Assembly: GCF_014360585.1 (NCBI RefSeq) | Contig: NZ_JACIXG010000016.1 | Span: 1 to 64,000, forward strand | Reading direction: 5' to 3' | DNA from: Nocardioides sp. | GTDB lineage: Bacteria; Actinomycetota; Actinomycetes; Propionibacteriales; Nocardioidaceae | Length of the DNA: 64,000 bases | In this document: positions 1 through 64,000 of the stretch, piece by piece | Numbering within the stretch: position 1 is the first letter of the stretch | Layout: each line of letters starts with the position of its first letter | Notes under the pieces: model-generated | The model's database searches: none | The model's input: only the letters and a program-made list of their open reading frames with translations | What the model was told of the DNA's origin: nothing | Program-made: the position numbers and the translations under genes

Positions 1-63
1 CTGAGAGTGGTCTATAGGCCACTCTCAGCTTCACAACCCTTCTTAGCTGCGACAGAGGATCCG

Positions 64-861
64 TCAGGCGGGCTTCTTCTCCCCGGCCTCGACCGCGACC
101 GAGAGGCGGTTGTGAGGCGGAGGGAGCGGGCAGGTGGCATGGTCGGTGTAGGCGCACGGCAGGTTGGTCGCGCGGTTGAAGTCGACCAGCACGTTGCCCT
201 CCGCATCGGGTGCACCCACGGACAGCGAGCGGGTGGCGGCGTACGTCGTCCTGCCCGAGGTCTCGTCGCGGAACAGCACGTGCAGGGAGCCCGGGGCGGA
301 GCCCGGGAAGGCGATCAGGCTGTGCCCGGTGCCGTCGACCTCGAACTCGATCTCGCCGACGGCCTCGTAGACGTGCTCCAGGCCGTCGACGACCGAACCC
401 ACGGTCGTGGGCACGGGCGGGTCGTAGGTGACGAAGCGTCCCTGGATCGCCCACCTCGGGTCGGGTGCGTAGGACTCGGTGCCGCGGTAGCCGGTCAGGA
501 CCGGGTTGTCGGGGTGGCGGGGGCGGATGACCGCGTTGCCGCCGCGGTTGGCGATCTCCACCGCCGCGTCGCCGAACAGTGCGGTGACCCCGCCGCGCTC
601 GTCGATGACACCGAACGAGTGCCGACCGGTGATCTCGGCGCCGTCGACGACCAACGACTCACCCGGGGCCAGCGAGACCACGATGCCGTCGGGACCGCTC
701 GACCAGGCGCCCGGCACGTCGTCGTACGTCTCCGGCTCCTCGGCGAGCCAGCGCATCGAGGTGATCGCGAGGAAACCGTGGGCCGATGCCCGCTTCCTCT
801 CGTGCTCCTCGTGCCATGCCGCCCAGTCCTGGGCGAAGGTGTCGGTGTCGGTGATGGTCAT
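64..861 (-). CDS. DUF1684-family protein
   Basis: 265 aa ORF; paralogous to the ORF at 3560-4354 (shared FLAIT..RWL, YAPDPRW, TSGxTTYAA, DFNRA.N.PCAYT.HATCPLPP motifs). Confidence 0.8.
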   Translation of the reverse strand: MTITDTDTFAQDWAAWHEEHERKRASAHGFLAITSMRWLAEEPETYDDVPGAWSSGPDGIVVSLAPGESLVVDGAEITGRHSFGVIDERGGVTALFGDAAVEIANRGGNAVIRPRHPDNPVLTGYRGTESYAPDPRWAIQGRFVTYDPPVPTTVGSVVDGLEHVYEAVGEIEFEVDGTGHSLIAFPGSAPGSLHVLFRDETSGRTTYAATRSLSVGAPDAEGNVLVDFNRATNLPCAYTDHATCPLPPPHNRLSVAVEAGEKKPA

Positions 862-967
862 GGGTCCTCCCGGAAGGATCGGATGCTGGCACCGGATTGA
901 ACTCCGACCGGTCCGGATTGGTGCCCGAATTCCTCACATCGTGATCATCTCGTCGCACGAAATGGGA

Positions 968-997
968 CGAGCCCCGGATCGGTTGATCCGGGGCTCG
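968..997 (-). terminator. Hairpin downstream of guaB
   Basis: Perfect 13-bp stem CGAGCCCCGGATC-ggtt-GATCCGGGGCTCG just past the guaB stop. Confidence 0.7.
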
Positions 998-1009
998 TGG
1001 TGGTGCGGG

Positions 1010-2518
<1,509 letters not shown>

Positions 2519-2575
2519 CTACGGCCGAGCCCCAGGGATCACCGAAACGGCGAGACTCCCCAGGTGTTTGCTGCA

Positions 2576-3487
2576 CTACCGATCCAACGGCTTGAGATCC
2601 CGCACCGGCACCTTGACGGTCAGCAGATCACCGGCCATCCGGATCCGGCCGCGCATGCCGGCGGCGAGGACCATGGGCAGCACGGCCTGGTTGTCGGACC
2701 GGGTGGTGAGCAGGATCTCGTCGGCGCCGAGCATGTGCGCGAGCTTGGCGGTGTCGATCAGCAGCCGGGTGCCGATGCCTCGGCGCTGCCAGGCCGGGTC
2801 GACGCGCAGGTTGATCACGCGGACGTTCTCGTCGTCCTCGACCGGCGCCAGGACCTCGCCGATGCCGACCGCGACGCCGTCGACGAGGGCGGTGACGGCC
2901 TCGCCGGTGACGACGAGGTCAGGGGTGCTTCCGGTGCCGAGGCGGCGTACGGGCGGGGTGGTGCCGATGGCCGCCGACTCGCGACTGCGTTCGAGGACAT
3001 CGTTGACCAGGTCGGCCATCGCGGAGCCACGGGCACGCTCGGTCGTGGTGAAGGGAGCGGTGCGGTGCAGCTGGACGTCGACGTCGGCGACCCGCAGCTC
3101 CATGGTGTCGTGCACGACCCCGGGCGGAGCCTCGGGCTCGGCGTCGAAGAGGTGGGCGACCACCTCCGGGAACGACATCGGCCGCTCCAGGACGTACCGG
3201 CAGGCCTGCACATAGCGGGTCGGCTGGTCGGCCAGGGCCGCCTCGTTGGCGGGCTGGACGACGGTGTCACCGCCACCGGCGGCGGAGAAGAGAGCGCAGA
3301 TCTCGCTCTCGCCCCAACCCGCGGGCGTACGCAGCACGAACTCGTCGGTGACCTCCGCCAGCCCCGGGAAGATCTGCATCCCCAAGATGTTGACCCCGGC
3401 CTTGCCGCAGCGCTGCGCCAGCGCCGCGAGCGCCCCAGGTCGGTCAGGCAGCGTCGTACGCACTCTCCACAACATCGTCCCCGCCAT
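2576..3487 (-). CDS. ACT-like plus GNAT acetyltransferase domain protein
   Basis: N-terminal ACT-like segment (RTTLPDRPGALAALAQRCGKAGVNI), C-terminal GNAT (LRVDPAWQRRGIGTRLL). Confidence 0.7.
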   Translation of the reverse strand: MAGTMLWRVRTTLPDRPGALAALAQRCGKAGVNILGMQIFPGLAEVTDEFVLRTPAGWGESEICALFSAAGGGDTVVQPANEAALADQPTRYVQACRYVLERPMSFPEVVAHLFDAEPEAPPGVVHDTMELRVADVDVQLHRTAPFTTTERARGSAMADLVNDVLERSRESAAIGTTPPVRRLGTGSTPDLVVTGEAVTALVDGVAVGIGEVLAPVEDDENVRVINLRVDPAWQRRGIGTRLLIDTAKLAHMLGADEILLTTRSDNQAVLPMVLAAGMRGRIRMAGDLLTVKVPVRDLKPLDR

Positions 3488-3559
3488 GGGACCTAGTCTG
3501 CCTGTTTCGCTGTTTCCGGTCCGTTTCGCACGGTTAAACCTTCGAACCGGAACCAGGCG

Positions 3560-4354
3560 TCAGTCGGCGGGCGCCCGCGGCGGGGTCTGCTCGCCGGCTT
3601 CGACGAGCACGTCGATGTGGTTGCTGGCGGGCGGGAGCGGGCAGGTGGCGTGGATCGTGTAGGCACAGGGCATGTTGGCGGCGCGGTTGAAGTCGATGAC
3701 GGCCTTACCGTCGGCAGGCGGCGCGACGGCGAGCTGACGGCAGGCGGCGTAGGTCGTGACGCCGCTGGTCTCGTCGGTGAACAGCAGCCACAGCTCGCCG
3801 TCACCGCCGTCGAAGGCGATCAGCCGCTGCGGGCGGCCACCCACCTCGAACGCCACCTCCCCCACGGCGTCGATGACGCTCGAACGACCCTCGACCACGG
3901 AGCCGACCGAGATCGGCCGGCTCGTCGCGTAGGGCGTGAAGGCCGCTTCCACCCGCCACGCCGGGTCCGGAGCGTACGTCGGGGTGCCGGTGTAGTCGCG
4001 CAGGAACGGGCCGTCGGGCTGCCGCGGCCGGAGGACCGGGGTGCCGAAGCGGTCGGCGACCTCGACCGTCCCGGCATCGAAGGTCGCGATCACTCCCACA
4101 GGATCGACTTCCCCGAAGACGTACCGACCGGCAAGGGTGGTGCCACCGAGCTCGAGCCACTCGCCCGGACCGAGCTCGACCACGGCACCCTCCGGCCCCT
4201 TCGACCAGACACCCGGGACCCCGGGGAACCGCTGCGGCTTGGCGCTCAGCCAGTGCAGCCCGGTGATCGCCAGGAAACCTTCCGGGCTTCTCAGCTCGGC
4301 CTCCCGCCCATCGCGCCACCGTTGCCAGGCCTGCTCGAAAGTCACGTGCCGCAC
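3560..4354 (-). CDS. DUF1684-family protein
   Basis: 264 aa, paralogue of 64-861. Confidence 0.8.
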   Translation of the reverse strand: MRHVTFEQAWQRWRDGREAELRSPEGFLAITGLHWLSAKPQRFPGVPGVWSKGPEGAVVELGPGEWLELGGTTLAGRYVFGEVDPVGVIATFDAGTVEVADRFGTPVLRPRQPDGPFLRDYTGTPTYAPDPAWRVEAAFTPYATSRPISVGSVVEGRSSVIDAVGEVAFEVGGRPQRLIAFDGGDGELWLLFTDETSGVTTYAACRQLAVAPPADGKAVIDFNRAANMPCAYTIHATCPLPPASNHIDVLVEAGEQTPPRAPAD

Positions 4355-4411
4355 TCTACAAAGATCTGCGTTGCCAGGTCTTGCAATAGTCGCCGACTTT
4401 TACCCTCGGCT

Positions 4412-5227
4412 TCACCCGTCGGCCGTGTGCGCCATGCTGCGCACCCTCCTGAGCAGGCGGATCGCGCCGCGCGCCGCGGTGACCAGGAGTAGATACCAGA
4501 TCGCGGCCACCACCAGCAGCGGGATGATCAGGTGGTTGCGCTCGTCGAGCGCCTGGACCACTCCCAGCAGGTCGGTGATCGCGAGCACGGAGACCAGGCT
4601 GGTCGCCTGGATCGTCGTCACCAGGACGTCACCGAGCGCGGTGAGCCGGTCACCGCTCGAAAGAGCCCTCGCTGCGTACGCTCCCAGCGCCAGCGCCAAC
4701 CCGACGATCGCCGCGTGGACCGGTGTGACCAGCCGGACCGCGTCGATGTGCACCCCCGGGATCCCGAAGGTGATGTCCGGGAAGACCAGCGCGATGTTGC
4801 TCCACAGCAACAGCTGGACGAGCACCGGGATGCCGCCGAAGACCCAGACGTACGCCGCCGCGATCTCGCGCAGCACCGGGTTGCCCGATCTCTCCATCCT
4901 GCCCACGGCGAGGCCGAGCGCCGACGCCAGTGCGAAGACCAGCACGGTGAGCCGGACGGTGAGCCAGACTCCGCCGAGGACATCGGGATGGAGCAGGTGG
5001 CCGGTGACCTCGCCCGGGAGCAGGTTCTCGTTTCTCATCAGGCTCCACAGGAACCTCAGAAGAAGGAGGGTGAGAAGGACAGCGATCGCCCATTCGACCG
5101 TGTTGGTCTCGACACGCCTCCGCCTAGCGGCTCCGGCGGCTCGACCAGCGCTCCCGTCGGTCGAGCCGCGAGCGCTAGCGAGCGTGTCGAGACCAACACA
5201 GTCGTCGTCGGCAGCGGTCTCGGTCAT
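4412..5227 (-). CDS. Amino-acid-type ABC transporter permease with a repeat-encoded N-terminus
   Basis: Several TM segments; residues ~10-43 are encoded by the dispersed repeat at 5100-5199. Confidence 0.65.
   Translation of the reverse strand: MTETAADDDCVGLDTLASARGSTDGSAGRAAGAARRRRVETNTVEWAIAVLLTLLLLRFLWSLMRNENLLPGEVTGHLLHPDVLGGVWLTVRLTVLVFALASALGLAVGRMERSGNPVLREIAAAYVWVFGGIPVLVQLLLWSNIALVFPDITFGIPGVHIDAVRLVTPVHAAIVGLALALGAYAARALSSGDRLTALGDVLVTTIQATSLVSVLAITDLLGVVQALDERNHLIIPLLVVAAIWYLLLVTAARGAIRLLRRVRSMAHTADG
5100..5199. repeat. Dispersed inverted-repeat element (family 1), copy A
   Basis: GTGTTGGTCTCGACACGC...CGGCTCGACC / GGTCGAGCCG...GCGTGTCGAGACCAACAC. Confidence 0.85.
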
Positions 5228-5323
5228 CGCGGTGAACGATCGCCTCGCTCGGTGACCAACAGGTTGCGACCAGCGAGCCGCAGGCGCAACTCACGCACTC
5301 AAAAGACCAACACCCTGGGCCGG

Positions 5324-8300
5324 TCAGGAAGCTTGGTTCTGACATTCCCTCATCGAGCTCTGCCAGTCGCTGAGCCGCCCGATGATCCAGACGAACGGCT
5401 GGGTGCGACCCCCGAGGACACACGTGCCCTTGATGACGCTCTCGAGCAGGCTCTCGACATCCCGCGAGCACAGTGCAGCCACCGCCTCGTCATCGAGCAG
5501 CCGAAGGGAACAAGCGGGGGTCTCGGCGGATACGGCGGCTCCTCGAGTGGCCCCCTGCTCGTCGATCCGGATCACGACGTCCTCCACCTCACCGGGCGAT
5601 CCGACCGTGACCGCGAGGCTCGGCACCGCTGAGGGCAGATCGGCCAGGGCGGTGTTCAGGTAGGCCGTGAACGCGTCGGCCCAGTCCGTCGCGCTGTGTC
5701 TCGAGGCCTGCGGATCAGCCGCCGGGAGCCGCGGCTCGCCGTCGTTGGATGCGTCACGACGGGTGACCTCTGCCTCCGCCTCGATCAAGGCCTGCAGAGT
5801 CTTGTCGACGTCTTCGCGGGTGTGGGACGCCGAGCAGATGAATCTCAACCGGCCTCGGCTGCGCTCGACGATCGGGTAGGTCACCGCCGCGGTGTGGACG
5901 CCCCGCTTGAAGAGGCCCCGGGCGATGGCACGAAGGTCCTCCCCGTCGGAGAAGTGCGGGGTGATGATGAGCCCGTCTCCGGTGCCGAGCTCGTAGCCCG
6001 CGTCCGAGAAGCGTTCCCTCATGTAGTCCGCGGTGTCCCAGAGTCGTTCTCGCAGCGCGTCGCTCTCGCCCACCCTGCGTAGTGCAGCGAGCGCTGCCGC
6101 GATGTCGGCGGGAGAGATGTTCGCCTGGAAGATGTAGGCCCTCGCCGATGTCCTCAGCAGAGCGATGTGAGGCTCACGAGCGGCGACCACACCGCCGATG
6201 CTCCCGAGTGCCTTGCTCAAGGTCGTGAGAAGGAAGTCGACCTGCTCGGTGACTCCCTCCGCGGCGCACAGCCCGGCACCTCGCGCTCCGTACAGGCCGA
6301 AGGAGTGAGCCTCGTCGACGAGGACGAGCGCGCCGAACTCCTTCGCGGTGGGCACGATGTCCCGTAGCGGGGCTGCCCCCTCCCCCATGCTGTACACGCT
6401 CTCGAGGACGACCAGGGTCGTACGGTAGGGCGAGGACTCCGCCTCGAGCACGGCGCGCAGGTCGGAGGCATCGTTGTGTCTGAACGTCCGCACTCGCGCA
6501 CCGCTCAGGCGAGCCCCGTCCACGAGCGACGCGTGGCAGAGCTGGTCCATCACCACGACGTCCCCCTCGCCGACCACCCCCGCGATGGCGCCGAGGCTCG
6601 CGGTGAAGCCGGTTGGGAAGAGGCAGGCGGACGGCTTGCCCACGATCTCGGCGAACTCCCGCTCGAACTCCAGGTGGAGGTCGGTCTGGCCTGAGCCCGC
6701 AGCGGATATCCCCATCCCCGTACCGAAGCGGCTGAGAGCGTTCCGTGCCTCCTCGATGATCTTCTCGTCCCGGTTGAATCCGAGGTAGAGGTTGGTGGTC
6801 CACATGATCGCCTCGCGCACCTCGCCGGTGTGCACGTCGACGACGGTGCCCCGCTCGGCGCTCCCGGTGCGCACGACCTTGCCGTAGGGATCCAGACCCG
6901 AGCGGGACAGGAGGCCTCTCATGTGCTGCACGAGCGCACCCTTGTCGGTCGCGGACCAGGCCGGAATCTTGGCGGCGAAGGCCGGTGGATGTCCCGACTG
7001 GACCTGTGCCTGGAAGGCGGCGAGCCGGGCCGCGGCCCCGACGCCGTTCGGGTGCTCATCCGTGTCTCGGCGACCGGACGTACGGCCGAGGACCGCCTGG
7101 AGTGCGTCGGCGGCGTCCTCGGGAGTCATCTGCTCGACCAGCGTGGACGACGGCAGGCTCGTCAGCAGCTCCTGCGACAGACGTACGGTGAGCTCGGCGA
7201 TGTCCAACGAATCAAGGCCCAGCGATTCCAGCGACTCATCCGGCGGGACCGATTCGGCGTCGAGCGAACCGAGCAGCACGGCCGCCTCTCTCCTGACCGT
7301 GTCGAGCAGCGACGACCGCCGATCTTCCTTCGTCTTCACGCCAGGGGCCGCCTCGGCGCTCCCGTGCCGTGCGCGGGGAAGCCGGTGGCGGTCCACCTTG
7401 CCGTTGGGCAGTCGCGGCAGCTCGGTCAGCGGCATCACGACGTTCGGAATCATGTACTTCGGCAGGCGGTCCGCCAGGTGGGCACGCACGGCAGCGGCGG
7501 TCACGGACTCGCGCCGGGTCTCCACGTACGCCACCAGGAGGCTCTTGTCTTCTGCCGGGTCGACGACCACCGCCGCGTCGTCGACTCCGGGCATCGACTC
7601 CAGCACCACCTCGATCTCATCCAGCTCGATCCGGTGGCCGCGGATCTTGACCTGCCGGTCGACTCGGCCGAGGAACTCGAGCTCTCCTGCTTCGGTCCAC
7701 CGGCACAGGTCTCCGGTCCGATAGAGCCGTCGCTCCGGGATCGGGCCGTCTTCCTTGAGCTCCGGAAACCGCTGTCGAGTCCGCTCGTCGTCGTGGAGAT
7801 ATCCCCTCGCCAGCTGGTCACCGGCCAGGAAGAGCTCACCCGCCACGCCGTCGGGAGCCGGCTGCAGGAGCTCGTCCAGCACGTAGGCCCGAGCGCCGGC
7901 GACCGGGCTGCCGATCGTGATCGACTCGGCCCCCGCATCGACGACGCCGGCGGTCGTGAACACGGTGGCCTCCGTCGGGCCGTAGACGTTCAGGACCCGC
8001 GGCGGACGTGGCGCAGCATGCAGATCCGCGACGAGGGAGGCAGTGAGCACCTCGCCCCCGAGCACCACGCATCGAACCCCGGCCGGCAGCGGTCCGGCCG
8101 CGAGCAATGCCTTCATCGCGGAGGGCACCATGATGGTCGTGCGCACCCGATGCGCTCCGGGCAGCTCACGCAACGCGAGCACGTTCTCCGACAGCACGAC
8201 CGTCCCGCCGAGCATCAACGTCCCCAAGATCTCCATGACCGAAGGGTCGAAGCAGACCGAGGCACCCGCCAGAACTCCGGCCAGGTCCTCCTCGTCGAGC

Positions 8301-8905
8301 AACTGGCGCATGGCCTTCGTCATCGCGACGACGCTCCGGTGCTCGACCGACACACCCTTGGGGTTCCCTGTCGACCCCGAGGTGTAGATGACGTACGCAA
8401 CGTCACCGGCCACAGGATCCGCGCTCGACGTCGGCCGGCGCTCCGGGATCGAGCGAAGGCGCAAGATGTCAGCTGCTGCCGAACACAGCTCGGCCGTTTC
8501 GTCGCCGTCGACGATCACCGCGACGACCCGGGAGTGCTCGACCATGTAGCGCACCCGTTCCGACGGATAGGTGGGGTCGAGGGGCACGTAACCGCAGCCG
8601 GCTCGCAGGACCCCCAGCAGAGTTGCGACCAGCTCCCACGTGCGGCCCAGACACACCCCCACGAGCGATCCCGGCGCCACACCCCGGGCGACCAGCTCAT
8701 CGGCGACCACCTGCGCTCGGGCACGCAGCTGCTCATAGGTGATGTCGACCGCCCCGTCGACGACCGCCGTCTGACGCGACAGACGCGATGCCTGGGTGTC
8801 GAACAGCCCCCAGATGGTCTCCTCGGATTCGCCACCTACGCCCGGCACATCCATGTCGTCGTGTTCGTCGTGGCGCATTTTCTGCTCCCAAGTGATCGCG
8901 GTCAC
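5324..8905 (-). CDS. NRPS-like adenylation / carrier protein / alpha-oxoamine synthase (PLP) fusion
   Basis: 1193 aa; A-domain motifs (YIYTSGSTGNPKGV, VYGPTEATVF, TGDLCRW, LPNGKVDRHRLP), carrier LGLDSLD, AOS motifs (GTGMGISAAGSG, LVDEAHSFGLYGARGAG, TLSKALGSIGG). Confidence 0.9.
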   Translation of the reverse strand: MTAITWEQKMRHDEHDDMDVPGVGGESEETIWGLFDTQASRLSRQTAVVDGAVDITYEQLRARAQVVADELVARGVAPGSLVGVCLGRTWELVATLLGVLRAGCGYVPLDPTYPSERVRYMVEHSRVVAVIVDGDETAELCSAAADILRLRSIPERRPTSSADPVAGDVAYVIYTSGSTGNPKGVSVEHRSVVAMTKAMRQLLDEEDLAGVLAGASVCFDPSVMEILGTLMLGGTVVLSENVLALRELPGAHRVRTTIMVPSAMKALLAAGPLPAGVRCVVLGGEVLTASLVADLHAAPRPPRVLNVYGPTEATVFTTAGVVDAGAESITIGSPVAGARAYVLDELLQPAPDGVAGELFLAGDQLARGYLHDDERTRQRFPELKEDGPIPERRLYRTGDLCRWTEAGELEFLGRVDRQVKIRGHRIELDEIEVVLESMPGVDDAAVVVDPAEDKSLLVAYVETRRESVTAAAVRAHLADRLPKYMIPNVVMPLTELPRLPNGKVDRHRLPRARHGSAEAAPGVKTKEDRRSSLLDTVRREAAVLLGSLDAESVPPDESLESLGLDSLDIAELTVRLSQELLTSLPSSTLVEQMTPEDAADALQAVLGRTSGRRDTDEHPNGVGAAARLAAFQAQVQSGHPPAFAAKIPAWSATDKGALVQHMRGLLSRSGLDPYGKVVRTGSAERGTVVDVHTGEVREAIMWTTNLYLGFNRDEKIIEEARNALSRFGTGMGISAAGSGQTDLHLEFEREFAEIVGKPSACLFPTGFTASLGAIAGVVGEGDVVVMDQLCHASLVDGARLSGARVRTFRHNDASDLRAVLEAESSPYRTTLVVLESVYSMGEGAAPLRDIVPTAKEFGALVLVDEAHSFGLYGARGAGLCAAEGVTEQVDFLLTTLSKALGSIGGVVAAREPHIALLRTSARAYIFQANISPADIAAALAALRRVGESDALRERLWDTADYMRERFSDAGYELGTGDGLIITPHFSDGEDLRAIARGLFKRGVHTAAVTYPIVERSRGRLRFICSASHTREDVDKTLQALIEAEAEVTRRDASNDGEPRLPAADPQASRHSATDWADAFTAYLNTALADLPSAVPSLAVTVGSPGEVEDVVIRIDEQGATRGAAVSAETPACSLRLLDDEAVAALCSRDVESLLESVIKGTCVLGGRTQPFVWIIGRLSDWQSSMRECQNQAS

Positions 8906-8982
8906 GCTCCGTGGTGGCGAAGATCCTAGTGGCGCGGCCGAGATGTTCCTTGAACGCTTGGAACACCGCTGGGCCCCAAAAG

Positions 8983-9020
8983 ACCAACACCCGCCCGGGT
9001 GGGGCCGGGCGGGTGTTGGT
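8983..9020 (-). terminator. Rho-independent-like terminator after the LVIVD-repeat gene
   Basis: Perfect 16-bp stem ACCAACACCCGCCCGG-gtgggg-CCGGGCGGGTGTTGGT, followed on the minus strand by TCTTTTGG. Confidence 0.75.
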
Positions 9021-9031
9021 GCTCTCTGGGC

Positions 9032-10531
9032 TCAGTAGGAGGGCTGAGCCTGCACGTTCAGCTCGTCGAACCTGACCTTCTTCGCCGAGGCGACCCTTGG
9101 GTCGCGCAGGTCGAAGACGTCGAAGCCACGCTGGATCTCGTTGGAGTAGATGTAGCCGTTGTAGTAGTAGGTCGACCACGGGCCGGCGATGGTCGTGGTG
9201 TCCTCGAAGGGACCGCGGTCGAACCAGGCGATCTCCTTCGGGTTGGCCGAGTCGGTGAAGTCGAAGACGGAGATGCCGCCCTGATACCAGGCCTGGACCA
9301 TGATGTCCTTGCCCTTGACCGGGATCAGCGAGCCGTTGTGGGCGACGCAGTTCTCGGTGTTGGACTGGGTGCGCGGGATCTTGTAGTACGACTTGAAGAC
9401 CAGGTCGGTGCCCTCGATGTCGTAGATGCCGTTGGCGCCCCTCTTGGGACCGACCTCCGGGTTGCAGGTCGCCGCGCCGCCACCGCCGAGCTCGTCGGTG
9501 AACACGACCTTGGTGCCGATGTTGTTGAAGGTGGCCGAGTGCCAGAAGGCGAAGTTCTCGGTGTCCCGGACCCGCTCGGTCACGACCGGGTTCTCGCGGT
9601 CGGAGATGTCCATCAGGATGCCGTCGCCCATGCACGCACCGGCCGCGATGTCCTTGCTCGGGTAGGTGGTGATGTCGTGACAGCCGGCGGTGTTGGTGTA
9701 GCCACCGTCGGGGAAGAGCACCGGCTCGTTGACCACCGCGGCGGTTGCCGGTGCCTTCGTCGGGATCTTCACGACGCTGATCTTGTCGTGGGGCGGCTGG
9801 CAGTCGGGGAACTCCGGGCGCGGCCCGTAGGAGGAGACGTACGCATAGACGGCCTTGCCGTCCTTGCTCGGCGCCAGCGAGTGGGTGTGGGAGCCGCACT
9901 TGGTCTCGACCGCCGCGACGTAGGCCGGCTGTGCCGGGTTGCTGATGTCGAAGACCCGGATGCCTTCCCAGGACTCCTTGATCGCCGCCGACTGCGCGAC
10001 GTTGTCACAGGTGTTGTTGCTGCGGCTGGAGTCGACGGAGAGGACGAGCAGGTCGCCGTGGACCGAGATGTCGTTCTGCGCGCCCGGGCACACGACCTGG
10101 GTGACCAGCTTGGGCTTGCTGGGCTTCTTGATGTCGATCACGTTGAAGCCGTTGTAGTTGCCGGCGAATGCGTAGTGGCCCTGGAACGCCAGGTCGCTGT
10201 TGAGCGCGCTGGTCGGCGTGAACGCCCCCGACTTGGGGAGGTTCGCGACCAGGTGCAGGTTGGGGGTGCCTTCGGCCTCTCCGGCCTCCACGGCCGGGTT
10301 GTTGACGCCGAGCTTCGCGATGTCGTTGCCCGGAGCACAGGCCGAGGCGAAGTTGTCTCCGGCCGCGGCCAGGATCTTCTTCTCCGCCTCGGTGCAGCTG
10401 GGCTGGGGAGCGGCGCTCTGGGAGCCGTGCGAGTGGGACTCGTCGGCCGAGGACGGGGCGGCGACGGCCAGCCCTCCGGCGACGATCATGGCCGACGCGA
10501 CTGCGGCCAGGATGTGGATAGGACGTCTCAT
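9032..10531 (-). CDS. Secreted LVIVD-repeat protein
   Basis: Signal-peptide-like N-terminus, repeated LVIVD/IRVFDIS-type beta-propeller motifs. Confidence 0.75.
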   Translation of the reverse strand: MRRPIHILAAVASAMIVAGGLAVAAPSSADESHSHGSQSAAPQPSCTEAEKKILAAAGDNFASACAPGNDIAKLGVNNPAVEAGEAEGTPNLHLVANLPKSGAFTPTSALNSDLAFQGHYAFAGNYNGFNVIDIKKPSKPKLVTQVVCPGAQNDISVHGDLLVLSVDSSRSNNTCDNVAQSAAIKESWEGIRVFDISNPAQPAYVAAVETKCGSHTHSLAPSKDGKAVYAYVSSYGPRPEFPDCQPPHDKISVVKIPTKAPATAAVVNEPVLFPDGGYTNTAGCHDITTYPSKDIAAGACMGDGILMDISDRENPVVTERVRDTENFAFWHSATFNNIGTKVVFTDELGGGGAATCNPEVGPKRGANGIYDIEGTDLVFKSYYKIPRTQSNTENCVAHNGSLIPVKGKDIMVQAWYQGGISVFDFTDSANPKEIAWFDRGPFEDTTTIAGPWSTYYYNGYIYSNEIQRGFDVFDLRDPRVASAKKVRFDELNVQAQPSY

Positions 10532-10661
10532 GGGGGGTCGCCTTCCGAGTCGACTGCCGTGCGGATGAGCCACGGGCCTGTCGATTCTAGGGAAATCCCC
10601 TTCCTCCGACGGCGAGAATGAATAAGTTGACTACCCTGCGTACGCCTCGGAAGGCAGGTCC

Positions 10662-11315
10662 ATGCGGAAACTCGGCGTCCCCACCGCTGTGCTAGCACTG
10701 CTGTTGCTCACCGGCTGTGCCGAGGAGCAGCACGCCCACTCCGGCCACGAGCCGAGTCCATCGGGATCGCCTCAGTCGGCGCCCGTCCTCCAGCCGGGCG
10801 CTCCCGGCGAGACTGCGGGCACGATCGCCCCTTCGGACGTGCCGGTCGACGCCGAGTGGAACCAGACCGACGCCACCTTCGTCACGATGATGATCCCGCA
10901 CCACGCCCAGGCGCTGGAGATGACCGAGCTGGCCGTCACCCGCGCCGCCAGTGACGAGGTGAAGTCGCTGGCCAGGAGCATCACCGCGGCTCAGGGACCG
11001 GAGATCGTCGCGATGAGCGGATGGCTCCAGGCCCGCGGCCTCGAGGTGCCTGCTGCCGGTGATCTGCCGGACCACGCCGGCATGCCGGGCATGCTCACTC
11101 CCGAGCAGCTGAAGGAGCTCGGTGCGGCTCGGGGCGAGGAGTTCGACCGGCTCTTCCTGACCCGGATGATCGCTCACCACGAAGGCGCCCTTACGATGGC
11201 CGCCCCGGTGCTCAGCAAGGGCAGCGACATCCTCGCCATGGAGATGGCCCAAGACGTCGAGGCCTCTCAGAAGACCGAGATCGGAATCATGCAGAAGCTG
11301 CTGGAATCCCAGTGA
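10662..11315 (+). CDS. DUF305 lipoprotein
   Basis: Lipobox LLTGCAEE; FVTMMIPHHAQALEM and FLTRMIAHHEGAL motifs. Confidence 0.85.
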   Translation: MRKLGVPTAVLALLLLTGCAEEQHAHSGHEPSPSGSPQSAPVLQPGAPGETAGTIAPSDVPVDAEWNQTDATFVTMMIPHHAQALEMTELAVTRAASDEVKSLARSITAAQGPEIVAMSGWLQARGLEVPAAGDLPDHAGMPGMLTPEQLKELGAARGEEFDRLFLTRMIAHHEGALTMAAPVLSKGSDILAMEMAQDVEASQKTEIGIMQKLLESQ

Positions 11316-12058
11316 GTCGAATCCCAGCGAGGCGCCGCCTCGCCGTCGCAGCCGGCGTCTTCGTCGCCGCCGCTCTCACCCTCGCGCTGCTGGTCTACAC
11401 CGGCGTCATCATGCCCACCCGCCTGTTCGCCGCCAGATACGACGTACGCGGCATCGACGTCTCCCACCACAACGGGGTCGTCGACTGGTCGCGGGTCGCC
11501 GAGCAGGACATCGACTTCGCCTGGCTCAAGGCGACCGAGGGGTCCGCACACGTCGACTCGCGTTTCGCCGCCAACTGGTCCGGGTCACGTGCCGCCGGGA
11601 TCGCCACCGGCGCCTACCACTTCATGAGCTTCGAGAGCCCGGGCGCAGGCCAGGCCCACAACATGATCGCCACGGTTCCGCGCGTAGCCGGCACGCTCGC
11701 CCCGGTCGTCGACCTGGAGCCGTACGGTTCGTTCAAGGGCAACCTGCCGCCGGCCACCGAGGTGCGAGCCGTCCTCGATCCCCTGCTGAGCACGCTCGAG
11801 GACTATTACGGGATCGCGCCGGTCATCTACACCACACCGTCGGCCTATCGGGCCTATCTGGTCGACCGCTACCCGGACAACCCGATCTGGTTCCGCTCCG
11901 TCGCCTGGCCCCCGCGGGTGCCGGACGGACGCGACTGGTCGATCCGGCAGTACTCCAGCCGCGACCGGCTCGACGGTGTGGGCAGCGATGACGAGGCGTA
12001 CGTCGACATGAACGTGCTCTCCGACGACGTGGACCTCGACGACCTCACCACCCGCTGA
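11312..12058 (+). CDS. GH25 family lysozyme-like protein
   Basis: RGIDVSHHNGVVDW, FAWLKATEG, GAYHFMSF, PVVDLEPYG motifs; 4-bp overlap with the upstream gene. Confidence 0.85.
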   Translation: MSRIPARRRLAVAAGVFVAAALTLALLVYTGVIMPTRLFAARYDVRGIDVSHHNGVVDWSRVAEQDIDFAWLKATEGSAHVDSRFAANWSGSRAAGIATGAYHFMSFESPGAGQAHNMIATVPRVAGTLAPVVDLEPYGSFKGNLPPATEVRAVLDPLLSTLEDYYGIAPVIYTTPSAYRAYLVDRYPDNPIWFRSVAWPPRVPDGRDWSIRQYSSRDRLDGVGSDDEAYVDMNVLSDDVDLDDLTTR

Positions 12059-12086
12059 TCGAGCCAGCCGCCGACCGGACCATCCG

Positions 12087-12203
12087 CTGGTCGAGCCGCG
12101 AGGCCGCCTGCGGCCGAGCGTGTCGAGACCAACACGGACCCTTCGGCGCTCGAATCGGCTGTGTTGGTCTCGACACGCTCGCTGGCGCTCGCGGCTCGAC
12201 CAG
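12087..12203. repeat. Dispersed inverted-repeat element (family 1), copy B
   Basis: CTGGTCGAGCCGCG...GTGTCGAGACCAACAC and its inverse, between convergent genes. Confidence 0.85.
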
Positions 12204-12268
12204 CGGCTGCGAAAACGAGAGTCGGCGCCCCGCGTGATGCGGGACGCCGACTCTCGTGATTCAGTCGA

Positions 12269-13900
<1,632 letters not shown>

Positions 13901-13913
13901 CTAGTACGCACGG

Positions 13914-13945
13914 ACGCGGCCGGGCCGGCTGGCCCGGCCGCGTCA
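13914..13945 (-). promoter_or_regulatory. Intercistronic hairpin between groES and groEL
   Basis: Perfect 14-bp stem GACGCGGCCGGGCC-ggct-GGCCCGGCCGCGTC. Confidence 0.7.
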
Positions 13946-13966
13946 GATGTGCGAGACGGATGATCG

Positions 13967-14260
13967 TCAGGCGATGACCGCGAGGATGTCGCGGGCGGAG
14001 AGAATGAGGTACTCCTCGCCGGCGTACTTGACCTCGGTGCCGCCGTACTTGCTGTAGATGACCTTGTCGCCCACGGCGACGTCGAGCGGAACGCGGTTGC
14101 CCTTGTCGTCGATACGACCCGGGCCGAGCGCCAGGACCTCGCCCTCCTGGGGCTTCTCCTTGGCGGTGTCCGGGATGACCAGACCGGAGGCGGTGGTCTG
14201 CTCGGCCTCGACGGCCTTGACGACGATCCGGTCCTCAAGAGGCTTGATGTTGACCGACAC
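13967..14260 (-). CDS. groES: 10 kDa co-chaperonin GroES
   Basis: 97 aa; [26 protein letters not shown]. Confidence 0.97.
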
Positions 14261-14374
14261 TGTGTCGACCTCCCCATTTCTTTTCTACGGAATCAGACTG
14301 GGTGGGTGTTGCTACGTCTGTGCTTGCGATGTGCCACGTACGCCGTCGCGGGGGTCGCACCCGGCTCGCAAGCG

Positions 14375-14401
14375 TTGGCACACTCCAGGGGAGAGTGCCA
14401 A
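14375..14401. promoter_or_regulatory. CIRCE-like HrcA operator 1
   Basis: TTGGCACAC-N9-GAGTGCCAA (one arm mismatch). Confidence 0.8.
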
Positions 14402-14409
14402 TGCAGACG

Positions 14410-14436
14410 TTAGCACTCGACCGCAATGAGTGCCAG
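14410..14436. promoter_or_regulatory. CIRCE HrcA operator 2
   Basis: TTAGCACTC-N9-GAGTGCCAG upstream of groES. Confidence 0.9.
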
Positions 14437-14446
14437 CGTGACCGCC

Positions 14447-15247
14447 CTATCGCTGCCCGGGGAGCCTCACCAGCAGCGCGACCATGCCGGCCAGGAGACC
14501 GATGATGATGATGCCGCCGGCGACCACGAGCGACCGCAGGCCCTCGTCGTCGTCCTCGTCGAGCGAGGTGATCCGAAGCTCTTCACCGTCGCTCAGCCGC
14601 GACATCTGCGACGAGCCCTCGTACTGCTCGGAGGCCTCGGCGGAGGCTTGGCGACTGGGCTCCGCCGCCGACGGGGTGGCGCTGGCCGAGGGCGTACGTT
14701 CGCGCCGTTCGTCTTTCTTCGTGGCAGGTGTCTTCTCGACCGCCGCCGGTGCGCTCTGCTGAGCCTCGGCTTCAGCCGTCTCGGCGGCCTTTTCTGGCTT
14801 CTCTGGCTTCTCTGGCTTCTCCGACTCGCGGGCCTCGTCCCGCTCGTCCCGCTCGTCTCCCGCGTCCTTGGGCTGCTCGTCGGTGTCCGTCTCCGGCCCG
14901 CCGGAGGCGCCACCCCGGGCGTACTCCACCGAGTAGCCCGCAAGCGACCGCCCGTCGCTGTGCCAGACGACCGTCGTACGTTGCGGCGTGGACAGCGTGC
15001 GCACCTCCGAGCTGCCCTTCCGGCCGCGGCTGTCCACGCAGTAGGACACGATCAGGTAGCCCTCGGGAGCACTGACCATCACTGAGGATCCACCGTCCAG
15101 CTCGCGGTATCCGTCTCCGTGCGCGCAGTAGCGCACCGGTGTGACGGTGTCGGCCGATGCGGGCGCGGCGAACAGCAGCGACAGCAGGGCGGTGATCGCC
15201 GCGAGCGCCCAGCGGCTCACCGGGACTCGACGCGGGGGTCTGCACAC
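14447..15247 (-). CDS. Secreted or membrane-anchored protein of unknown function
   Basis: Signal peptide, EKPEKPEK low-complexity stretch, C-terminal TM segment. Confidence 0.6.
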   Translation of the reverse strand: MCRPPRRVPVSRWALAAITALLSLLFAAPASADTVTPVRYCAHGDGYRELDGGSSVMVSAPEGYLIVSYCVDSRGRKGSSEVRTLSTPQRTTVVWHSDGRSLAGYSVEYARGGASGGPETDTDEQPKDAGDERDERDEARESEKPEKPEKPEKAAETAEAEAQQSAPAAVEKTPATKKDERRERTPSASATPSAAEPSRQASAEASEQYEGSSQMSRLSDGEELRITSLDEDDDEGLRSLVVAGGIIIIGLLAGMVALLVRLPGQR

Positions 15248-15328
15248 CCGGCGGATCCTAGAGCAGAAACACCCGGTGGGGTAATGGCCTTTTGTCCGGA
15301 CCAGAAATAGGCCTGAGAGGATCGGCGC

Positions 15329-16507
15329 ATGGATCTCGACGCCTTCTCCTGGTTGCTGACCGATGAAGGCCAGCAGCTGCTGGCGCGGGCCACCGAGATG
15401 ACGGCGGCCTCAATCGAGGGAAAGGGTTCGGCCTTGGCTGTGCAGGCCGCACTGCGCAAGGACGAGACTGCCGAGCACGTGACCGCGGCCATGAATCAGG
15501 TGGACCTGCGCCGGAAGGCGGCCGCCAAGTTCGGTGACCTGGCGCCGAAGATGTACTTCACTCCCGACGGCCTCGAACAGGCCACCCGTCTCGCCGTCGC
15601 CCACCACCGGGCCGCGCGCCTGCGCGCTTTCGACGCAGCGAGCGTCATCGACCTGGGCTGTGGGATCGGCGGTGACCTGATCGCCTCCTCCCGCGCCGGC
15701 CTCACTGCTGCCGGGGTCGATCACGATCCGGAACGGGTCGCCATCGCCCAGGCCAACCTGGACGCCCTGGGGCTGCCCGGAGCCGTCACCGTCGCAGACG
15801 CGACGACCGTCGACCATTCACCGTTCGAAGTGGCGTACGCCGATCCGGCACGTCGCGGCGCCAAGGGCCGAGTCTTCTCCGCTGAGGGGTGGACGCCGCC
15901 GTGGTCGTGGGTCGAGACGCTCTTCGCGCGCGATGCGTGCGTGAAGGTCGCGCCTGGGATCCCGCACGATCTCGTGCCCGAGAAGGTCGAGGCCGAATGG
16001 GTCAGCGACCGCGGCGAGGTCAAGGAGGCCGCGCTGTGGTCGGGCTCGCTGGCCAGCACGCAGCGCCGGGCCACCGTGATCGGCGAGCGTGGTCTGGCGA
16101 CGCTCACGTCCGAGGACGACCCGGGCGGTGAGGTCGGTCCCGTCGCCGAGTTCCTCTACGAGCCCGACGGAGCGGTCATCCGCGCCGGGCTGGTCACCGC
16201 AGTCGCTGCTGGGGTGCAGGGTCACCTGGTCGACGAGCACATCGCGTACGTCACTTCCTCGGCGTCCTTCGAGACGCCGTTCGCCCGCGGATATCAGGTT
16301 CTCGAGGAGCTCCCTTATCGGGAGAAGCAGCTCAAGGCGGCGCTGCGCGAGCGCGGGATCGGGAGGCTGACGATCAAGAAGCGCGGCGTGCAGGTCGTAC
16401 CCGAGCAGCTCCGCAAGCGACTCGCGCTCTCCGGGTCCGGGGAGGCCACGATCGTGCTGACCCGGGTTGCGGGTGAAGGGACTTGTCTGTTGGTAAGGCC
16501 GTTCTGA
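15329..16507 (+). CDS. SAM-dependent methyltransferase, THUMP-like
   Basis: VIDLGCGIGGDLIASSRAG motif I, DPARRG motif. Confidence 0.8.
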   Translation: MDLDAFSWLLTDEGQQLLARATEMTAASIEGKGSALAVQAALRKDETAEHVTAAMNQVDLRRKAAAKFGDLAPKMYFTPDGLEQATRLAVAHHRAARLRAFDAASVIDLGCGIGGDLIASSRAGLTAAGVDHDPERVAIAQANLDALGLPGAVTVADATTVDHSPFEVAYADPARRGAKGRVFSAEGWTPPWSWVETLFARDACVKVAPGIPHDLVPEKVEAEWVSDRGEVKEAALWSGSLASTQRRATVIGERGLATLTSEDDPGGEVGPVAEFLYEPDGAVIRAGLVTAVAAGVQGHLVDEHIAYVTSSASFETPFARGYQVLEELPYREKQLKAALRERGIGRLTIKKRGVQVVPEQLRKRLALSGSGEATIVLTRVAGEGTCLLVRPF

Positions 16508-16521
16508 GGGGGTCTCGACAA

Positions 16522-16673
16522 GCTCGACCACCGGAATGCGGCTCGACCACCGGAATGCGGCTCGACCACCGGAATGCGGCTCGACCACCGGAATGCGGCT
16601 CGACCACCGGAATGCGGCTCGACCAGCGGAGGGCGGCTCGACCAGCGGAGGGCGGCTCGACCAGCGGAGGGCG
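16522..16673. repeat. Tandem array of 8 x 19 bp
   Basis: 5 x GCTCGACCACCGGAATGCG followed by 3 x GCTCGACCAGCGGAGGGCG. Confidence 0.95.
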
Positions 16674-16675
16674 GG

Positions 16676-17737
16676 TCAGGCCAGGACGCTGGTGATGGGC
16701 TGGGAGGAGTCGGCGGGGAGGTCCAGGGCCGAGGGGGTGCGGCCCCTTGCGACCATCTCGGAGCCCAGGGCCGCGACCATCGCGCCGTTGTCCGTGCACA
16801 GGCCGGGGCGCGGGACCCGGACCCGGATGCCGAGCTTGGTGGCGCGTTCCTCGGCGAGGACCCGGAGTCGGCTGTTCGCCGCGACCCCGCCACCGATGAT
16901 GATGTCCTCGATGCCTTCGGAGGAGGCTGCGTCGAGGGCCTTCCTGACCAGGACGTCGACCACGGCCTCCTGGAAGCTGGCGGCCACGTCGGCGACCGGC
17001 ACCGGCTCGCCGCTGCGCTCCTTGGCCTCGATCCAGCGGGCGACCGCGGTCTTGAGGCCGGAGAAGGAGAAGTCGAAGCGGTGTCGCTCCAGGTCGCGGC
17101 GGGCGGTGAGCCCGCGCGGGAAGTCGATCGCGATCGAGCTGCCCGAGGTGGCGGTCCTGTCGATCATCGGGCCACCAGGGAAGCCGAGGCCGAGCAGACG
17201 GGCGACCTTGTCGAAAGCCTCGCCCGCGGCGTCGTCGATGGTCGCCCCCATCGGGTCGACGCCCACGGTGATGTCGGTGACCTTGAGCAGGCTGGAGTGG
17301 CCGCCAGAGACGAGCATGGCGACGCAGGGCTCGGGAAGCGGTCCGTGCTGCAGCTGGTCGACCGCGACGTGTGACGCCAGGTGGTTGACCCCGTAGATCG
17401 GCTTGTCGAGGCCGAGCGCGAGCGCTTTGGCCGCCGCCACCCCGACCAGCAGGGCACCGGCGAGCCCGGGCCCCGAGGTGACGGCGATCGCGTCCACGTC
17501 ATGGAGCTTGATGCCCGACTCCTGACAGGCACGCTCGATCGTCGGCACCATCGCCTCCAGGTGCGCCCGGCTCGCCACCTCGGGCACGACCCCACCGAAC
17601 CGGGCATGCTCCTCGACGCTGCTCGCCACCGCGTCGGCCAGCAGCGTGTGACCACGCACCACCCCGATCCCGGTCTCGTCGCACGACGTCTCGATCCCGA
17701 GGACCAAGGGCTCATCAACGAGGGCGCCAGAAGTCAT
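16676..17737 (-). CDS. tsaD: tRNA N6-adenosine threonylcarbamoyltransferase
   Basis: [35 protein letters not shown] motifs; start set at MTSGAL. Confidence 0.95.
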
Positions 17738-17823
17738 GGGTCCATTCTGCCTCCCCGTCGATCTGGAGTTCGGTAGCAGTCTCGGTTCCATGCCGTTGGC
17801 CACGCCGGAACGGCACGTCGACA

Positions 17824-18028
17824 GGCGAACGAATTTTCGTTCGCCGAGGCTCGGGCGGGTCGAGCAACTTGCTACCGCGTGGGCCGAGCGAGCACGTCGG
17901 TTGCACGAACGAAAATTCGTTCGGCCGGTTTCGAGCCGCTGGCGCCGGCGCCAACGTCGACAAGCCCGTCGACAACAAGCCTTGAGATCCCGACCCCTCC
18001 CCTGGGCGAACGAATTTTCGTTCGCCCA
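17824..18028. repeat. Three copies of an A/T-centred palindrome
   Basis: 17824-17845, 17906-17923, 18003-18028: CGAACGAA-WW-TTCGTTCG core. Confidence 0.85.
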
Positions 18029-18078
18029 GTCGAGACCGCCCGACGTTTCCACCTCCGCCGCGGCGGCGCGGCCAACCG

Positions 18079-18126
18079 GCGTCCCGGTCAAGCTGCATCC
18101 CGGTCAAGCTGCATCCCGGTCAAGCT
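18079..18126. repeat. 3 x 16-bp tandem repeat
   Basis: GCRTCCCGGTCAAGCT repeated three times, running into the TetR stop codon. Confidence 0.9.
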
Positions 18127-18677
18127 GCAGCCTGGTTGCTGTCCGGGACGTCATGCAGGGCTGCGTAGGCGGCAGCCCAGAGGCTCTGCGCGAGCTCAGG
18201 CTGGATCGGATCTGCAGAGCAGAGGCTGTCCCACAACCCCCGGAGCAGGATCACCAGTCCGCCCGACTCGTAGTCGGTGAGTTCGCGGCCGATCGAGGAA
18301 CGGAGCCAGAACCTGACGTCGTGCCACAGGTCCCGGACGGTCTCGCCGACCTCGTCGTTCGACCGAGCGAGCTCCTCGAGTCCCAACCAGGCCCGCAGGA
18401 AGAACACCTCGTCGTCGGTCGTGGGAAGGTAGCCGCCCCATCCCCGTGCCTTCACACGCTGGGCGACCTGCTCCCAGAAAATTCCCGCGAATCCCGCCGC
18501 CGCGTGGGGCAGCATGTTCTGCTGCCCGGCGAACCACTGGTGCAGCGTCGACACCCCCATGTTCGCTTCCTCGGCCACCATCTTGAGGGTGGGCGCGCGC
18601 AAGCCCTCACGACCGATCGTCCTCGCCAGAGCGAGGCCGGCCGTCTGAGATTCGAACCTGTTGCGATTGAAGGCCAT
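18120..18677 (-). CDS. TetR-family transcriptional regulator
   Basis: N-terminal HTH (LKMVAEEANMGVSTLHQWF). Confidence 0.7.
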   Translation of the reverse strand: MAFNRNRFESQTAGLALARTIGREGLRAPTLKMVAEEANMGVSTLHQWFAGQQNMLPHAAAGFAGIFWEQVAQRVKARGWGGYLPTTDDEVFFLRAWLGLEELARSNDEVGETVRDLWHDVRFWLRSSIGRELTDYESGGLVILLRGLWDSLCSADPIQPELAQSLWAAAYAALHDVPDSNQAAA

Positions 18678-18708
18678 GGCACTGATCGCACCACAGACCA
18701 CCGACATT

Positions 18709-19176
18709 TCAGCCAGAGGTCGCTGTCGACCTCGGCAGCTCCATCGCCAGCACGAGCCCCGTCGCCCCGTCGCGGTAGTAGCGCTCGCGGCGGTCGATCT
18801 CGACGAACCCGGCCCGGCGGTAGAACTCGATGGCCGCGGCGTTGTTCTCGCGCACCTCGAGGAGAAGACGATCCGCACCCTCGCTCCGAGCGAGGTCGAC
18901 CGAAGCGGCGAGGAGCGCCCCGCCGATCCCGCGGCGGCGCTGCTGCTCTGCGGTCGCGATCCGCTGGAGCTCGGCGATCTCGTAGACCACGCTCACCAGC
19001 GCATGACCAACGACCTTCCCCGTGCCGTCCTCGGCGACGAGGATCCGGACCGTCGGCATCTTCCCGTCGATCGCCACCTGCAGGTACTCCGGGGTCCAGG
19101 CGTCGTCAGGAAACGCCTCGAGCTCGAGGGCGGCGATCGCGTCGACGTCGTCCGGGCCGGCCGAGCGTACGGTCAC
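18709..19176 (-). CDS. rimI: Ribosomal-protein-alanine N-acetyltransferase-like GNAT
   Basis: GNAT motif QRRRGIGGALLAAS, IEFYRRAGF; GTGA overlap with tsaB. Confidence 0.85.
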   Translation of the reverse strand: MTVRSAGPDDVDAIAALELEAFPDDAWTPEYLQVAIDGKMPTVRILVAEDGTGKVVGHALVSVVYEIAELQRIATAEQQRRRGIGGALLAASVDLARSEGADRLLLEVRENNAAAIEFYRRAGFVEIDRRERYYRDGATGLVLAMELPRSTATSG

Positions 19177-19934
19177 CTGGAGATCACCGGCTTCTGGGTC
19201 TCCGGTGGTCGAGCCTGTCGAGACCCCTTCTTCTCGGACTCCGGTGGTCGAGCCTGTCGAGACCCCTTCTTCTGGCCCTTCTTCTGGGCAGCCTGATCCA
19301 CCGCATCGGGCCGCCGCAGGTAGAGCGGCTCGGGATCCATCAGCTCGACCCGCTCCTCGGCCACCGCCCGTGCCAGCCAACCCGCGGACGGACGCACCGG
19401 ACCGATCGGCGAGGGGAACACGTCCGGATAGAGAAGCGCTCCCTCTCCGACCACCGGCATCGAGGTGACGACCTCGGCCGGCCTGACTACGACAGGACCT
19501 TCGAGCCGGGCGCCGTCAGGGTCGTAGGAGGCCAGGTAGACCTCCTTGCGCCGCGCATCCGTCGCCACCAAGAACCCGCCCCCGCCGGTGGTCGAGCTTG
19601 TCGAGACCACCCCAGACGACACCGCCTCCACCGCCAGCACGTCCAAGCTGCAGGCCGCATAGACCGGAATCTCCAGCACGAACCCGAGGGTCCGTGCCGT
19701 GACCAGCCCGACCCGCAACCCGGTGAACGGCCCAGGTCCGGCGCCGACGGCGATGGCGGTCAGATCCTGGCGTACGACCCCCGCCGCCGTCATGACCTCG
19801 GAGATCAGCGGCGCGAGCTGCTCACCATGCTTCATGGCACGGTCAGAGACCATCTCGGCGACGACGTCGTCGCCGTCGTGGAGCGCCACGGTCACCTGAG
19901 GCGTGGCGGTGTCAAAAGCGAGAAGCACACCCAC
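19173..19934 (-). CDS. tsaB: TsaB, with a repeat-derived linker and C-terminus
   Basis: LLAFDTATPQVTVAL, GAGPGPFTGLRVGL; C-terminus GSRQARPPESEKKGSRQARPPE. Confidence 0.9.
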   Translation of the reverse strand: MGVLLAFDTATPQVTVALHDGDDVVAEMVSDRAMKHGEQLAPLISEVMTAAGVVRQDLTAIAVGAGPGPFTGLRVGLVTARTLGFVLEIPVYAACSLDVLAVEAVSSGVVSTSSTTGGGGFLVATDARRKEVYLASYDPDGARLEGPVVVRPAEVVTSMPVVGEGALLYPDVFPSPIGPVRPSAGWLARAVAEERVELMDPEPLYLRRPDAVDQAAQKKGQKKGSRQARPPESEKKGSRQARPPETQKPVISR

Positions 19935-19937
19935 AGC

Positions 19938-20897
19938 CTAGAGCGCGCCGAGGTCCACACCACGCCAGCGGGCCCCCACCGGCACGATCTCCACCCGCCG
20001 CGGATCCGCCCCGTCGGGCGCCTCGACCAGATCGAGCGGAGCCTCGTCGGCCTCGGCGCGCACGATCCGGAGCTCGAGTCGGGACTCGGAGAGCCCTTCG
20101 GCGAGACCCTCGCCCCACTCCACGACCGTGACCGCATCGTCGAGATCGGTGTCCAGGTCGAGGTCGTCGAGCTCTTCGATCCCACCGAGCCGATAGGCGT
20201 CGACGTGGACGAGCTCCGGCCCGTCGACGGTCGAGGGATGCACGCGGGCGATCACGAAGGTCGGCGAGGTGACCTCGCCACGTACGCCGAGCCCGGCCCC
20301 TAGGCCCTTGGTGAAGGTGGTCTTCCCCGCACCGAGGCCTCCGGAGAGGACGAGCACGTCCCCCGCCGCGACCAGCGCGGCCACTCGCCGGCCCAGCTCG
20401 AACATCGCCTCGGCATCGAGCGCCTCGACGACATGCTCGTTCAGCGGGCGACGGAGCCGCACCTCCGGCAATATTCGGGAATCCTCACGACCTCGCTCGC
20501 GCCTGAAACCCTGCCGCTCCCAGAACCGCAGCGTCTCCGGGAGCTCCTCACGAGCGATCACCGCAAGGTCGTCGAAACCTTCCGCCCGCGCGAGCCCGGC
20601 GGCGTACGTGACCATCTTGTGTGCCACTCCATGACCCTGCTGATCAGGAAGAACAGCAAAACGACGCAGCCACAGCGTCGAGTCCGCGGGGTCCATGAGC
20701 ACGGCCCCGACAGCGACGCCGTCCAGCCGCGCCAGCACGCCGCCGAACCCGGCGAGGCGCTCCTTCATCGAACTCTCGGTCTCCCCGAGCGCTGCAGCCG
20801 GCGGATCCAACGGTGGACGGGCGGAGAAGGCGACGCGGACGATACCGAGCACCTCGGCCGCGGCCTCAGACCCGACCCGCTCGAAGCCGAGCGTCAT
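19938..20897 (-). CDS. tsaE: GNAT acetyltransferase-TsaE fusion
   Basis: N-terminal GNAT; C-terminal GGLGAGKTTFTKGLGAGLGV, SPTFVI, HVDAYRL. Confidence 0.9.
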   Translation of the reverse strand: MTLGFERVGSEAAAEVLGIVRVAFSARPPLDPPAAALGETESSMKERLAGFGGVLARLDGVAVGAVLMDPADSTLWLRRFAVLPDQQGHGVAHKMVTYAAGLARAEGFDDLAVIAREELPETLRFWERQGFRRERGREDSRILPEVRLRRPLNEHVVEALDAEAMFELGRRVAALVAAGDVLVLSGGLGAGKTTFTKGLGAGLGVRGEVTSPTFVIARVHPSTVDGPELVHVDAYRLGGIEELDDLDLDTDLDDAVTVVEWGEGLAEGLSESRLELRIVRAEADEAPLDLVEAPDGADPRRVEIVPVGARWRGVDLGAL

Positions 20898-21982
20898 GCC
20901 GAAGCCGCATCCCGGGTCGCCGAGGCGAGCAGCTGGTCGAGCTCGGCGTTGACCTGACCGTGCCGCTCGAGGATGACCATGTGTCCGGCCTTCTCACACT
21001 CGACCAGTCGCGATCCGGGAATGTAGGAGTGCAGCTTGCGGCTGTGGCCGATCCCGGTGAGCCGGTCCGCGGTGCCGCAGATGATCGTGGTCGGCACCCG
21101 CCCCATCGAGGCGACGCTCGAGAACTTGTCCAGCGCTCGGAAGCTCGGGAAGAACTCCGCGACGACCTCGAACGGAGTCTGCGAGAGCAGCCCGTCGACG
21201 AACTGGACGTACGCCTCGGGCACCTCGTCCCCGAAGGCGAACACGTCGGTGAACACGGTCGCCACCGAGGCTCCCATCGCACGGAACCGGTCGACGATCC
21301 CGTGCCCCTTCGCGAGCGTCCTGATGGTGCGGTTGGCGATCCCGCCGGACAGCTTGGCCGGGAGCACCGGGATCAGCAGTCGGCTCGGGTCGAGGCCACC
21401 CGCGGTCGTCGAGATCAGGGCGACGCCGATGATCCGGCCACCCTCGTCGTAGGGCGCGAACAGCTCAGGGTGGTCCTCGGCGAGCGAGGCGATGGTCATC
21501 CCACCCATCGAGTGGCCGACCAGGATCACCGGACCCTCCGGCACCACCGCGTCCAGGACCCGGAGCAGATCGTCACCGAGCTGGTCGATGGTGGCGTTGC
21601 CGAGCGAGGACCGGCCGCTGCGACCGTGGCTGCGCTGGTCGTAGAAGACCGACCGCACCAGGCCTCGGTACGCGGCCCGCTGGAAGTGCCAGCAGTCGAG
21701 ATTGAGGCAGTAGCCGTGCACGAAGACGAGCGTCACCTCGCTCGATCCGCCGTTGTGAGCCGGGTCGACCTCGTCGATCTCGACATGAAGGGGTACGCCG
21801 TCCTCGGTCACCACGGTGACCGGACACGACCGCAGCGTGCCGAGCGGAGTCCGGTCGATGGGGCGATCCTCGATCGCGCGACGGCGCTTCTTGACCACCA
21901 CCGCGCCGCGCGCGGCGGCAGCGACCGCCGCCGCTCCCAACGTCCCTGCCGCGATCTGGCCGACTCGTGTTGCGATGCTCAT
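20894..21982 (-). CDS. Alpha/beta hydrolase
   Basis: VFVHGYCLN, GHSMGG nucleophile elbow. Confidence 0.85.
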   Translation of the reverse strand: MSIATRVGQIAAGTLGAAAVAAAARGAVVVKKRRRAIEDRPIDRTPLGTLRSCPVTVVTEDGVPLHVEIDEVDPAHNGGSSEVTLVFVHGYCLNLDCWHFQRAAYRGLVRSVFYDQRSHGRSGRSSLGNATIDQLGDDLLRVLDAVVPEGPVILVGHSMGGMTIASLAEDHPELFAPYDEGGRIIGVALISTTAGGLDPSRLLIPVLPAKLSGGIANRTIRTLAKGHGIVDRFRAMGASVATVFTDVFAFGDEVPEAYVQFVDGLLSQTPFEVVAEFFPSFRALDKFSSVASMGRVPTTIICGTADRLTGIGHSRKLHSYIPGSRLVECEKAGHMVILERHGQVNAELDQLLASATRDAASA

Positions 21983-23178
21983 CGGGCAACTCCCTGCTCG
22001 GTGGGGCTGTCAGTGTCCTGGTCGCTGTCGACATAACGCCGTTTCATCCGACCTCCGATCCTGGTGACGACCTCGTAGGCGATGGTCTCGCTCGCCTCGG
22101 CCCAGTCCTGGGCGGTCGGCTCGCCGTCGGCGCCGGTCCCCCACAGAACCACCTCGGCACCCGGCTCGACCGAGGTGTCGCCGAGGTCGACCACGATCTG
22201 ATCCATGCAGACGGTGCCGCGCACCGGCCGCCGCGCCCCACCGACCCACACCGACGCGCGGTTTCCGGCCCGGCGCTGGATCCCTTCGGCGTAGCCGACC
22301 GGGATCAGCCCCACTGTCGTCGGCTGCTCGGCCACCCACGTGTGGTTGTAGGAGACGCCCGCGCCGGCTTCGATCTGCTTGACCAGCGCGAGCTCGGCCC
22401 GCACGGTCATCGCGGGGATCAGCCCGAGCTCCGCCCAGGGCGATCCGTCGACACCCGGCGCCGGATCGATGCCGTACGTCGCGACCCCGACCCGGACCAG
22501 GTCGAGCCGCGCGCTGGGGCGAAGCAGAGCTCCCGCGGAGTTGGCGAGGTGGCGTACCTCAGGCCGCAGGCCCGCCTGCTCCGCGATCGCGACCGCCTCA
22601 CCGAAGACCTTCTCCTGGAGCGCGCTGGCCGGGTCCGCGGGATTCTCTCCTGCGCTGAAGTGCGACCAGATCCCGGTGATGCGGATAGCTCCCTCGGCCT
22701 CGAGGATGCGTGCCAGCGCGACCAGGTTCGACCAGTCGGCGAACGCCGCGCCGCCCCGGGCGAGCCCGGTGTCGACCTTGAGCTGCACCCGCGGCGTACG
22801 CCCCAGGGCGTCGCCGGCCGCGGCGAACTTCTCCAGGTCGGCGACGGTGTAGGCGGTGACGTCGACGTCCGCCGCCAACAGGTCCTCGGCGGGCTCGCTC
22901 GGCATGATCAGCCACGCCAGCAGTCGGCCCTGGTCGCCGGCCGCGCGCAGCGCGAGCGCCTCGTCGACAGAGGCCACGCCGAGCCAGTCCGCGCCGCCCT
23001 CACGGGCGGCCCGCCCGGCCTCGACCAGGCCGTGCCCGTAGCCGTCAGCCTTGACCACCGTCATGATCGGCGTACGCAGATACTCCCTCAGCCGCGAGAC
23101 GTTGTGTCGGATCGCAGCGAGGTCGATGACGATCTCGGCTCGCCGAAGCGGAGCCCGAGTCGCTGGGCTCGGTGACAT
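21979..23178 (-). CDS. alr: Alanine racemase
   Basis: AIRHNVSRL, VVKADGYGHG, PVRGTVCMDQIVVDLG. Confidence 0.95.
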   Translation of the reverse strand: MSPSPATRAPLRRAEIVIDLAAIRHNVSRLREYLRTPIMTVVKADGYGHGLVEAGRAAREGGADWLGVASVDEALALRAAGDQGRLLAWLIMPSEPAEDLLAADVDVTAYTVADLEKFAAAGDALGRTPRVQLKVDTGLARGGAAFADWSNLVALARILEAEGAIRITGIWSHFSAGENPADPASALQEKVFGEAVAIAEQAGLRPEVRHLANSAGALLRPSARLDLVRVGVATYGIDPAPGVDGSPWAELGLIPAMTVRAELALVKQIEAGAGVSYNHTWVAEQPTTVGLIPVGYAEGIQRRAGNRASVWVGGARRPVRGTVCMDQIVVDLGDTSVEPGAEVVLWGTGADGEPTAQDWAEASETIAYEVVTRIGGRMKRRYVDSDQDTDSPTEQGVAR

Positions 23179-23207
23179 GGTGTCAAGGGTAGTTCCTGCG
23201 CAGTGCT

Positions 23208-24713
23208 CTACCGGGAAGGGGGCGAGAGGGACCGGATGACGGCGGGTATCGCAGCGGCGACCCCGCTCGCCGTGACCGGTCCACCGTCGCTCGCCAGCGT
23301 CGCTGCCGCGCCGTGCAGCCAGGCGCCCGCCGACGCCGCGTCGATGGGGGCGAGACCGGCAGCGAGCAGCGAACCGATCAGCCCGCCGAGCACGTCCCCG
23401 GATCCGGCGGTGGCCAGCCAGGAGGTCCCGGTCGTGTTGACCCGTACCGGCGTGTCAGGGTCCGGCGACGCGATCGTGGTGCGCCGCCCCTTGAGCAGCA
23501 CCACGGCGTCGAACCGCTGGGCCGCGAGCCGCGCATAGTGCAGCGGACGAGCCTCGATGTCACCGCGGTCCTCGCGGATCAACGTCGCCAGCTCGCCCGC
23601 GTGCGGCGTCAGGATCGCGGGCACCCCGAGCGGCCCGTTCAACGGACGCAGGCTGTCGGCGTCAATGACCAGAGGTACGCCGCTGGCCCGTGCGAACGCG
23701 AGCGCGCTGTTGGCGCCGTCAGCGCTGCCGGAGCCGACCACCCAGGCCTGCGCCTGGCCGTCGCCGACGACCTCCGGGTGACGGCGCTTGACCCACTCCG
23801 AGGCGGTGCCGACGTAGCGCACCATCCCGGCGAGCCCGGTGTTGGCGCCGGCGACAGCCAGCAGTGCGGCACCGGGATAGGTGGCGCTGCCGACCCGCAG
23901 CCCGACGACCCCGCGGGAGTACTTGTGTCCGTCCGGCGCCGGTCGCGGCACCAGCGCGGCCACGTCGGCCGCCTCGAGGCTCTCGACCACCGGTGTCGGC
24001 AGGTCGAGTCCGATGTCGACCAGCTGCACCGTCCCGCACGCGGAGGCCGTCGGGTCGAGCAGATGACACGGCTTGTACGTGCCGAAGGTGACCGTCAGGT
24101 CCGCGCTCACGTGGGCCCCGTCGATCTCCCCGGTGTCGACGCAGACCCCGCTCGGCGTGTCGACGGCGACCACCGGAACCCCGGCGAGCGCCTCCAGCGC
24201 CTCCTCGGCGTCCGGCCTCAGCCCGGGCTTCCCCCCGATCCCGACGATCCCGTCGACCACGACGTCGACTGTGTTGGTCTCACTGCGCCTGATCTGGCCG
24301 GGTCTCCGCCTAGCGGCTCCGACGGCTCGACCAGCGGTGTGACCGTCGGTCGAGCCGGGTTCGTGAGGTACGAACGAACCCGTGTCGAGACCAACACAGT
24401 GCCCTCCCGCCGCCTTCAGCGCGGCCACCCCACCCGCGTGCGCCCGATCCGACAGCAACCACGCCTCGACCCGCGCCCCGCGACGCGCGAGCAGCGCCCC
24501 GGCGTACAAAGCGTCGCCACCGTTGTTGCCGCTCCCGACGAGCAGGACGACGCGCTTCCCGTAGGCGCCGCCGAGGCCTCGCCCGCGAAGGTGGCTGATG
24601 ACCGCGTATGCCAGCCCGGCAGCCGCACGCTGCATCAGGGCGCCTTCCGGCAGACTCGCCATCAAGGCTTTCTCTGCTGCTCTGACCTGCTCAACCGAGT
24701 GCGCACGCCGCAT
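23208..24713 (-). CDS. nnrD: Bifunctional NAD(P)HX epimerase / dehydratase with an internal repeat insertion
   Basis: Epimerase domain (GSGNNGGDALYAG) and carbohydrate-kinase-like domain (TPHAGE, TAGSGDVLGG); start set at MRRAHSVEQ. Confidence 0.9.
   Translation of the reverse strand: MRRAHSVEQVRAAEKALMASLPEGALMQRAAAGLAYAVISHLRGRGLGGAYGKRVVLLVGSGNNGGDALYAGALLARRGARVEAWLLSDRAHAGGVAALKAAGGHCVGLDTGSFVPHEPGSTDGHTAGRAVGAARRRPGQIRRSETNTVDVVVDGIVGIGGKPGLRPDAEEALEALAGVPVVAVDTPSGVCVDTGEIDGAHVSADLTVTFGTYKPCHLLDPTASACGTVQLVDIGLDLPTPVVESLEAADVAALVPRPAPDGHKYSRGVVGLRVGSATYPGAALLAVAGANTGLAGMVRYVGTASEWVKRRHPEVVGDGQAQAWVVGSGSADGANSALAFARASGVPLVIDADSLRPLNGPLGVPAILTPHAGELATLIREDRGDIEARPLHYARLAAQRFDAVVLLKGRRTTIASPDPDTPVRVNTTGTSWLATAGSGDVLGGLIGSLLAAGLAPIDAASAGAWLHGAAATLASDGGPVTASGVAAAIPAVIRSLSPPSR
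24271..24397. repeat. Dispersed inverted-repeat element (family 1), copy C, inside the nnrD/nnrE CDS
   Basis: GTGTTGGTCTCA...GGCTCGACCAGCGG...GTCGGTCGAGCC...GTGTCGAGACCAACAC. Confidence 0.85.
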
Positions 24714-24819
24714 GGGCCCAACCCTACGCGCCCCGTCCTCGCAGCGTACGGGCCGAAGGGCTCGAACACCCATCCGAAGGGCTCGAACGAACCCATCCGA
24801 AGGGCTCGAACGAACCCAG

Positions 24820-25173
24820 TCAGTTCTCCAGGACGACCATGGCCGAGGCGATCCCGGCATCGTGGGAGAGCGAGAGGTGGACGGTGACCACGCCGAGCTT
24901 CGTGGCCTGCGCCAGCACGGTGCCGCGGAGCTCGAACCGCGGCTGGCCGGACGACTCCGAGATCACCTCGGCGTCGTGCCACTCCATCCCCACCGGCGCG
25001 CCGAGCGCCTTGGCCAGCGCCTCCTTCGCGGCGAACCGGGCGGCCAGCGAGGCCATCGGCTTCGTCGCCTCGGCCGGGGTGAACAGGCGCTCACGCAGCC
25101 GCGGCGTACGCTCCAGCGACTCCTCGAAGCGTCCGAGGTCGCAGACGTCGATCCCGACTCCGAGGACAGCCAT
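24820..25173 (-). CDS. acpS: Holo-ACP synthase
   Basis: [27 protein letters not shown]. Confidence 0.95.
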
Positions 25174-25186
25174 CAGCGCGCCGCCG

Positions 25187-27031
25187 TCACTCGACCGTGA
25201 CGGACTTGGCGAGGTTGCGGGGCTGGTCGACGTCGTAGCCGAGCTCGGTGGCGAGCTGGCAGGCGAAGAGCTGCAGCGGCACGACCGCGACCAGAGGCTG
25301 CAGCAGCACCGGCACCTTGGGCAGCCGGATGATCGTGTCGGAGACCGCGTCGACCGAGTCGTCGCCCTCCTCGACCAGCGCGATGGTCCGCGCTCCGCGG
25401 GCGCGCACCTCCATGATCCCCGAGCGCATCTTGTCGTGGAGGAAGTCGCGGCCGCGCGGGGGCACGATGCACCAGATCGGCAGGCCCTCCTCCACCAGCG
25501 CGATCGGACCGTGCTTGAGCTCGCCGGCGGCGAAGCCCTCGGCGTGCAGGTAGGCGAGCTCCTTGAGCTTGAGGGCACCCTCCAGGGCGACCGGGTAGCC
25601 GGCGTGGCGGCCCAGGAACAGGAACGCCCGACGGTCGGCGTACTCACGCGCCAGGTCATAGACCTGCGGCGCGGTCTCGAGGACCTTCGAGACCGCGTCG
25701 GGCATCGCCTCGAGCTGGGTCATCACCCCGTCGATCTCGTCGCCGTACATCGTGCCCTTGGCCTGCGCCAGGTAGAGCGCGAGCAGGTAGCAGGCGACCA
25801 GCTGGGTGACGTACCCCTTGGTCGACGCGACCCCGATCTCCGGACCGGCGTGGGTGTAGATGACCGCGTCGGACTCGCGCGGGATCGTGGATCCGTTGGT
25901 GTTGCAGATCGCCAGCACCTTGGAGCGCTGCGAGCGCGCGTGCCGGATCGCCTGCAGGGTGTCGGCGGTCTCGCCGGACTGCGAGATCGCGACCACGAGC
26001 GTCGAGTTGTCGAGGATCGGGTCGCGGTAGCGGAACTCGGAGGCCAGCTCGACCTCGACGGAGATCCGGCACCAGTGCTCGATGGCGTACTTCGCCACCA
26101 TGCCCGCGTAGAACGACGTCCCCGCGGCGATGATGATGATCTTGGTGACCTCGCGCAGCTCGTCGTCGTCGAGCCGCATCTCGTCGAGGTGGAGAGCCCC
26201 CGAAGGCGTACGCCGCCCCAGCAGCGAGTCGGCGACGGCACGAGGCTGCTCGAGGATCTCCTTGCGCATGAACCAGTCGTGGCCGTCCTTCTCGGCGGCG
26301 GCCAGGTCCCAGTCGACGTGGAAGCGGCGGCCCTCGGCGACGGTGCCGTCGAAGTTGGTGACCGTCGCCCCCTCGCGGGTGATGGTGACGACCTGGTCCT
26401 GGTCGAGCTCCAGCGCCTCGCGGGTGTGCTCGATGAACGCGGCGACGTCGGAGCCGAGGAACGACTCCCCCTCGCCCAGACCGACCACGAGCGGGCTGTT
26501 GCGCCGGGCGGCGACGACCCGGGACGGGTCCTCGGCGTCGATGGCGACGAAGGTGAACGCACCTTCGAGGATCGAGCACACCTTCTGCATCGCGACCGTC
26601 AGGTCGGCTCCGCCGACGACCTCGCGCTCGAGCAGGTGGGCGGCGACCTCGGTGTCGGTCTGCGAGCTGAAGTCGTGACCGTCGCCCTCCAGCGAGGCAC
26701 GCAGCTCGGCGAAGTTCTCGATGATCCCGTTGTGCACGACCGCGACGCGTCCGGTGCGGCCGACGTGCGGGTGCGCGTTGTCGTCGGTCGGGCCGCCGTG
26801 GGTCGCCCAGCGGGTGTGACCGATCCCGGTCGTCGACGCCGGCAGCGGCGCGTCCGCGATCGCCTTCTCCAGGTTGGCGAGCTTGCCGGCCTTCTTGTCC
26901 GTGGCCAGCTTCCCGTCGGCGATCAGCGCGATCCCCGCGGAGTCATAGCCGCGGTACTCCAACCGCCGCAGGCCATCGATCACGACGCCCTGCGCCGACC
27001 GGTCTCCGACGTACCCAACGATGCCGCACAT
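25187..27031 (-). CDS. glmS: Glutamine-fructose-6-phosphate aminotransferase
   Basis: [12 protein letters not shown]-terminus, two SIS domains, [13 protein letters not shown]-terminus. Confidence 0.97.
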
Positions 27032-27101
27032 GGCCGATGATCCTACGGCTCTCATGGGCCCCATAAGGAAGCGGCGGCGCAGGTACGTAACAATCGATGC
27101 C

Positions 27102-28067
27102 ATGTCACACCCCGGGCCACACGGCGATGACCGCGGCTCTTCGCCCTACGTCGAGCTCGACCGTAGCGCGTGGGCCGAGCTCGCGACCGAGACCGAGAGT
27201 CCGCTGACCGAGGCCGAGATCGAGTCTCTGCGTGGCCTGGGGGACCAGATCGATCTCAACGAGGTCGAGGAGGTCTACCTGCCGCTGAGCCGCCTGCTCA
27301 GCCTCTACGTCAGCGCCTCGGACAAGCTCCACGACCAGCAGGAGCTGTTCCTCGGCAAGACGATGCCGGAGCGTACGCCCTTCGTCATCGGCGTCGCCGG
27401 GTCCGTCGCCGTCGGCAAGTCGACCACCGCCCGCGTACTCCAGCAGATGCTCGCGCACTGGCCCGAGCACCCCAATGTCGCCCTGGTCACCACCGACGGG
27501 TTCCTCTACCCCAACGCCGAGCTCGAGCGTCGCGGTCTGATGGAGCGCAAGGGCTTCCCGGAGTCCTACGACCGCAAGGCCCTGCTCCGGTTCCTCGTCG
27601 ACCTCAAGTCCGGCGAGGACGAGGTGCGCGCGCCGATCTACTCACACCTCACCTACGACGTCACCGACCGGACCGTGACCGTCAAGAAGCCCGACATCGT
27701 CATCCTCGAGGGGCTCAACGTCCTGCAGCCCTCCCGGGTGCGCGCCGACGGCACCATCTCGCTGGCCCTCTCCGACTTCTTCGACTTCTCCGTCTTCGTC
27801 GACGCCGACTCGCGCGACATCAAGCAGTGGTACGTCGATCGCTTCCTGCGTCTGCGCGAGACGGCCTTCCGTGACCCGTCGTCGTACTTCACCAAGTACG
27901 CCGCCCTGTCTCACGACGAGGCCGTCACCCGCGCGACCGAGATCTGGAACGAGATCAACGGCCCCAACCTCCGCCAGAACGTCCTCCCCACCCGCTCCCG
28001 CGCCACGTTGGTGCTGAGGAAGGACCGCGACCACTCCGTCCGCTACGTGCGCCTGCGGAAGATCTGA
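27102..28067 (+). CDS. coaA: Pantothenate kinase type I
   Basis: [40 protein letters not shown]. Confidence 0.96.
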
Positions 28068-28074
28068 TCCCCCC

Positions 28075-28204
28075 GCTGGTCGAGCCGGATTCGTGAGGAA
28101 CGAACGAATCCGTGTCGAGACCAACACGTTCCCATCAGCGCTCGTTCGAGACCGTGTTGGTCTCGACACGCCTTCGCCTAGCGGCTCCGGCGGCTCGACC
28201 AGCG
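28075..28204. repeat. Dispersed inverted-repeat element (family 1), copy D
   Basis: Between convergent coaA and glmM; same terminal motifs. Confidence 0.85.
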
Positions 28205-28211
28205 AGGGAAG

Positions 28212-29567
28212 CTACAGGGCGAGCCGCGTGCGTACGACGTCCGCGAGCCGCTCAGCACACGCCTCGGCCTCGTGGTGAGTCGGAGCCTCGACCATGACGC
28301 GGACGAGGTTCTCGGTGCCGGAAGGGCGCAGCAGGACGCGGCCGGAGCCGGCAAGAGCCTTCTCCTCGGCGGCGATGGCCTCGAGAAGGCCGTCGTCGGT
28401 CTTGCAGCGGGTCTTGTCGACGCCCTTGACGTTGAGCAGGACCTGCGGGAGCCGGGTGACTGCGGAGGCGAGGTCGGCGAGGGTGCGGCCGGTGAGGCTC
28501 ATCCGCTGCAGGACGTGCAGCGCGGTGAGGATGCCGTCGCCGGTGGTGGCGTGCTCGCTCATGATGATGTGGCCGGACTGCTCGCCGCCGATGGTGTAGC
28601 CGCCGCGACGCATCTCCTCGAGCACGTAGCGGTCGCCCACGGCGGTCTGCTTCACCTGGACGCCTGCGGCGTCCATCGCCTTGACGAAGCCGAGGTTGCT
28701 CATCACGGTGACGACCACGGTGCCGCCCGGGAGCCGGCCGGTGTCGTGCAGGCCGAGGGCGAGGATCGCGATGAGCTGGTCGCCGTCGACCAGGTTGCCG
28801 TCACCGTCGACGGCCAGGCAGCGGTCCGCGTCGCCATCCCAGGCGAAGCCGACGTCGGCGCCGTGCTCGACGACCGCCTTCTGCAGCATCTCCGGGTGGG
28901 TCGAGCCGACGCCGTCGTTGATCGAGAGGCCGTCGTTGATGTCGTTGATCGCGATCACCTTCGCACCGGCCTGGCGCAGGGTCAGCGGACCCGCGACGGC
29001 CGCGGCGCCGTTGGCGCAGTCGACGACGACGGTCAGTCCGTCGAGACGTCGCTCGAGCGTGGAGACCAGGTGGGCTGCGTACGCCTCCACCGGGTTCTCG
29101 TGGTACGAGATCCGGCCCACGGATGCGCCGGTCGGACGGTCCCACGGCTCTTCGAGGTGTGCCTCGATCCGGTCCTCGAGCACGTCGTCGAGCTTGTGCC
29201 CGCCGCGCTGGAGGAACTTGATGCCGTTGTCGGGCATCGGGTTGTGGGAGGCCGAGATGACCACGCCGAGGTCGGCCTGGAGAGCCGCCGTGAGGTAGGC
29301 GACCCCCGGCGTCGGCAGCACGCCCACCTCGATCACGTCGCAGCCGGCCGAGGCCAGACCGCCGGCGACCGTCGCCTGCAGGAACTGTCCCGAGACGCGC
29401 GAGTCGTTGCCGATGACGGCCAGCGGCTTGCGCCCGCTGCCAGAGACCCGCAGCTCCTCGGTCAGGACCAGTGCTGCAGACGTCGCCAGGTTCTGGGCGA
29501 GCGAGGCGGTGAGGACCTCGCCGTTCGCGAGACCGCGAACTCCATCAGTGCCGAAAAGGCGTGCCAC
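28212..29567 (-). CDS. glmM: Phosphoglucosamine mutase
   Basis: VARLFGTDGVRGLAN, ISASHNPMPDNGIKF, DGDADRC; GTG start. Confidence 0.95.
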   Translation of the reverse strand: MARLFGTDGVRGLANGEVLTASLAQNLATSAALVLTEELRVSGSGRKPLAVIGNDSRVSGQFLQATVAGGLASAGCDVIEVGVLPTPGVAYLTAALQADLGVVISASHNPMPDNGIKFLQRGGHKLDDVLEDRIEAHLEEPWDRPTGASVGRISYHENPVEAYAAHLVSTLERRLDGLTVVVDCANGAAAVAGPLTLRQAGAKVIAINDINDGLSINDGVGSTHPEMLQKAVVEHGADVGFAWDGDADRCLAVDGDGNLVDGDQLIAILALGLHDTGRLPGGTVVVTVMSNLGFVKAMDAAGVQVKQTAVGDRYVLEEMRRGGYTIGGEQSGHIIMSEHATTGDGILTALHVLQRMSLTGRTLADLASAVTRLPQVLLNVKGVDKTRCKTDDGLLEAIAAEEKALAGSGRVLLRPSGTENLVRVMVEAPTHHEAEACAERLADVVRTRLAL

Positions 29568-29612
29568 GTCCGTGTGACCTTCTTTCGTACGTCGGCCCCC
29601 GCCCGAAAAGAC

Positions 29613-29644
29613 TTGGGGTGCCTCGGCAAGCCGAGGCACCCCAA
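29613..29644 (-). terminator. Terminator downstream of rpsI
   Basis: 14-bp stem TTGGGGTGCCTCGG-caag-CCGAGGCACCCCAA, then GTCTTTTC on the minus strand. Confidence 0.8.
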
Positions 29645-29656
29645 CAATCTAGGCGA

Positions 29657-30157
29657 TCAGCGCTTGCTGAACTGCGAAGCCTTGCGGGCCTTCTTGAGAC
29701 CGGCCTTCTTCCGCTCCACGACGCGAGCGTCGCGGGTCAGCAGACCGGCCTTCTTCAGGGTCGGGCGGTTGGCCTCTTCGTCAACGATGTTGAGCGAGCG
29801 GGCCACGCCGAGACGCAGCGCGCCGGCCTGGCCGGCGATGCCGCCGCCGTCGATGCGGGCGATCACGTCGAAGCGACCCTCGAGCTGCAGCGCAGCGAAC
29901 GGCTCGTTCGCGATCTGCTGGTGCAGCTTGTTGGGGAAGTAGTCCTCGATCGTGCGGCCGTTGATGGTCCACGAACCGGTGCCCGGGACGATCCGGACGC
30001 GGGCCACGGACTCCTTGCGGCGGCCGGTGGCGGCAGCCGGGGCGATGGTCGCCGGGCGCTCGGGGGCGTCGGCGGAGGGGGCGCTCTCGGAGGTGAAAGC
30101 AACGCCCTGCTCGTCGGTCTCGAAGGTCTCCTCGACCTCTGCGGTGTTCTCAGTCAT
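29657..30157 (-). CDS. rpsI: 30S ribosomal protein S9
   Basis: C-terminus [19 protein letters not shown]. Confidence 0.97.
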
Positions 30158-30171
30158 GTCCTGGTCCTGGC

Positions 30172-30615
30172 TCACTGGGAGATCTGCTTGATCTCGAACG
30201 GAACGGCCTGCTGCGCGACGTGCGGGTGCGTCGGACCGGAGTAGACCTTGAGCTTCTTGAGCATCTGACGGCCGAGCTTGTTCTTCGGCAGCATGCCCCA
30301 CACAGCGGTCTCGATCGCCTTGCGAGCGTCCTTCTCGAGGATCTCGCCGATCGGGGTCGCGGTCAGACCGCCCGGGTAGCCCGAGTGGCGGTAGGCCAGC
30401 TTGGTCTTGGCCTTGTTGCCGGAGAGGGAGACCTTCTCGGCGTTGATGATGATGACGAAGTCGCCGGTGTCCGCGTTGGGCGCGAAGATCGGCTTGTGCT
30501 TGCCCCGGAGGAGCTCAGCGGTCTGGACGGCGAGGCGGCCGAGACGGACATCGGCCGCGTCGATCACGAGCCAGGCGCGCTCGATGTCGCCCGGCTTGGG
30601 AGCGTAAGTACGCAC
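30172..30615 (-). CDS. rplM: 50S ribosomal protein L13
   Basis: [39 protein letters not shown]. Confidence 0.97.
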
Positions 30616-30938
30616 GTGTGCCTTCTTAGTTCGTAGTGCCCGCTCAGCGGGTGCAGAGCGGGATGTTGCTGCGTGGCTTCTGACGAACACGGCCCGGCTT
30701 GCCCTGTCCCCGGGAGTTCCCAGCGACAGTCATCCGGATCTGCGCCCCTGACCGTGCGAATGATCAGGACGCGGCAGGAGTCACGACCGAACAAGGTTAC
30801 GAGCCGCCATACACCAGAGACAAATCAAGACGTACGCCGCCGGGCCGCCGCCACCCGGATCCAGGCACGGCGACAAGCACCGCTGGCCGGCCGACGACAT
30901 GGCGACAGCGATAGGACATCTGGCGTACCCTGATCGTA

Positions 30939-30953
30939 GGATTGTCTGACAAT
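30939..30953. promoter_or_regulatory. Candidate GntR-type operator upstream of rocD
   Basis: Perfect palindrome GATTGTC-T-GACAATC. Confidence 0.55.
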
Positions 30954-31005
30954 CAGATGATCTCGCCTCAGATCACCAGAACACCCCATGAGATGGAGGA
31001 GTGCG

Positions 31006-32244
31006 ATGACCCTGCTCAACGAAGCTCAGGACACCGTTGCGACCAGCCTGACCCCCGCCGCCTTCGCCGCCGCCGAGGCGCACTCCGCGCACAACTACCA
31101 CCCTCTCGAGGTGGTGATCAGCCACGCCGAGGGCGCGTGGGTGACCGACGTCGACGGTCGCCGTTGCGTCGACATGCTGGCCGGCTACAGCGCGCTGAAC
31201 TTCGGTCACGGCCACCCCGCTCTGCTGTCCGCGGCCCGTGAGCAGCTCGACAAGGTCACCTTGACCTCCCGCGCCTTCGTGCACGACCAGTTCGCCGAGT
31301 TCACCGAGCGTCTGGCCGCGATGTGCGGCAAGGACATGGTGCTGCCGATGAACACCGGCGCCGAGGCCGTCGAGACCGCCATCAAGGTCGCCCGCAAGTG
31401 GGGTTACGACGTCAAGGGCGTCCCCGCCGACCAGGCCGAGATCATCGTGATGGCCGGCAACTTCCACGGCCGCACCACCACCATCGTCGGCTTCTCCGAC
31501 GACGCCGAAGCGCGCGACGGCTTCGGCCCGTTCGCCCCCGGCTTCGTGATGGTCCCCTACGCCGACCTCACCGCGATCGAGGCCGCCATCACCCCCAACA
31601 CGGTGGCCGTCCTGGTCGAGCCGATCCAGGGCGAGTCCGGCGTGGTCATCCCTGCCGACGACTTCCTGATCGGGCTGCGCGAGCTCTGCACCCGCGAGAA
31701 CGTGCTCTTCGCCGCCGACGAGATCCAGGCCGGCCTCGGCCGCACCGGCTACACCTTCGCCTGCGACCACGCCGGCGTGAAGCCGGACATGTACATCCTC
31801 GGCAAGGCGCTCGGCGGCGGCATCGTCCCCGTCTCGGCGGTCGTCGCCGACAAGGACGTCCTCGGCGTGATCGGCCCCGGCCAGCACGGCTCCACCTTCG
31901 GCGGCAACCCGCTCGCCTGCGCCGTCGGCACCGCCGTCGTCGAGCTGCTCGAGACCGGTGAGTTCCAGGCCCGCGCCGAGTCGCTGGGCAAGGTCCTGCA
32001 CGACCGGCTGATGGCGATGGTCGGCAATGGCATCGTCGGCTTCCGCTCCCGCGGCCTGTGGGCCGGCGTCGACATCGACCCGGCCGTCGGCTCCGGTCGC
32101 GAGATCTGCGAGCGCCTCCTGGCCCGCGGTGTACTCGCCAAGGACACCCACGGCTCCACCATCCGCCTCGCGCCGCCCCTGGTGATCACCGAGGAGGACC
32201 TCCACTGGGCCCTCGACCAGCTCGAGGCCGCCGTCAAGGCCTGA
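31006..32244 (+). CDS. rocD: Ornithine-oxo-acid transaminase
   Basis: Class III aminotransferase; MNTGAEAVETAIKVARKW, ADEIQAGLGRTG, LGKALGGG. Confidence 0.9.
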   Translation: MTLLNEAQDTVATSLTPAAFAAAEAHSAHNYHPLEVVISHAEGAWVTDVDGRRCVDMLAGYSALNFGHGHPALLSAAREQLDKVTLTSRAFVHDQFAEFTERLAAMCGKDMVLPMNTGAEAVETAIKVARKWGYDVKGVPADQAEIIVMAGNFHGRTTTIVGFSDDAEARDGFGPFAPGFVMVPYADLTAIEAAITPNTVAVLVEPIQGESGVVIPADDFLIGLRELCTRENVLFAADEIQAGLGRTGYTFACDHAGVKPDMYILGKALGGGIVPVSAVVADKDVLGVIGPGQHGSTFGGNPLACAVGTAVVELLETGEFQARAESLGKVLHDRLMAMVGNGIVGFRSRGLWAGVDIDPAVGSGREICERLLARGVLAKDTHGSTIRLAPPLVITEEDLHWALDQLEAAVKA

Positions 32245-32252
32245 CACCCCGA

Positions 32253-32319
32253 CAGATACGACGGGACGTTCTTGTCGGCTGCCACGCGGCAGACCGACGA
32301 GAACGTCCCGTCGTATCTG
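32253..32319. repeat. 67-nt near-perfect hairpin between convergent genes
   Basis: 26-nt arms CAGATACGACGGGACGTTCTTGTCGG / CCGACGAGAACGTCCCGTCGTATCTG (1 mismatch). Confidence 0.9.
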
Positions 32320-32336
32320 GAGATCAGCGAACCAAG

Positions 32337-33917
32337 TTAACCGCGGGTCGGCGCCGGGTCGAGCTGCTTGGTGACGTCCGGGATGACGTACACCTTGCCG
32401 ATGAAGACGTCCTTGGCCGTGATCGGGACGAAGCGGATCCGCTCGTGCACCTCACGGCTGCCGGTGAGCGTGGTCCATCGGTTGCCGACCGTGCTGGCGT
32501 ACGCGTTGATCGTGCCGAAGTAGGTGGACCCGACGTAGACCTTGGCTCGCCCCCGGGTAGGTCCGACGCGGTACTGGATCCGCAGCTTCTTGGCCGAGTA
32601 GCGCTCGGTGGTACGTGCCGGCTTGCCGTACTCGTCGAGCCCTCGCACGGAGGTCCAGATCTTGCCTCCCGCAGGAGACCCGGCGCCGATGGTCCAGTTC
32701 CCGTCCATCGGCGTGATCGGCGCATGGGAGCACTTCCAGCTCGTCCACGCCGAGTAGTTCCCGGCCGCGTCGTACGCCCGGATCCGGTGGCAGCTCGCTG
32801 AACCCGACCAGTCGACACCCACCGGCATCGAAGTGCTGGTCGTCGTGGACGTACCGCCCTGGACATAGGAGGTCTGGCCGCCCCACTTCGCGGCCACCTC
32901 ATAGCCGGCGACCTTGACGTTGTCGCTGCCTCGCCACGACGCCTTGACGGTGTAGGTGCCGTAACGGTTCCGCGTCGCCGGGAAGACAGGCGACACCGAG
33001 AACGCGGTCATCCGCGGGGGCGTGGTGTCAGGGCTCGCGACCGGATTCGGGGCCAGCTCGGACCAGTTTCGCGGTTGCTAGGGAACCACCTTGCTCGAGC
33101 CCAGCGGCGTGGTCGAGCGCAGCGCCCACAACCCGACGAACCGGAACGGGCGGGTGCCAGCGGAGATAGCCCGGACCTTGATCCCGCCGGTCAGGTTGGC
33201 GGACTTCTGCAGCGTCACGGTCTTGTAACCGTACTTGGTCGCGTAGCCGTTGACCGTGCCGAGCAACGTCGACCCGACGAGGATCCTCGCCTTGCCGTAC
33301 TTGGGGCCGGTGCGCACCTTGACCCGGACGCCCTTGGCGCGATAACTCGCCGACCGGAGGGGATTGTTCGAGGCCCCGTTGTTGTGCACGTAGTAGTGGA
33401 AGACACGATCGTCGAAGCCGCCCTGCACGAACTCCTCCGTGCCGAGCGGAGCGTGGCTGCACTTCCACCCCGACCATCTGCCCGTCGTCCCGGCGCTGTT
33501 GACGGCGCGTACGCGACGACAGATCTGGTCACCGGAGTAGATGTGCCCCGCGACCGAGGTGCGCGAGGCTGCGTAGTTGGCGATGGTCGACCGGTAACCA
33601 GAGCCCATGGAATCGGTGCCGACCATCGACCCCGTCCGCTTGCCGTGCCAGGTCTGCACCTGGTACTTCGCGACGCCTGCGGTGGTCGTCGGTTTCCACC
33701 GGAAGGGCGGGGTGGCACTCCAGTGCGTGCCGCGCCAGCGCATCGAGGCGGGCGCGACGAACTTCGGGTAAGAGGTCGAGGCGATCGACGGAGGCGCGGT
33801 CGCGGCCGACGCGCTCGGGGCGCCGCTCGCAGCCGGGGTGAGCACAGCCGCGACCAGTGCTACTGCACCGACGAGGCGCGTCATACGCGCGCCTCGAGCG
33901 GCGGAAATCCATGACAT
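32337..33917 (-). pseudogene. Secreted two-module FnIII-like protein gene split by an in-frame TAG at 33078-33080
   Basis: ORFs 33078-33917 and 32337-33011 are in the same frame; the 22 intervening codons are open and encode an SPDTTPPRM linker. Confidence 0.6.
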
Positions 33918-34009
33918 GGGGGACTCCTTGAGAAGAGCCGGCTCACGGACACTCCCGGAGCCTGGCCCGCGGAGCATAGCGAACACCCTCAGGGGTGTGC
34001 GCGCGTTCG

Positions 34010-34079
34010 TGTAACACGTCGTTCGTAGGTCTACTCGCCTTTTATAACGACCGGATAGTCCTACGAACGACGTGTTACA
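34010..34079. repeat. ~72-bp palindromic element (family 2), copy 1
   Basis: 20-bp perfect arms TGTAACACGTCGTTCGTAGG / CCTACGAACGACGTGTTACA. Confidence 0.95.
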
Positions 34080-34133
34080 GCTCCTTACCGCTCCGCCGAT
34101 CCCAACGCCGCGGAGTCGGCCCTCAGCCCTCGC

Positions 34134-35402
34134 TCAGCCCTCCGGCTGCCACCTCTGGTCGAGTACGAAGTCGACGGCGCGGTCCACCGGGATCGCGCTG
34201 TCGCCGTACACGCTGACGGTGTAGACGGGGCCCTGGAAGACGACGAGGTTCACCGGGTCGGCGGGCTTGCCCATCCAGCGGCGCTTCTTGCCGAGCCCGA
34301 TGAAGACCTCGTTGCCGTCGACGGTGCGGATGATGCAGCTCTTGTAGTCGGCGCGGCGGCACGCCTTGTCCATCTGGATCGGGTTGAGCGTCTCCTCCAG
34401 CCGTACTTCGACAAGGCCCGGTTCCCCGCCGGAGAAGCCGTCAGTGTCCTTCTTGACTTCGGTCAGAGCGACGTACGCCTCATGGTCGAAGCGCGTCGGC
34501 ATGCCGTCGAACCACTTCGCCGGGGTTCCAGGCGGGACCAGCGTCTTCCGTGCGATCCTGCCCAGCTCCTTGGCGTCGACCGCAGGCGGAACATCCAGCT
34601 CCGGGACGACCAGCCGGGGGTCGGCTGCGGCCGCCATGACCTCCTTCTCGCCGAGGTCGACTCCGGAGACGGGGATCGTCGAGTTGTTGCCGAACAGCGA
34701 GTCGAGAGTGATCGCGACGACCGTCCCGTCGGAGCGCTCGACGGCATAGGTGCGTACGCCGTCACGCGTCGCGATTCTCGCCGACTTTGCCCCTGGATGA
34801 TCGACGTCATCACAGGTCCAACCGGGGTCCTCGCACAGGAAGCCGACCCCATCCCAGCCGGACCCGACGGCCAGCTGAACCATCCCCAGACCGTCCTCGC
34901 TTTCGACGGTCCACCCCAGCTTCGTGCCGATGGTGCGCCCGCTGCCGGCCTCGCCGCCCTGCATGTTGGAGACAGTCTTGTCGAGATGCTGCCCGGTGGG
35001 ATCGAGGTGCTCGGCGAGGATGTCTCGATACTCCTGAAGCACCGGGAGGTCGCGAGACCACGAGGCGCCAGGGCCGTTGAAGGCCGCTGGCCACAGAGCC
35101 GTCGCGTCGCCCCCAGGGGTCTTCACCGGCGTGACCACCCGGTCGGGCACCGGCGACGGCTCCGCCGACGTCTCGCCCGACTTCTCCAGCGGACCCGCCG
35201 CCTGCTCGTCGCCCCTCAGCAACGTCGTCTGCTGGGCGACCACGACACCCCCGGCCGCCATGACCGCCACCGCGGCGGCAGCCGCGACGGGCACCGTCCA
35301 CCTCTTCGTACGACTCTCCTGCGAGATCGCCTGCATCAGCTCCGCCTCTCGCCGCGCCTTCACGTGGGGGCGCAGACTGCGTTCAGGAATTCCGGTCATC
35401 AC
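34134..35402 (-). CDS. Membrane-anchored protein encoded with an ECF sigma factor, possible anti-sigma
   Basis: Cytosolic N-terminus, single TM (WTVPVAAAAAVAVMAAGGVVVA); overlaps the sigma gene stop. Confidence 0.55.
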   Translation of the reverse strand: MMTGIPERSLRPHVKARREAELMQAISQESRTKRWTVPVAAAAAVAVMAAGGVVVAQQTTLLRGDEQAAGPLEKSGETSAEPSPVPDRVVTPVKTPGGDATALWPAAFNGPGASWSRDLPVLQEYRDILAEHLDPTGQHLDKTVSNMQGGEAGSGRTIGTKLGWTVESEDGLGMVQLAVGSGWDGVGFLCEDPGWTCDDVDHPGAKSARIATRDGVRTYAVERSDGTVVAITLDSLFGNNSTIPVSGVDLGEKEVMAAAADPRLVVPELDVPPAVDAKELGRIARKTLVPPGTPAKWFDGMPTRFDHEAYVALTEVKKDTDGFSGGEPGLVEVRLEETLNPIQMDKACRRADYKSCIIRTVDGNEVFIGLGKKRRWMGKPADPVNLVVFQGPVYTVSVYGDSAIPVDRAVDFVLDQRWQPEG

Positions 35403-35995
35403 TTCTCCCCTTCACCCATGAGCGCGGCGACCCGCTTGCGTGCGCGGGAGAGCCGGCTGCGTACGGTCCCGACAGGAATGTCGAGTGCCTGGGCAACTTG
35501 CAGATACGAGAGGCCGTCCCAGGCGATGAGCATCAGGATCTGACGGTCCTTGCGGCTGAGCCGGTCGACCGCCGCGAGGAGCTCGGCCATCCGGCGCTCT
35601 TCGTCGAGGCGGCGTACGACTCCGTCCGCATGGTCCTCGGCGTCCTCGAGGCGCACCAGCTGCAGCCTGCCCGCCAGCGCGTTCTGCCGGCGGGCACCAC
35701 GGGTGGCGTTGCGGCAGACGTTCTCGGCGACCGTGTAGAGCCACGGCATCAGCGAGCCGTCGTAGGCGACCGCCCGCTCCCGCACCCGCCAGACCTCCAG
35801 GAACGCCTGGGACATCACGTCCTCGGCGAGGTTCCAGGAAGCCACGCGACGGAAGCAGAAGTTGTAGACCGGGTCCGCATAGCGCCCGAACAGCTCCGCC
35901 ATCGCCTCGTGGTCGCCCCGGCGCAGACGCTCCGCCAGACCGCTGTCGTCTTCGGTCACCACGAGCCCGAAGCTCTGGGACTCACTACCTCTCAC
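35399..35995 (-). CDS. RNA polymerase ECF-type sigma factor
   Basis: Region 2 (LFGRYADPVYNFCFRRVASWNLAEDVMSQAFLEVWR), region 4 (LSYLQVAQALDIPVGTVRSRLSRARKRV); GTG start uncertain. Confidence 0.88.
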   Translation of the reverse strand: MRGSESQSFGLVVTEDDSGLAERLRRGDHEAMAELFGRYADPVYNFCFRRVASWNLAEDVMSQAFLEVWRVRERAVAYDGSLMPWLYTVAENVCRNATRGARRQNALAGRLQLVRLEDAEDHADGVVRRLDEERRMAELLAAVDRLSRKDRQILMLIAWDGLSYLQVAQALDIPVGTVRSRLSRARKRVAALMGEGEK

Positions 35996-36050
35996 GCACC
36001 CTCTATGTCCGGTGCGCCCGGAAAGGTTCCACCTCCGGCCGCACGCACTC

Positions 36051-36122
36051 GTGTAACACGTCGTTCGTAGTACTACTCGCCTTTTATAACGACCGGATAG
36101 TCCTACGAACGACGTGTTACAC
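36051..36122. repeat. ~72-bp palindromic element (family 2), copy 2
   Basis: 20-bp perfect arms GTGTAACACGTCGTTCGTAG / CTACGAACGACGTGTTACAC; two differences from copy 1 in the shared internal sequence. Confidence 0.95.
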
Positions 36123-36131
36123 GCCCCGCAG

Positions 36132-36725
36132 TCACCCCGACCCCAGCAGCTCCAGCAACACCGGCAGCGACCCCGCCAGCACCCCCAACAGCTCCTCGCG
36201 CGACAACCCGGCCGCATCTGCCTTCCACGACAAGACCATCTCCTCCGACATCGCCTGCCAGCCCCTGACGATCAGCCGGGCAGCAGGACTGTCGACGACG
36301 AAGTCGACGTCGGCCTCGAAGATCCGGGTCCCGAGGGCTCCGAAGGCCTCGTCGTAGATCGCGCGGAGGACCGGATCGCTCGCGGCGCCGCGGACCATCG
36401 AGACGTACCCCTCGTAGTTGGCGTCGACGAAGTCCACATACGCGGTCATCGATGCCAGCAGGCGCTCGACCGGCTCCCCGGTCTCGGGCGGCGCGGTCTG
36501 AGCGACGAGGGCCTCGGCGGCACGCCGAACGACCGCCTCACGGAAGGCCATCTTGTCGCCGAAGTAGTGGTAGAGGAGCCCGCGCGAGATGCCGGCCTCG
36601 CGCGCCACCACGTCGATGGAGATCTCGTCGAGGGAGTGGTTCGCGAAGAGGCGCACACCCAGGTCGAGCAGCTGCTCACGACGTTGCTCGGGCGTCAGTC
36701 TCGTCCGTTGGCTCATGCGAACCAT
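36132..36725 (-). CDS. TetR-family regulator
   Basis: RREQLLDLGVRLFANHSLDEISIDVVAREAGISRGLLYHYFGDK. Confidence 0.9.
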   Translation of the reverse strand: MVRMSQRTRLTPEQRREQLLDLGVRLFANHSLDEISIDVVAREAGISRGLLYHYFGDKMAFREAVVRRAAEALVAQTAPPETGEPVERLLASMTAYVDFVDANYEGYVSMVRGAASDPVLRAIYDEAFGALGTRIFEADVDFVVDSPAARLIVRGWQAMSEEMVLSWKADAAGLSREELLGVLAGSLPVLLELLGSG

Positions 36726-36726
36726 T

Positions 36727-36747
36727 CTATTGACATCTGTTCAATAG
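36727..36747. promoter_or_regulatory. Candidate TetR operator
   Basis: CTATTGA-N7-TCAATAG in the divergent promoter region. Confidence 0.6.
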
Positions 36748-36764
36748 GCAAGAATACTCTCGGT

Positions 36765-38318
36765 ATGACCACTGCTGACCTCACCCCCGTCGACCACCTG
36801 ATCGTCGGTGCCGGCTTCGGAGGCCTGTGCGCGGCGATCAAGCTCGAGGAGGACGGCGAGCGCGACTTCGTCGTCATCGAAAAGGGCTCCGGCGTCGGCG
36901 GCACCTGGCGCGACAACACCTATCCCGGTGCCGCCTGCGACGTGCCCAGCCAGCTCTACAGCTACTCCTTCGCGCTCAACCCCGACTGGTCGATGAGCTT
37001 CTCGCCCCAGCCGGAGATCGAGGCGTACATCAAGAAGGTCGCCGAGAACTCGGGCACCTTGGACCGCTTCGTCTTCGACACCGCGATGACCGCCGCGACC
37101 TGGGACGAGACCCAGCAGCGCTGGCTCGTCGAGACCGAAGGCAGGACCGGCAAGAAGACGTACGCAGCGACCACCCTCATCGCCGGCCCCGGCGCCCTCA
37201 GCGAGCCGAAACTGCCCGACATCGAGGGCATCGAGGGCTTCCAGGGCGAGATCTTCCACTCCGCGCAGTGGAACCACGACACCGACCTCACCGGCAAGCG
37301 GGTCGCGGTGATCGGCACCGGCGCCAGCGCGATCCAGATCGTCCCGGAGATCCAGAAGAAGGCGGCGCGCCTCGACGTCTACCAGCGCACCGCGCCGTGG
37401 GTCCTCCCCCGCAACGAGCATCGCTACTCCAAGCTCGAGAAGGCCGCCTTCCGCCACGTCCCCGGCGTCCAGCGGCTCGCCCGGGCGGCGGTCTACTGGG
37501 GCCTCGAGGTCCGTGTCCTCGGCCTCGCCGTCCAGCCCAAGCTCACCTTGGCCCACCAGCTGATGGCGCAGAACAACATCCGCCGCGGCATCAAGGACCC
37601 CGAGCTGCGCCGCAAGGTCACCCCCGACTACACCCTCGGCTGCAAGCGCACGCTGATCTCCAACGCCTACTACCCGGCGCTGGCCGCCGACAACGTCGAC
37701 CTGATCACCGACGGCATCGCCCGGGTGAGCGAGAACGCGATCGTCGCCAAGGACGGCACGACCCGCGAGATCGACGTCCTCGTCGTGGCGACCGGCTTCT
37801 ACACCACCGACCTCCCGATCGCCCACACTCTCACCGGCAGCAAGGGCCGCACGATGGCGGAGCGGTTCGCGGAGACCGGGATGAGCGCCTACAAGGGCAC
37901 CACGGTCCCCGAGTTCCCCAACCTCTTCTTCATCGTCGGCCCGAACACCGGCCTGGGCCACTCCTCGATGGTCTACATGATCGAGTCGCAGGTGGCCTAC
38001 GTCCGTGACGCGATCCGCACCATGCGCACCAACGCCTACGCTGCGGTCGAACCCACCGAGGACGCCACCTCCGCCTGGAACGACGACCTGCAGCGCAAGA
38101 TGGCGAACACGGTCTGGTCCGAGGGCGGCTGCGCGTCGTGGTATCTCGACGAGCACGGCCGCAACACCACCCTGTGGCCCACCTTCACGTTCCTGTTCCG
38201 CCACCTGACCAGCAAGTTCGACGTCGACAAGTACGTCGTCACCGCGGCCTCGACAAGCCCGACGGTCTCGACCGTCTCGACAAGCTCGACCACCAATGAG
38301 GAGAGTGTTCCCGCATGA
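36765..38318 (+). CDS. Flavin-containing (Baeyer-Villiger type) monooxygenase
   Basis: GAGFGGLCAAIKL, GVGGTWRDNTYPGAACDVPS, second GTGASAIQ. Confidence 0.9.
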   Translation: MTTADLTPVDHLIVGAGFGGLCAAIKLEEDGERDFVVIEKGSGVGGTWRDNTYPGAACDVPSQLYSYSFALNPDWSMSFSPQPEIEAYIKKVAENSGTLDRFVFDTAMTAATWDETQQRWLVETEGRTGKKTYAATTLIAGPGALSEPKLPDIEGIEGFQGEIFHSAQWNHDTDLTGKRVAVIGTGASAIQIVPEIQKKAARLDVYQRTAPWVLPRNEHRYSKLEKAAFRHVPGVQRLARAAVYWGLEVRVLGLAVQPKLTLAHQLMAQNNIRRGIKDPELRRKVTPDYTLGCKRTLISNAYYPALAADNVDLITDGIARVSENAIVAKDGTTREIDVLVVATGFYTTDLPIAHTLTGSKGRTMAERFAETGMSAYKGTTVPEFPNLFFIVGPNTGLGHSSMVYMIESQVAYVRDAIRTMRTNAYAAVEPTEDATSAWNDDLQRKMANTVWSEGGCASWYLDEHGRNTTLWPTFTFLFRHLTSKFDVDKYVVTAASTSPTVSTVSTSSTTNEESVPA

Positions 38319-39151
38319 AGTCCTTCGACGACAAGGTAGTCGTACTCACCGGAGCCGGATCCGGGATCGGCCGCGCCCTCGCGGTCGACCTCGCCGGCCG
38401 CGGCGCCCGCCTGGCGCTCTCCGACGTCAACGAGGCCGGGCTGGCCGAGACCGTCGAGCTCGCCAAGCAGACCGGAGCCCGCGGGATCAAGTCCGACAAG
38501 CTCGACGTGGCCGACCGAGAGGCGTTCAAGACGTACGCCGAGGGCGTCATCGCCCACTTCGGCACGGTCAACGTGGTGATCAACAACGCCGGTGTCGCGC
38601 TCTCCGGTCGGGTCAACGACCTCGACTGGGAGGACATCGACTGGATCATGGGCATCGACTGGTGGGGCGTCGTGCACGGCACGAAGTTCTTCCTGCCGGC
38701 CCTGATCGAGTCCGGCGACGCGCACATCGTGAACATCTCCTCGCTGTTCGGGCTGGTCTCGATGCCCGACCAGGCCTTCTACAACGCAGCCAAGTACGCC
38801 GTGCGCGGCTTCACCGAGGCACTGCGCGAGGAGATGCTCATCGACGGTCACAACGTCGGCGTCACCTCCGTCCACCCCGGCGGCATCAAGACCGCGGTCG
38901 CCCGCAGCGCCCGCGTCTCGGCCAAGGACGACCAGGCCGCGACCGCGAAGTTCTTCGACGAGAAGCTCGCCAAGATGGAGCCTGCCCGCGCCGCCGAGAT
39001 CATCATCAAGGGCATCGAGAAGAAGCAGGCCCGCGTGCTCGTCGGCCTCGACGCCCACGTGATCCACAACTTCGGCAAGTTCACCGGCTCGCGCTACCAG
39101 GACCTCATCGCGCTGGGGGCCAAGTACGTCATGCCCAAGAAGAGCGGCTGA
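38315..39151 (+). CDS. SDR-family oxidoreductase
   Basis: VLTGAGSGIGRALA, NNAGVA, YNAAKYAV. Confidence 0.9.
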   Translation: MKSFDDKVVVLTGAGSGIGRALAVDLAGRGARLALSDVNEAGLAETVELAKQTGARGIKSDKLDVADREAFKTYAEGVIAHFGTVNVVINNAGVALSGRVNDLDWEDIDWIMGIDWWGVVHGTKFFLPALIESGDAHIVNISSLFGLVSMPDQAFYNAAKYAVRGFTEALREEMLIDGHNVGVTSVHPGGIKTAVARSARVSAKDDQAATAKFFDEKLAKMEPARAAEIIIKGIEKKQARVLVGLDAHVIHNFGKFTGSRYQDLIALGAKYVMPKKSG

Positions 39152-39180
39152 GGCCCGCACACGCTCCTAGACTGAGCGCC

Positions 39181-39705
39181 ATGCGCTTCGAGGCCGGTCA
39201 TCCTGTTCGTGTCGAGTTCACGAAGTGGGGTGGCCGGCCTCACTGGTCCTTCACGGGCCTCTACCTCGGCGAGGACGAGCACGGCGAGTGGATCGGCCAC
39301 CCGGTCGGCACCGAGTTCGCCCGCCCTGGGCGAGACTGGGTCGCCGACTGGGACTCGGTCACCCTGGTCCCCCACCATGATGCCGCCCACTTCCCCGCCT
39401 TCAACCGGCCGAACGGGCGAGTGACCTCGCAGATCTACGTCGACATGTGCACCCCGCCGGTGTGGCAGGACTCGACGGTGACCTGCATCGACCTGGACCT
39501 CGACGTCGTCAAGAAGTTCGACGGCTCGGTCTACATCGACGACCAGGACGAGTTCGAGCACCACCAGATCGAGTACGGCTATCCGCCCGAGATCATCTCG
39601 ATGACCGAGGACTCCGCCGAGCGCGTCTATCTCGCGGTCAAGGAGAGCCAGGCGCCGTACGACGCGACCCCTGAGCGCTGGTTCGAGGTGCTCGCCGGAC
39701 TATGA
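39181..39705 (+). CDS. DUF402-family protein
   Basis: VYVDM/IYVDMCTPP, DLDLDVVKKFDGSVYIDDQDEFE. Confidence 0.8.
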   Translation: MRFEAGHPVRVEFTKWGGRPHWSFTGLYLGEDEHGEWIGHPVGTEFARPGRDWVADWDSVTLVPHHDAAHFPAFNRPNGRVTSQIYVDMCTPPVWQDSTVTCIDLDLDVVKKFDGSVYIDDQDEFEHHQIEYGYPPEIISMTEDSAERVYLAVKESQAPYDATPERWFEVLAGL

Positions 39706-39707
39706 GC

Positions 39708-41057
39708 CTATGAGTCGGGCTCTGCCGCCGACACCGGAGCGGTTCGTTCCTTCCGCAGCGGACCGACCAGGCGCGGCCCGGACAGACGCGTCTCGATGCG
39801 CCACGACCGGCGGCTGAGGGGCTGGGCGATGAACTCGCCCAGGTAGACGCCGGAGGCGAGCGCCAGCGCGACGGAGGCGGCGGTGAAGAGGGCGACCAGA
39901 CCGACCGAGGTGGTCGCCGGCGTCTCCTGGGCGAGCATGGTGAGCCCGCGGTAGATCGAGTAGCCGGGCAGGAACGGCACGACCGAGGAGACCACGATGA
40001 CCAGCGGCGGCACCTTCAGCCGGGTGGCGACCGAGTAGGCGATCAGACCGATGAAGAGGGCGGCCACCGTCACCCGCCACGTCCGGCCGATGTCGCCGGG
40101 TACGACCATCGACAGGATCACGGCGACAGCGGCGATGACCGCGATCGGCGCCAGCGTCCGCTTGGGCGCGTACGCCGCGTACGCGAAGGCCGCGGCGCCG
40201 ACCGCACCGCCCACGGCCGCCAGGGTGATCGACTGCAGCGAGGTGACGCTGCTCGCCATCGCTCCGTGGATCGGCACGCCGACCGCGCCCGCGAACACGA
40301 GTCCACCGGTGACCCCGGCGATGATCCCCGCCGTGGAGACCAGCGCCTCCAGGATCCGGGCGCTGGCGGTGACGTGGAATCCCGTGAGCGCGTCCTGCAG
40401 CGCACCCATGAAGCTGATCCCGGCCAGCATCACGGTGATGTTGGCGGTGATCGAGGTGGAGACGTTCAGCTCCAGCGGCAGCGCAGCGGCGACGACCGCC
40501 AGCAGCGTGGCCACGCCGGCGCCGGCGACCTGCAGGTAGAAGAGCGGCAGCCGCCAGCGGCGGTGGAGGTAGTGCTGCAGCTGGTCGATCGTGGCACCTG
40601 AGATGAAGGCGAGGACGACGACACCGACCTGACCCCCGACGTAGACCGTGAACGCCGCGGCCATCGTCGCCATGCCGAGCGTCACGGCCCAGCGCGGCCG
40701 GCGGTGACCACCGGAGATGATCCGACCGAGCGCGATCCGGGCACCCTGGAGGTCCACCTCGTCGCGTACGACCTGGCGGACCAGGTGGTCGACGGCGGTC
40801 AGGTGGTCGTAGTCGATGGTGCGGTGCTTGACCTGGCGGGTGGTGTGCACCGGGATCGCCTCTGGATCGCCTTGGTAGCTCATCGAGAGGCTGGTGTAGG
40901 TGACGTCGACCTCGGCCTCGCGAAGGCCCAGGTGCTGGGCGAGCGACCTCATCGTCGCGGTCACGTCGGCTGCCCCGGCGCCGGTCGAGATCAGCAGCTC
41001 ACCGACGCGGAGGCAGAAGTCCAGAGTCATGCTCACGTCGCGCGCATCCACCGTCAC
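39708..41057 (-). CDS. Threonine/serine exporter (ThrE/YjjP-YjjB fused type)
   Basis: Cytosolic N-terminal domain (LLISTGAGAADVTATM) followed by ~10 TM helices. Confidence 0.85.
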   Translation of the reverse strand: MTVDARDVSMTLDFCLRVGELLISTGAGAADVTATMRSLAQHLGLREAEVDVTYTSLSMSYQGDPEAIPVHTTRQVKHRTIDYDHLTAVDHLVRQVVRDEVDLQGARIALGRIISGGHRRPRWAVTLGMATMAAAFTVYVGGQVGVVVLAFISGATIDQLQHYLHRRWRLPLFYLQVAGAGVATLLAVVAAALPLELNVSTSITANITVMLAGISFMGALQDALTGFHVTASARILEALVSTAGIIAGVTGGLVFAGAVGVPIHGAMASSVTSLQSITLAAVGGAVGAAAFAYAAYAPKRTLAPIAVIAAVAVILSMVVPGDIGRTWRVTVAALFIGLIAYSVATRLKVPPLVIVVSSVVPFLPGYSIYRGLTMLAQETPATTSVGLVALFTAASVALALASGVYLGEFIAQPLSRRSWRIETRLSGPRLVGPLRKERTAPVSAAEPDS

Positions 41058-41132
41058 AGAGTGCCACCGGGCCGGTGAACGACAGCATCCAGGGTGCTCG
41101 ACAAACGCGCCCGCTCAAGGAACGCTCGTTAC

Positions 41133-42260
41133 ATGCGGATCGACTTCCATCCCTCCCCCCGGCCGACGCTCGGCGTCGAGTGGGAGCTCGCGCTCGTCGA
41201 CCGCGAGACCAGGGACCTGGTCAACGTCGCCGACCACCTCTTCGCCCGGGCCAAGGCACGGGTTCCCAACCCCGAGCGGATCCACAAGGAGCTGCTGCGC
41301 AACACCGTGGAGATCGTCACCGGGGTCTGCGAGAGCGTCGAGGAGGCGATCGACCAGATCCGGGAGACGACCACCGGAGTCGTGAGCGCCGGCGACGACC
41401 TCGGCGTGGACCTCTTCGGCGCCGGGACCCACCCGTTCGCCTCCTGGACCACGCAGGAGCTCTCCGCCGGGCATCGCTACCAGGAGCTGATCGACCGCAC
41501 CCAGTGGTGGGGCCGGCAGATGCTGATCTGGGGCGTGCACGTGCACGTCGGGATGCCGTCGCGCGAGCGCGTGCTGCCGGTGCTCAACGGCCTGCTGACC
41601 TACTACCCCCACTTCCAGGCGCTGTCGGCGTCGTCGCCGATCTGGGCTGGCGTGGACACCGGCTACGCCTCCAACCGGGCCTTGATGTTCCAGCAGCTGC
41701 CGACGGCCGGGCTGCCGTTCCAGTTCGCGGCGTGGGAGGAGTTCGAGGCGTACGTCTCGGACCAGACGATCACCGGCGTGATCGACGACATCAGCGAGAT
41801 CCGTTGGGACATCCGGCCCTCGCCCCGGCTCGGCACCATCGAGAACCGGATCTGCGACGGGGTCGCCACCATCCAGGAGCTGGCCGCGATCGCCGCGCTG
41901 GCGCACTGCCTCTGTGTCGACCTGGATGCCCGGGTCGCGGCCGGGGAGCCCGTGGCCACGATGCCGCCGTGGCACGTCCAGGAGAACAAGTGGCGCGCCG
42001 CCCGCTACGGCCTGGACGCGATCGTGATCCTCAACGGCGCCTCCGAGGAGCGGCCGGTCACCGAGGACCTCGCCGACCTGCTGGTGCGGCTGGAGCCGGT
42101 GGCCGCGCGTCTCGGCTGCGAGAAGGAGCTCGCCGGGGTGCACGACATCATCCACAAAGGCGCCTCCTACCAGCGACAACGCGCCATCGCCGCGTCCACC
42201 GAGGGTGACCTGGTCGCGGTGGTCGACTCGGTCGTACGCGACCTGCGCGGGTCGATCTGA
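41133..42260 (+). CDS. Carboxylate-amine ligase (YbdK/EgtA-like glutamate-cysteine ligase type 2)
   Basis: TLGVEWELALVD, HVHVGM, ENRICDG, ARYGLDA. Confidence 0.88.
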   Translation: MRIDFHPSPRPTLGVEWELALVDRETRDLVNVADHLFARAKARVPNPERIHKELLRNTVEIVTGVCESVEEAIDQIRETTTGVVSAGDDLGVDLFGAGTHPFASWTTQELSAGHRYQELIDRTQWWGRQMLIWGVHVHVGMPSRERVLPVLNGLLTYYPHFQALSASSPIWAGVDTGYASNRALMFQQLPTAGLPFQFAAWEEFEAYVSDQTITGVIDDISEIRWDIRPSPRLGTIENRICDGVATIQELAAIAALAHCLCVDLDARVAAGEPVATMPPWHVQENKWRAARYGLDAIVILNGASEERPVTEDLADLLVRLEPVAARLGCEKELAGVHDIIHKGASYQRQRAIAASTEGDLVAVVDSVVRDLRGSI

Positions 42261-42269
42261 CGGACCCGG

Positions 42270-43385
42270 TCAGCGCGGCGGCAGCGGCGGCAGCGCGTCG
42301 GTCGCCTCGAACTGCCCCATCCCGGTGACCCCGAGCAGGTCGACGATGATCGAGCGGATCTGGACGAGGATGACCTCGGCGTTGAGCGATTCCGTACGCT
42401 CCACCTCGGCCGACTGCTCACCGATCGCCATCAGCACCGACCTGGCCTCATGGCTCAGTCCGTCCGGAGTTCGGCCCGCGGCGAGCTCGGCCTCGACGAC
42501 GTCGACGGCGTCGGCGAGCCCGAAGGCCAGCTGGTAGTAGCTCTCGGGCACCACGTCGCCGCGGTAGGCCGAGACCGCCGCCCGCCGCACCAGCACTCGA
42601 GTGCTCCGCAGCGCGCGGTCGAGCGGTTCGACGAGCTCGGCCATTCGATGCACGTGGCTTCGATGTCGGAACCGGAACGGCGAGACGGCCAGCACCGACA
42701 TGCCCTCGTCGGAGGCGTCCTGCAGCTCGCGGATGAGCGGGTCGGTGGCACGCGCGTCGGCGAGCACCTTGAGTCCGTGGACCGCGTCCGCGTCGAGCAT
42801 CACCTGGCCGGCGGCACGCAGCAGCGAGGCGATCTTCTTGGCCACGACGGCCGCCTGCTCGCCGGGGCGCCGCAGCGGCGCGGCGGGCACGATCGAGGCG
42901 GCCACCAGCGCGACCGCGCCACCGATCAACGCATCGGTCCAGCGCGTGAACGCCGCACCGGGAGTCGGCAGCAGACCCATCACGAAGATCGACTGCACCG
43001 CGGCCTGGTTGCGGAAGACCTGACCGGAGGAGATGAAGATGCCCACCGCCATCGCCATCGCGACCACCAGGGTCATCTGCCAGGCACCCTCGCCGATGAC
43101 CTGGACCACGACGTCGCCCAGGAAGACCCCGAGCGCGACCCCGATGGTCACCTCGGTCACCCGCCGCAGGCGCTGGCCGTAGGAGGTGCCGAGGCTGACC
43201 ACCGCCGCGATCGGCGCGAAGACGGGTTGGACGTGGCCCAGCAGACCGGCGGCGATGAACCACGCCACCCCGGCCGCCCCGGCGGCCTGGACCACGTGCC
43301 ACCGCTTCGACTTCAGCCGCGCCAGCCGGCGGCGTACGTCGGAACGCATCTGCTCACGGGTGACTCGTGGAGCAGCAAGGCGCAT
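42270..43385 (-). CDS. FUSC/aromatic-acid-exporter-like membrane protein
   Basis: Multiple N-terminal TM helices and a soluble C-terminal domain. Confidence 0.75.
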   Translation of the reverse strand: MRLAAPRVTREQMRSDVRRRLARLKSKRWHVVQAAGAAGVAWFIAAGLLGHVQPVFAPIAAVVSLGTSYGQRLRRVTEVTIGVALGVFLGDVVVQVIGEGAWQMTLVVAMAMAVGIFISSGQVFRNQAAVQSIFVMGLLPTPGAAFTRWTDALIGGAVALVAASIVPAAPLRRPGEQAAVVAKKIASLLRAAGQVMLDADAVHGLKVLADARATDPLIRELQDASDEGMSVLAVSPFRFRHRSHVHRMAELVEPLDRALRSTRVLVRRAAVSAYRGDVVPESYYQLAFGLADAVDVVEAELAAGRTPDGLSHEARSVLMAIGEQSAEVERTESLNAEVILVQIRSIIVDLLGVTGMGQFEATDALPPLPPR

Positions 43386-43410
43386 GACGTGATCCTATCG
43401 AGGAGCGACT

Positions 43411-43498
43411 GTGTTGGTTTCGACACGACGCTCAACCGGCGGTCGCCCGCTGGTTGAGCCGCGAGGCCGTCCACGGCCGAGCGTGTCGAAACCAACAC
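43411..43498. repeat. Dispersed inverted-repeat element (family 1), copy E (variant)
   Basis: GTGTTGGTTTCGACAC...CTCAACC / GGTTGAG...GTGTCGAAACCAACAC. Confidence 0.85.
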
Positions 43499-43504
43499 GG
43501 TCAC

Positions 43505-44155
43505 CTATCGGGCGAGGGTCACCGAGACGGCCTGGCCGCCGCAGCCGTTGGCGGAGGTGAGATCGGTGAGGGCCGACTTCTCGGTGCTGTCGATGGAGAG
43601 ACCCCACCTGATCTTCACCGAGACGTACTCCTTCAGGTAGCGGCACTTCTGGAGGTCGGGCATCCACCCGGCGGGGTCGGCGTCGGACTTCTCCTGGTTC
43701 TCGTTGTCGGTGACGCCGACCAGCGAGCCGTAGTAGCCGAGGTCGTTGGCGTAGGCGCGCCGCTCGGTCGAGGTCCAGGTGCGGGCCCCGGAGTCCCAGG
43801 CCTCGGCGAGCGGGACCATGTGGTCGATGTCGACGTCGCTGGTCGCGGTCCAGGAGAGACCGTCGTAATAGGAGTACCGGCGTCCGCCCGACAGCGAGCA
43901 GCCGGAGCCGACCGTGGGGGCCTCGTCGGCCTCCGCGATCAGCACCTCGTAACGGGTGTTGCAGCCGTCGCCGTCGGCGTCGATCCAGTGCTGGAAGAGG
44001 TCACGGTTGTAGCCGGTGCGGTTCTCGGCCGCGACGGGAAGGTCGCCGATCGCGGTCGTGAGCGACTGGGAGTAGGACTCGGCGTGCGCAGCCGCCGGAG
44101 TCGTGAGCGGCACGAGGGCGCCGCAGGCGAGGATGAAGAGGCCACGGAGTTTCAT
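43505..44155 (-). CDS. Secreted HNH-type endonuclease (DUF1524/GmrSD-C-like)
   Basis: Signal peptide; DIDHMVPLAEAWDSGA and NQEKSDADPAGWMP. Confidence 0.8.
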   Translation of the reverse strand: MKLRGLFILACGALVPLTTPAAAHAESYSQSLTTAIGDLPVAAENRTGYNRDLFQHWIDADGDGCNTRYEVLIAEADEAPTVGSGCSLSGGRRYSYYDGLSWTATSDVDIDHMVPLAEAWDSGARTWTSTERRAYANDLGYYGSLVGVTDNENQEKSDADPAGWMPDLQKCRYLKEYVSVKIRWGLSIDSTEKSALTDLTSANGCGGQAVSVTLAR

Positions 44156-44205
44156 GGGGGGCTCCCGAGGTGAGGTGTTCGGTCGCCCCCTGACGATGCC
44201 GCGTT

Positions 44206-45453
44206 TTACGCACCCTGCGTAACGGAGTTACCAGATGTCTCGAGGAGTTCACCCAGACCACGCTCGACCAACCCCTGCGCGCCGCCGTTCCCGTGGGCCG
44301 CGACCACGGCCCGCAGTCGCGCGCGGGTGATGTCGGAGACGTACGCCATCTCCGCCTTGGCCGCGTTCGAGCCGGGCCGGGTCGGCTCGGCGATCTGGAC
44401 GGACCAGCACGTACGCCGCGCCCCGTCCTCCACGTTGGCCAGCGCGACCGCGTGGCCGGTGGTCCCGGAACCGGCGAAGAAGTCGAGGACTCTCGCGTCG
44501 AGCGGCATCGTGGCCAGGATCCGCCTGATCAGACCGGTCGGCTTCGGCGACTCGAACAGTGGCCCCACCAGCGACTTCAGCTCCGCGACGGCGGAGTCTG
44601 TCGAGCCGATCTCCTCGGCCAGCCAGATCGTGGTGAGCTTCTTGCGTCTCGCGTCGCCGGAGGCATCGCGGGAGAGCCAGTCGCGCTGATAGACGTCGAC
44701 CCGCTCCCCCAGCTTCCCGCGTACGCGACGGCACATCAGGTCGTCGGGACGGGCCGCGATCAGTGGGGCGCTCCACCGCCAGACCGCCGGACGGCCGTCA
44801 CCGAAGACCGGCCAGATCTCCTGAGCACCGGTGAACGGCTCGACGGCGACGCGACCGGAGTCGGGATCGCCCCACACCGGGAAGTGGAGCGACTTGGCCG
44901 TCGCCGGGTTGAACTTCTTGTTGGTGTTGCGCAGCGGCAGCCGCCGGTAGTGGCGCCCGTCGTCGGTGACCAGCGGGAAGTCCCGCTCGTTGACGGCCTC
45001 GGGGATGCTCGACTCCAGTGCGCAGGACCGGGCGTCCTTGGCATAGACCAGCAGATACTCGTGGGAGGTCGCGAACCCGTTGCCGAGCTGGCGGCCCTTG
45101 GGGTTGAGGTTGACCACGATCTGCGCGAACCGGTTGCGCTCGTCGAAGACCTCATCCATCAGGACCTTCAGATGAGCGGCCTCGTTGTCGTCGATGGAGA
45201 CGTAGATCGCCGCGCGGTCCGACATGACGGCGCTGGCCGCCTCCAGCCGAGGCCTCATCATCGCGACCCAGGCGTCGTGGCGTCCGGCCCGGCGGCCGTC
45301 CTCACCGCGCCGATCGTCCTGGTAGGCGAAGAGGCTGCCGGTGTTGTAGGGCGGGTCGATGTAGATCAGGTCGAACTTCTCCCCCGCCTTCGCGAGCGCC
45401 CGGAGCACATCGAGGTTGTCGCCCTCGACGAACGTGTTCCACGGCTCCCTCAC
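44206..45453 (-). CDS. Site-specific DNA methyltransferase, beta-class (type III Mod-like)
   Basis: DPPYNTG precedes LDFFAGSGTTGHAV; GTG start at 45453. Confidence 0.88.
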   Translation of the reverse strand: MREPWNTFVEGDNLDVLRALAKAGEKFDLIYIDPPYNTGSLFAYQDDRRGEDGRRAGRHDAWVAMMRPRLEAASAVMSDRAAIYVSIDDNEAAHLKVLMDEVFDERNRFAQIVVNLNPKGRQLGNGFATSHEYLLVYAKDARSCALESSIPEAVNERDFPLVTDDGRHYRRLPLRNTNKKFNPATAKSLHFPVWGDPDSGRVAVEPFTGAQEIWPVFGDGRPAVWRWSAPLIAARPDDLMCRRVRGKLGERVDVYQRDWLSRDASGDARRKKLTTIWLAEEIGSTDSAVAELKSLVGPLFESPKPTGLIRRILATMPLDARVLDFFAGSGTTGHAVALANVEDGARRTCWSVQIAEPTRPGSNAAKAEMAYVSDITRARLRAVVAAHGNGGAQGLVERGLGELLETSGNSVTQGA

Positions 45454-45463
45454 GCGAGGAACG

Positions 45464-46006
45464 TTAGCCGACCGGCCCCTCCTGAGTGGATAGCAAGGCG
45501 ACCGACCGCTCGGCGACCAGGCACTGGATGTTGGTGCCCTTCGGCGCGGCGACGTCGAGGACCACGTCGCTCCCGGTCGTACGAGCCGTGATCGTCGCCG
45601 GGTCCGGGGACTCGCAGCCGTCGTAGACGGTCTGGGCATAGAGCCGCTGGCCTGCCGGGACGTGCGCGAGCAGCGTGGTCGCCTTCGTGGTGAACGGAGT
45701 CTGGAGCGAGGTCCCGAGGGTGGCGGCGTACGCCTCGATCGCGGCCTTGTCGGGAAGCGGCGTCGCGGTCGTCTCCAGGCTGCCTTCGGCCGCGCCGCCG
45801 GCGGAGACGATGCCGCGGACGGGTTTCTCCGAGCTCGGCGGCCGGGACGGCTCCGGCTGTGGCTTCGGCTTGGGCGGCGGAGACGAGGCCGGCGCGGAGG
45901 CCGAGGGCGAGGCCCCTGGGTCCGTCGCTTCCTCGGGAGTGCCGCAGGCCGCGACCATGAGCGCCGTCGCAGCGAGTGCGAGTGGGAGGAGACGCTTGGG
46001 GTGCAT
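45464..46006 (-). CDS. Lipoprotein of unknown function
   Basis: Lipobox LMVAACGT followed by a Pro/Ser-rich linker. Confidence 0.75.
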   Translation of the reverse strand: MHPKRLLPLALAATALMVAACGTPEEATDPGASPSASAPASSPPPKPKPQPEPSRPPSSEKPVRGIVSAGGAAEGSLETTATPLPDKAAIEAYAATLGTSLQTPFTTKATTLLAHVPAGQRLYAQTVYDGCESPDPATITARTTGSDVVLDVAAPKGTNIQCLVAERSVALLSTQEGPVG

Positions 46007-46110
46007 ATCTCAAATACTCCCCGCGGCACCAAGCCGTTGCACTCCCACGGGCAGGCCCCGGCATCTGGGCAGCTGCGCGGACGGGAAGATGCGGATGGGA
46101 TGATCACGGC

Positions 46111-46686
46111 GTGGCCCGCTTCACCCAGGCCGAGCTCCAGACCTACTACGGCGCCTCGGTCCCCGACCTTCTCCCCGCAGACGACCAGCCCCTGCGCCTC
46201 CTCTTCGTCGGCATCAACCCCGGCCTGTGGACCGCGGCGACGCAGACCCACTTCGCGCACCCGCTCAACCGGTTCTACCCCGCGATCTTCCGCGCCGGGA
46301 TCACCACGCGTCCCATCGACGCCTCTGCGGGCATGACGGCCGAGGACCGCGACTACTTCCGGGCGCGAGGCATCGGCTTCACCAACATCGTCCGCCGCGC
46401 CACCGCCAAGGCCTCCGAGCTCACCAACGCCGAGCTCAAGGAGGGCGGCGCCGAGCTGTTCTCCCTGGTCGCACGGCGGAAACCGAACGTCGTCGCGATC
46501 GCCGGGATCACCGCCTACCGCACCGCCTTCAACCGCCCCAAGGCCAAGCAGGGCCGCCAGCCGGAGCCGCTGGCCGGCGCCGACCTCTGGGTCGTGCCGA
46601 ACCCGTCAGGCCTCAACGCCCACGAGACCGTCCCGACCCTGGCCGCCGCGTACGCCGAGGCGGCCCGCGCCGCCGGCCTGCTCTGA
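46111..46686 (+). CDS. mug: Mismatch-specific (G:T/U) DNA glycosylase
   Basis: LLFVGINPGLWTA, HPLNRFYPAIFRAG, NPSGLNAH. Confidence 0.88.
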   Translation: MARFTQAELQTYYGASVPDLLPADDQPLRLLFVGINPGLWTAATQTHFAHPLNRFYPAIFRAGITTRPIDASAGMTAEDRDYFRARGIGFTNIVRRATAKASELTNAELKEGGAELFSLVARRKPNVVAIAGITAYRTAFNRPKAKQGRQPEPLAGADLWVVPNPSGLNAHETVPTLAAAYAEAARAAGLL

Positions 46687-46832
46687 AAACTGCCGAGAAG
46701 TCGCCCCCGCAGGCCGAGACGTCACTCCCGTCGACCGAGGCGTCACTCTCGTCGGCCGAGAGGGCATCTGTGTGCCGTCTCGACCGACCTACCTGACGTC
46801 TCGGCCGACCTACCTGACGTCTCGGCAGGAGG

Positions 46833-48020
46833 TCAGAAGCCTGAGGGCGGCTCGGGCAGGTCGGGGACGCCTAGTTTGGCCAACAGGGCGATGGCGTCGT
46901 CGGCCGAGACCCGCGACGCCTGGGAGTGGAGCAGGTCGTCCACGGCGAGATCGACCTCGGCGGTGAGGCACACGAGCACGTCCTCACCCTCGGCATCAGC
47001 GGGCCCCTGGAAGGCGACGACGGGCAGGTAGACGAGGTCGAGCGACACGGCCTTCTGCAGGACACGTACGGCACCGAGCACCTCGCCACGCGGGTCGCTG
47101 ACCTCGAGCGCGCGGCCGTCGATCTCCGCGGCCCCCGCGGCCGGCACCGAGACCACGCCGGCGGTCGAGGGGATGTCGTACTGCTCCACCACGGCGATCC
47201 CGCCGGGGTGCACCACGACGGCCTCGATCTCGCGGCCGGCGACCGGGACGTTGAGCACCACCAGCGCCGACTCGAGCTGGCCGAGCGCCTGACGGAGCTT
47301 CTCCTCGCCGAAGGTCTCGGGCGCGCCCAGGTCGAGCAGCCAGCCGCCGGCGGCCGTGGCCACCCATGCGGCGGTCTCCTGCTCCTTCAACGCCACCAGC
47401 TTCTCGGCCTCCTGCCGCAGCCGGTCGCGCTCGAGGGCCGCGTCGTGCGCCCGCCGCCGCTCGTCGTCGAGCTCGGCACGCAGCATCGCGACCTCGCTCT
47501 CGGCCATCTGCTGGAGCTCACGGCGCCGCTCCGCCTCTCGGGCTCGCTCTTCGGCCCGCTGCTTCTCCGCGCGCAGCCGGGCGACCTCGAAGCGGCGCAC
47601 ACCCTCCTCCAGTAGCCCGAGCGTGCGCTCGGAGACCGCGACATCGGCCCCCAACTCCAGCCGGTCCCGCAGCGCGCCCCAGTTGACCTCGGGATGGTCG
47701 GTCACGAGCGTCTCGAGCACCTTCACGAGTACGTCGCTCCCCACCCCCGCACGCGAGGCCAGCGAGGCCAGGTTGAACCGAGCCGGCGCAGGCGCCGGGG
47801 CCGAGGCAGAGGCAGAGGCGGCAGCCGGGGACGGAGTGGGAGCCAGGCTCCACTGACCCGGCGGTCCCTCGACGAAGCCGCCCGAGCCCAGGATGGAGAG
47901 CAGCTCCTCCTCGGTCAGCAGCACCCGCTTGCCCTTCAACGCGGCGCGCAGGACCTGCAGGCTCAACGGAGCCCTCAGGCGCAGGATCTCGGCGACGGCC
48001 GGCATGGATGAGTGGGGCAT
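46833..48020 (-). CDS. Coiled-coil protein with a C-terminal nuclease-like (NERD-like?) segment
   Basis: Central coiled coil; IEAVVVHPGGIAVVEQYDI; start set at MPHSSMP. Confidence 0.5.
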   Translation of the reverse strand: MPHSSMPAVAEILRLRAPLSLQVLRAALKGKRVLLTEEELLSILGSGGFVEGPPGQWSLAPTPSPAAASASASAPAPAPARFNLASLASRAGVGSDVLVKVLETLVTDHPEVNWGALRDRLELGADVAVSERTLGLLEEGVRRFEVARLRAEKQRAEERAREAERRRELQQMAESEVAMLRAELDDERRRAHDAALERDRLRQEAEKLVALKEQETAAWVATAAGGWLLDLGAPETFGEEKLRQALGQLESALVVLNVPVAGREIEAVVVHPGGIAVVEQYDIPSTAGVVSVPAAGAAEIDGRALEVSDPRGEVLGAVRVLQKAVSLDLVYLPVVAFQGPADAEGEDVLVCLTAEVDLAVDDLLHSQASRVSADDAIALLAKLGVPDLPEPPSGF

Positions 48021-48267
48021 ATGGCTGGCAAAGGGTTGTTCGAAACGAAGCTCTCGCAGGCGCGGCGATCGTACACCGGACCACCGACAGTTCCCGGCAG
48101 GCCACAGTTCGGCAAACACACCGCTACCCCAGGGGGCAATGACCGAGGTCGTCACGTGTCCCCGCGCCAGAGGTCACCGATGATGCCCCGTTCTCTCTTG
48201 CCCTAGGGGCCGGGTCGTTGCCGTAGATCTGCTTTCCATTCGCTGTAGGTTTGATGAAAGGAGGGGC

Positions 48268-50085
48268 ATGTCTGCGATCAAGCGCGTGACGAACACGTCC
48301 GAGGCCGAGGCGCTCGCGGCGTTGCTCAACGGCGACGCCCGCACGAAGCCGACCGTCGTGGTGACGGTCGCGTCCGGACACACCGACCCCTACGCCGACG
48401 TGGAGAGGATCGCCGCCGAGATCGGCGACCTGGCCGACCTCTACCTGGTGACGACCGGCGGCCACACCTGGGCCTTCTCGAACAAGATGACGCCGGGCAC
48501 CCAGGTCTACGGCGGCGCCGGACGGGTCTACCCGGTCGGCCTCGGCTGGAACATCGACCTGAAGCAGGCGCCGCTGCGGTTCGCGTGGAGCAAGTCCGAG
48601 GGCCGCAAGCTCACCGGGCAGCTCATCGACGACGCTCTCGACATGGCCGCGGCGGCCGGCCTCTTCGACAGTGCCCGCACCGCCTCGACCCGCGAGCGCC
48701 GCGCCGGCACGATCCTCTCGATCATGAGCGAGCGCGCGCTGGTCGACCTAGGCTCCGGCGATCTCGCCTCGATCCCACCCCAGCTCGCCCAGGCCGGGGT
48801 GCCGATCGAGCGCGTTCTCGCGCCCGGGATGCACGTCGACGGCGTCCTGGAGAAGAAGTCGCGCTGGCTCGACATCCGGGAGATCCGCCCCACCGCCGAA
48901 GAGGCGTTGAAGACGTACGCCGCCGGAGAGGTCGTCCCCGCCGAGGTCCGCTCGGTCCTGGCCGGCTCCGCGGACCTTCGCCTGCACCCCGACGTCACCG
49001 TCGAGCTCTTCCGCTCCGACGTGACCGGCGACCCCGACGACGACCTCCAAGCCCTCCTCACCCCGGGTGAGATCGTGCTCGCCCGGGTCGTCGCGACCGG
49101 GCCCAAGTGGCGGCTCTCGCTGCGCGAGGTCGGCGAGCACGACACGGCCCGCGAGGCGCTGGCCCTGTACGCGGGCGGCCCGCCCTGGCTCGACCCGAAT
49201 GCGCCGCCGCCTGCGCCCGCCGAGCACGTCGAGACCGAGCCCGCACCAGCGGCGACGGTCCCGGAGGCCGAGCCTGTCGAGACGGTTCCTGAGACCGCCC
49301 CGGCGTCCCCTCCCAAGCCGGCGACCCCGAGCCCCGCGATGATGCCGCGGCGCAGAGGAGAGCCGGTCCGCGCTGTCCGGCCCTCATCTGCATCCGACCC
49401 GGCGCCCGCGCAGGAGCCCGCTCCGGCGAAGAAGGCAGCGGTGCAGTCGATGTCGCTGCAAGTCACCGCGATCAAGGCCGAGAAGGCCCGCCTCGAGGCC
49501 GAGCTGACCGAGCTCCGCGACCAGGTCTCCGGGCTGCGCAACGAGCGGGTGCAGTTCGCCAAGGACCTGGCGCGCGCCGCGCGTCAGGTCGAGACCCGGG
49601 ACGCGGAGCTGGCCCGGATGCGCTCCCAGCTGCGCCGCGCCAAGCAGCGGAGCGCCCCGCCCGAGGTCACACCGCCCGTCTTCGCCGACCGCGAGCGCGG
49701 CTTCCGTCATCTGGTCGAGGCCTCCTGGGCACGCCGGATCCCGGTCGGCGAGCAGCCCACCCGCCCGCTGCCCGGCTTCGCGATCGGGGAGAGGTTCCTC
49801 GACAGCGTCGACACGCTCGAGGGCATCGCCGTCGACAAGATCGCCGACGTGGTCATGGAGGTGCTCACCGGCCTCGCGGAGCAGTCGACGGGCCGCGAGC
49901 TGCACCAGCTGCGCACCTCTGTCGGGGGCAACTCCGCGCCGCAGTCCCGTGACGACGGCGCGATCTGCTACCGCGTCTCGATGCAGATCCACACCCCCAG
50001 CGCCCGCCGCCTGCACTTCTGGAAGTGCCCCGACGGCACCATCGAGCTCTCCCGGGTCGTCGTCCACGACGACATGGAGCCCTAG
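48268..50085 (+). CDS. Large protein of unknown function with coiled coil
   Basis: 605 aa intact ORF with upstream RBS-like AAAGGAGG. Confidence 0.8.
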   Translation: MSAIKRVTNTSEAEALAALLNGDARTKPTVVVTVASGHTDPYADVERIAAEIGDLADLYLVTTGGHTWAFSNKMTPGTQVYGGAGRVYPVGLGWNIDLKQAPLRFAWSKSEGRKLTGQLIDDALDMAAAAGLFDSARTASTRERRAGTILSIMSERALVDLGSGDLASIPPQLAQAGVPIERVLAPGMHVDGVLEKKSRWLDIREIRPTAEEALKTYAAGEVVPAEVRSVLAGSADLRLHPDVTVELFRSDVTGDPDDDLQALLTPGEIVLARVVATGPKWRLSLREVGEHDTAREALALYAGGPPWLDPNAPPPAPAEHVETEPAPAATVPEAEPVETVPETAPASPPKPATPSPAMMPRRRGEPVRAVRPSSASDPAPAQEPAPAKKAAVQSMSLQVTAIKAEKARLEAELTELRDQVSGLRNERVQFAKDLARAARQVETRDAELARMRSQLRRAKQRSAPPEVTPPVFADRERGFRHLVEASWARRIPVGEQPTRPLPGFAIGERFLDSVDTLEGIAVDKIADVVMEVLTGLAEQSTGRELHQLRTSVGGNSAPQSRDDGAICYRVSMQIHTPSARRLHFWKCPDGTIELSRVVVHDDMEP

Positions 50086-50098
50086 CTCCGGCCGAGCG

Positions 50099-50635
50099 TC
50101 AGCCCCAGCACCAGGTCAGCAGCCCGACCAGCGGGTCCGGGATCGACTCGATCTCGACGGCCTCGCCGAGGATCGTGCCGTAACGGATCTTGCGTCCTGA
50201 CGCGGTACCGAAGAAGCGGTGCAGCTGGTCGGCGACCTCCTCGCCGCGGTGCTCGGGCTGGTTCTGCAGCGTACGGAACTTGCCGCCCTCACCGTTGGCC
50301 TCGAGGATCTCGACGATCCGCGCTGCGCCGATCGCTCTGATCATCTCGTCCTCGAGGTCGCGTCGGCACGCGAAGAAGCCCTGACCGGAGAGGTCCTCCC
50401 CGATCTGCCGCCCCAGGGCGTTGGTGACGAAGTGCTCCTCGGCCTCGTCGTAGAGTCCGCCGACCCGGTGCCCGGCCGCCGTCGTCTCCCGGATGAACCG
50501 CCCGGCGTTCCCGGCGCCGCCCATCGAGACGAGCTCGATCCCGAGCTCGTCCAGGTACACCCCGTAGCGCGGCGCCAGCGCCGCCACCAGAGCCTTGTCC
50601 GAGTCTCCCTCGACAAGCAGCGTGATCGGTTTCAT
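50099..50635 (-). CDS. Stand-alone TOPRIM/OLD-like protein
   Basis: TLLVEGDSDKALVAAL and GLYDEAEE (TOPRIM-like acidic motifs). Confidence 0.7.
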   Translation of the reverse strand: MKPITLLVEGDSDKALVAALAPRYGVYLDELGIELVSMGGAGNAGRFIRETTAAGHRVGGLYDEAEEHFVTNALGRQIGEDLSGQGFFACRRDLEDEMIRAIGAARIVEILEANGEGGKFRTLQNQPEHRGEEVADQLHRFFGTASGRKIRYGTILGEAVEIESIPDPLVGLLTWCWG

Positions 50636-50671
50636 GGCGGACACCCTAGAAGAAAGGTACGCCGCCGCGCC

Positions 50672-50718
50672 TGTTCCATAAATGCAACAGATCGTCCTAG
50701 GGTTGCATATATGGAACA
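50672..50718. promoter_or_regulatory. Inverted repeat overlapping the XRE start codon, candidate autoregulatory operator
   Basis: TGTTCCATAAATGCAAC-N13-GTTGCATATATGGAACA (16/17 match). Confidence 0.8.
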
Positions 50719-51460
50719 CGACGTCGGTCGGCTGATCGCCGAGTGCATCGAGCACTCGGGGCTCAACGCGCGCCAGGTGGCTTCGCGCGCCGGTGTGTCC
50801 GCGTCGACCGTCCATCGGATCCTCAACGGGCAGGTGAGTCCGTCGGTCGCGACGCTCCAGAACATCACCGCCGCAGCCGGCCTCGACCTGACGATGAGCG
50901 CCGCGCCGCTGGCCGCCCCAGCAGCCGCCGCCGCGGCGCGAGCGATCCTCGACGAGGACTATCCGGCCGAGGTGGCTGCCGACATCGACCTGTGGGCCGA
51001 CCGGCTCGACGGCTGGACCGACGGCGACCCGGTCCAGATCGTCGAGGAGGCAGCGGGCGCCTCCGGCGTTCTCCACCGTCCGGGTGCGATCCGGCTCAGC
51101 GGGGAGGCGACCATCGGCCGGCTCGCCTCGGCCGCCGACACCTCAAGCCAGCGATGGGCGCTCTCCGGTGCGGCCGGCCTGGAGCTCCCGTCCTTCGACG
51201 AGGCCGTTCCTCGGATCTCGGTGCTGTGGTGCGAGGACCCGAGCGCGGTCCGTCCCCTTCTCTCCGGCGGAAGTCTCCGGACGGCGTCCGCCCCGCACCG
51301 CGCCACCGTGGTCATCGCCGCCGCCGAACCCGACCTGTTCCTCGGTGCGTTCGAACGTGACCGCGTCACCTACGCAGCTCCGATCCAGATCGCCATCGAC
51401 GCCATCTCGGTCGGCGGCGACGCAGCGGACCGCGCCCGCGAGGAGATCCGGACATGGTGA
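50711..51460 (+). CDS. XRE-family HTH protein, putative antitoxin
   Basis: LNARQVASRAGVSASTVHRILNGQVSPSVATLQNI. Confidence 0.85.
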   Translation: MEHDVGRLIAECIEHSGLNARQVASRAGVSASTVHRILNGQVSPSVATLQNITAAAGLDLTMSAAPLAAPAAAAAARAILDEDYPAEVAADIDLWADRLDGWTDGDPVQIVEEAAGASGVLHRPGAIRLSGEATIGRLASAADTSSQRWALSGAAGLELPSFDEAVPRISVLWCEDPSAVRPLLSGGSLRTASAPHRATVVIAAAEPDLFLGAFERDRVTYAAPIQIAIDAISVGGDAADRAREEIRTW

Positions 51461-52239
51461 CGAAGCAGCCCCGTTGGGCCCCGGACCCCGAGACGTACGC
51501 CGCCCGCAAGTCGGCCTCGAGCGACACCTACCGGGAGGTCCCTGACCGCGAGGCCCAGCTGCGCGAGACCGGCATCTGGTGGACCGAGGTCGACAGCGCC
51601 CGGATCCGCCAGAGCGACACCGACCACGCCTGGCGTCGGTTCCGCGCGAGCCTGCCCGAGCTGATCTGGAACGCCGCGAAGCTCGAGGGCAGCAGCTTCA
51701 CCCTGCCTGAGGTGCGCTCCCTCCTCGACGGGGTCTCCGTCGGTGGCCGCCGGACTGCGGAGGAGCTGCAGGTGCTGGCGCTCCGCGAGGCGTACGGTGC
51801 TCTCCGCGACCTGGTCGGCTACGGCACCTTCGGAGTCGACAAATCGACGTCCGACCGGCTCAACCGCCTGGTCGCCCGCCACGAGACGCCCGACGCCGGG
51901 AGGTTCCGCGGCGAGGGCACCCTGCGTCGGAATGGCAGCGAGCTTCTCCGAACCCGATTCGCGATGCTGCGGCAGCACCTTGCCGAGACCGACGACCCGT
52001 GGCTCCAGGCACTGATCTACTTCTGCTCCGCCGCCCGGACCCCGTTCTACGCCGGCGGCAACAAGCGCACCGCCCTTCTGATGATGAACGGCATCCTGAT
52101 CTCGAACGGCTTCGACGCAGTCACGGTCCCCCACACCCGTCGCCTCGAGCTCGACCACGCCCTTGACACCCTCTTCACCACCGACGACGCCACCGAGTTG
52201 ATGGCCCTCCTCGTCGACTGCGCCACCTCCGGGGGCTGA
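51454..52239 (+). CDS. Fic/DOC-family protein, non-canonical
   Basis: AAKLEGSSFTLPEV inhibitory-helix-like motif; RTPFYAGGNKRTALLMMNGILISNGF; overlaps the XRE gene. Confidence 0.85.
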   Translation: MVTKQPRWAPDPETYAARKSASSDTYREVPDREAQLRETGIWWTEVDSARIRQSDTDHAWRRFRASLPELIWNAAKLEGSSFTLPEVRSLLDGVSVGGRRTAEELQVLALREAYGALRDLVGYGTFGVDKSTSDRLNRLVARHETPDAGRFRGEGTLRRNGSELLRTRFAMLRQHLAETDDPWLQALIYFCSAARTPFYAGGNKRTALLMMNGILISNGFDAVTVPHTRRLELDHALDTLFTTDDATELMALLVDCATSGG

Positions 52240-52242
52240 CAC

Positions 52243-52899
52243 TCACAGCACGAGATCAGCCCGATCCCGCGTCGCCCGCACCAGCGCGGCGTTGCGCAGA
52301 TCGCTGTCGGCGATCTTGGCCTCCGCCTCCTCACGCGACCTCCCGCCTGCCAGGAACCGCTCGAGCAACCTGGGCACGAGGACGTCGTCCGGGACATCGA
52401 CGAACCACACCTCGTCCAGCAGGCTGCGTACGTCCTTCCACGGCCCCTCGTCCAGGAGCAGATAGTTGCCCTCGGTGATCACGATCGGCTCGTCCTCGAT
52501 CACGACGCCACCAGGCACTGGCTCGTCCGTGACCCGGCTGAACGTGGGCCACTCGACCCGCCCCTGCCCCTCCCGCACCTGGCGCAGCGCCGCCACATAG
52601 CCCTCGGCGTCGAAGGTGTCCGGCTCCCCCTTGCGGGCGCGTGCCCCCATCGCGTCCAGCTCTGCGTTGCTCCGGTGGAAGCCGTCCATCGGCGCGACCA
52701 CCGCGACCGGCCCGGCTTCGTTGAGTACGTCCGCAAGGCGCGCCGCGGCCGTCGACTTCCCCGCCCCCGGCGGACCGACGATGCCGAGCAGGAACCTGTC
52801 GCCCGCCTTCGCACTGATCCGCTCCGCGAGCTGGACGACCTTGCTTTCACTGAGGGTCAAGGCAACCTCCACGACGCAGCTTTTACTAGACGATGACAC
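52243..52899 (-). CDS. P-loop nucleoside/pantothenate-kinase-like protein
   Basis: GIVGPPGAGKSTAAARL, PMDGFHRSN; the true start is probably downstream of 52899. Confidence 0.8.
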   Translation of the reverse strand: MSSSSKSCVVEVALTLSESKVVQLAERISAKAGDRFLLGIVGPPGAGKSTAAARLADVLNEAGPVAVVAPMDGFHRSNAELDAMGARARKGEPDTFDAEGYVAALRQVREGQGRVEWPTFSRVTDEPVPGGVVIEDEPIVITEGNYLLLDEGPWKDVRSLLDEVWFVDVPDDVLVPRLLERFLAGGRSREEAEAKIADSDLRNAALVRATRDRADLVL

Positions 52900-52939
52900 A
52901 TTGTGAACGGTTCACAAGGTGTCATCCTCTAGTAAAAGC
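52879..52939. repeat. 61-bp near-perfect palindrome
   Basis: 30-nt arms, 28/30 complementary, 1-nt centre. Confidence 0.95.
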
Positions 52940-53003
52940 ACGGCAGGGACCCGCCACCGCGGCAGGCCCCTGCCCAATGCCTTGCCGAGCTACACCCGAC
53001 CCA

Positions 53004-54539
53004 TTACGACACCTCGACCACGAGCTCGACGACCGCCCACGACAACGGCGGTAGGTTCATCCGCACCGAGCCGTCCACGACACCGACGTCGCGAAGGGGC
53101 ACGAGCCCCACCTGGTCAGGCGCGGACTCCACGTTGGACGTGTGCCGGTCGCCACCCTCGGGAACGGTGAGCACCTCGGCGCGAGCGACGCGCGCCACCC
53201 CGAGACCGCGCAGGTCGACGCTCACCTCGGAGGCCTCGTCGAGACCACGGTTGGCGACGAAGAGCGCCACCCGACCATCCGCCTCCGACCAGGTCGCGGC
53301 AGCGTCGATGACGTCGACGTCGCCGAACTTCTCGGTGGCGATCTGGTCAGCCGAGACCGCCAGCCGGAGAATCCGCCCGCGCGCCAACGAAGCCATCCGG
53401 GCGAACGGCCAGAAGATGGTCTGCCGCCAGGCGGGCCCGCCCTCCTCCGAGCGGATCGGCGCGATCACGTTGACCAGCTGCGCCTGGTTGGCGATCCGGA
53501 CCCGGTCGCCGTGGCGCAGCAGGCTGTTGAGCAGCGAGCCGACGACGACGGCGTCGGTGACCGAGTACTCGTCCTCGATCAGCCGCGGGTGCTCGCGCCA
53601 CTCCTTCTTCACCTGATCCGGCTGGTCCTCGGAGTCGAGGCCCTCCATGTACCAGACGTTCCACTCGTCGAAGGAGATGTCGACCTGCTTGGTGTGCTTG
53701 CCGGCCGCCTTGACGGCATCGATCGTCGCCACGACACCGTCGATGAACGCGTCCATCCCGACGGCCTCGGCGAGGAAGGAGGCGGCGTCGCCGGAGCGCT
53801 CCTGGTAGTACTCGTGCATCGAGATGTAGTCGATCTCGTCGTACGCGTGGGTCAGGACGGTGTGCTCCCAGGACCCGAAGGTCTCCATGTAGCGGTTCGA
53901 GGAGCCGACCGCGACCAGCTCGATCGAGTCGTCCACGAGCTTCATCGCCTTGGCCGTCTCCTGGGCGAGCCGGCCGTACTCGTGGGCCGTCTTGTGGCCG
54001 ATCTGCCACGGCCCGTCGAGCTCGTTGCCCAGGCACCACAGCTTGATGTCGAAGGGGTCCTCGGCTCCGTTCTTCCGTCGAAGATCCGACCAGTACGTCC
54101 CGCCGGGATGGTTCGCGTACTCGACCAGCGCTCGCGCCTCCTCGACCCCACGCGTACCGAGGTTGATCGCCTCCATCACCTCGACGTCGGCCTCACGGGC
54201 CCAGCCCATGAACTCGTGGAGCCCGAACGCGTTGGTCTCGATGGTGTGCCAGGCGCCGTCGATGCGGCGGGGCCGGTCCCCCACCGGGCCGATGCCGTCC
54301 TCCCAGCGGTAGCCGGAGACGAAGTTGCCGCCGGGGTAGCGGACGACCGTCGGGCCCAGCTCGCGGACGAGCTCGAGCACGTCGCGCCGGTAGCCTCGCT
54401 CGTCGGCCGTCGGGTGACCGGGTTCGTAGATGCCGGTGTAGACGCATCTGCCCATGTGCTCGACGAACGACCCGAAGAGCCGTCTGGGGACGTCGGCGAT
54501 GGTGAAGTCGCGGTCGATGGTGATACGTGCGCGGGTCAT
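53004..54539 (-). CDS. Alpha-L-arabinofuranosidase, GH51
   Basis: RYPGGNFVSGYRWEDGIGP, LWCLGNELDGPWQIGH, SFDEWNVWY. Confidence 0.95.
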   Translation of the reverse strand: MTRARITIDRDFTIADVPRRLFGSFVEHMGRCVYTGIYEPGHPTADERGYRRDVLELVRELGPTVVRYPGGNFVSGYRWEDGIGPVGDRPRRIDGAWHTIETNAFGLHEFMGWAREADVEVMEAINLGTRGVEEARALVEYANHPGGTYWSDLRRKNGAEDPFDIKLWCLGNELDGPWQIGHKTAHEYGRLAQETAKAMKLVDDSIELVAVGSSNRYMETFGSWEHTVLTHAYDEIDYISMHEYYQERSGDAASFLAEAVGMDAFIDGVVATIDAVKAAGKHTKQVDISFDEWNVWYMEGLDSEDQPDQVKKEWREHPRLIEDEYSVTDAVVVGSLLNSLLRHGDRVRIANQAQLVNVIAPIRSEEGGPAWRQTIFWPFARMASLARGRILRLAVSADQIATEKFGDVDVIDAAATWSEADGRVALFVANRGLDEASEVSVDLRGLGVARVARAEVLTVPEGGDRHTSNVESAPDQVGLVPLRDVGVVDGSVRMNLPPLSWAVVELVVEVS

Positions 54540-54574
54540 GGAGCTCCTTGTTGTGTGACTCGTGCGGTTGTCGG

Positions 54575-55432
54575 CTACCGGCCACCGAAACCGGTGGTGG
54601 CGACGCCCTTGACGATCTGGCGCTGGAAGAAGAGGAACACGACGATCAACGGTGTCGCGGCGAGCACCGCCTGGGCCATCGTCTGGGCGTACTGGATCCC
54701 GTGGGCGTCGATGACGGTCTGCAGCCCGATCGGCAGGGTCATCAGGTTGGTGTCGTTGATGACGAGGAACGGCCACAGGAAGTTGTTCCAGGCACCGATG
54801 AACACGAAGATCGCGACCGCCGCCATGACCGGGCGTGAGAGCGGCAGCACGATCGACCAGAACACTCGCAGCCGGCCGGCGCCGTCGACGCGGGCGGCGT
54901 CCTCGAGCTCGACCGGCACGCCGTCGAAGAACTGCTTGAGGATGAACACCATCGCCGGCGCGACGATCTGCGGAAGCATCAGCCCCCACGGGGTGTCGAC
55001 CATGTTGAAGGCGAGCATCTCGTAGAACAACGGGATGATCAGGACCTGCGGCGGGATGATGATCGCGGCCACGATGACGGCGAACAGCCAACGCCTGCCG
55101 GTGAAGCGCATCCGCGAGAAGGCATACGCCGCCAGTGCCGAGATCGCCACGGTCAGCAGGGTGATCACCAATGAGGTCCACAGGCTGTTGAACGCCCAGA
55201 TCCAGACGTTGCCGTTCGACAGCATGGCGCCGAACGCGTCGGTGGTCGGTCCTTCGCTGCCGATCCAGGACCTGTCGGAGGCCGCGTCTTCCTCGGTCTT
55301 GAACGCGGTCGCGATCGCCCACAGGAACGGCATCAACCAGCCGATCGCCATCAGTGCGAGGACCGCGAACGCGACGACGCGTCCGATCCCGAAGCGCTTC
55401 TGCCCAGGTGATCGAGCTTGTCGAGATCTCAT
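54575..55432 (-). CDS. Carbohydrate ABC transporter permease (MalG type)
   Basis: EAA motif-like EDAARVDGAGRLRVFWSIVLPLSRP. Confidence 0.92.
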   Translation of the reverse strand: MRSRQARSPGQKRFGIGRVVAFAVLALMAIGWLMPFLWAIATAFKTEEDAASDRSWIGSEGPTTDAFGAMLSNGNVWIWAFNSLWTSLVITLLTVAISALAAYAFSRMRFTGRRWLFAVIVAAIIIPPQVLIIPLFYEMLAFNMVDTPWGLMLPQIVAPAMVFILKQFFDGVPVELEDAARVDGAGRLRVFWSIVLPLSRPVMAAVAIFVFIGAWNNFLWPFLVINDTNLMTLPIGLQTVIDAHGIQYAQTMAQAVLAATPLIVVFLFFQRQIVKGVATTGFGGR

Positions 55433-56379
55433 GACATGCTCCTTCTACGGTTCATGGCGGTCACCTGGAAGACGCCGACGATGACGATCAGCGCGAAGAA
55501 GACGTACGAGATGGCCGCCGAGTAGCCGAACCGGTACCCGACGAACCCGGACTCGAAGATGTACTGCACGATCGGCCGGGTCGTGTCCGTCGAGAGGCCG
55601 ATGAGCATCTGGTACGCCTGGTCGAACAGCTTCAGCGACGCCAGGATCTGCAGCATCACGATGAGCACCGTCGCCGGTACGAGCTGAGGCAGCGTGATCG
55701 ACCAGAGCTGGCGCCACGGTCCGGCGCCGTCGAGCGCGGCGGCCTCGTAGTGCTGGTCGGGGATGTTCTGCAGCGCGGCCAGGTAGAGCAGGAAGTTGAA
55801 CCCGACCGTCCACCACACGGTGGCGATGACGATCGCGTAGAGGTTCACGTCCGGGTCCTGGAGCCACGCGATCGGCCCGATGCCGATCTTGCCGAGCACC
55901 GCATTGGCCGCGCCGATGTCGGGGTTGAAGATCCACACCCAGATCTGCGAGACCACCGTGGAGGCGAGCAGGAACGGCATGAAGAACGACAGCCGCCACA
56001 GCCACTGTCCTGGCAGGCCGCGATGGACGAGGAGCGCCATCACCAGCGCGATGAGCACCAGCGGGATGGTCGAGACGACGGTGAACAGCACGGTCGTACC
56101 CAGCGCCCGCCACATCGTCGAGTCGGTCAGCGCCTCCCGGTAGTTGTCGAGCCCGACCCAAGAACCCCCTGCGCCCGTGAGCGACTGGTTCGTGAAGCTG
56201 AGGTAGAGGCCGTGCGCGAGCGGCCACACCAGGAAGAGGGCGAACGCGATCAGGAACGGCGCCAGGAACGCCCAGCTCACCAGCTGCTCGCGGTTGCGTC
56301 CCGCGGGCGCCGTCGCCGGCTGCGGTCGGGGGGTCGCTCTGGTGAGCGGCGTGTCAGCGGTGGCGGTCATGGCTTCCAC
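55429..56379 (-). CDS. Carbohydrate ABC transporter permease (MalF type)
   Basis: YEAAALDGAGPWRQLWSITLPQL. Confidence 0.92.
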   Translation of the reverse strand: MEAMTATADTPLTRATPRPQPATAPAGRNREQLVSWAFLAPFLIAFALFLVWPLAHGLYLSFTNQSLTGAGGSWVGLDNYREALTDSTMWRALGTTVLFTVVSTIPLVLIALVMALLVHRGLPGQWLWRLSFFMPFLLASTVVSQIWVWIFNPDIGAANAVLGKIGIGPIAWLQDPDVNLYAIVIATVWWTVGFNFLLYLAALQNIPDQHYEAAALDGAGPWRQLWSITLPQLVPATVLIVMLQILASLKLFDQAYQMLIGLSTDTTRPIVQYIFESGFVGYRFGYSAAISYVFFALIVIVGVFQVTAMNRRRSMS

Positions 56380-57719
56380 GTCCCATCGGGATCGACCGGG
56401 TTCGTCGTCTTCAGCAGTCGGTTCACCCTGGCCCGGAAGGCGTCGACGGCAGCGGCCGCGTCCTTCCCGGTCATCAGCGCCGGCTGGATCGCGGCCCCGA
56501 ACTCCGACTGGAAGTTGGAGGCCGACCCGGTGAACCAGGCCTCGGGCTCGTAGCTGACCTGCTGGGCGACCTCTGCGTAGTGCGACTGCGGCGTCAGCTT
56601 CGCGTAGTCAGCGCTCTCGGTCACCGGGAGATAGGCGGGGATGTGGCCGGCGGTGGCCCAGTCGTACGAGCCCTTGAGCAGGTCGGCCACGAACTGGTAG
56701 GTCAGGTCGCGCCGGCGCTCGTCGGGCTCGTTCTGGTGAGGCAGGACGAAGGCGTGCGAGTCGGCGAAGGTCGACGGGGTGCCGTAGAGCGTCGGGATCG
56801 CGGCCATGTCGAAGCTCATGCCGGTGCTGACCATCGTGCGCAACTCCCACACGCCGGTGAACAGCATCGCGCTCCGCTCGGTCGCGAACTCGGCGATCGC
56901 GCTGGCGTAGTCGCTGCGCTGGGCGGTGAGCTTGCCGTCGAGCAGCCGCTGCATCAGCTCCAGCGACTCGATGGCGATGTCGTCGTCGATCTCGGCCTCG
57001 CCGCCCTCGGGGAACTTCATCGTGGCGCCGTGCTGCGTGTAGAAGGTGTAGAAGAGGCGGAACATCTGCGCGCCGTCACCGAGATAGCCGTACGACAGCG
57101 GGTGACCGCCCTTCGTCTGACCGCCCAGCTGCTCGAGCAGGTCGACGAACTCGTCTGGCGAGGTCGTGGCGCGCAGCTTGCCGTCGCTCTCCAGGACGCC
57201 GGCCTTGTCGCAGATGTCGGTGTTGAACATCATCACCGTGGGGTGGGCGTCGAGGGCGACCGCGAACAGTTTCTCGCCCATCATGCCCTTCTTCCAGATC
57301 TCCTCCGGGAAGGTGTCCTCGCTGACGCCGAGCTCGGCGAGACGGTCGATGTCCCAGGTGTCGAGCAGTCCGCCCGGTGCGTACCCAGGGACTCGGGACG
57401 CGTGCATGATCGCCACGTCGGGCGGCCGCCCGCCGGTCGCCGCCATCGCGAGCTTCGTGTAGTAGGGCTCACCCCAGACCAGGGTGGTCGTCTTGACGTC
57501 ATACGCAGCGCCGGACCCGGTCACCTTGGCGAGCATGTCGGCCATGGTGCCGCCGTCGCCGCCGCTGAGCAGGGTCCAGAACTGGAGCGTGTCGGGGTTG
57601 GCGACTGCGGCCGTGCCGCAGGCCGAGAGCCCGCCCGACAGCGCCGCTGTGCCACCGATCGCGGCTGCTCCGGTGAGCAGCCCGCGTCTGGAAAGCATCG
57701 TGGGGGATCGACCTGCCAT
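56367..57719 (-). CDS. Sugar ABC transporter substrate-binding protein
   Basis: Tat/lipoprotein-like N-terminus SRRGLLTGAAAIGGTAALSGGLSACG. Confidence 0.9.
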   Translation of the reverse strand: MAGRSPTMLSRRGLLTGAAAIGGTAALSGGLSACGTAAVANPDTLQFWTLLSGGDGGTMADMLAKVTGSGAAYDVKTTTLVWGEPYYTKLAMAATGGRPPDVAIMHASRVPGYAPGGLLDTWDIDRLAELGVSEDTFPEEIWKKGMMGEKLFAVALDAHPTVMMFNTDICDKAGVLESDGKLRATTSPDEFVDLLEQLGGQTKGGHPLSYGYLGDGAQMFRLFYTFYTQHGATMKFPEGGEAEIDDDIAIESLELMQRLLDGKLTAQRSDYASAIAEFATERSAMLFTGVWELRTMVSTGMSFDMAAIPTLYGTPSTFADSHAFVLPHQNEPDERRRDLTYQFVADLLKGSYDWATAGHIPAYLPVTESADYAKLTPQSHYAEVAQQVSYEPEAWFTGSASNFQSEFGAAIQPALMTGKDAAAAVDAFRARVNRLLKTTNPVDPDGTWKP

Positions 57720-57756
57720 CGCGTCTCCTTGTCTCAGATCTCGGGTCGACGTCGTC

Positions 57757-57922
57757 GGTCGAGACCAACAGAGTCGTCGTTGTCGTGTTCGGCCCCGTCG
57801 GTCGAGCCGCCGGAGCCGCTAGGCGAAGGCGTGTCGAGACCAACACAGTCGTTATGTGGCGACTTCGCCGGTCGAGCCGCCGGAGCCGCTAGGCGGAGGC
57901 GTGTCGAGACCAACAGAGTCGT
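57757..57922. repeat. Dispersed repeat (family 1), copy F: direct units in the ABC operon leader
   Basis: Two near-identical GGTCGAGCCGCCGGAGCCGCTAGGCGRAGGCGTGTCGAGACCAACA units plus a fragment. Confidence 0.85.
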
Positions 57923-57950
57923 TATGTGATGTGGGTTACACCGCACACTT

Positions 57951-57964
57951 TTACATCGATGTAA
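57951..57964. promoter_or_regulatory. Candidate LacI-family operator
   Basis: Perfect palindrome TTACATCGATGTAA upstream of the sugar ABC operon. Confidence 0.6.
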
Positions 57965-58021
57965 TGAGCCTGACAAGAGGCTCCCCACCAAGATTTACTC
58001 TCGGTGCTGCCACTCGGACCG

Positions 58022-59044
58022 CTACCGCGTCGTACTCCCCCGGATCACGAGCTCGTGCGGCACCGCGACCGCGCGAGGCGGAGTCGCCCGGTCCTCGATC
58101 CGGGTCATCAGCAGGTCCACCGCAGCCTCGGCGAACGCACGGCGGTCCAGGGCGACGGTGGTCAGCGACGGGTTCATGAAGCGGGCGTGCTCGACGTCGT
58201 CGAACCCGCTGACCAGGACATCGCCCGGCACCGAGAGCCCGTGCTCCTGGAGCACATGCATCGCGCCGAAGGCGATCGAGTCGGTGAACGCCATGATCGC
58301 GTCGAAGCCGGCATCCCGGCTCAGCAGCTCCTCGGCCGCCGCCGCGCCACCCACCATCGACCACTCCTGGAAGTACACCTCTATCGCCGGATCCGGCTCG
58401 ATCCCGTGGTCGCGCAGCGCGCGGTGATGCCCCTCGAGCCGCTGGATGCTGGTGGCCGTCGCATCCGTGGCCCCCGTCTCCCCACCCAGGACCGCCACGC
58501 GCTTCGCGCCCCGCTCGAGCAGGTGAGCCGTCACCTCGTACCCGGCCTGCCGGCTGTCGATCAGCACCCGATCGACCTTGTGCTGCTCGACTTCTCCGAT
58601 GAGCACCACCGGCGGCAGCTGGTCGTCGTGGACCACGATGCTGTCCTTGAGCCGGATCGGGTTGAGAATCAGCCCGTCGATCTGGTGCTCGCGGGCCCGG
58701 GAGACGAGGTCATACTCGCGCTGCGGCTCCGCCGCCGTCTCCTCGATCAGCACCGCCATCCCCCGCTCGTGCGCCACCTGTACCACCCGGTGCAGCATGT
58801 CCGCCGAGAACGCCGTCGCCAGATCCGGCAGCGCCAGCGCGATCACCCCGGTCCGCCCGTTGCGCAGACTCCGGGCGCTCAGGTTCGGTACGAACCGCAG
58901 CTCCTCCACCGCCGCCAGCACCTTCTCGCGGGTGTCGGGACGTACGAACACCGTCCCGGTCACCACGTTCGACACCGTCTTCGGCGACACCCCCGCAAGC
59001 GCCGCAACGTCCTTCACCGTCGCCCGGCGCGGCCCCCTGGTCAT
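58022..59044 (-). CDS. LacI-family transcriptional regulator
   Basis: TVKDVAALAGVSPKTVSNVVTG; start set at MTRGPRRA. Confidence 0.93.
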   Translation of the reverse strand: MTRGPRRATVKDVAALAGVSPKTVSNVVTGTVFVRPDTREKVLAAVEELRFVPNLSARSLRNGRTGVIALALPDLATAFSADMLHRVVQVAHERGMAVLIEETAAEPQREYDLVSRAREHQIDGLILNPIRLKDSIVVHDDQLPPVVLIGEVEQHKVDRVLIDSRQAGYEVTAHLLERGAKRVAVLGGETGATDATATSIQRLEGHHRALRDHGIEPDPAIEVYFQEWSMVGGAAAAEELLSRDAGFDAIMAFTDSIAFGAMHVLQEHGLSVPGDVLVSGFDDVEHARFMNPSLTTVALDRRAFAEAAVDLLMTRIEDRATPPRAVAVPHELVIRGSTTR

Positions 59045-59722
59045 GGGATCAGCGTATGGGAGTTCGGAGTCCGTAGGTGGTCCGAACCACGCGAGACGCA
59101 CCGTCCTGCCCGGGTCGCACAACACGACACAGCGCCCCGGCACCGTCCAGTCGATCATTGCCCGTGCAGCAGGCCGACGCGATGATCTGCCGGTCGAGTG
59201 CGTCGGAATCGCTCATGACGGCGAGGCAGGCAACCCCTTGAGTCGGTTGTCATGAGTCTGGCTCGCGACGTCCCAGACCAGTCGCTGCCAGGTAAAGCTG
59301 AGACTACAGGGGTCGATGGCCAGCACCTTCCTGGCTACAACGACAGATCTCTGCGCCGCGCCGCTCGCATGCTGATGACGATCCCCACAATTGGGGACGA
59401 ATTTGCCGAGCGAGGAGCGAGAGTTCGCATTCGTCCCGAACCTAAGAGGCGGCGTCAGAATTCCCGTCTTGACCACCACGGCGGGGTCGCGCTCGCCCTG
59501 CGCGGGAGCGACCAGTGAGGCACCCAGCGCTCAGCCATGCACAGCGAGTCGCAGACATTTCAAAGTCCCCAACAAGAACCAGCTATGAGCACTAGCATCG
59601 TAAGCAAAGAGACAGCTCGAGTTGCGCAGCATCACGATCTGCCCCGCGAGGCCCGTACTTTGCTGCCAGAGCTCTTGCTCACCAACGATTGAGCCCGATT
59701 TCGGGCAGGAGCAAGCAGAACA

Positions 59723-62700
59723 GTGACTGTTGATCACGAGGCGTGGATCCCGGACCCAGCCCTGGCGCGAGAGGTGAGCGGCCAGTTCAAGCGGGCGATC
59801 GACTCCTACCGAATTCAACCCAACCTAGTGGTCGAACACGCAAATCTCGAGGAGTCCATCCGCACGGGTGGATACGCGAACCGGACGCTCCTCGAACTTG
59901 TGCAGAACGCTGCGGATGCAATCGTCGGTGCAGAGGACGAGGGCGAGACCGCAGGTCGTGTCGAGATCGTGCTCGACACGAAGAACGAAGTTCTGTACTG
60001 CGCAAACGCTGGACGCACATTCTCACTCAGCGGACTCACCGCGATCTCCATGGCGTACCTGAGCGCAAAGCGCGGTGAGGAGATCGGAAGGTTCGGACTC
60101 GGATTCAAGTCGGTGCTGGCCGTATCGGATTCCCCGCAGGTCTTTAGCCGATCCATTGCCTTCGAGTTCAACACGTCGGAGGCGCGCGACGAACTGCATG
60201 AGGTGAACCCAGCTGCTCGGAGACTCCCGATTCTAAGGACGGCGACGGTCGCAGACTTCAGCCACGCCGTCAGTGAAGATCCAATCCTCGCAGACTTGTC
60301 GTCATGGGCAACAACAGTCGTAAGGCTCCCGGGCGCAAGGAACCTGAAGCGGCTTCGCACCGAGATTGAAGGCTTCCACTCTGAGTTCCTCCTGTTCGTG
60401 CAGGCCGTTCGTGAAATCCGCCTGAAGGTCGTCGGCGGGGAGTCGTACGAAGCCCACCACGTCTCACGTGACCTCGGTGATGGAAGATTCAGCATCGAGT
60501 CTTTGGGCGAGAACCCGGATGAGTGGATTATCGAGAGCCGGATGCATGCGCCGTCGACAGAGGCCCGCAAGCAGGTCGGCGAGGCGGTGTCGCGCTCGCA
60601 GGTGAAAGTCACGGTGGCAGTTCCGGCCGTTCAGCGCCGCGAGTTCCGTCGAGGGCAGTTCTGGTCGTACTTCCCGCTGCAAGACGAAACTTCCGCATCT
60701 GCGCTGTTCAACGCCCCCTGGAGCGTGAACGACGACCGTACGACCCTACTCAAGAACGACTACAACCGCGAGATTCTCCGTACGGTCGCGGAGATGTTTG
60801 TCGACGTCATGCCGAAGCTGAGCACTGCCAAGGACCCGGCTGCGCATCTGGACTTCATGCCCGCACGAGGACGGGAGACCCTGAGCTTCGGAGACGAACT
60901 CCTGACGGCGCATGTGCCTGAGATCGCGGCTGGCCGAGAGTTGATTCCCAATGCGATGGGTTCCCTTCGGAACGGCCAGCAGCTCCTTCCGCTCGACTTC
61001 GCAGTCGGGTTCGACAAAGAGGTCCACCAAGCATGGATTCAGTCGCCCAACACGGGCGACGACGTTCCGCACTGGCTCTGCTATCAGACCGGCACCCGAA
61101 CGACGCGCCTTCGGGATCTCTATATCCTCGGCCGGAACTCCGAAGCGGACACCCGAGACCCAAGAACGGCCCTGACGCACCTGCCTAAAAGAGGGCTCCT
61201 CACCTGGCTGCGCGAATGGGCTGAGGGCGATGACCCCCAGTCCGCCGCAAACGCGCTGAAGACCGTCGCTGGCCACTCGAGCCTTCCGAAGATCAACGAG
61301 GCGAAGGTCATCCCCACCAACGCCGGCATGCGGGCACTCGAGGATCGCCGAGTGGTGTTCCTGCACCGCGAGTCGGATCTGGAGATCGAAGAGGCGGTCT
61401 TCGTGAGCCCGGCGTTCCTCAAGCAGCACGGCGTCGAGAAAATCCTTCAGGATCGAGGCTTCCGTGACCTCGATCCTGAGGCGATCCTCACGGCACGTCT
61501 CGCCAAGCTCGACAACGATCCGAGTCCCGACGACCTGACCAAGGTTTGGGACTCCACCGTCGACCTGCCTTCGCAGGCCGCAACCCGCGTAATGCTCGCT
61601 GCAAAGGCACCCATCAAAGTGCCAACTCTCGACGGCGGCTGGGCGTGGCCACAGCAAGTGCTCGACCTCGACGTCCCGCTGGGGGACAAGTTTGCTCCGC
61701 GATTGCTCGACAGGCACCGCTGCGATTCCGAGGTCGCCTATCAACTCGGCGTCGTACGTCGGCCCGTAAAGGATTACCCGATCGAAGACGAACCGCACTT
61801 CGACGAGTACCGGCGGTGGATCCTGGACGAGCTCAACCAGCACAATGGTCCAGGAGCACGACCGATCGAGGCCATCGAGTTCAACCTGGCGAAAGGCCCG
61901 GGACCATTCTCGGTTCTATTCTTGATGCGTGATGTGGGCGTTCCCGACAACGCACGGGAGTCCTGGACAGCCGCCCTCTTGGCTTTCGGTGACGACCCTT
62001 GGGCGTGCGAGGACCTGGAAACTGGGCGTACCTACGAGGTCGACTCTCCGCTCAGGTGGGCGGCGCGAAGCGCTGGACTGGTGAAGTCGACCCATGGCAT
62101 GCGGGGCCCAGGTGACGTTGTAGCGCCCTCGTTGGTTCGGTATGAGGGTTTGCTCCCGCTGTTTCGGGGAGCGCCCCAGGCCGCTGCGGTTCTCGAGCTA
62201 CCGAACGAGTTGGGCGATGTTCCGTCCCACCTCATGCGCGAGATGTTGGAAGGAAACCTCTTCCCGCCGCGGATCAACGATGATGTCCTTCTGGAGTTCA
62301 TCGTCGCTGCGACGAAGGTCGGTTTCGAGGGCATCAAGCCTGCGACAATCCCGGCACGGATCGCAAGAACGATCGAGGCTCACTCACCCAACGCTGTGTA
62401 CATTGCATCCACCGACGAGCAGGCGACGTTCCTGAGTACACGGGGTCGTCCGTACCTGAGGGCGCGTGTGGACCAAGTCGACGAACTTCTTCGCCTCGTC
62501 GGGTGCCAGCGTTTCGAGGACAGTTTCGCATTCTCGGAGATCATCGAGGGCCGACAGAGCAGCGAGCCGATTCTGGACGTCTACACCGGCCTGCGAAACT
62601 TGGTGGGCTCCGACCGCCTCAACGGCGTGACGCTCGCCCGCGCGATCATGATCGCCAAGCGAGTCACCACCGAGGATGGAGTCGAGGACCACCCGCAGAA

Positions 62701-64000
62701 CTGGTATCTCGACGGGAGCGAGCTCGTTGTTCGCGACGACGCTGACGAGACGCTGGTCCTCAAGTTCATCAACGAGGCGTTCGAGCTGCGCCTTGACAAC
62801 GCCCAGATCACCTCCGTGATCAAGGCGGGTATTGCCCACATGCTGGAGGACCTCCGAATTCAGGCGAAGGCGGTTGACTCCGATGCCGAGCGGCTCGAAC
62901 TCTACATCGGTCCGGACGACCTACGGGACGCGTTGCCGAAGGGTCTCTGGTCGGCGCTGGAAGCCCAAGGCCTCGTATCTGACGACACTTCAGTAGCCGA
63001 ACTGTTCCTCGTCGTCTACGGCTCCGACTCGCTCAATATGCTTAAAGACCGTTTCCGAGAGGTCGGGTTCTCCGACGTTCCCGAGAAATGGGCCGGTGGC
63101 GCATCTGCCATCACCTGGGTCCGCAAGATGGGTTTCGCGACGGAGTATGCCGGCCAGCGCTCGCAGAACCGACCGCACGAGTTCGTCGTGCCGGGCGCAG
63201 TGAAACTTAACGATCTTCACCCCTTCCAGAAGAAGATCAGCGAGAAGCTACGTGTCGTGCTGACACAGCCTTCCAAGCAAGGCCCCGCCCAGAAAGGGAT
63301 GGTCGAGCTGCCGACAGGTGCCGGCAAGACGCGGGTGGCTACTCAGACGGTCCTGCGTCTCTTTGTAGACGAGGTTCTCAGCGGCACGATCCTATGGATT
63401 GCGCAGTCGATCGAACTGTGCGAGCAGGCGGTGCAGACTTTCGAGACAGTCTGGCGCCACCTTGGCGACGAGCGGCCGTTGACGATCGGCCGTCTCTGGG
63501 AGAACCACACGGTCCACGAACCAGACACCGAGTTCAGCGTGATCGTGGCTACCGACGCGAAGCTTGAGGCGATCATGGGGCAGACCGAGTATGAGTGGTT
63601 GAAGACTCCTGCTGCGGTCTTCGTTGACGAGGCGCACCGTGCTGGCGGGTCGACGCGTTACACGCAGATCCTTCGGTGGCTCGGTGTCGACGGCCGCAGC
63701 TTCGACCGGCCACTCGTCGGTCTGTCGGCCACGCCGTTCAAGGGCAGCGCAGGAGAGACTGAGCGTACACAACAACTCGCAGCCCGATTCGGGCACAACC
63801 GACTCACGGCCATTGAGTCCGATGCTTACAAGGAACTGGTCGGCCTTGGCGTATTGGCCAGCGTCAAGCACGAGATCCTGCCCGGTGTCGATGTCGACCT
63901 GAGTTCGGTGGACCAGGAGAAGATTCGCTTCTCGAAGGTCATCGACCGCAGCCTCTACGAACATCTTGGGCGCAACGAGGTCCGGATGAAGATCCTGGTC
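59723..64000 (+). CDS. Giant Hsp90/sacsin-like ATPase plus SF2 (DEAD/DEAH-type) helicase protein, truncated by the window end
   Basis: Hand translation from GTG at 59723 stays open to 64000. N-box LLELVQNAADA, EIGRFGLGFKSVLAVSD; helicase motifs MVELPTGAGKTRVA, VFVDEAHRAGG, LVGLSATPFKG; AGGAG upstream of the GTG. Confidence 0.9.
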   Translation, partial: MTVDHEAWIPDPALAREVSGQFKRAIDSYRIQPNLVVEHANLEESIRTGGYANRTLLELVQNAADAIVGAEDEGETAGRVEIVLDTKNEVLYCANAGRTFSLSGLTAISMAYLSAKRGEEIGRFGLGFKSVLAVSDSPQVFSRSIAFEFNTSEARDELHEVNPAARRLPILRTATVADFSHAVSEDPILADLSSWATTVVRLPGARNLKRLRTEIEGFHSEFLLFVQAVREIRLKVVGGESYEAHHVSRDLGDGRFSIESLGENPDEWIIESRMHAPSTEARKQVGEAVSRSQVKVTVAVPAVQRREFRRGQFWSYFPLQDETSASALFNAPWSVNDDRTTLLKNDYNREILRTVAEMFVDVMPKLSTAKDPAAHLDFMPARGRETLSFGDELLTAHVPEIAAGRELIPNAMGSLRNGQQLLPLDFAVGFDKEVHQAWIQSPNTGDDVPHWLCYQTGTRTTRLRDLYILGRNSEADTRDPRTALTHLPKRGLLTWLREWAEGDDPQSAANALKTVAGHSSLPKINEAKVIPTNAGMRALEDRRVVFLHRESDLEIEEAVFVSPAFLKQHGVEKILQDRGFRDLDPEAILTARLAKLDNDPSPDDLTKVWDSTVDLPSQAATRVMLAAKAPIKVPTLDGGWAWPQQVLDLDVPLGDKFAPRLLDRHRCDSEVAYQLGVVRRPVKDYPIEDEPHFDEYRRWILDELNQHNGPGARPIEAIEFNLAKGPGPFSVLFLMRDVGVPDNARESWTAALLAFGDDPWACEDLETGRTYEVDSPLRWAARSAGLVKSTHGMRGPGDVVAPSLVRYEGLLPLFRGAPQAAAVLELPNELGDVPSHLMREMLEGNLFPPRINDDVLLEFIVAATKVGFEGIKPATIPARIARTIEAHSPNAVYIASTDEQATFLSTRGRPYLRARVDQVDELLRLVGCQRFEDSFAFSEIIEGRQSSEPILDVYTGLRNLVGSDRLNGVTLARAIMIAKRVTTEDGVEDHPQNWYLDGSELVVRDDADETLVLKFINEAFELRLDNAQITSVIKAGIAHMLEDLRIQAKAVDSDAERLELYIGPDDLRDALPKGLWSALEAQGLVSDDTSVAELFLVVYGSDSLNMLKDRFREVGFSDVPEKWAGGASAITWVRKMGFATEYAGQRSQNRPHEFVVPGAVKLNDLHPFQKKISEKLRVVLTQPSKQGPAQKGMVELPTGAGKTRVATQTVLRLFVDEVLSGTILWIAQSIELCEQAVQTFETVWRHLGDERPLTIGRLWENHTVHEPDTEFSVIVATDAKLEAIMGQTEYEWLKTPAAVFVDEAHRAGGSTRYTQILRWLGVDGRSFDRPLVGLSATPFKGSAGETERTQQLAARFGHNRLTAIESDAYKELVGLGVLASVKHEILPGVDVDLSSVDQEKIRFSKVIDRSLYEHLGRNEVRMKILV

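Follow-up and report, generated by a model that had tools for sequence, protein, structure and literature searches.

Introduction

The CoA-dependent alpha-oxoamine synthases (AOS) SPT, KBL, AONS and ALAS share their fold, PLP lysine, stacking histidine and decarboxylative Claisen-like chemistry with the AOS domain of the synthase described here, but they are free-standing enzymes that use acyl-CoA, whereas this domain shares one chain with activation and carrier domains of its own. An adenylate-forming ligase and an AOS are likewise joined in one chain in BioWF, which unlike the synthase is a pimeloyl-CoA ligase of the biotin pathway without a carrier domain (PMC9544090). Aminoketones for secondary metabolites are made by the AOS enzymes KtmB (ketomemicin) and Alb29 (albogrisin), the latter described with acyl-CoAs and L-glutamate (PMC11906848). 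In the PigH-like and RedL-like prodiginine enzymes, which occupy neighbouring branches of our AOS tree, the AOS uses a carrier-bound acyl group; in contrast to the synthase, they belong to multi-gene clusters, handle PKS-derived acyl chains, lack an A-T pair that would supply the AOS directly with an amino acid, and have no SCP2 domain described. KtmB and Alb29 also differ from the synthase in that neither is, to our knowledge, fused to an A-T unit. ATRed, the minimal NRPS of Xenorhabdus indica, resembles the synthase as a one-protein NRPS-like enzyme with a reactive amino-carbonyl product that leads to a pyrazine, but it ends in a reductase that yields an aminoaldehyde and has neither an AOS nor a second amino acid (PMC7586950).

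Proteins with the same A-carrier-AOS order as the synthase were tabulated in silico by Milano et al. in 2013 as A-CP-PLP2 proteins annotated AOS, without cluster or product, examples being A1ZVW4 of Microscilla marina and A3ZWL3 of Blastopirellula marina (PMC3870968). A1ZVW4 was classed there as a generic activator of amino acids, and no gene cluster was found for it; the proteins appear as table entries only, and neither a C-terminal domain nor their distribution, mobility or product is described (PMC3870968). Judged by their description in that table, A1ZVW4 and A3ZWL3 possibly belong to the same family as the synthase. The A-CP-AOS layout has thus been known since 2013, and other carrier-linked AOS enzymes are known, whereas the SCP2 domain and the solitary, mobile behaviour appear to be new and the single-gene, cross-phylum, SCP2-tailed form appears undescribed. 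A close characterised homologue with a known product, which the preliminary description of this locus had named among the findings that would refute it, was looked for and none was found in the literature covered, which takes in only a minority of subscription journals.

Here we analyse the gene at 5324-8905 of a Nocardioides sp. window, by which we mean the whole stretch of DNA examined, 64,000 nucleotides in length. Our main reading, to which we give a probability of roughly 0.6, is that the encoded synthase would constitute a self-contained, horizontally mobile one-enzyme pathway that condenses a hydrophobic alpha-amino acid with a small amino acid, with loss of CO2, to a 1,3-diamino-2-ketone.

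Results

Domain architecture of the synthase

The gene and its domains, with the evidence on which each assignment is based, are as follows.

5324..8905, minus strand: whole gene, A-T-AOS-SCP2-like protein, 1193 aa from GTG 8905 (ORF list and Pfam)
7391..8803, minus strand: adenylation (A) domain, residues 35-505 (Pfam PF00501/PF13193, TIGR01733, pocket code in 28 relatives)
7100..7300, minus strand: carrier (T) domain, residues 536-602, serine S566 (Pfam PF00550; S566 invariant in 28 relatives)
5762..6943, minus strand: AOS domain, residues 655-1048 (Pfam PF00155, alignment with 3a2b, residue table)
5330..5692, minus strand: predicted SCP2-like domain, residues ~1072-1192 (AlphaFold, Foldseek against the PDB, purifying selection)

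The order is A domain, carrier, PLP-dependent AOS and C-terminal domain, the first three being given by Pfam through matches to AMP-binding (residues 35-370, 255 bits), AMP-binding_C (residues 430-503), PP-binding (residues 536-602) and Aminotran_1_2 (residues 700-1040, 145 bits), and no condensation domain was found in a Pfam search of the 1193-aa protein. The preliminary description had proposed an A-T-AOS megaenzyme in a single protein of this length, with an LGLDSLD phosphopantetheine site and a full PLP AOS domain; the open reading frame and the Pfam and TIGR domains bear this out, as do S566, which lies within LGLDSLD and is invariant in 28 relatives, and the intact AOS catalytic set described below. 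An in-frame ATG at 8878 is preceded by a GGGAG ribosome-binding site and, because it follows this motif, the first ~9 residues of the open reading frame are probably untranslated. Judged by the ribosome-binding site and by comparison with the relative in Nocardioides G015, ATG 8878 is more likely than GTG 8905 to be the true start, which would give a protein of ~1184 aa. The AlphaFold model of the full-length synthase was poor (pLDDT 70) and was left out of any reading of domain contacts.

The adenylation pocket is nearly constant across the family

The A domain scored 395 bits against the amino-acid adenylation profile TIGR01733 (cut-off 317), and the solved structures most closely related to it are NRPS domains that activate amino acids. 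Anchoring on motifs A3-A5, we located the ten pocket residues as D220, P221, M224, M259, V281, G283, V307, V315, F316 and K503, that is, DPMMVGVVFK, in accord with the pocket D-P-M-x-V-G-V-V-F-K that had been read earlier by hand. D220 and K503, the equivalents of Asp235 and Lys517, are present in 28 of 28 relatives, and all 28 full-length members, from Actinomycetota, Bacteroidota and Pseudomonadota, conform to the code DPMx[VIF]G[VLA]V[FY]K, in which the position-278 equivalent alone is free to vary (M, V, A, T or G). Such a near-constant code in actinobacteria, Bacteroidota and proteobacteria argues for a single substrate. The Asp and Lys suggest that this is an alpha-amino acid and, with the other pocket positions hydrophobic, we infer a hydrophobic one. 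We know of no pocket code close enough to DPMMVGVVFK to name the substrate. The code lies about as near to the known Ile codes as to the Trp codes, and naming the substrate was dropped as unsafe. In the carrier domain that follows, the G-D-S-L of the GxDSL motif is invariant among the same 28 relatives.

The most divergent member, in Pseudoalteromonas sp. T1lg23B (L029, 9797-13588; also in G828), is 45% identical, carries the code DPMAFGVVFK, sits on a very long branch and adjoins heavy-metal-ATPase and MerR-like genes; its substrate may differ from that of the rest of the family.

The AOS domain is catalytically complete and closest to serine palmitoyltransferase

The active-site residues of the AOS domain, namely the PLP lysine K898, the stacking histidine H791, D864/H867 and the C-terminal Arg of the GRLR motif, align with the catalytic set of serine palmitoyltransferase 3a2b, the closest solved structure (E 2e-65), and among the relatives there is little or no variation at the PLP Lys, the stacking His, the DE[AS]H motif or the GRLR Arg. 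Against the equivalog profiles the domain scored strongly yet below each cut-off (SPT 306/500, bioF 303/426, KBL 291/460, ALAS 234/339), and it is therefore an AOS domain but none of these named enzymes. In a tree built with paralogues from six genomes, the synthase family forms a single clade on a long branch, grouping with SPT, PigH-like and RedL-like sequences apart from KBL and BioF (92/89), a placement to be taken with caution given the long branches and the fact that the paralogue labels are our reading of sequence and domain order. In ThAOS, V79 controls the choice of amino acid, and KBL enzymes have Val at this position (PMC11906848). At the equivalent position the synthase has Ser734 and the SPT used for comparison likewise has Ser, a weak hint at serine or alanine as opposed to glycine; on this one residue and the closeness to SPT, L-serine or L-alanine is more likely than glycine as the amine donor. 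Where SPT and KBL have a conserved loop Arg (S-R or V-R), the synthase family has Ala; one BioF compared (L104) also lacks the Arg.

Streptomyces oceani, which has a member of the synthase family, also encodes a PigH-like and a RedL-like AOS (L096 and L106, contig C120) ~8 kb apart, which suggests a prodiginine-type cluster around these two genes.

The C-terminus is predicted to adopt an SCP2-like fold

The ~120-aa C-terminus had previously been left unassigned. It is indeed a real domain, kept in every family member across phyla with invariant P, L, L, C, G, F and W residues, but it can now be given a fold. Pfam failed to name it, the region from residue 1050 to 1193 yielding only scattered weak matches in the 28 members and the SCP2 profile matching in none of them. 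AlphaFold modelling of the C-terminus with the 28 relatives gave a confident model with a mean pLDDT of 85, and ~90 or more across most of the core, and Foldseek against the PDB returned UbiJ-SCP2 as the top match (E 7e-5, probability 1.00), followed by alkylsulfatases and then eukaryotic SCP2 proteins. The best 38 matches are all SCP2 proteins or alkylsulfatases, which have a C-terminal SCP2 domain (probability 0.94-1.00), with moderate TM-scores of ~0.4-0.65 to the SCP2 structures. According to the model, the C-terminus is thus an SCP2-like fold that has diverged beyond profile detection. SCP2 domains bind hydrophobic ligands, which suggests that this domain holds a side chain or the product. 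We found nothing relevant on SCP2 domains in NRPS enzymes in the literature covered, and we know of no SCP2 domain in an assembly-line enzyme that acts as an in-chain product chaperone.

The synthase gene is gained or lost alone

In the window, the synthase gene lies between the gene at 9032-10573, which we read as LVIVD-repeat-type, and an ABC permease gene at 4412-5227. In Nocardioides G011 and G001 both flanking genes are present, with only ~150 and 117 bp, respectively, between the matched coding stretches, and blastn breakpoints delimit the following segment.

5275..9031, no strand assigned: gain-or-loss segment of one gene (blastn breakpoints; present in the window and G015, absent from G011 and G001)

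This segment is replaced by 86 and 66 bp in G011 and G001, while G015 is collinear with the window. The empty site indicates that the synthase was gained or lost on its own, as one gene. The GC content of the insert, 68.4%, equals that of the window (68.4%) and carries no mark of recent foreign origin. The amino-acid-type permease pointed out by the preliminary description does adjoin the gene, but it is unrelated to it: it occurs without the enzyme in G001 and G011, is therefore not its partner, and is an older resident of the locus, unlinked to the synthase. The earlier observation that no other biosynthetic gene is adjacent extends to the whole family, which is orphan in every clade. When the flanks of 47 loci (about 41 distinct genomes, some being duplicated) were clustered all-against-all, no neighbour family was common to more than two of 14 clade bins, and the flank families shared by two clades were distant common genes or antisense artefacts.

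The permease itself (minus strand) is an ABC amino-acid-type permease of an older transporter locus, and a related permease is found further along in the relatives (G015:C44:265094 and G011:C11:124376).

The family is sporadic, has moved horizontally and is under purifying selection

Genome mining for the A-T-AOS architecture with the C-terminal domain, as had been proposed, recovered full-length relatives across phyla, 45-83% identical and all with the C-terminus, in Nocardioides, Streptomyces, Prauserella, Bacteroidota, Pseudoalteromonas, Microbulbifer, Lysobacter and Janthinobacterium. The distribution across the sampled genomes is sporadic: 2/37 in the genus sample, 2/395 in the class sample, 5/292 in the Fulvivirga order sample and 22/109 in the Pseudoalteromonas sample, with 1/297 in the Bacteroidota phylum sample, that one being the query genome itself. 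In the tree of full-length proteins, Lysobacter and Janthinobacterium group with actinobacteria in a 100/100 clade, away from Pseudoalteromonas, and Chitinophaga is nested inside Sinomicrobium; both placements require horizontal transfer. Among plasmids, no record covered 80% of the query. The AOS (dN/dS 0.05-0.15), A (0.12-0.32) and SCP2 (0.23-0.40) domains are all under purifying selection, and the short linker before the SCP2 domain gave 0.83 when two Nocardioides were compared.

Discussion

Based on the domain order, we hypothesize that the A domain would adenylate a hydrophobic alpha-amino acid and load it onto the T domain, which a PPTase of the cell would have converted to the holo form. 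A second small amino acid, taken up free by the AOS domain and more probably L-serine or L-alanine than glycine, would be bound there as the external aldimine and deprotonated; it would then attack the carrier-bound aminoacyl thioester with loss of CO2, so that the condensation itself would free the 1,3-diamino-2-ketone from the carrier with no need for a thioesterase. The SCP2-like domain would most likely bind the hydrophobic side chain or the product, either shielding the reactive aminoketone or passing it on. Alpha-aminoketones can dimerise to dihydropyrazines; for the synthase, the diamino-ketone and any dihydropyrazine would follow only from the chemistry of the family.

An SCP2 fold is typically lipid-binding, and the top fold matches here are UbiJ-SCP2 and alkylsulfatases; serine palmitoyltransferase is the nearest characterised AOS by sequence, and PKS-AOS sphingolipid pathways are known (PMC12134224). 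These points would suit an A domain whose substrate is a fatty acid, an aryl acid or some other non-alpha-amino acid, with the SCP2 domain carrying a lipid and a sphingoid-like or aryl mono-aminoketone as the product. We consider this unlikely, since all 28 relatives have the equivalents of both Lys517 and Asp235, the latter being the residue that binds the alpha-amino group, and since both the TIGR01733 score and the solved A-domain relatives speak for amino acid activation. That the synthase is instead one module of a scattered NRPS/PKS pathway, its acyl partner or downstream enzymes being encoded elsewhere, is also improbable: the genome does hold 36 other AMP-binding matches, several within large ORFs, and one of the contigs with such matches (C119) bears a weak PF01648 PPTase match, but the same protein is solitary in unrelated genomes with no common neighbour, moves as a single gene and has no condensation domain.

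It is also conceivable that the substrate of the PLP domain is the amino acid held on the carrier, reached through a T-bound aldimine leading to racemisation, elimination or decarboxylation, and that the domain performs no Claisen synthesis, as the loaded group probably has a free alpha-amine and the conserved loop Arg of SPT and KBL is Ala in this family. This we hold to be very improbable, because the domain clearly belongs to the CoA-family AOS with its catalytic set intact, the thioester electrophile that AOS chemistry requires is provided by the neighbouring T domain, and the loop Arg is missing from a BioF as well.

Returning to the preferred diamino-ketone pathway, a substrate pocket nearly invariant across phyla makes one conserved product likely, and study of the synthase could uncover a widely shared small molecule. 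As a speculative extension, possible but doubtful, the gene might be a portable pathway, exchanged among at least three phyla, for a diffusible diaminoketone or dihydropyrazine acting as signal or antibiotic, with the SCP2 domain as in-chain product chaperone. Single-gene natural-product enzymes of this kind are easily overlooked by cluster-finding programs. In the synthase, activation by an NRPS unit is coupled to the irreversible formation of a C-C bond and to an SCP2-like domain, a combination that could be a gain for biocatalysis, where the use of AOS enzymes is now limited by their requirement for acyl-CoA substrates.

Other features of the window

An AcpS/PPTase-type PF01648 match at 24895-25161 (minus strand) is a candidate activator of carrier domains, and a further PF01648 PPTase match lies on host contig C80. 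The proteins encoded at 64-861 and 3560-4354 (minus strand) are paralogues, ~51-52% identical in cross-comparison with Nocardioides turkmenicus, which has kept both; a guaB-like gene and another gene separate them.

Follow-up and report, generated by a model that had tools for sequence, protein, structure and literature searches.

A REP-like palindromic repeat carried in frame within NAD(P)HX epimerase and other proteins of the Nocardioides albus/luteus group

The nnrD/nnrE gene and its in-frame insert

The window analysed here is a stretch of 64,000 nucleotides from the genome of a Nocardioides close to N. albus, the genus being inferred from named relatives with 90% protein identity. Positions 23208-24713 of its minus strand hold the gene nnrD/nnrE for NAD(P)HX epimerase and dehydratase (501 aa), which is identified by the Pfam domains PF03853 (YjeF_N, residues 25-216) and PF01256 (Carb_kinase, residues 274-476) and by the NCBIfam matches yjeF_nterm/cterm, and which is matched in 58 of 59 relatives. 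A tail-outward (LR) dimer of a palindromic repeat lies in frame in this gene at 24267-24401 on the minus strand, its 135 bp supplying the 45 codons from H105 to V149 (HCVGLDT...SETNTV). The encoded peptide, HCVGLDTGSFVPHEPGSTDGHTAGRAVGAARRRPGQIRRSETNTV, stands directly ahead of DVVVDGIVGIGG. The repeat had been placed at 24271-24397 in a first-pass annotation made from the sequence alone; this span is off by no more than a few bases, the exact insert codons being 24267-24401. A motif search finds the right terminal repeat, GTGTCGAGACCAACAC, in exact form at 24382-24397 (+), and the left terminal repeat, TGTGTTGGTCTCACTGCG (24270-24287, +), is diverged and pairs with the right one in the fold. 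The whole copy folds as a stem with three hairpins (z = -6.1).

At the protein level, the AlphaFold model of NnrE has a pLDDT below 50 at residues 110-147, flanked by a helix (residues 93-101) and a strand (residues 151-155). On the strength of this model, which is of only moderate quality overall (mean pLDDT 67.5), the insert is predicted to form a disordered loop.

Filled, empty and altered sites in NnrE orthologues

About 40 NnrE orthologues (29 from a genome search and 13 from a GTDB collection, with some overlap) were compared over the segment cut between the conserved motifs ..AGG and D(V/L)VVDG. This loop has 9-17 residues in most of them (10 in N. halotolerans, for example), against 45 in the window, 46 in N. 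albus JCM 3185 and 40 in Nocardioides sp. YR527, all three of the same repeat family. The earlier claim of an insertion in NnrE is upheld by these lengths, and the objection that orthologues might have native sequence of equal length at this site fails. The insert is not the clean addition of 44 residues that had been supposed; it takes the place of a short native loop whose length varies.

The altered sites take several forms. A decayed form of the repeat makes up a loop of 25 residues in genome G001, and N. luteus and N. turkmenicus lack the insert, their 14-16 residues including a short different palindrome. In G025, another Nocardioides, the loop has 40 residues derived from a different repeat, GTCTCGATACGCC...GGATCGAGACC, which follows the same stem-plus-three-hairpins plan but with a z-score of only -1.9, and in G035 an insert of 19 residues contains a single hairpin-like unit. 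Since the palindromes differ among species, the NnrE loop has accepted palindromes several times. Further unrelated palindromes are seen in the NnrE loop of additional Nocardioides species, at L016 (G014) and L025 (G009) (GGTTTGGTCCCAAACC; GTGTGCCT...AGGCACAC). Among the carriers, dN/dS is 0.08-0.11 outside the insert and 0.56-1.0 inside it, showing purifying selection on the rest of NnrE and relaxed evolution of the insert.

Repeat unit, dimers and fold

One unit of the repeat consists of GGTCGAGC-tip-GTGTCGAGACCAACAC. There are about five tip types, which are interchangeable and in which compensating changes preserve the pairing (for example GGATTCGT..ACGAATCC and GACGTCGT..ACGACGTC). Each element comprises two inverted units with their tails either outward (LR) or inward (RL), and is a REP-like dimer in that an inverted pair of REP units is present. 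Both dimer forms fold as a four-arm cruciform, with z-scores of -6.1 (LR copy in nnrE) and -7.7 (RL copy at 28073-28207). In the LR form the closing arm is the tail arm and in the RL form the head arm, and the two are therefore circular permutations of one structure. The tetranucleotide ahead of the stem is CGTC in 31 and CGCT in 85 of 143 units; no GTAG tag was seen in the Nocardioides units. The element ends show only an inverted (C)GAC/GTC(G) extension. No consistent target-site duplication, the mark of a MITE of a DDE transposon, emerged from ten comparisons of filled and empty sites, in which the border often shows a difference of a few native codons, and no Rfam family was matched at the gathering threshold within the window.

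Copies in the window and their gene context

Motif and context searches place RL dimers between convergent genes at 12085-12211 and 28073-28207. An LR dimer at 43411-43498 has coding sequence on either side, on one strand but in different frames, and two tandem single units of the family (57793-57928) lie outside clear coding frames.

The context of the copies was scored with a codon model, without a gene caller, over about 0.89 Mb of the 5.36-Mb genome, largely chosen around copies. Convergent genes border 19 of the 42 RL dimers with enough flanking sequence, and divergent genes border none; as a background, the ratio of convergent to divergent strand switches in this DNA is 120:124. The same coding frame continues on both sides of 9 of 15 LR dimers versus 10 of 42 RL dimers (Fisher p = 0.02). 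Furthermore, the end-to-end distances of LR copies within genes are nearly all divisible by three.

Other repeats are present in the window as well. A tandem array of a 19-bp unit, GGCTCGACCACCGGAATGC, occupies 16503-16692 and has the GGCTCGACC head in common with the repeat family; short palindromes, GGTGGTCGAGCCTGTCGAGACC, at 19191-19268 and 19574-19612 probably represent a shorter form within the same superfamily. Two 81-nt palindromic copies (33999-34079 and 36041-36123) with a TTTTATAA centre are 94% alike and also inverted partners; they flank an ECF-type sigma factor gene and its neighbour (34134-36217, -) and are unrelated to the repeat family. An imperfect 54-nt inverted repeat with GCCGAGACGTCACTC-type units is found at 46713-46826.

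The permease copy

A second in-frame copy in the window, copy A, lies in the gene for an amino-acid ABC permease (4412-5227, -; 271 aa, TIGR01726). It follows residue 9 of the permease at 5096-5200 (-) and contributes 35 codons (CVGLDT...VETNTV), giving the peptide CVGLDTLASARGSTDGSAGRAAGAARRRRVETNTV. Both G001, with a diverged insert, and G015 (the same contig as N. turkmenicus L040), with only RVETNA left, keep the permease start and its opening residues, MTETAADDD; the permease of G011 (the same contig as N. luteus BAFB L043) has no insert and carries unrelated sequence at the site. Because the start is upstream of the repeat and conserved, the repeat lies within the coding sequence, and the possibility that the true start excludes it can be dismissed, given that the start is kept in relatives with and without the repeat. 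To judge from the RVETNA remnant, the permease repeat is shortened in frame in one species. Conceptual translation bears out the first-pass annotation in that the nnrE copy and copy A are read in the same frame of the repeat and share a peptide. The stop-free frame is likewise real: in the orientation of the gene, two of the three frames are open through both copies, and the third has stops.

Other host proteins

In-frame copies also occur in ThiO, CobB (cobyrinate diamide synthase; two repeats), a dehydrogenase E2 (two), a YyaL-like DUF255 protein, PxpB-PxpC, CobL, a chelatase-like AAA/VWA protein, an HsaD-like hydrolase, an AMP-ligase, an acyl-CoA dehydrogenase and a UvrD/RecB-like helicase. 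The host families are backed by Pfam, and the finer gene names are our own reading. The genome thus has at least a dozen hosts with an in-frame repeat, for most of which close relatives show an empty or altered site, and the presence of the same peptide in the same frame in many other proteins refutes the objection that no others carry the repeat. The insert is missing from all three relatives compared in the YyaL-like protein, the HsaD-like hydrolase, the AMP-ligase and the acyl-CoA dehydrogenase. It is common to the window genome and G015 in ThiO and PxpBC, and to the window genome and G001 in CobL; in CobB, G001 has a different insert. In the UvrD-like helicase it is found in all four species compared, with the frame kept and with tips that vary by species. 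These swaps suggest, by inference, that tips are exchanged between copies by gene conversion. The inserts lie between Pfam domains in E2, CobB and PxpBC, and inside a single domain in ThiO, the AMP-ligase and NnrE, where the domain match runs through. On contig C133 of G000 (20183-24963; L114), CobL, the chelatase-like protein and CobB are encoded by adjacent genes of a cobalamin cluster, each with an in-frame insert.

Reading frame of the in-frame copies

The frame of each copy was called by coding potential alone, ignoring the peptide. Thirteen in-frame copies were obtained, 11 in the VGLDT/VETNTV frame, two in the VLVST/VSRPT frame and none in the third; a fourteenth call was left out as a chance motif match. 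The fraction of units open in both directions is 0.90 for the VGLDT/VETNT frame and 0.43 and 0.52 for the other frames. Openness to stop codons predicts 49% use of the VGLDT frame, compared to the 11 of 13 observed (p = 0.009), which speaks against stop codons as the sole cause of frame choice, with the reservation that the number of calls is small and some of them are not independent. The bias in insertion frame for which a survey had been proposed is thus seen as a preference, partly explained by stops in the other two frames.

Abundance, distribution and mobilization

A 171-bp query representing the nnrE copy has 56 matches in its own genome, and the 15-mer end motif TGTCGAGACCAACAC, with at most one mismatch, has 250 sites there versus none for the reversed control, so the repeat is not a product of chance. 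The same motif counts 118 in G015, 53 in G001 and 12 in G011; other Nocardioidaceae sampled mostly have 0-2 and at most 5. Copy number is underestimated, because contigs C1, C41, C57, C61, C92, C133 and C139 break within or next to the repeat. A related motif, GTCTCGATACGCTCGC, is also repeated among several other Nocardioides and within one additional family, and from this resemblance the repeat family seems to be a local offshoot of a palindrome that is more widespread among actinobacteria.

A search for PF01797 (Y1_Tnp) returned no matches in the 98.7%-complete genome, while five control genomes were positive, which speaks against a RAYT as the mobilizing enzyme. In the stretches read, which were not searched systematically, no transposase was seen between a pair of the same ends.

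Comparison with known palindromic elements

Protein-coding palindromic repeats have been described in Rickettsia (RPE; Ogata et al. 2000, 2002, reviewed in PMC10969869) and Wolbachia (WPE; Ogata et al. 2005, cited in PMC4224334). These resemble the Nocardioides element in being palindromic repeats of about 100-150 bp that lie in frame in many unrelated genes and encode a recurrent peptide without inactivating the host gene. The differences are that RPE and WPE reside in obligate intracellular alphaproteobacteria, whereas the Nocardioides element resides in a free-living high-GC actinobacterium and has two units, interchangeable tips, a four-arm fold and abundant intergenic copies at gene 3' ends. 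Of the marks of such elements, an in-frame palindrome without a stop, orthologues lacking it and several unrelated hosts are all present, and translation of the insert is inferred. The comparison with Rickettsia made at first pass stands as a likeness of kind; membership of the RPE families is not claimed, as the lineage is different and the sequences were not compared.

Intragenic REP dimers of the GTAG and CGTC superfamilies are known from other bacteria (PMC3733652), in a text that names neither Actinobacteria nor Nocardioides. They share with the Nocardioides element both kinds of inverted dimer, a preference for convergent and co-directional gaps, and dimers wholly within ORFs of known proteins, including a UvrD/Rep helicase. 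However, the Nocardioides element has no GTAG tag, and only 31 of its 143 units have CGTC. REPINs, which are mobilized by RAYTs (PMC3116915), are likewise inverted REP doublets, non-autonomous, with hundreds of end motifs, but the Nocardioides genome is without a Y1_Tnp (PF01797) domain. Taken together, the element works like RPE/WPE and REP elements, yet it is no member of the families tested. No report of such a repeat in Nocardioides was found in the literature searched, the coverage of which is incomplete.

Origin and tolerance of the inserts

The observations are best read as an in-frame REP-type mobile repeat of the N. albus/luteus group that is tolerated as disordered protein loops, a reading to which we assign a probability of about 0.86. 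Insertion, in-frame continuity, empty sites, and purifying selection outside the insert with relaxed evolution inside it are observed. Inference alone, without transcript or protein data, supports translation of the inserts, their movement in trans by an enzyme not yet identified, and selection against out-of-frame or damaging insertions. The repeat would be non-autonomous and moved in trans by that enzyme. Tail-inward dimers would persist at gene 3' ends, and tail-outward dimers are mostly located within genes. Since folding is little disturbed, copies landing in frame and free of stops would be retained in linkers and surface loops, where they form disordered hydrophilic loops (VGLDT..GSTDG..VETNTV), and out-of-frame or damaging insertions would be purged by selection.

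That the hosts are pseudogenes or misannotated, and that the in-frame state arises by chance among many open frames of GC-rich DNA, is scarcely credible. Such DNA does yield many long spurious ORFs, and some profile matches contain stops or fall in non-coding frames, but the dN/dS of 0.08-0.11 in NnrE outside the insert, the intact Pfam domains on both sides and the frame kept across species in NnrE, ThiO, PxpBC, CobL and the helicase all contradict it. The very stable closed fold, whose terminal stem joins the insertion borders, would suit a splicing-like removal of the inserts from RNA or protein that leaves a mature protein of normal length. An open frame and lengths mostly divisible by three would be needless if the insert were cut from RNA, and neither an Rfam family match nor an intein-like or intron-encoded protein is found at the site, which offers only 45 residues; we regard removal as very improbable.

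The inserts might instead be selected features, the loops or mRNA hairpins regulating the host protein or its expression. Some inserts are common to several species (four of four compared for the helicase), and the palindromes taken up by the same NnrE loop vary with the species, the one in G025 having the same architecture. This remains improbable in view of the insert dN/dS of 0.56-1.0, the absence of most inserts from close relatives and the functional diversity of the hosts. Beyond tolerance of an in-frame mobile repeat lies a more far-reaching and speculative possibility, which is conceivable but doubtful: a loop-generating system in which a tip-swapping repeat with a frame open in nearly every tip type repeatedly enters and reshuffles within coding sequence and supplies disordered loops to core enzymes, its LR and RL forms being circular permutations. 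If true, this permutation would suggest an intermediate that is circular or single-stranded, together with an undescribed mobilizing enzyme.

Implications

The repeat adds an actinobacterial variant to the protein-coding palindromic elements, with the reservation that translation has not been shown. Until now, in-frame palindromic elements have been regarded chiefly as a trait of Rickettsia and Wolbachia, apart from scattered REP cases elsewhere. Gene models and structure predictions of the host proteins contain loops derived from the repeat, which calls for caution in their use. N. albus and its relatives offer a cultivable setting for the questions of whether the inserts are translated, how they are tolerated and what mobilizes them.
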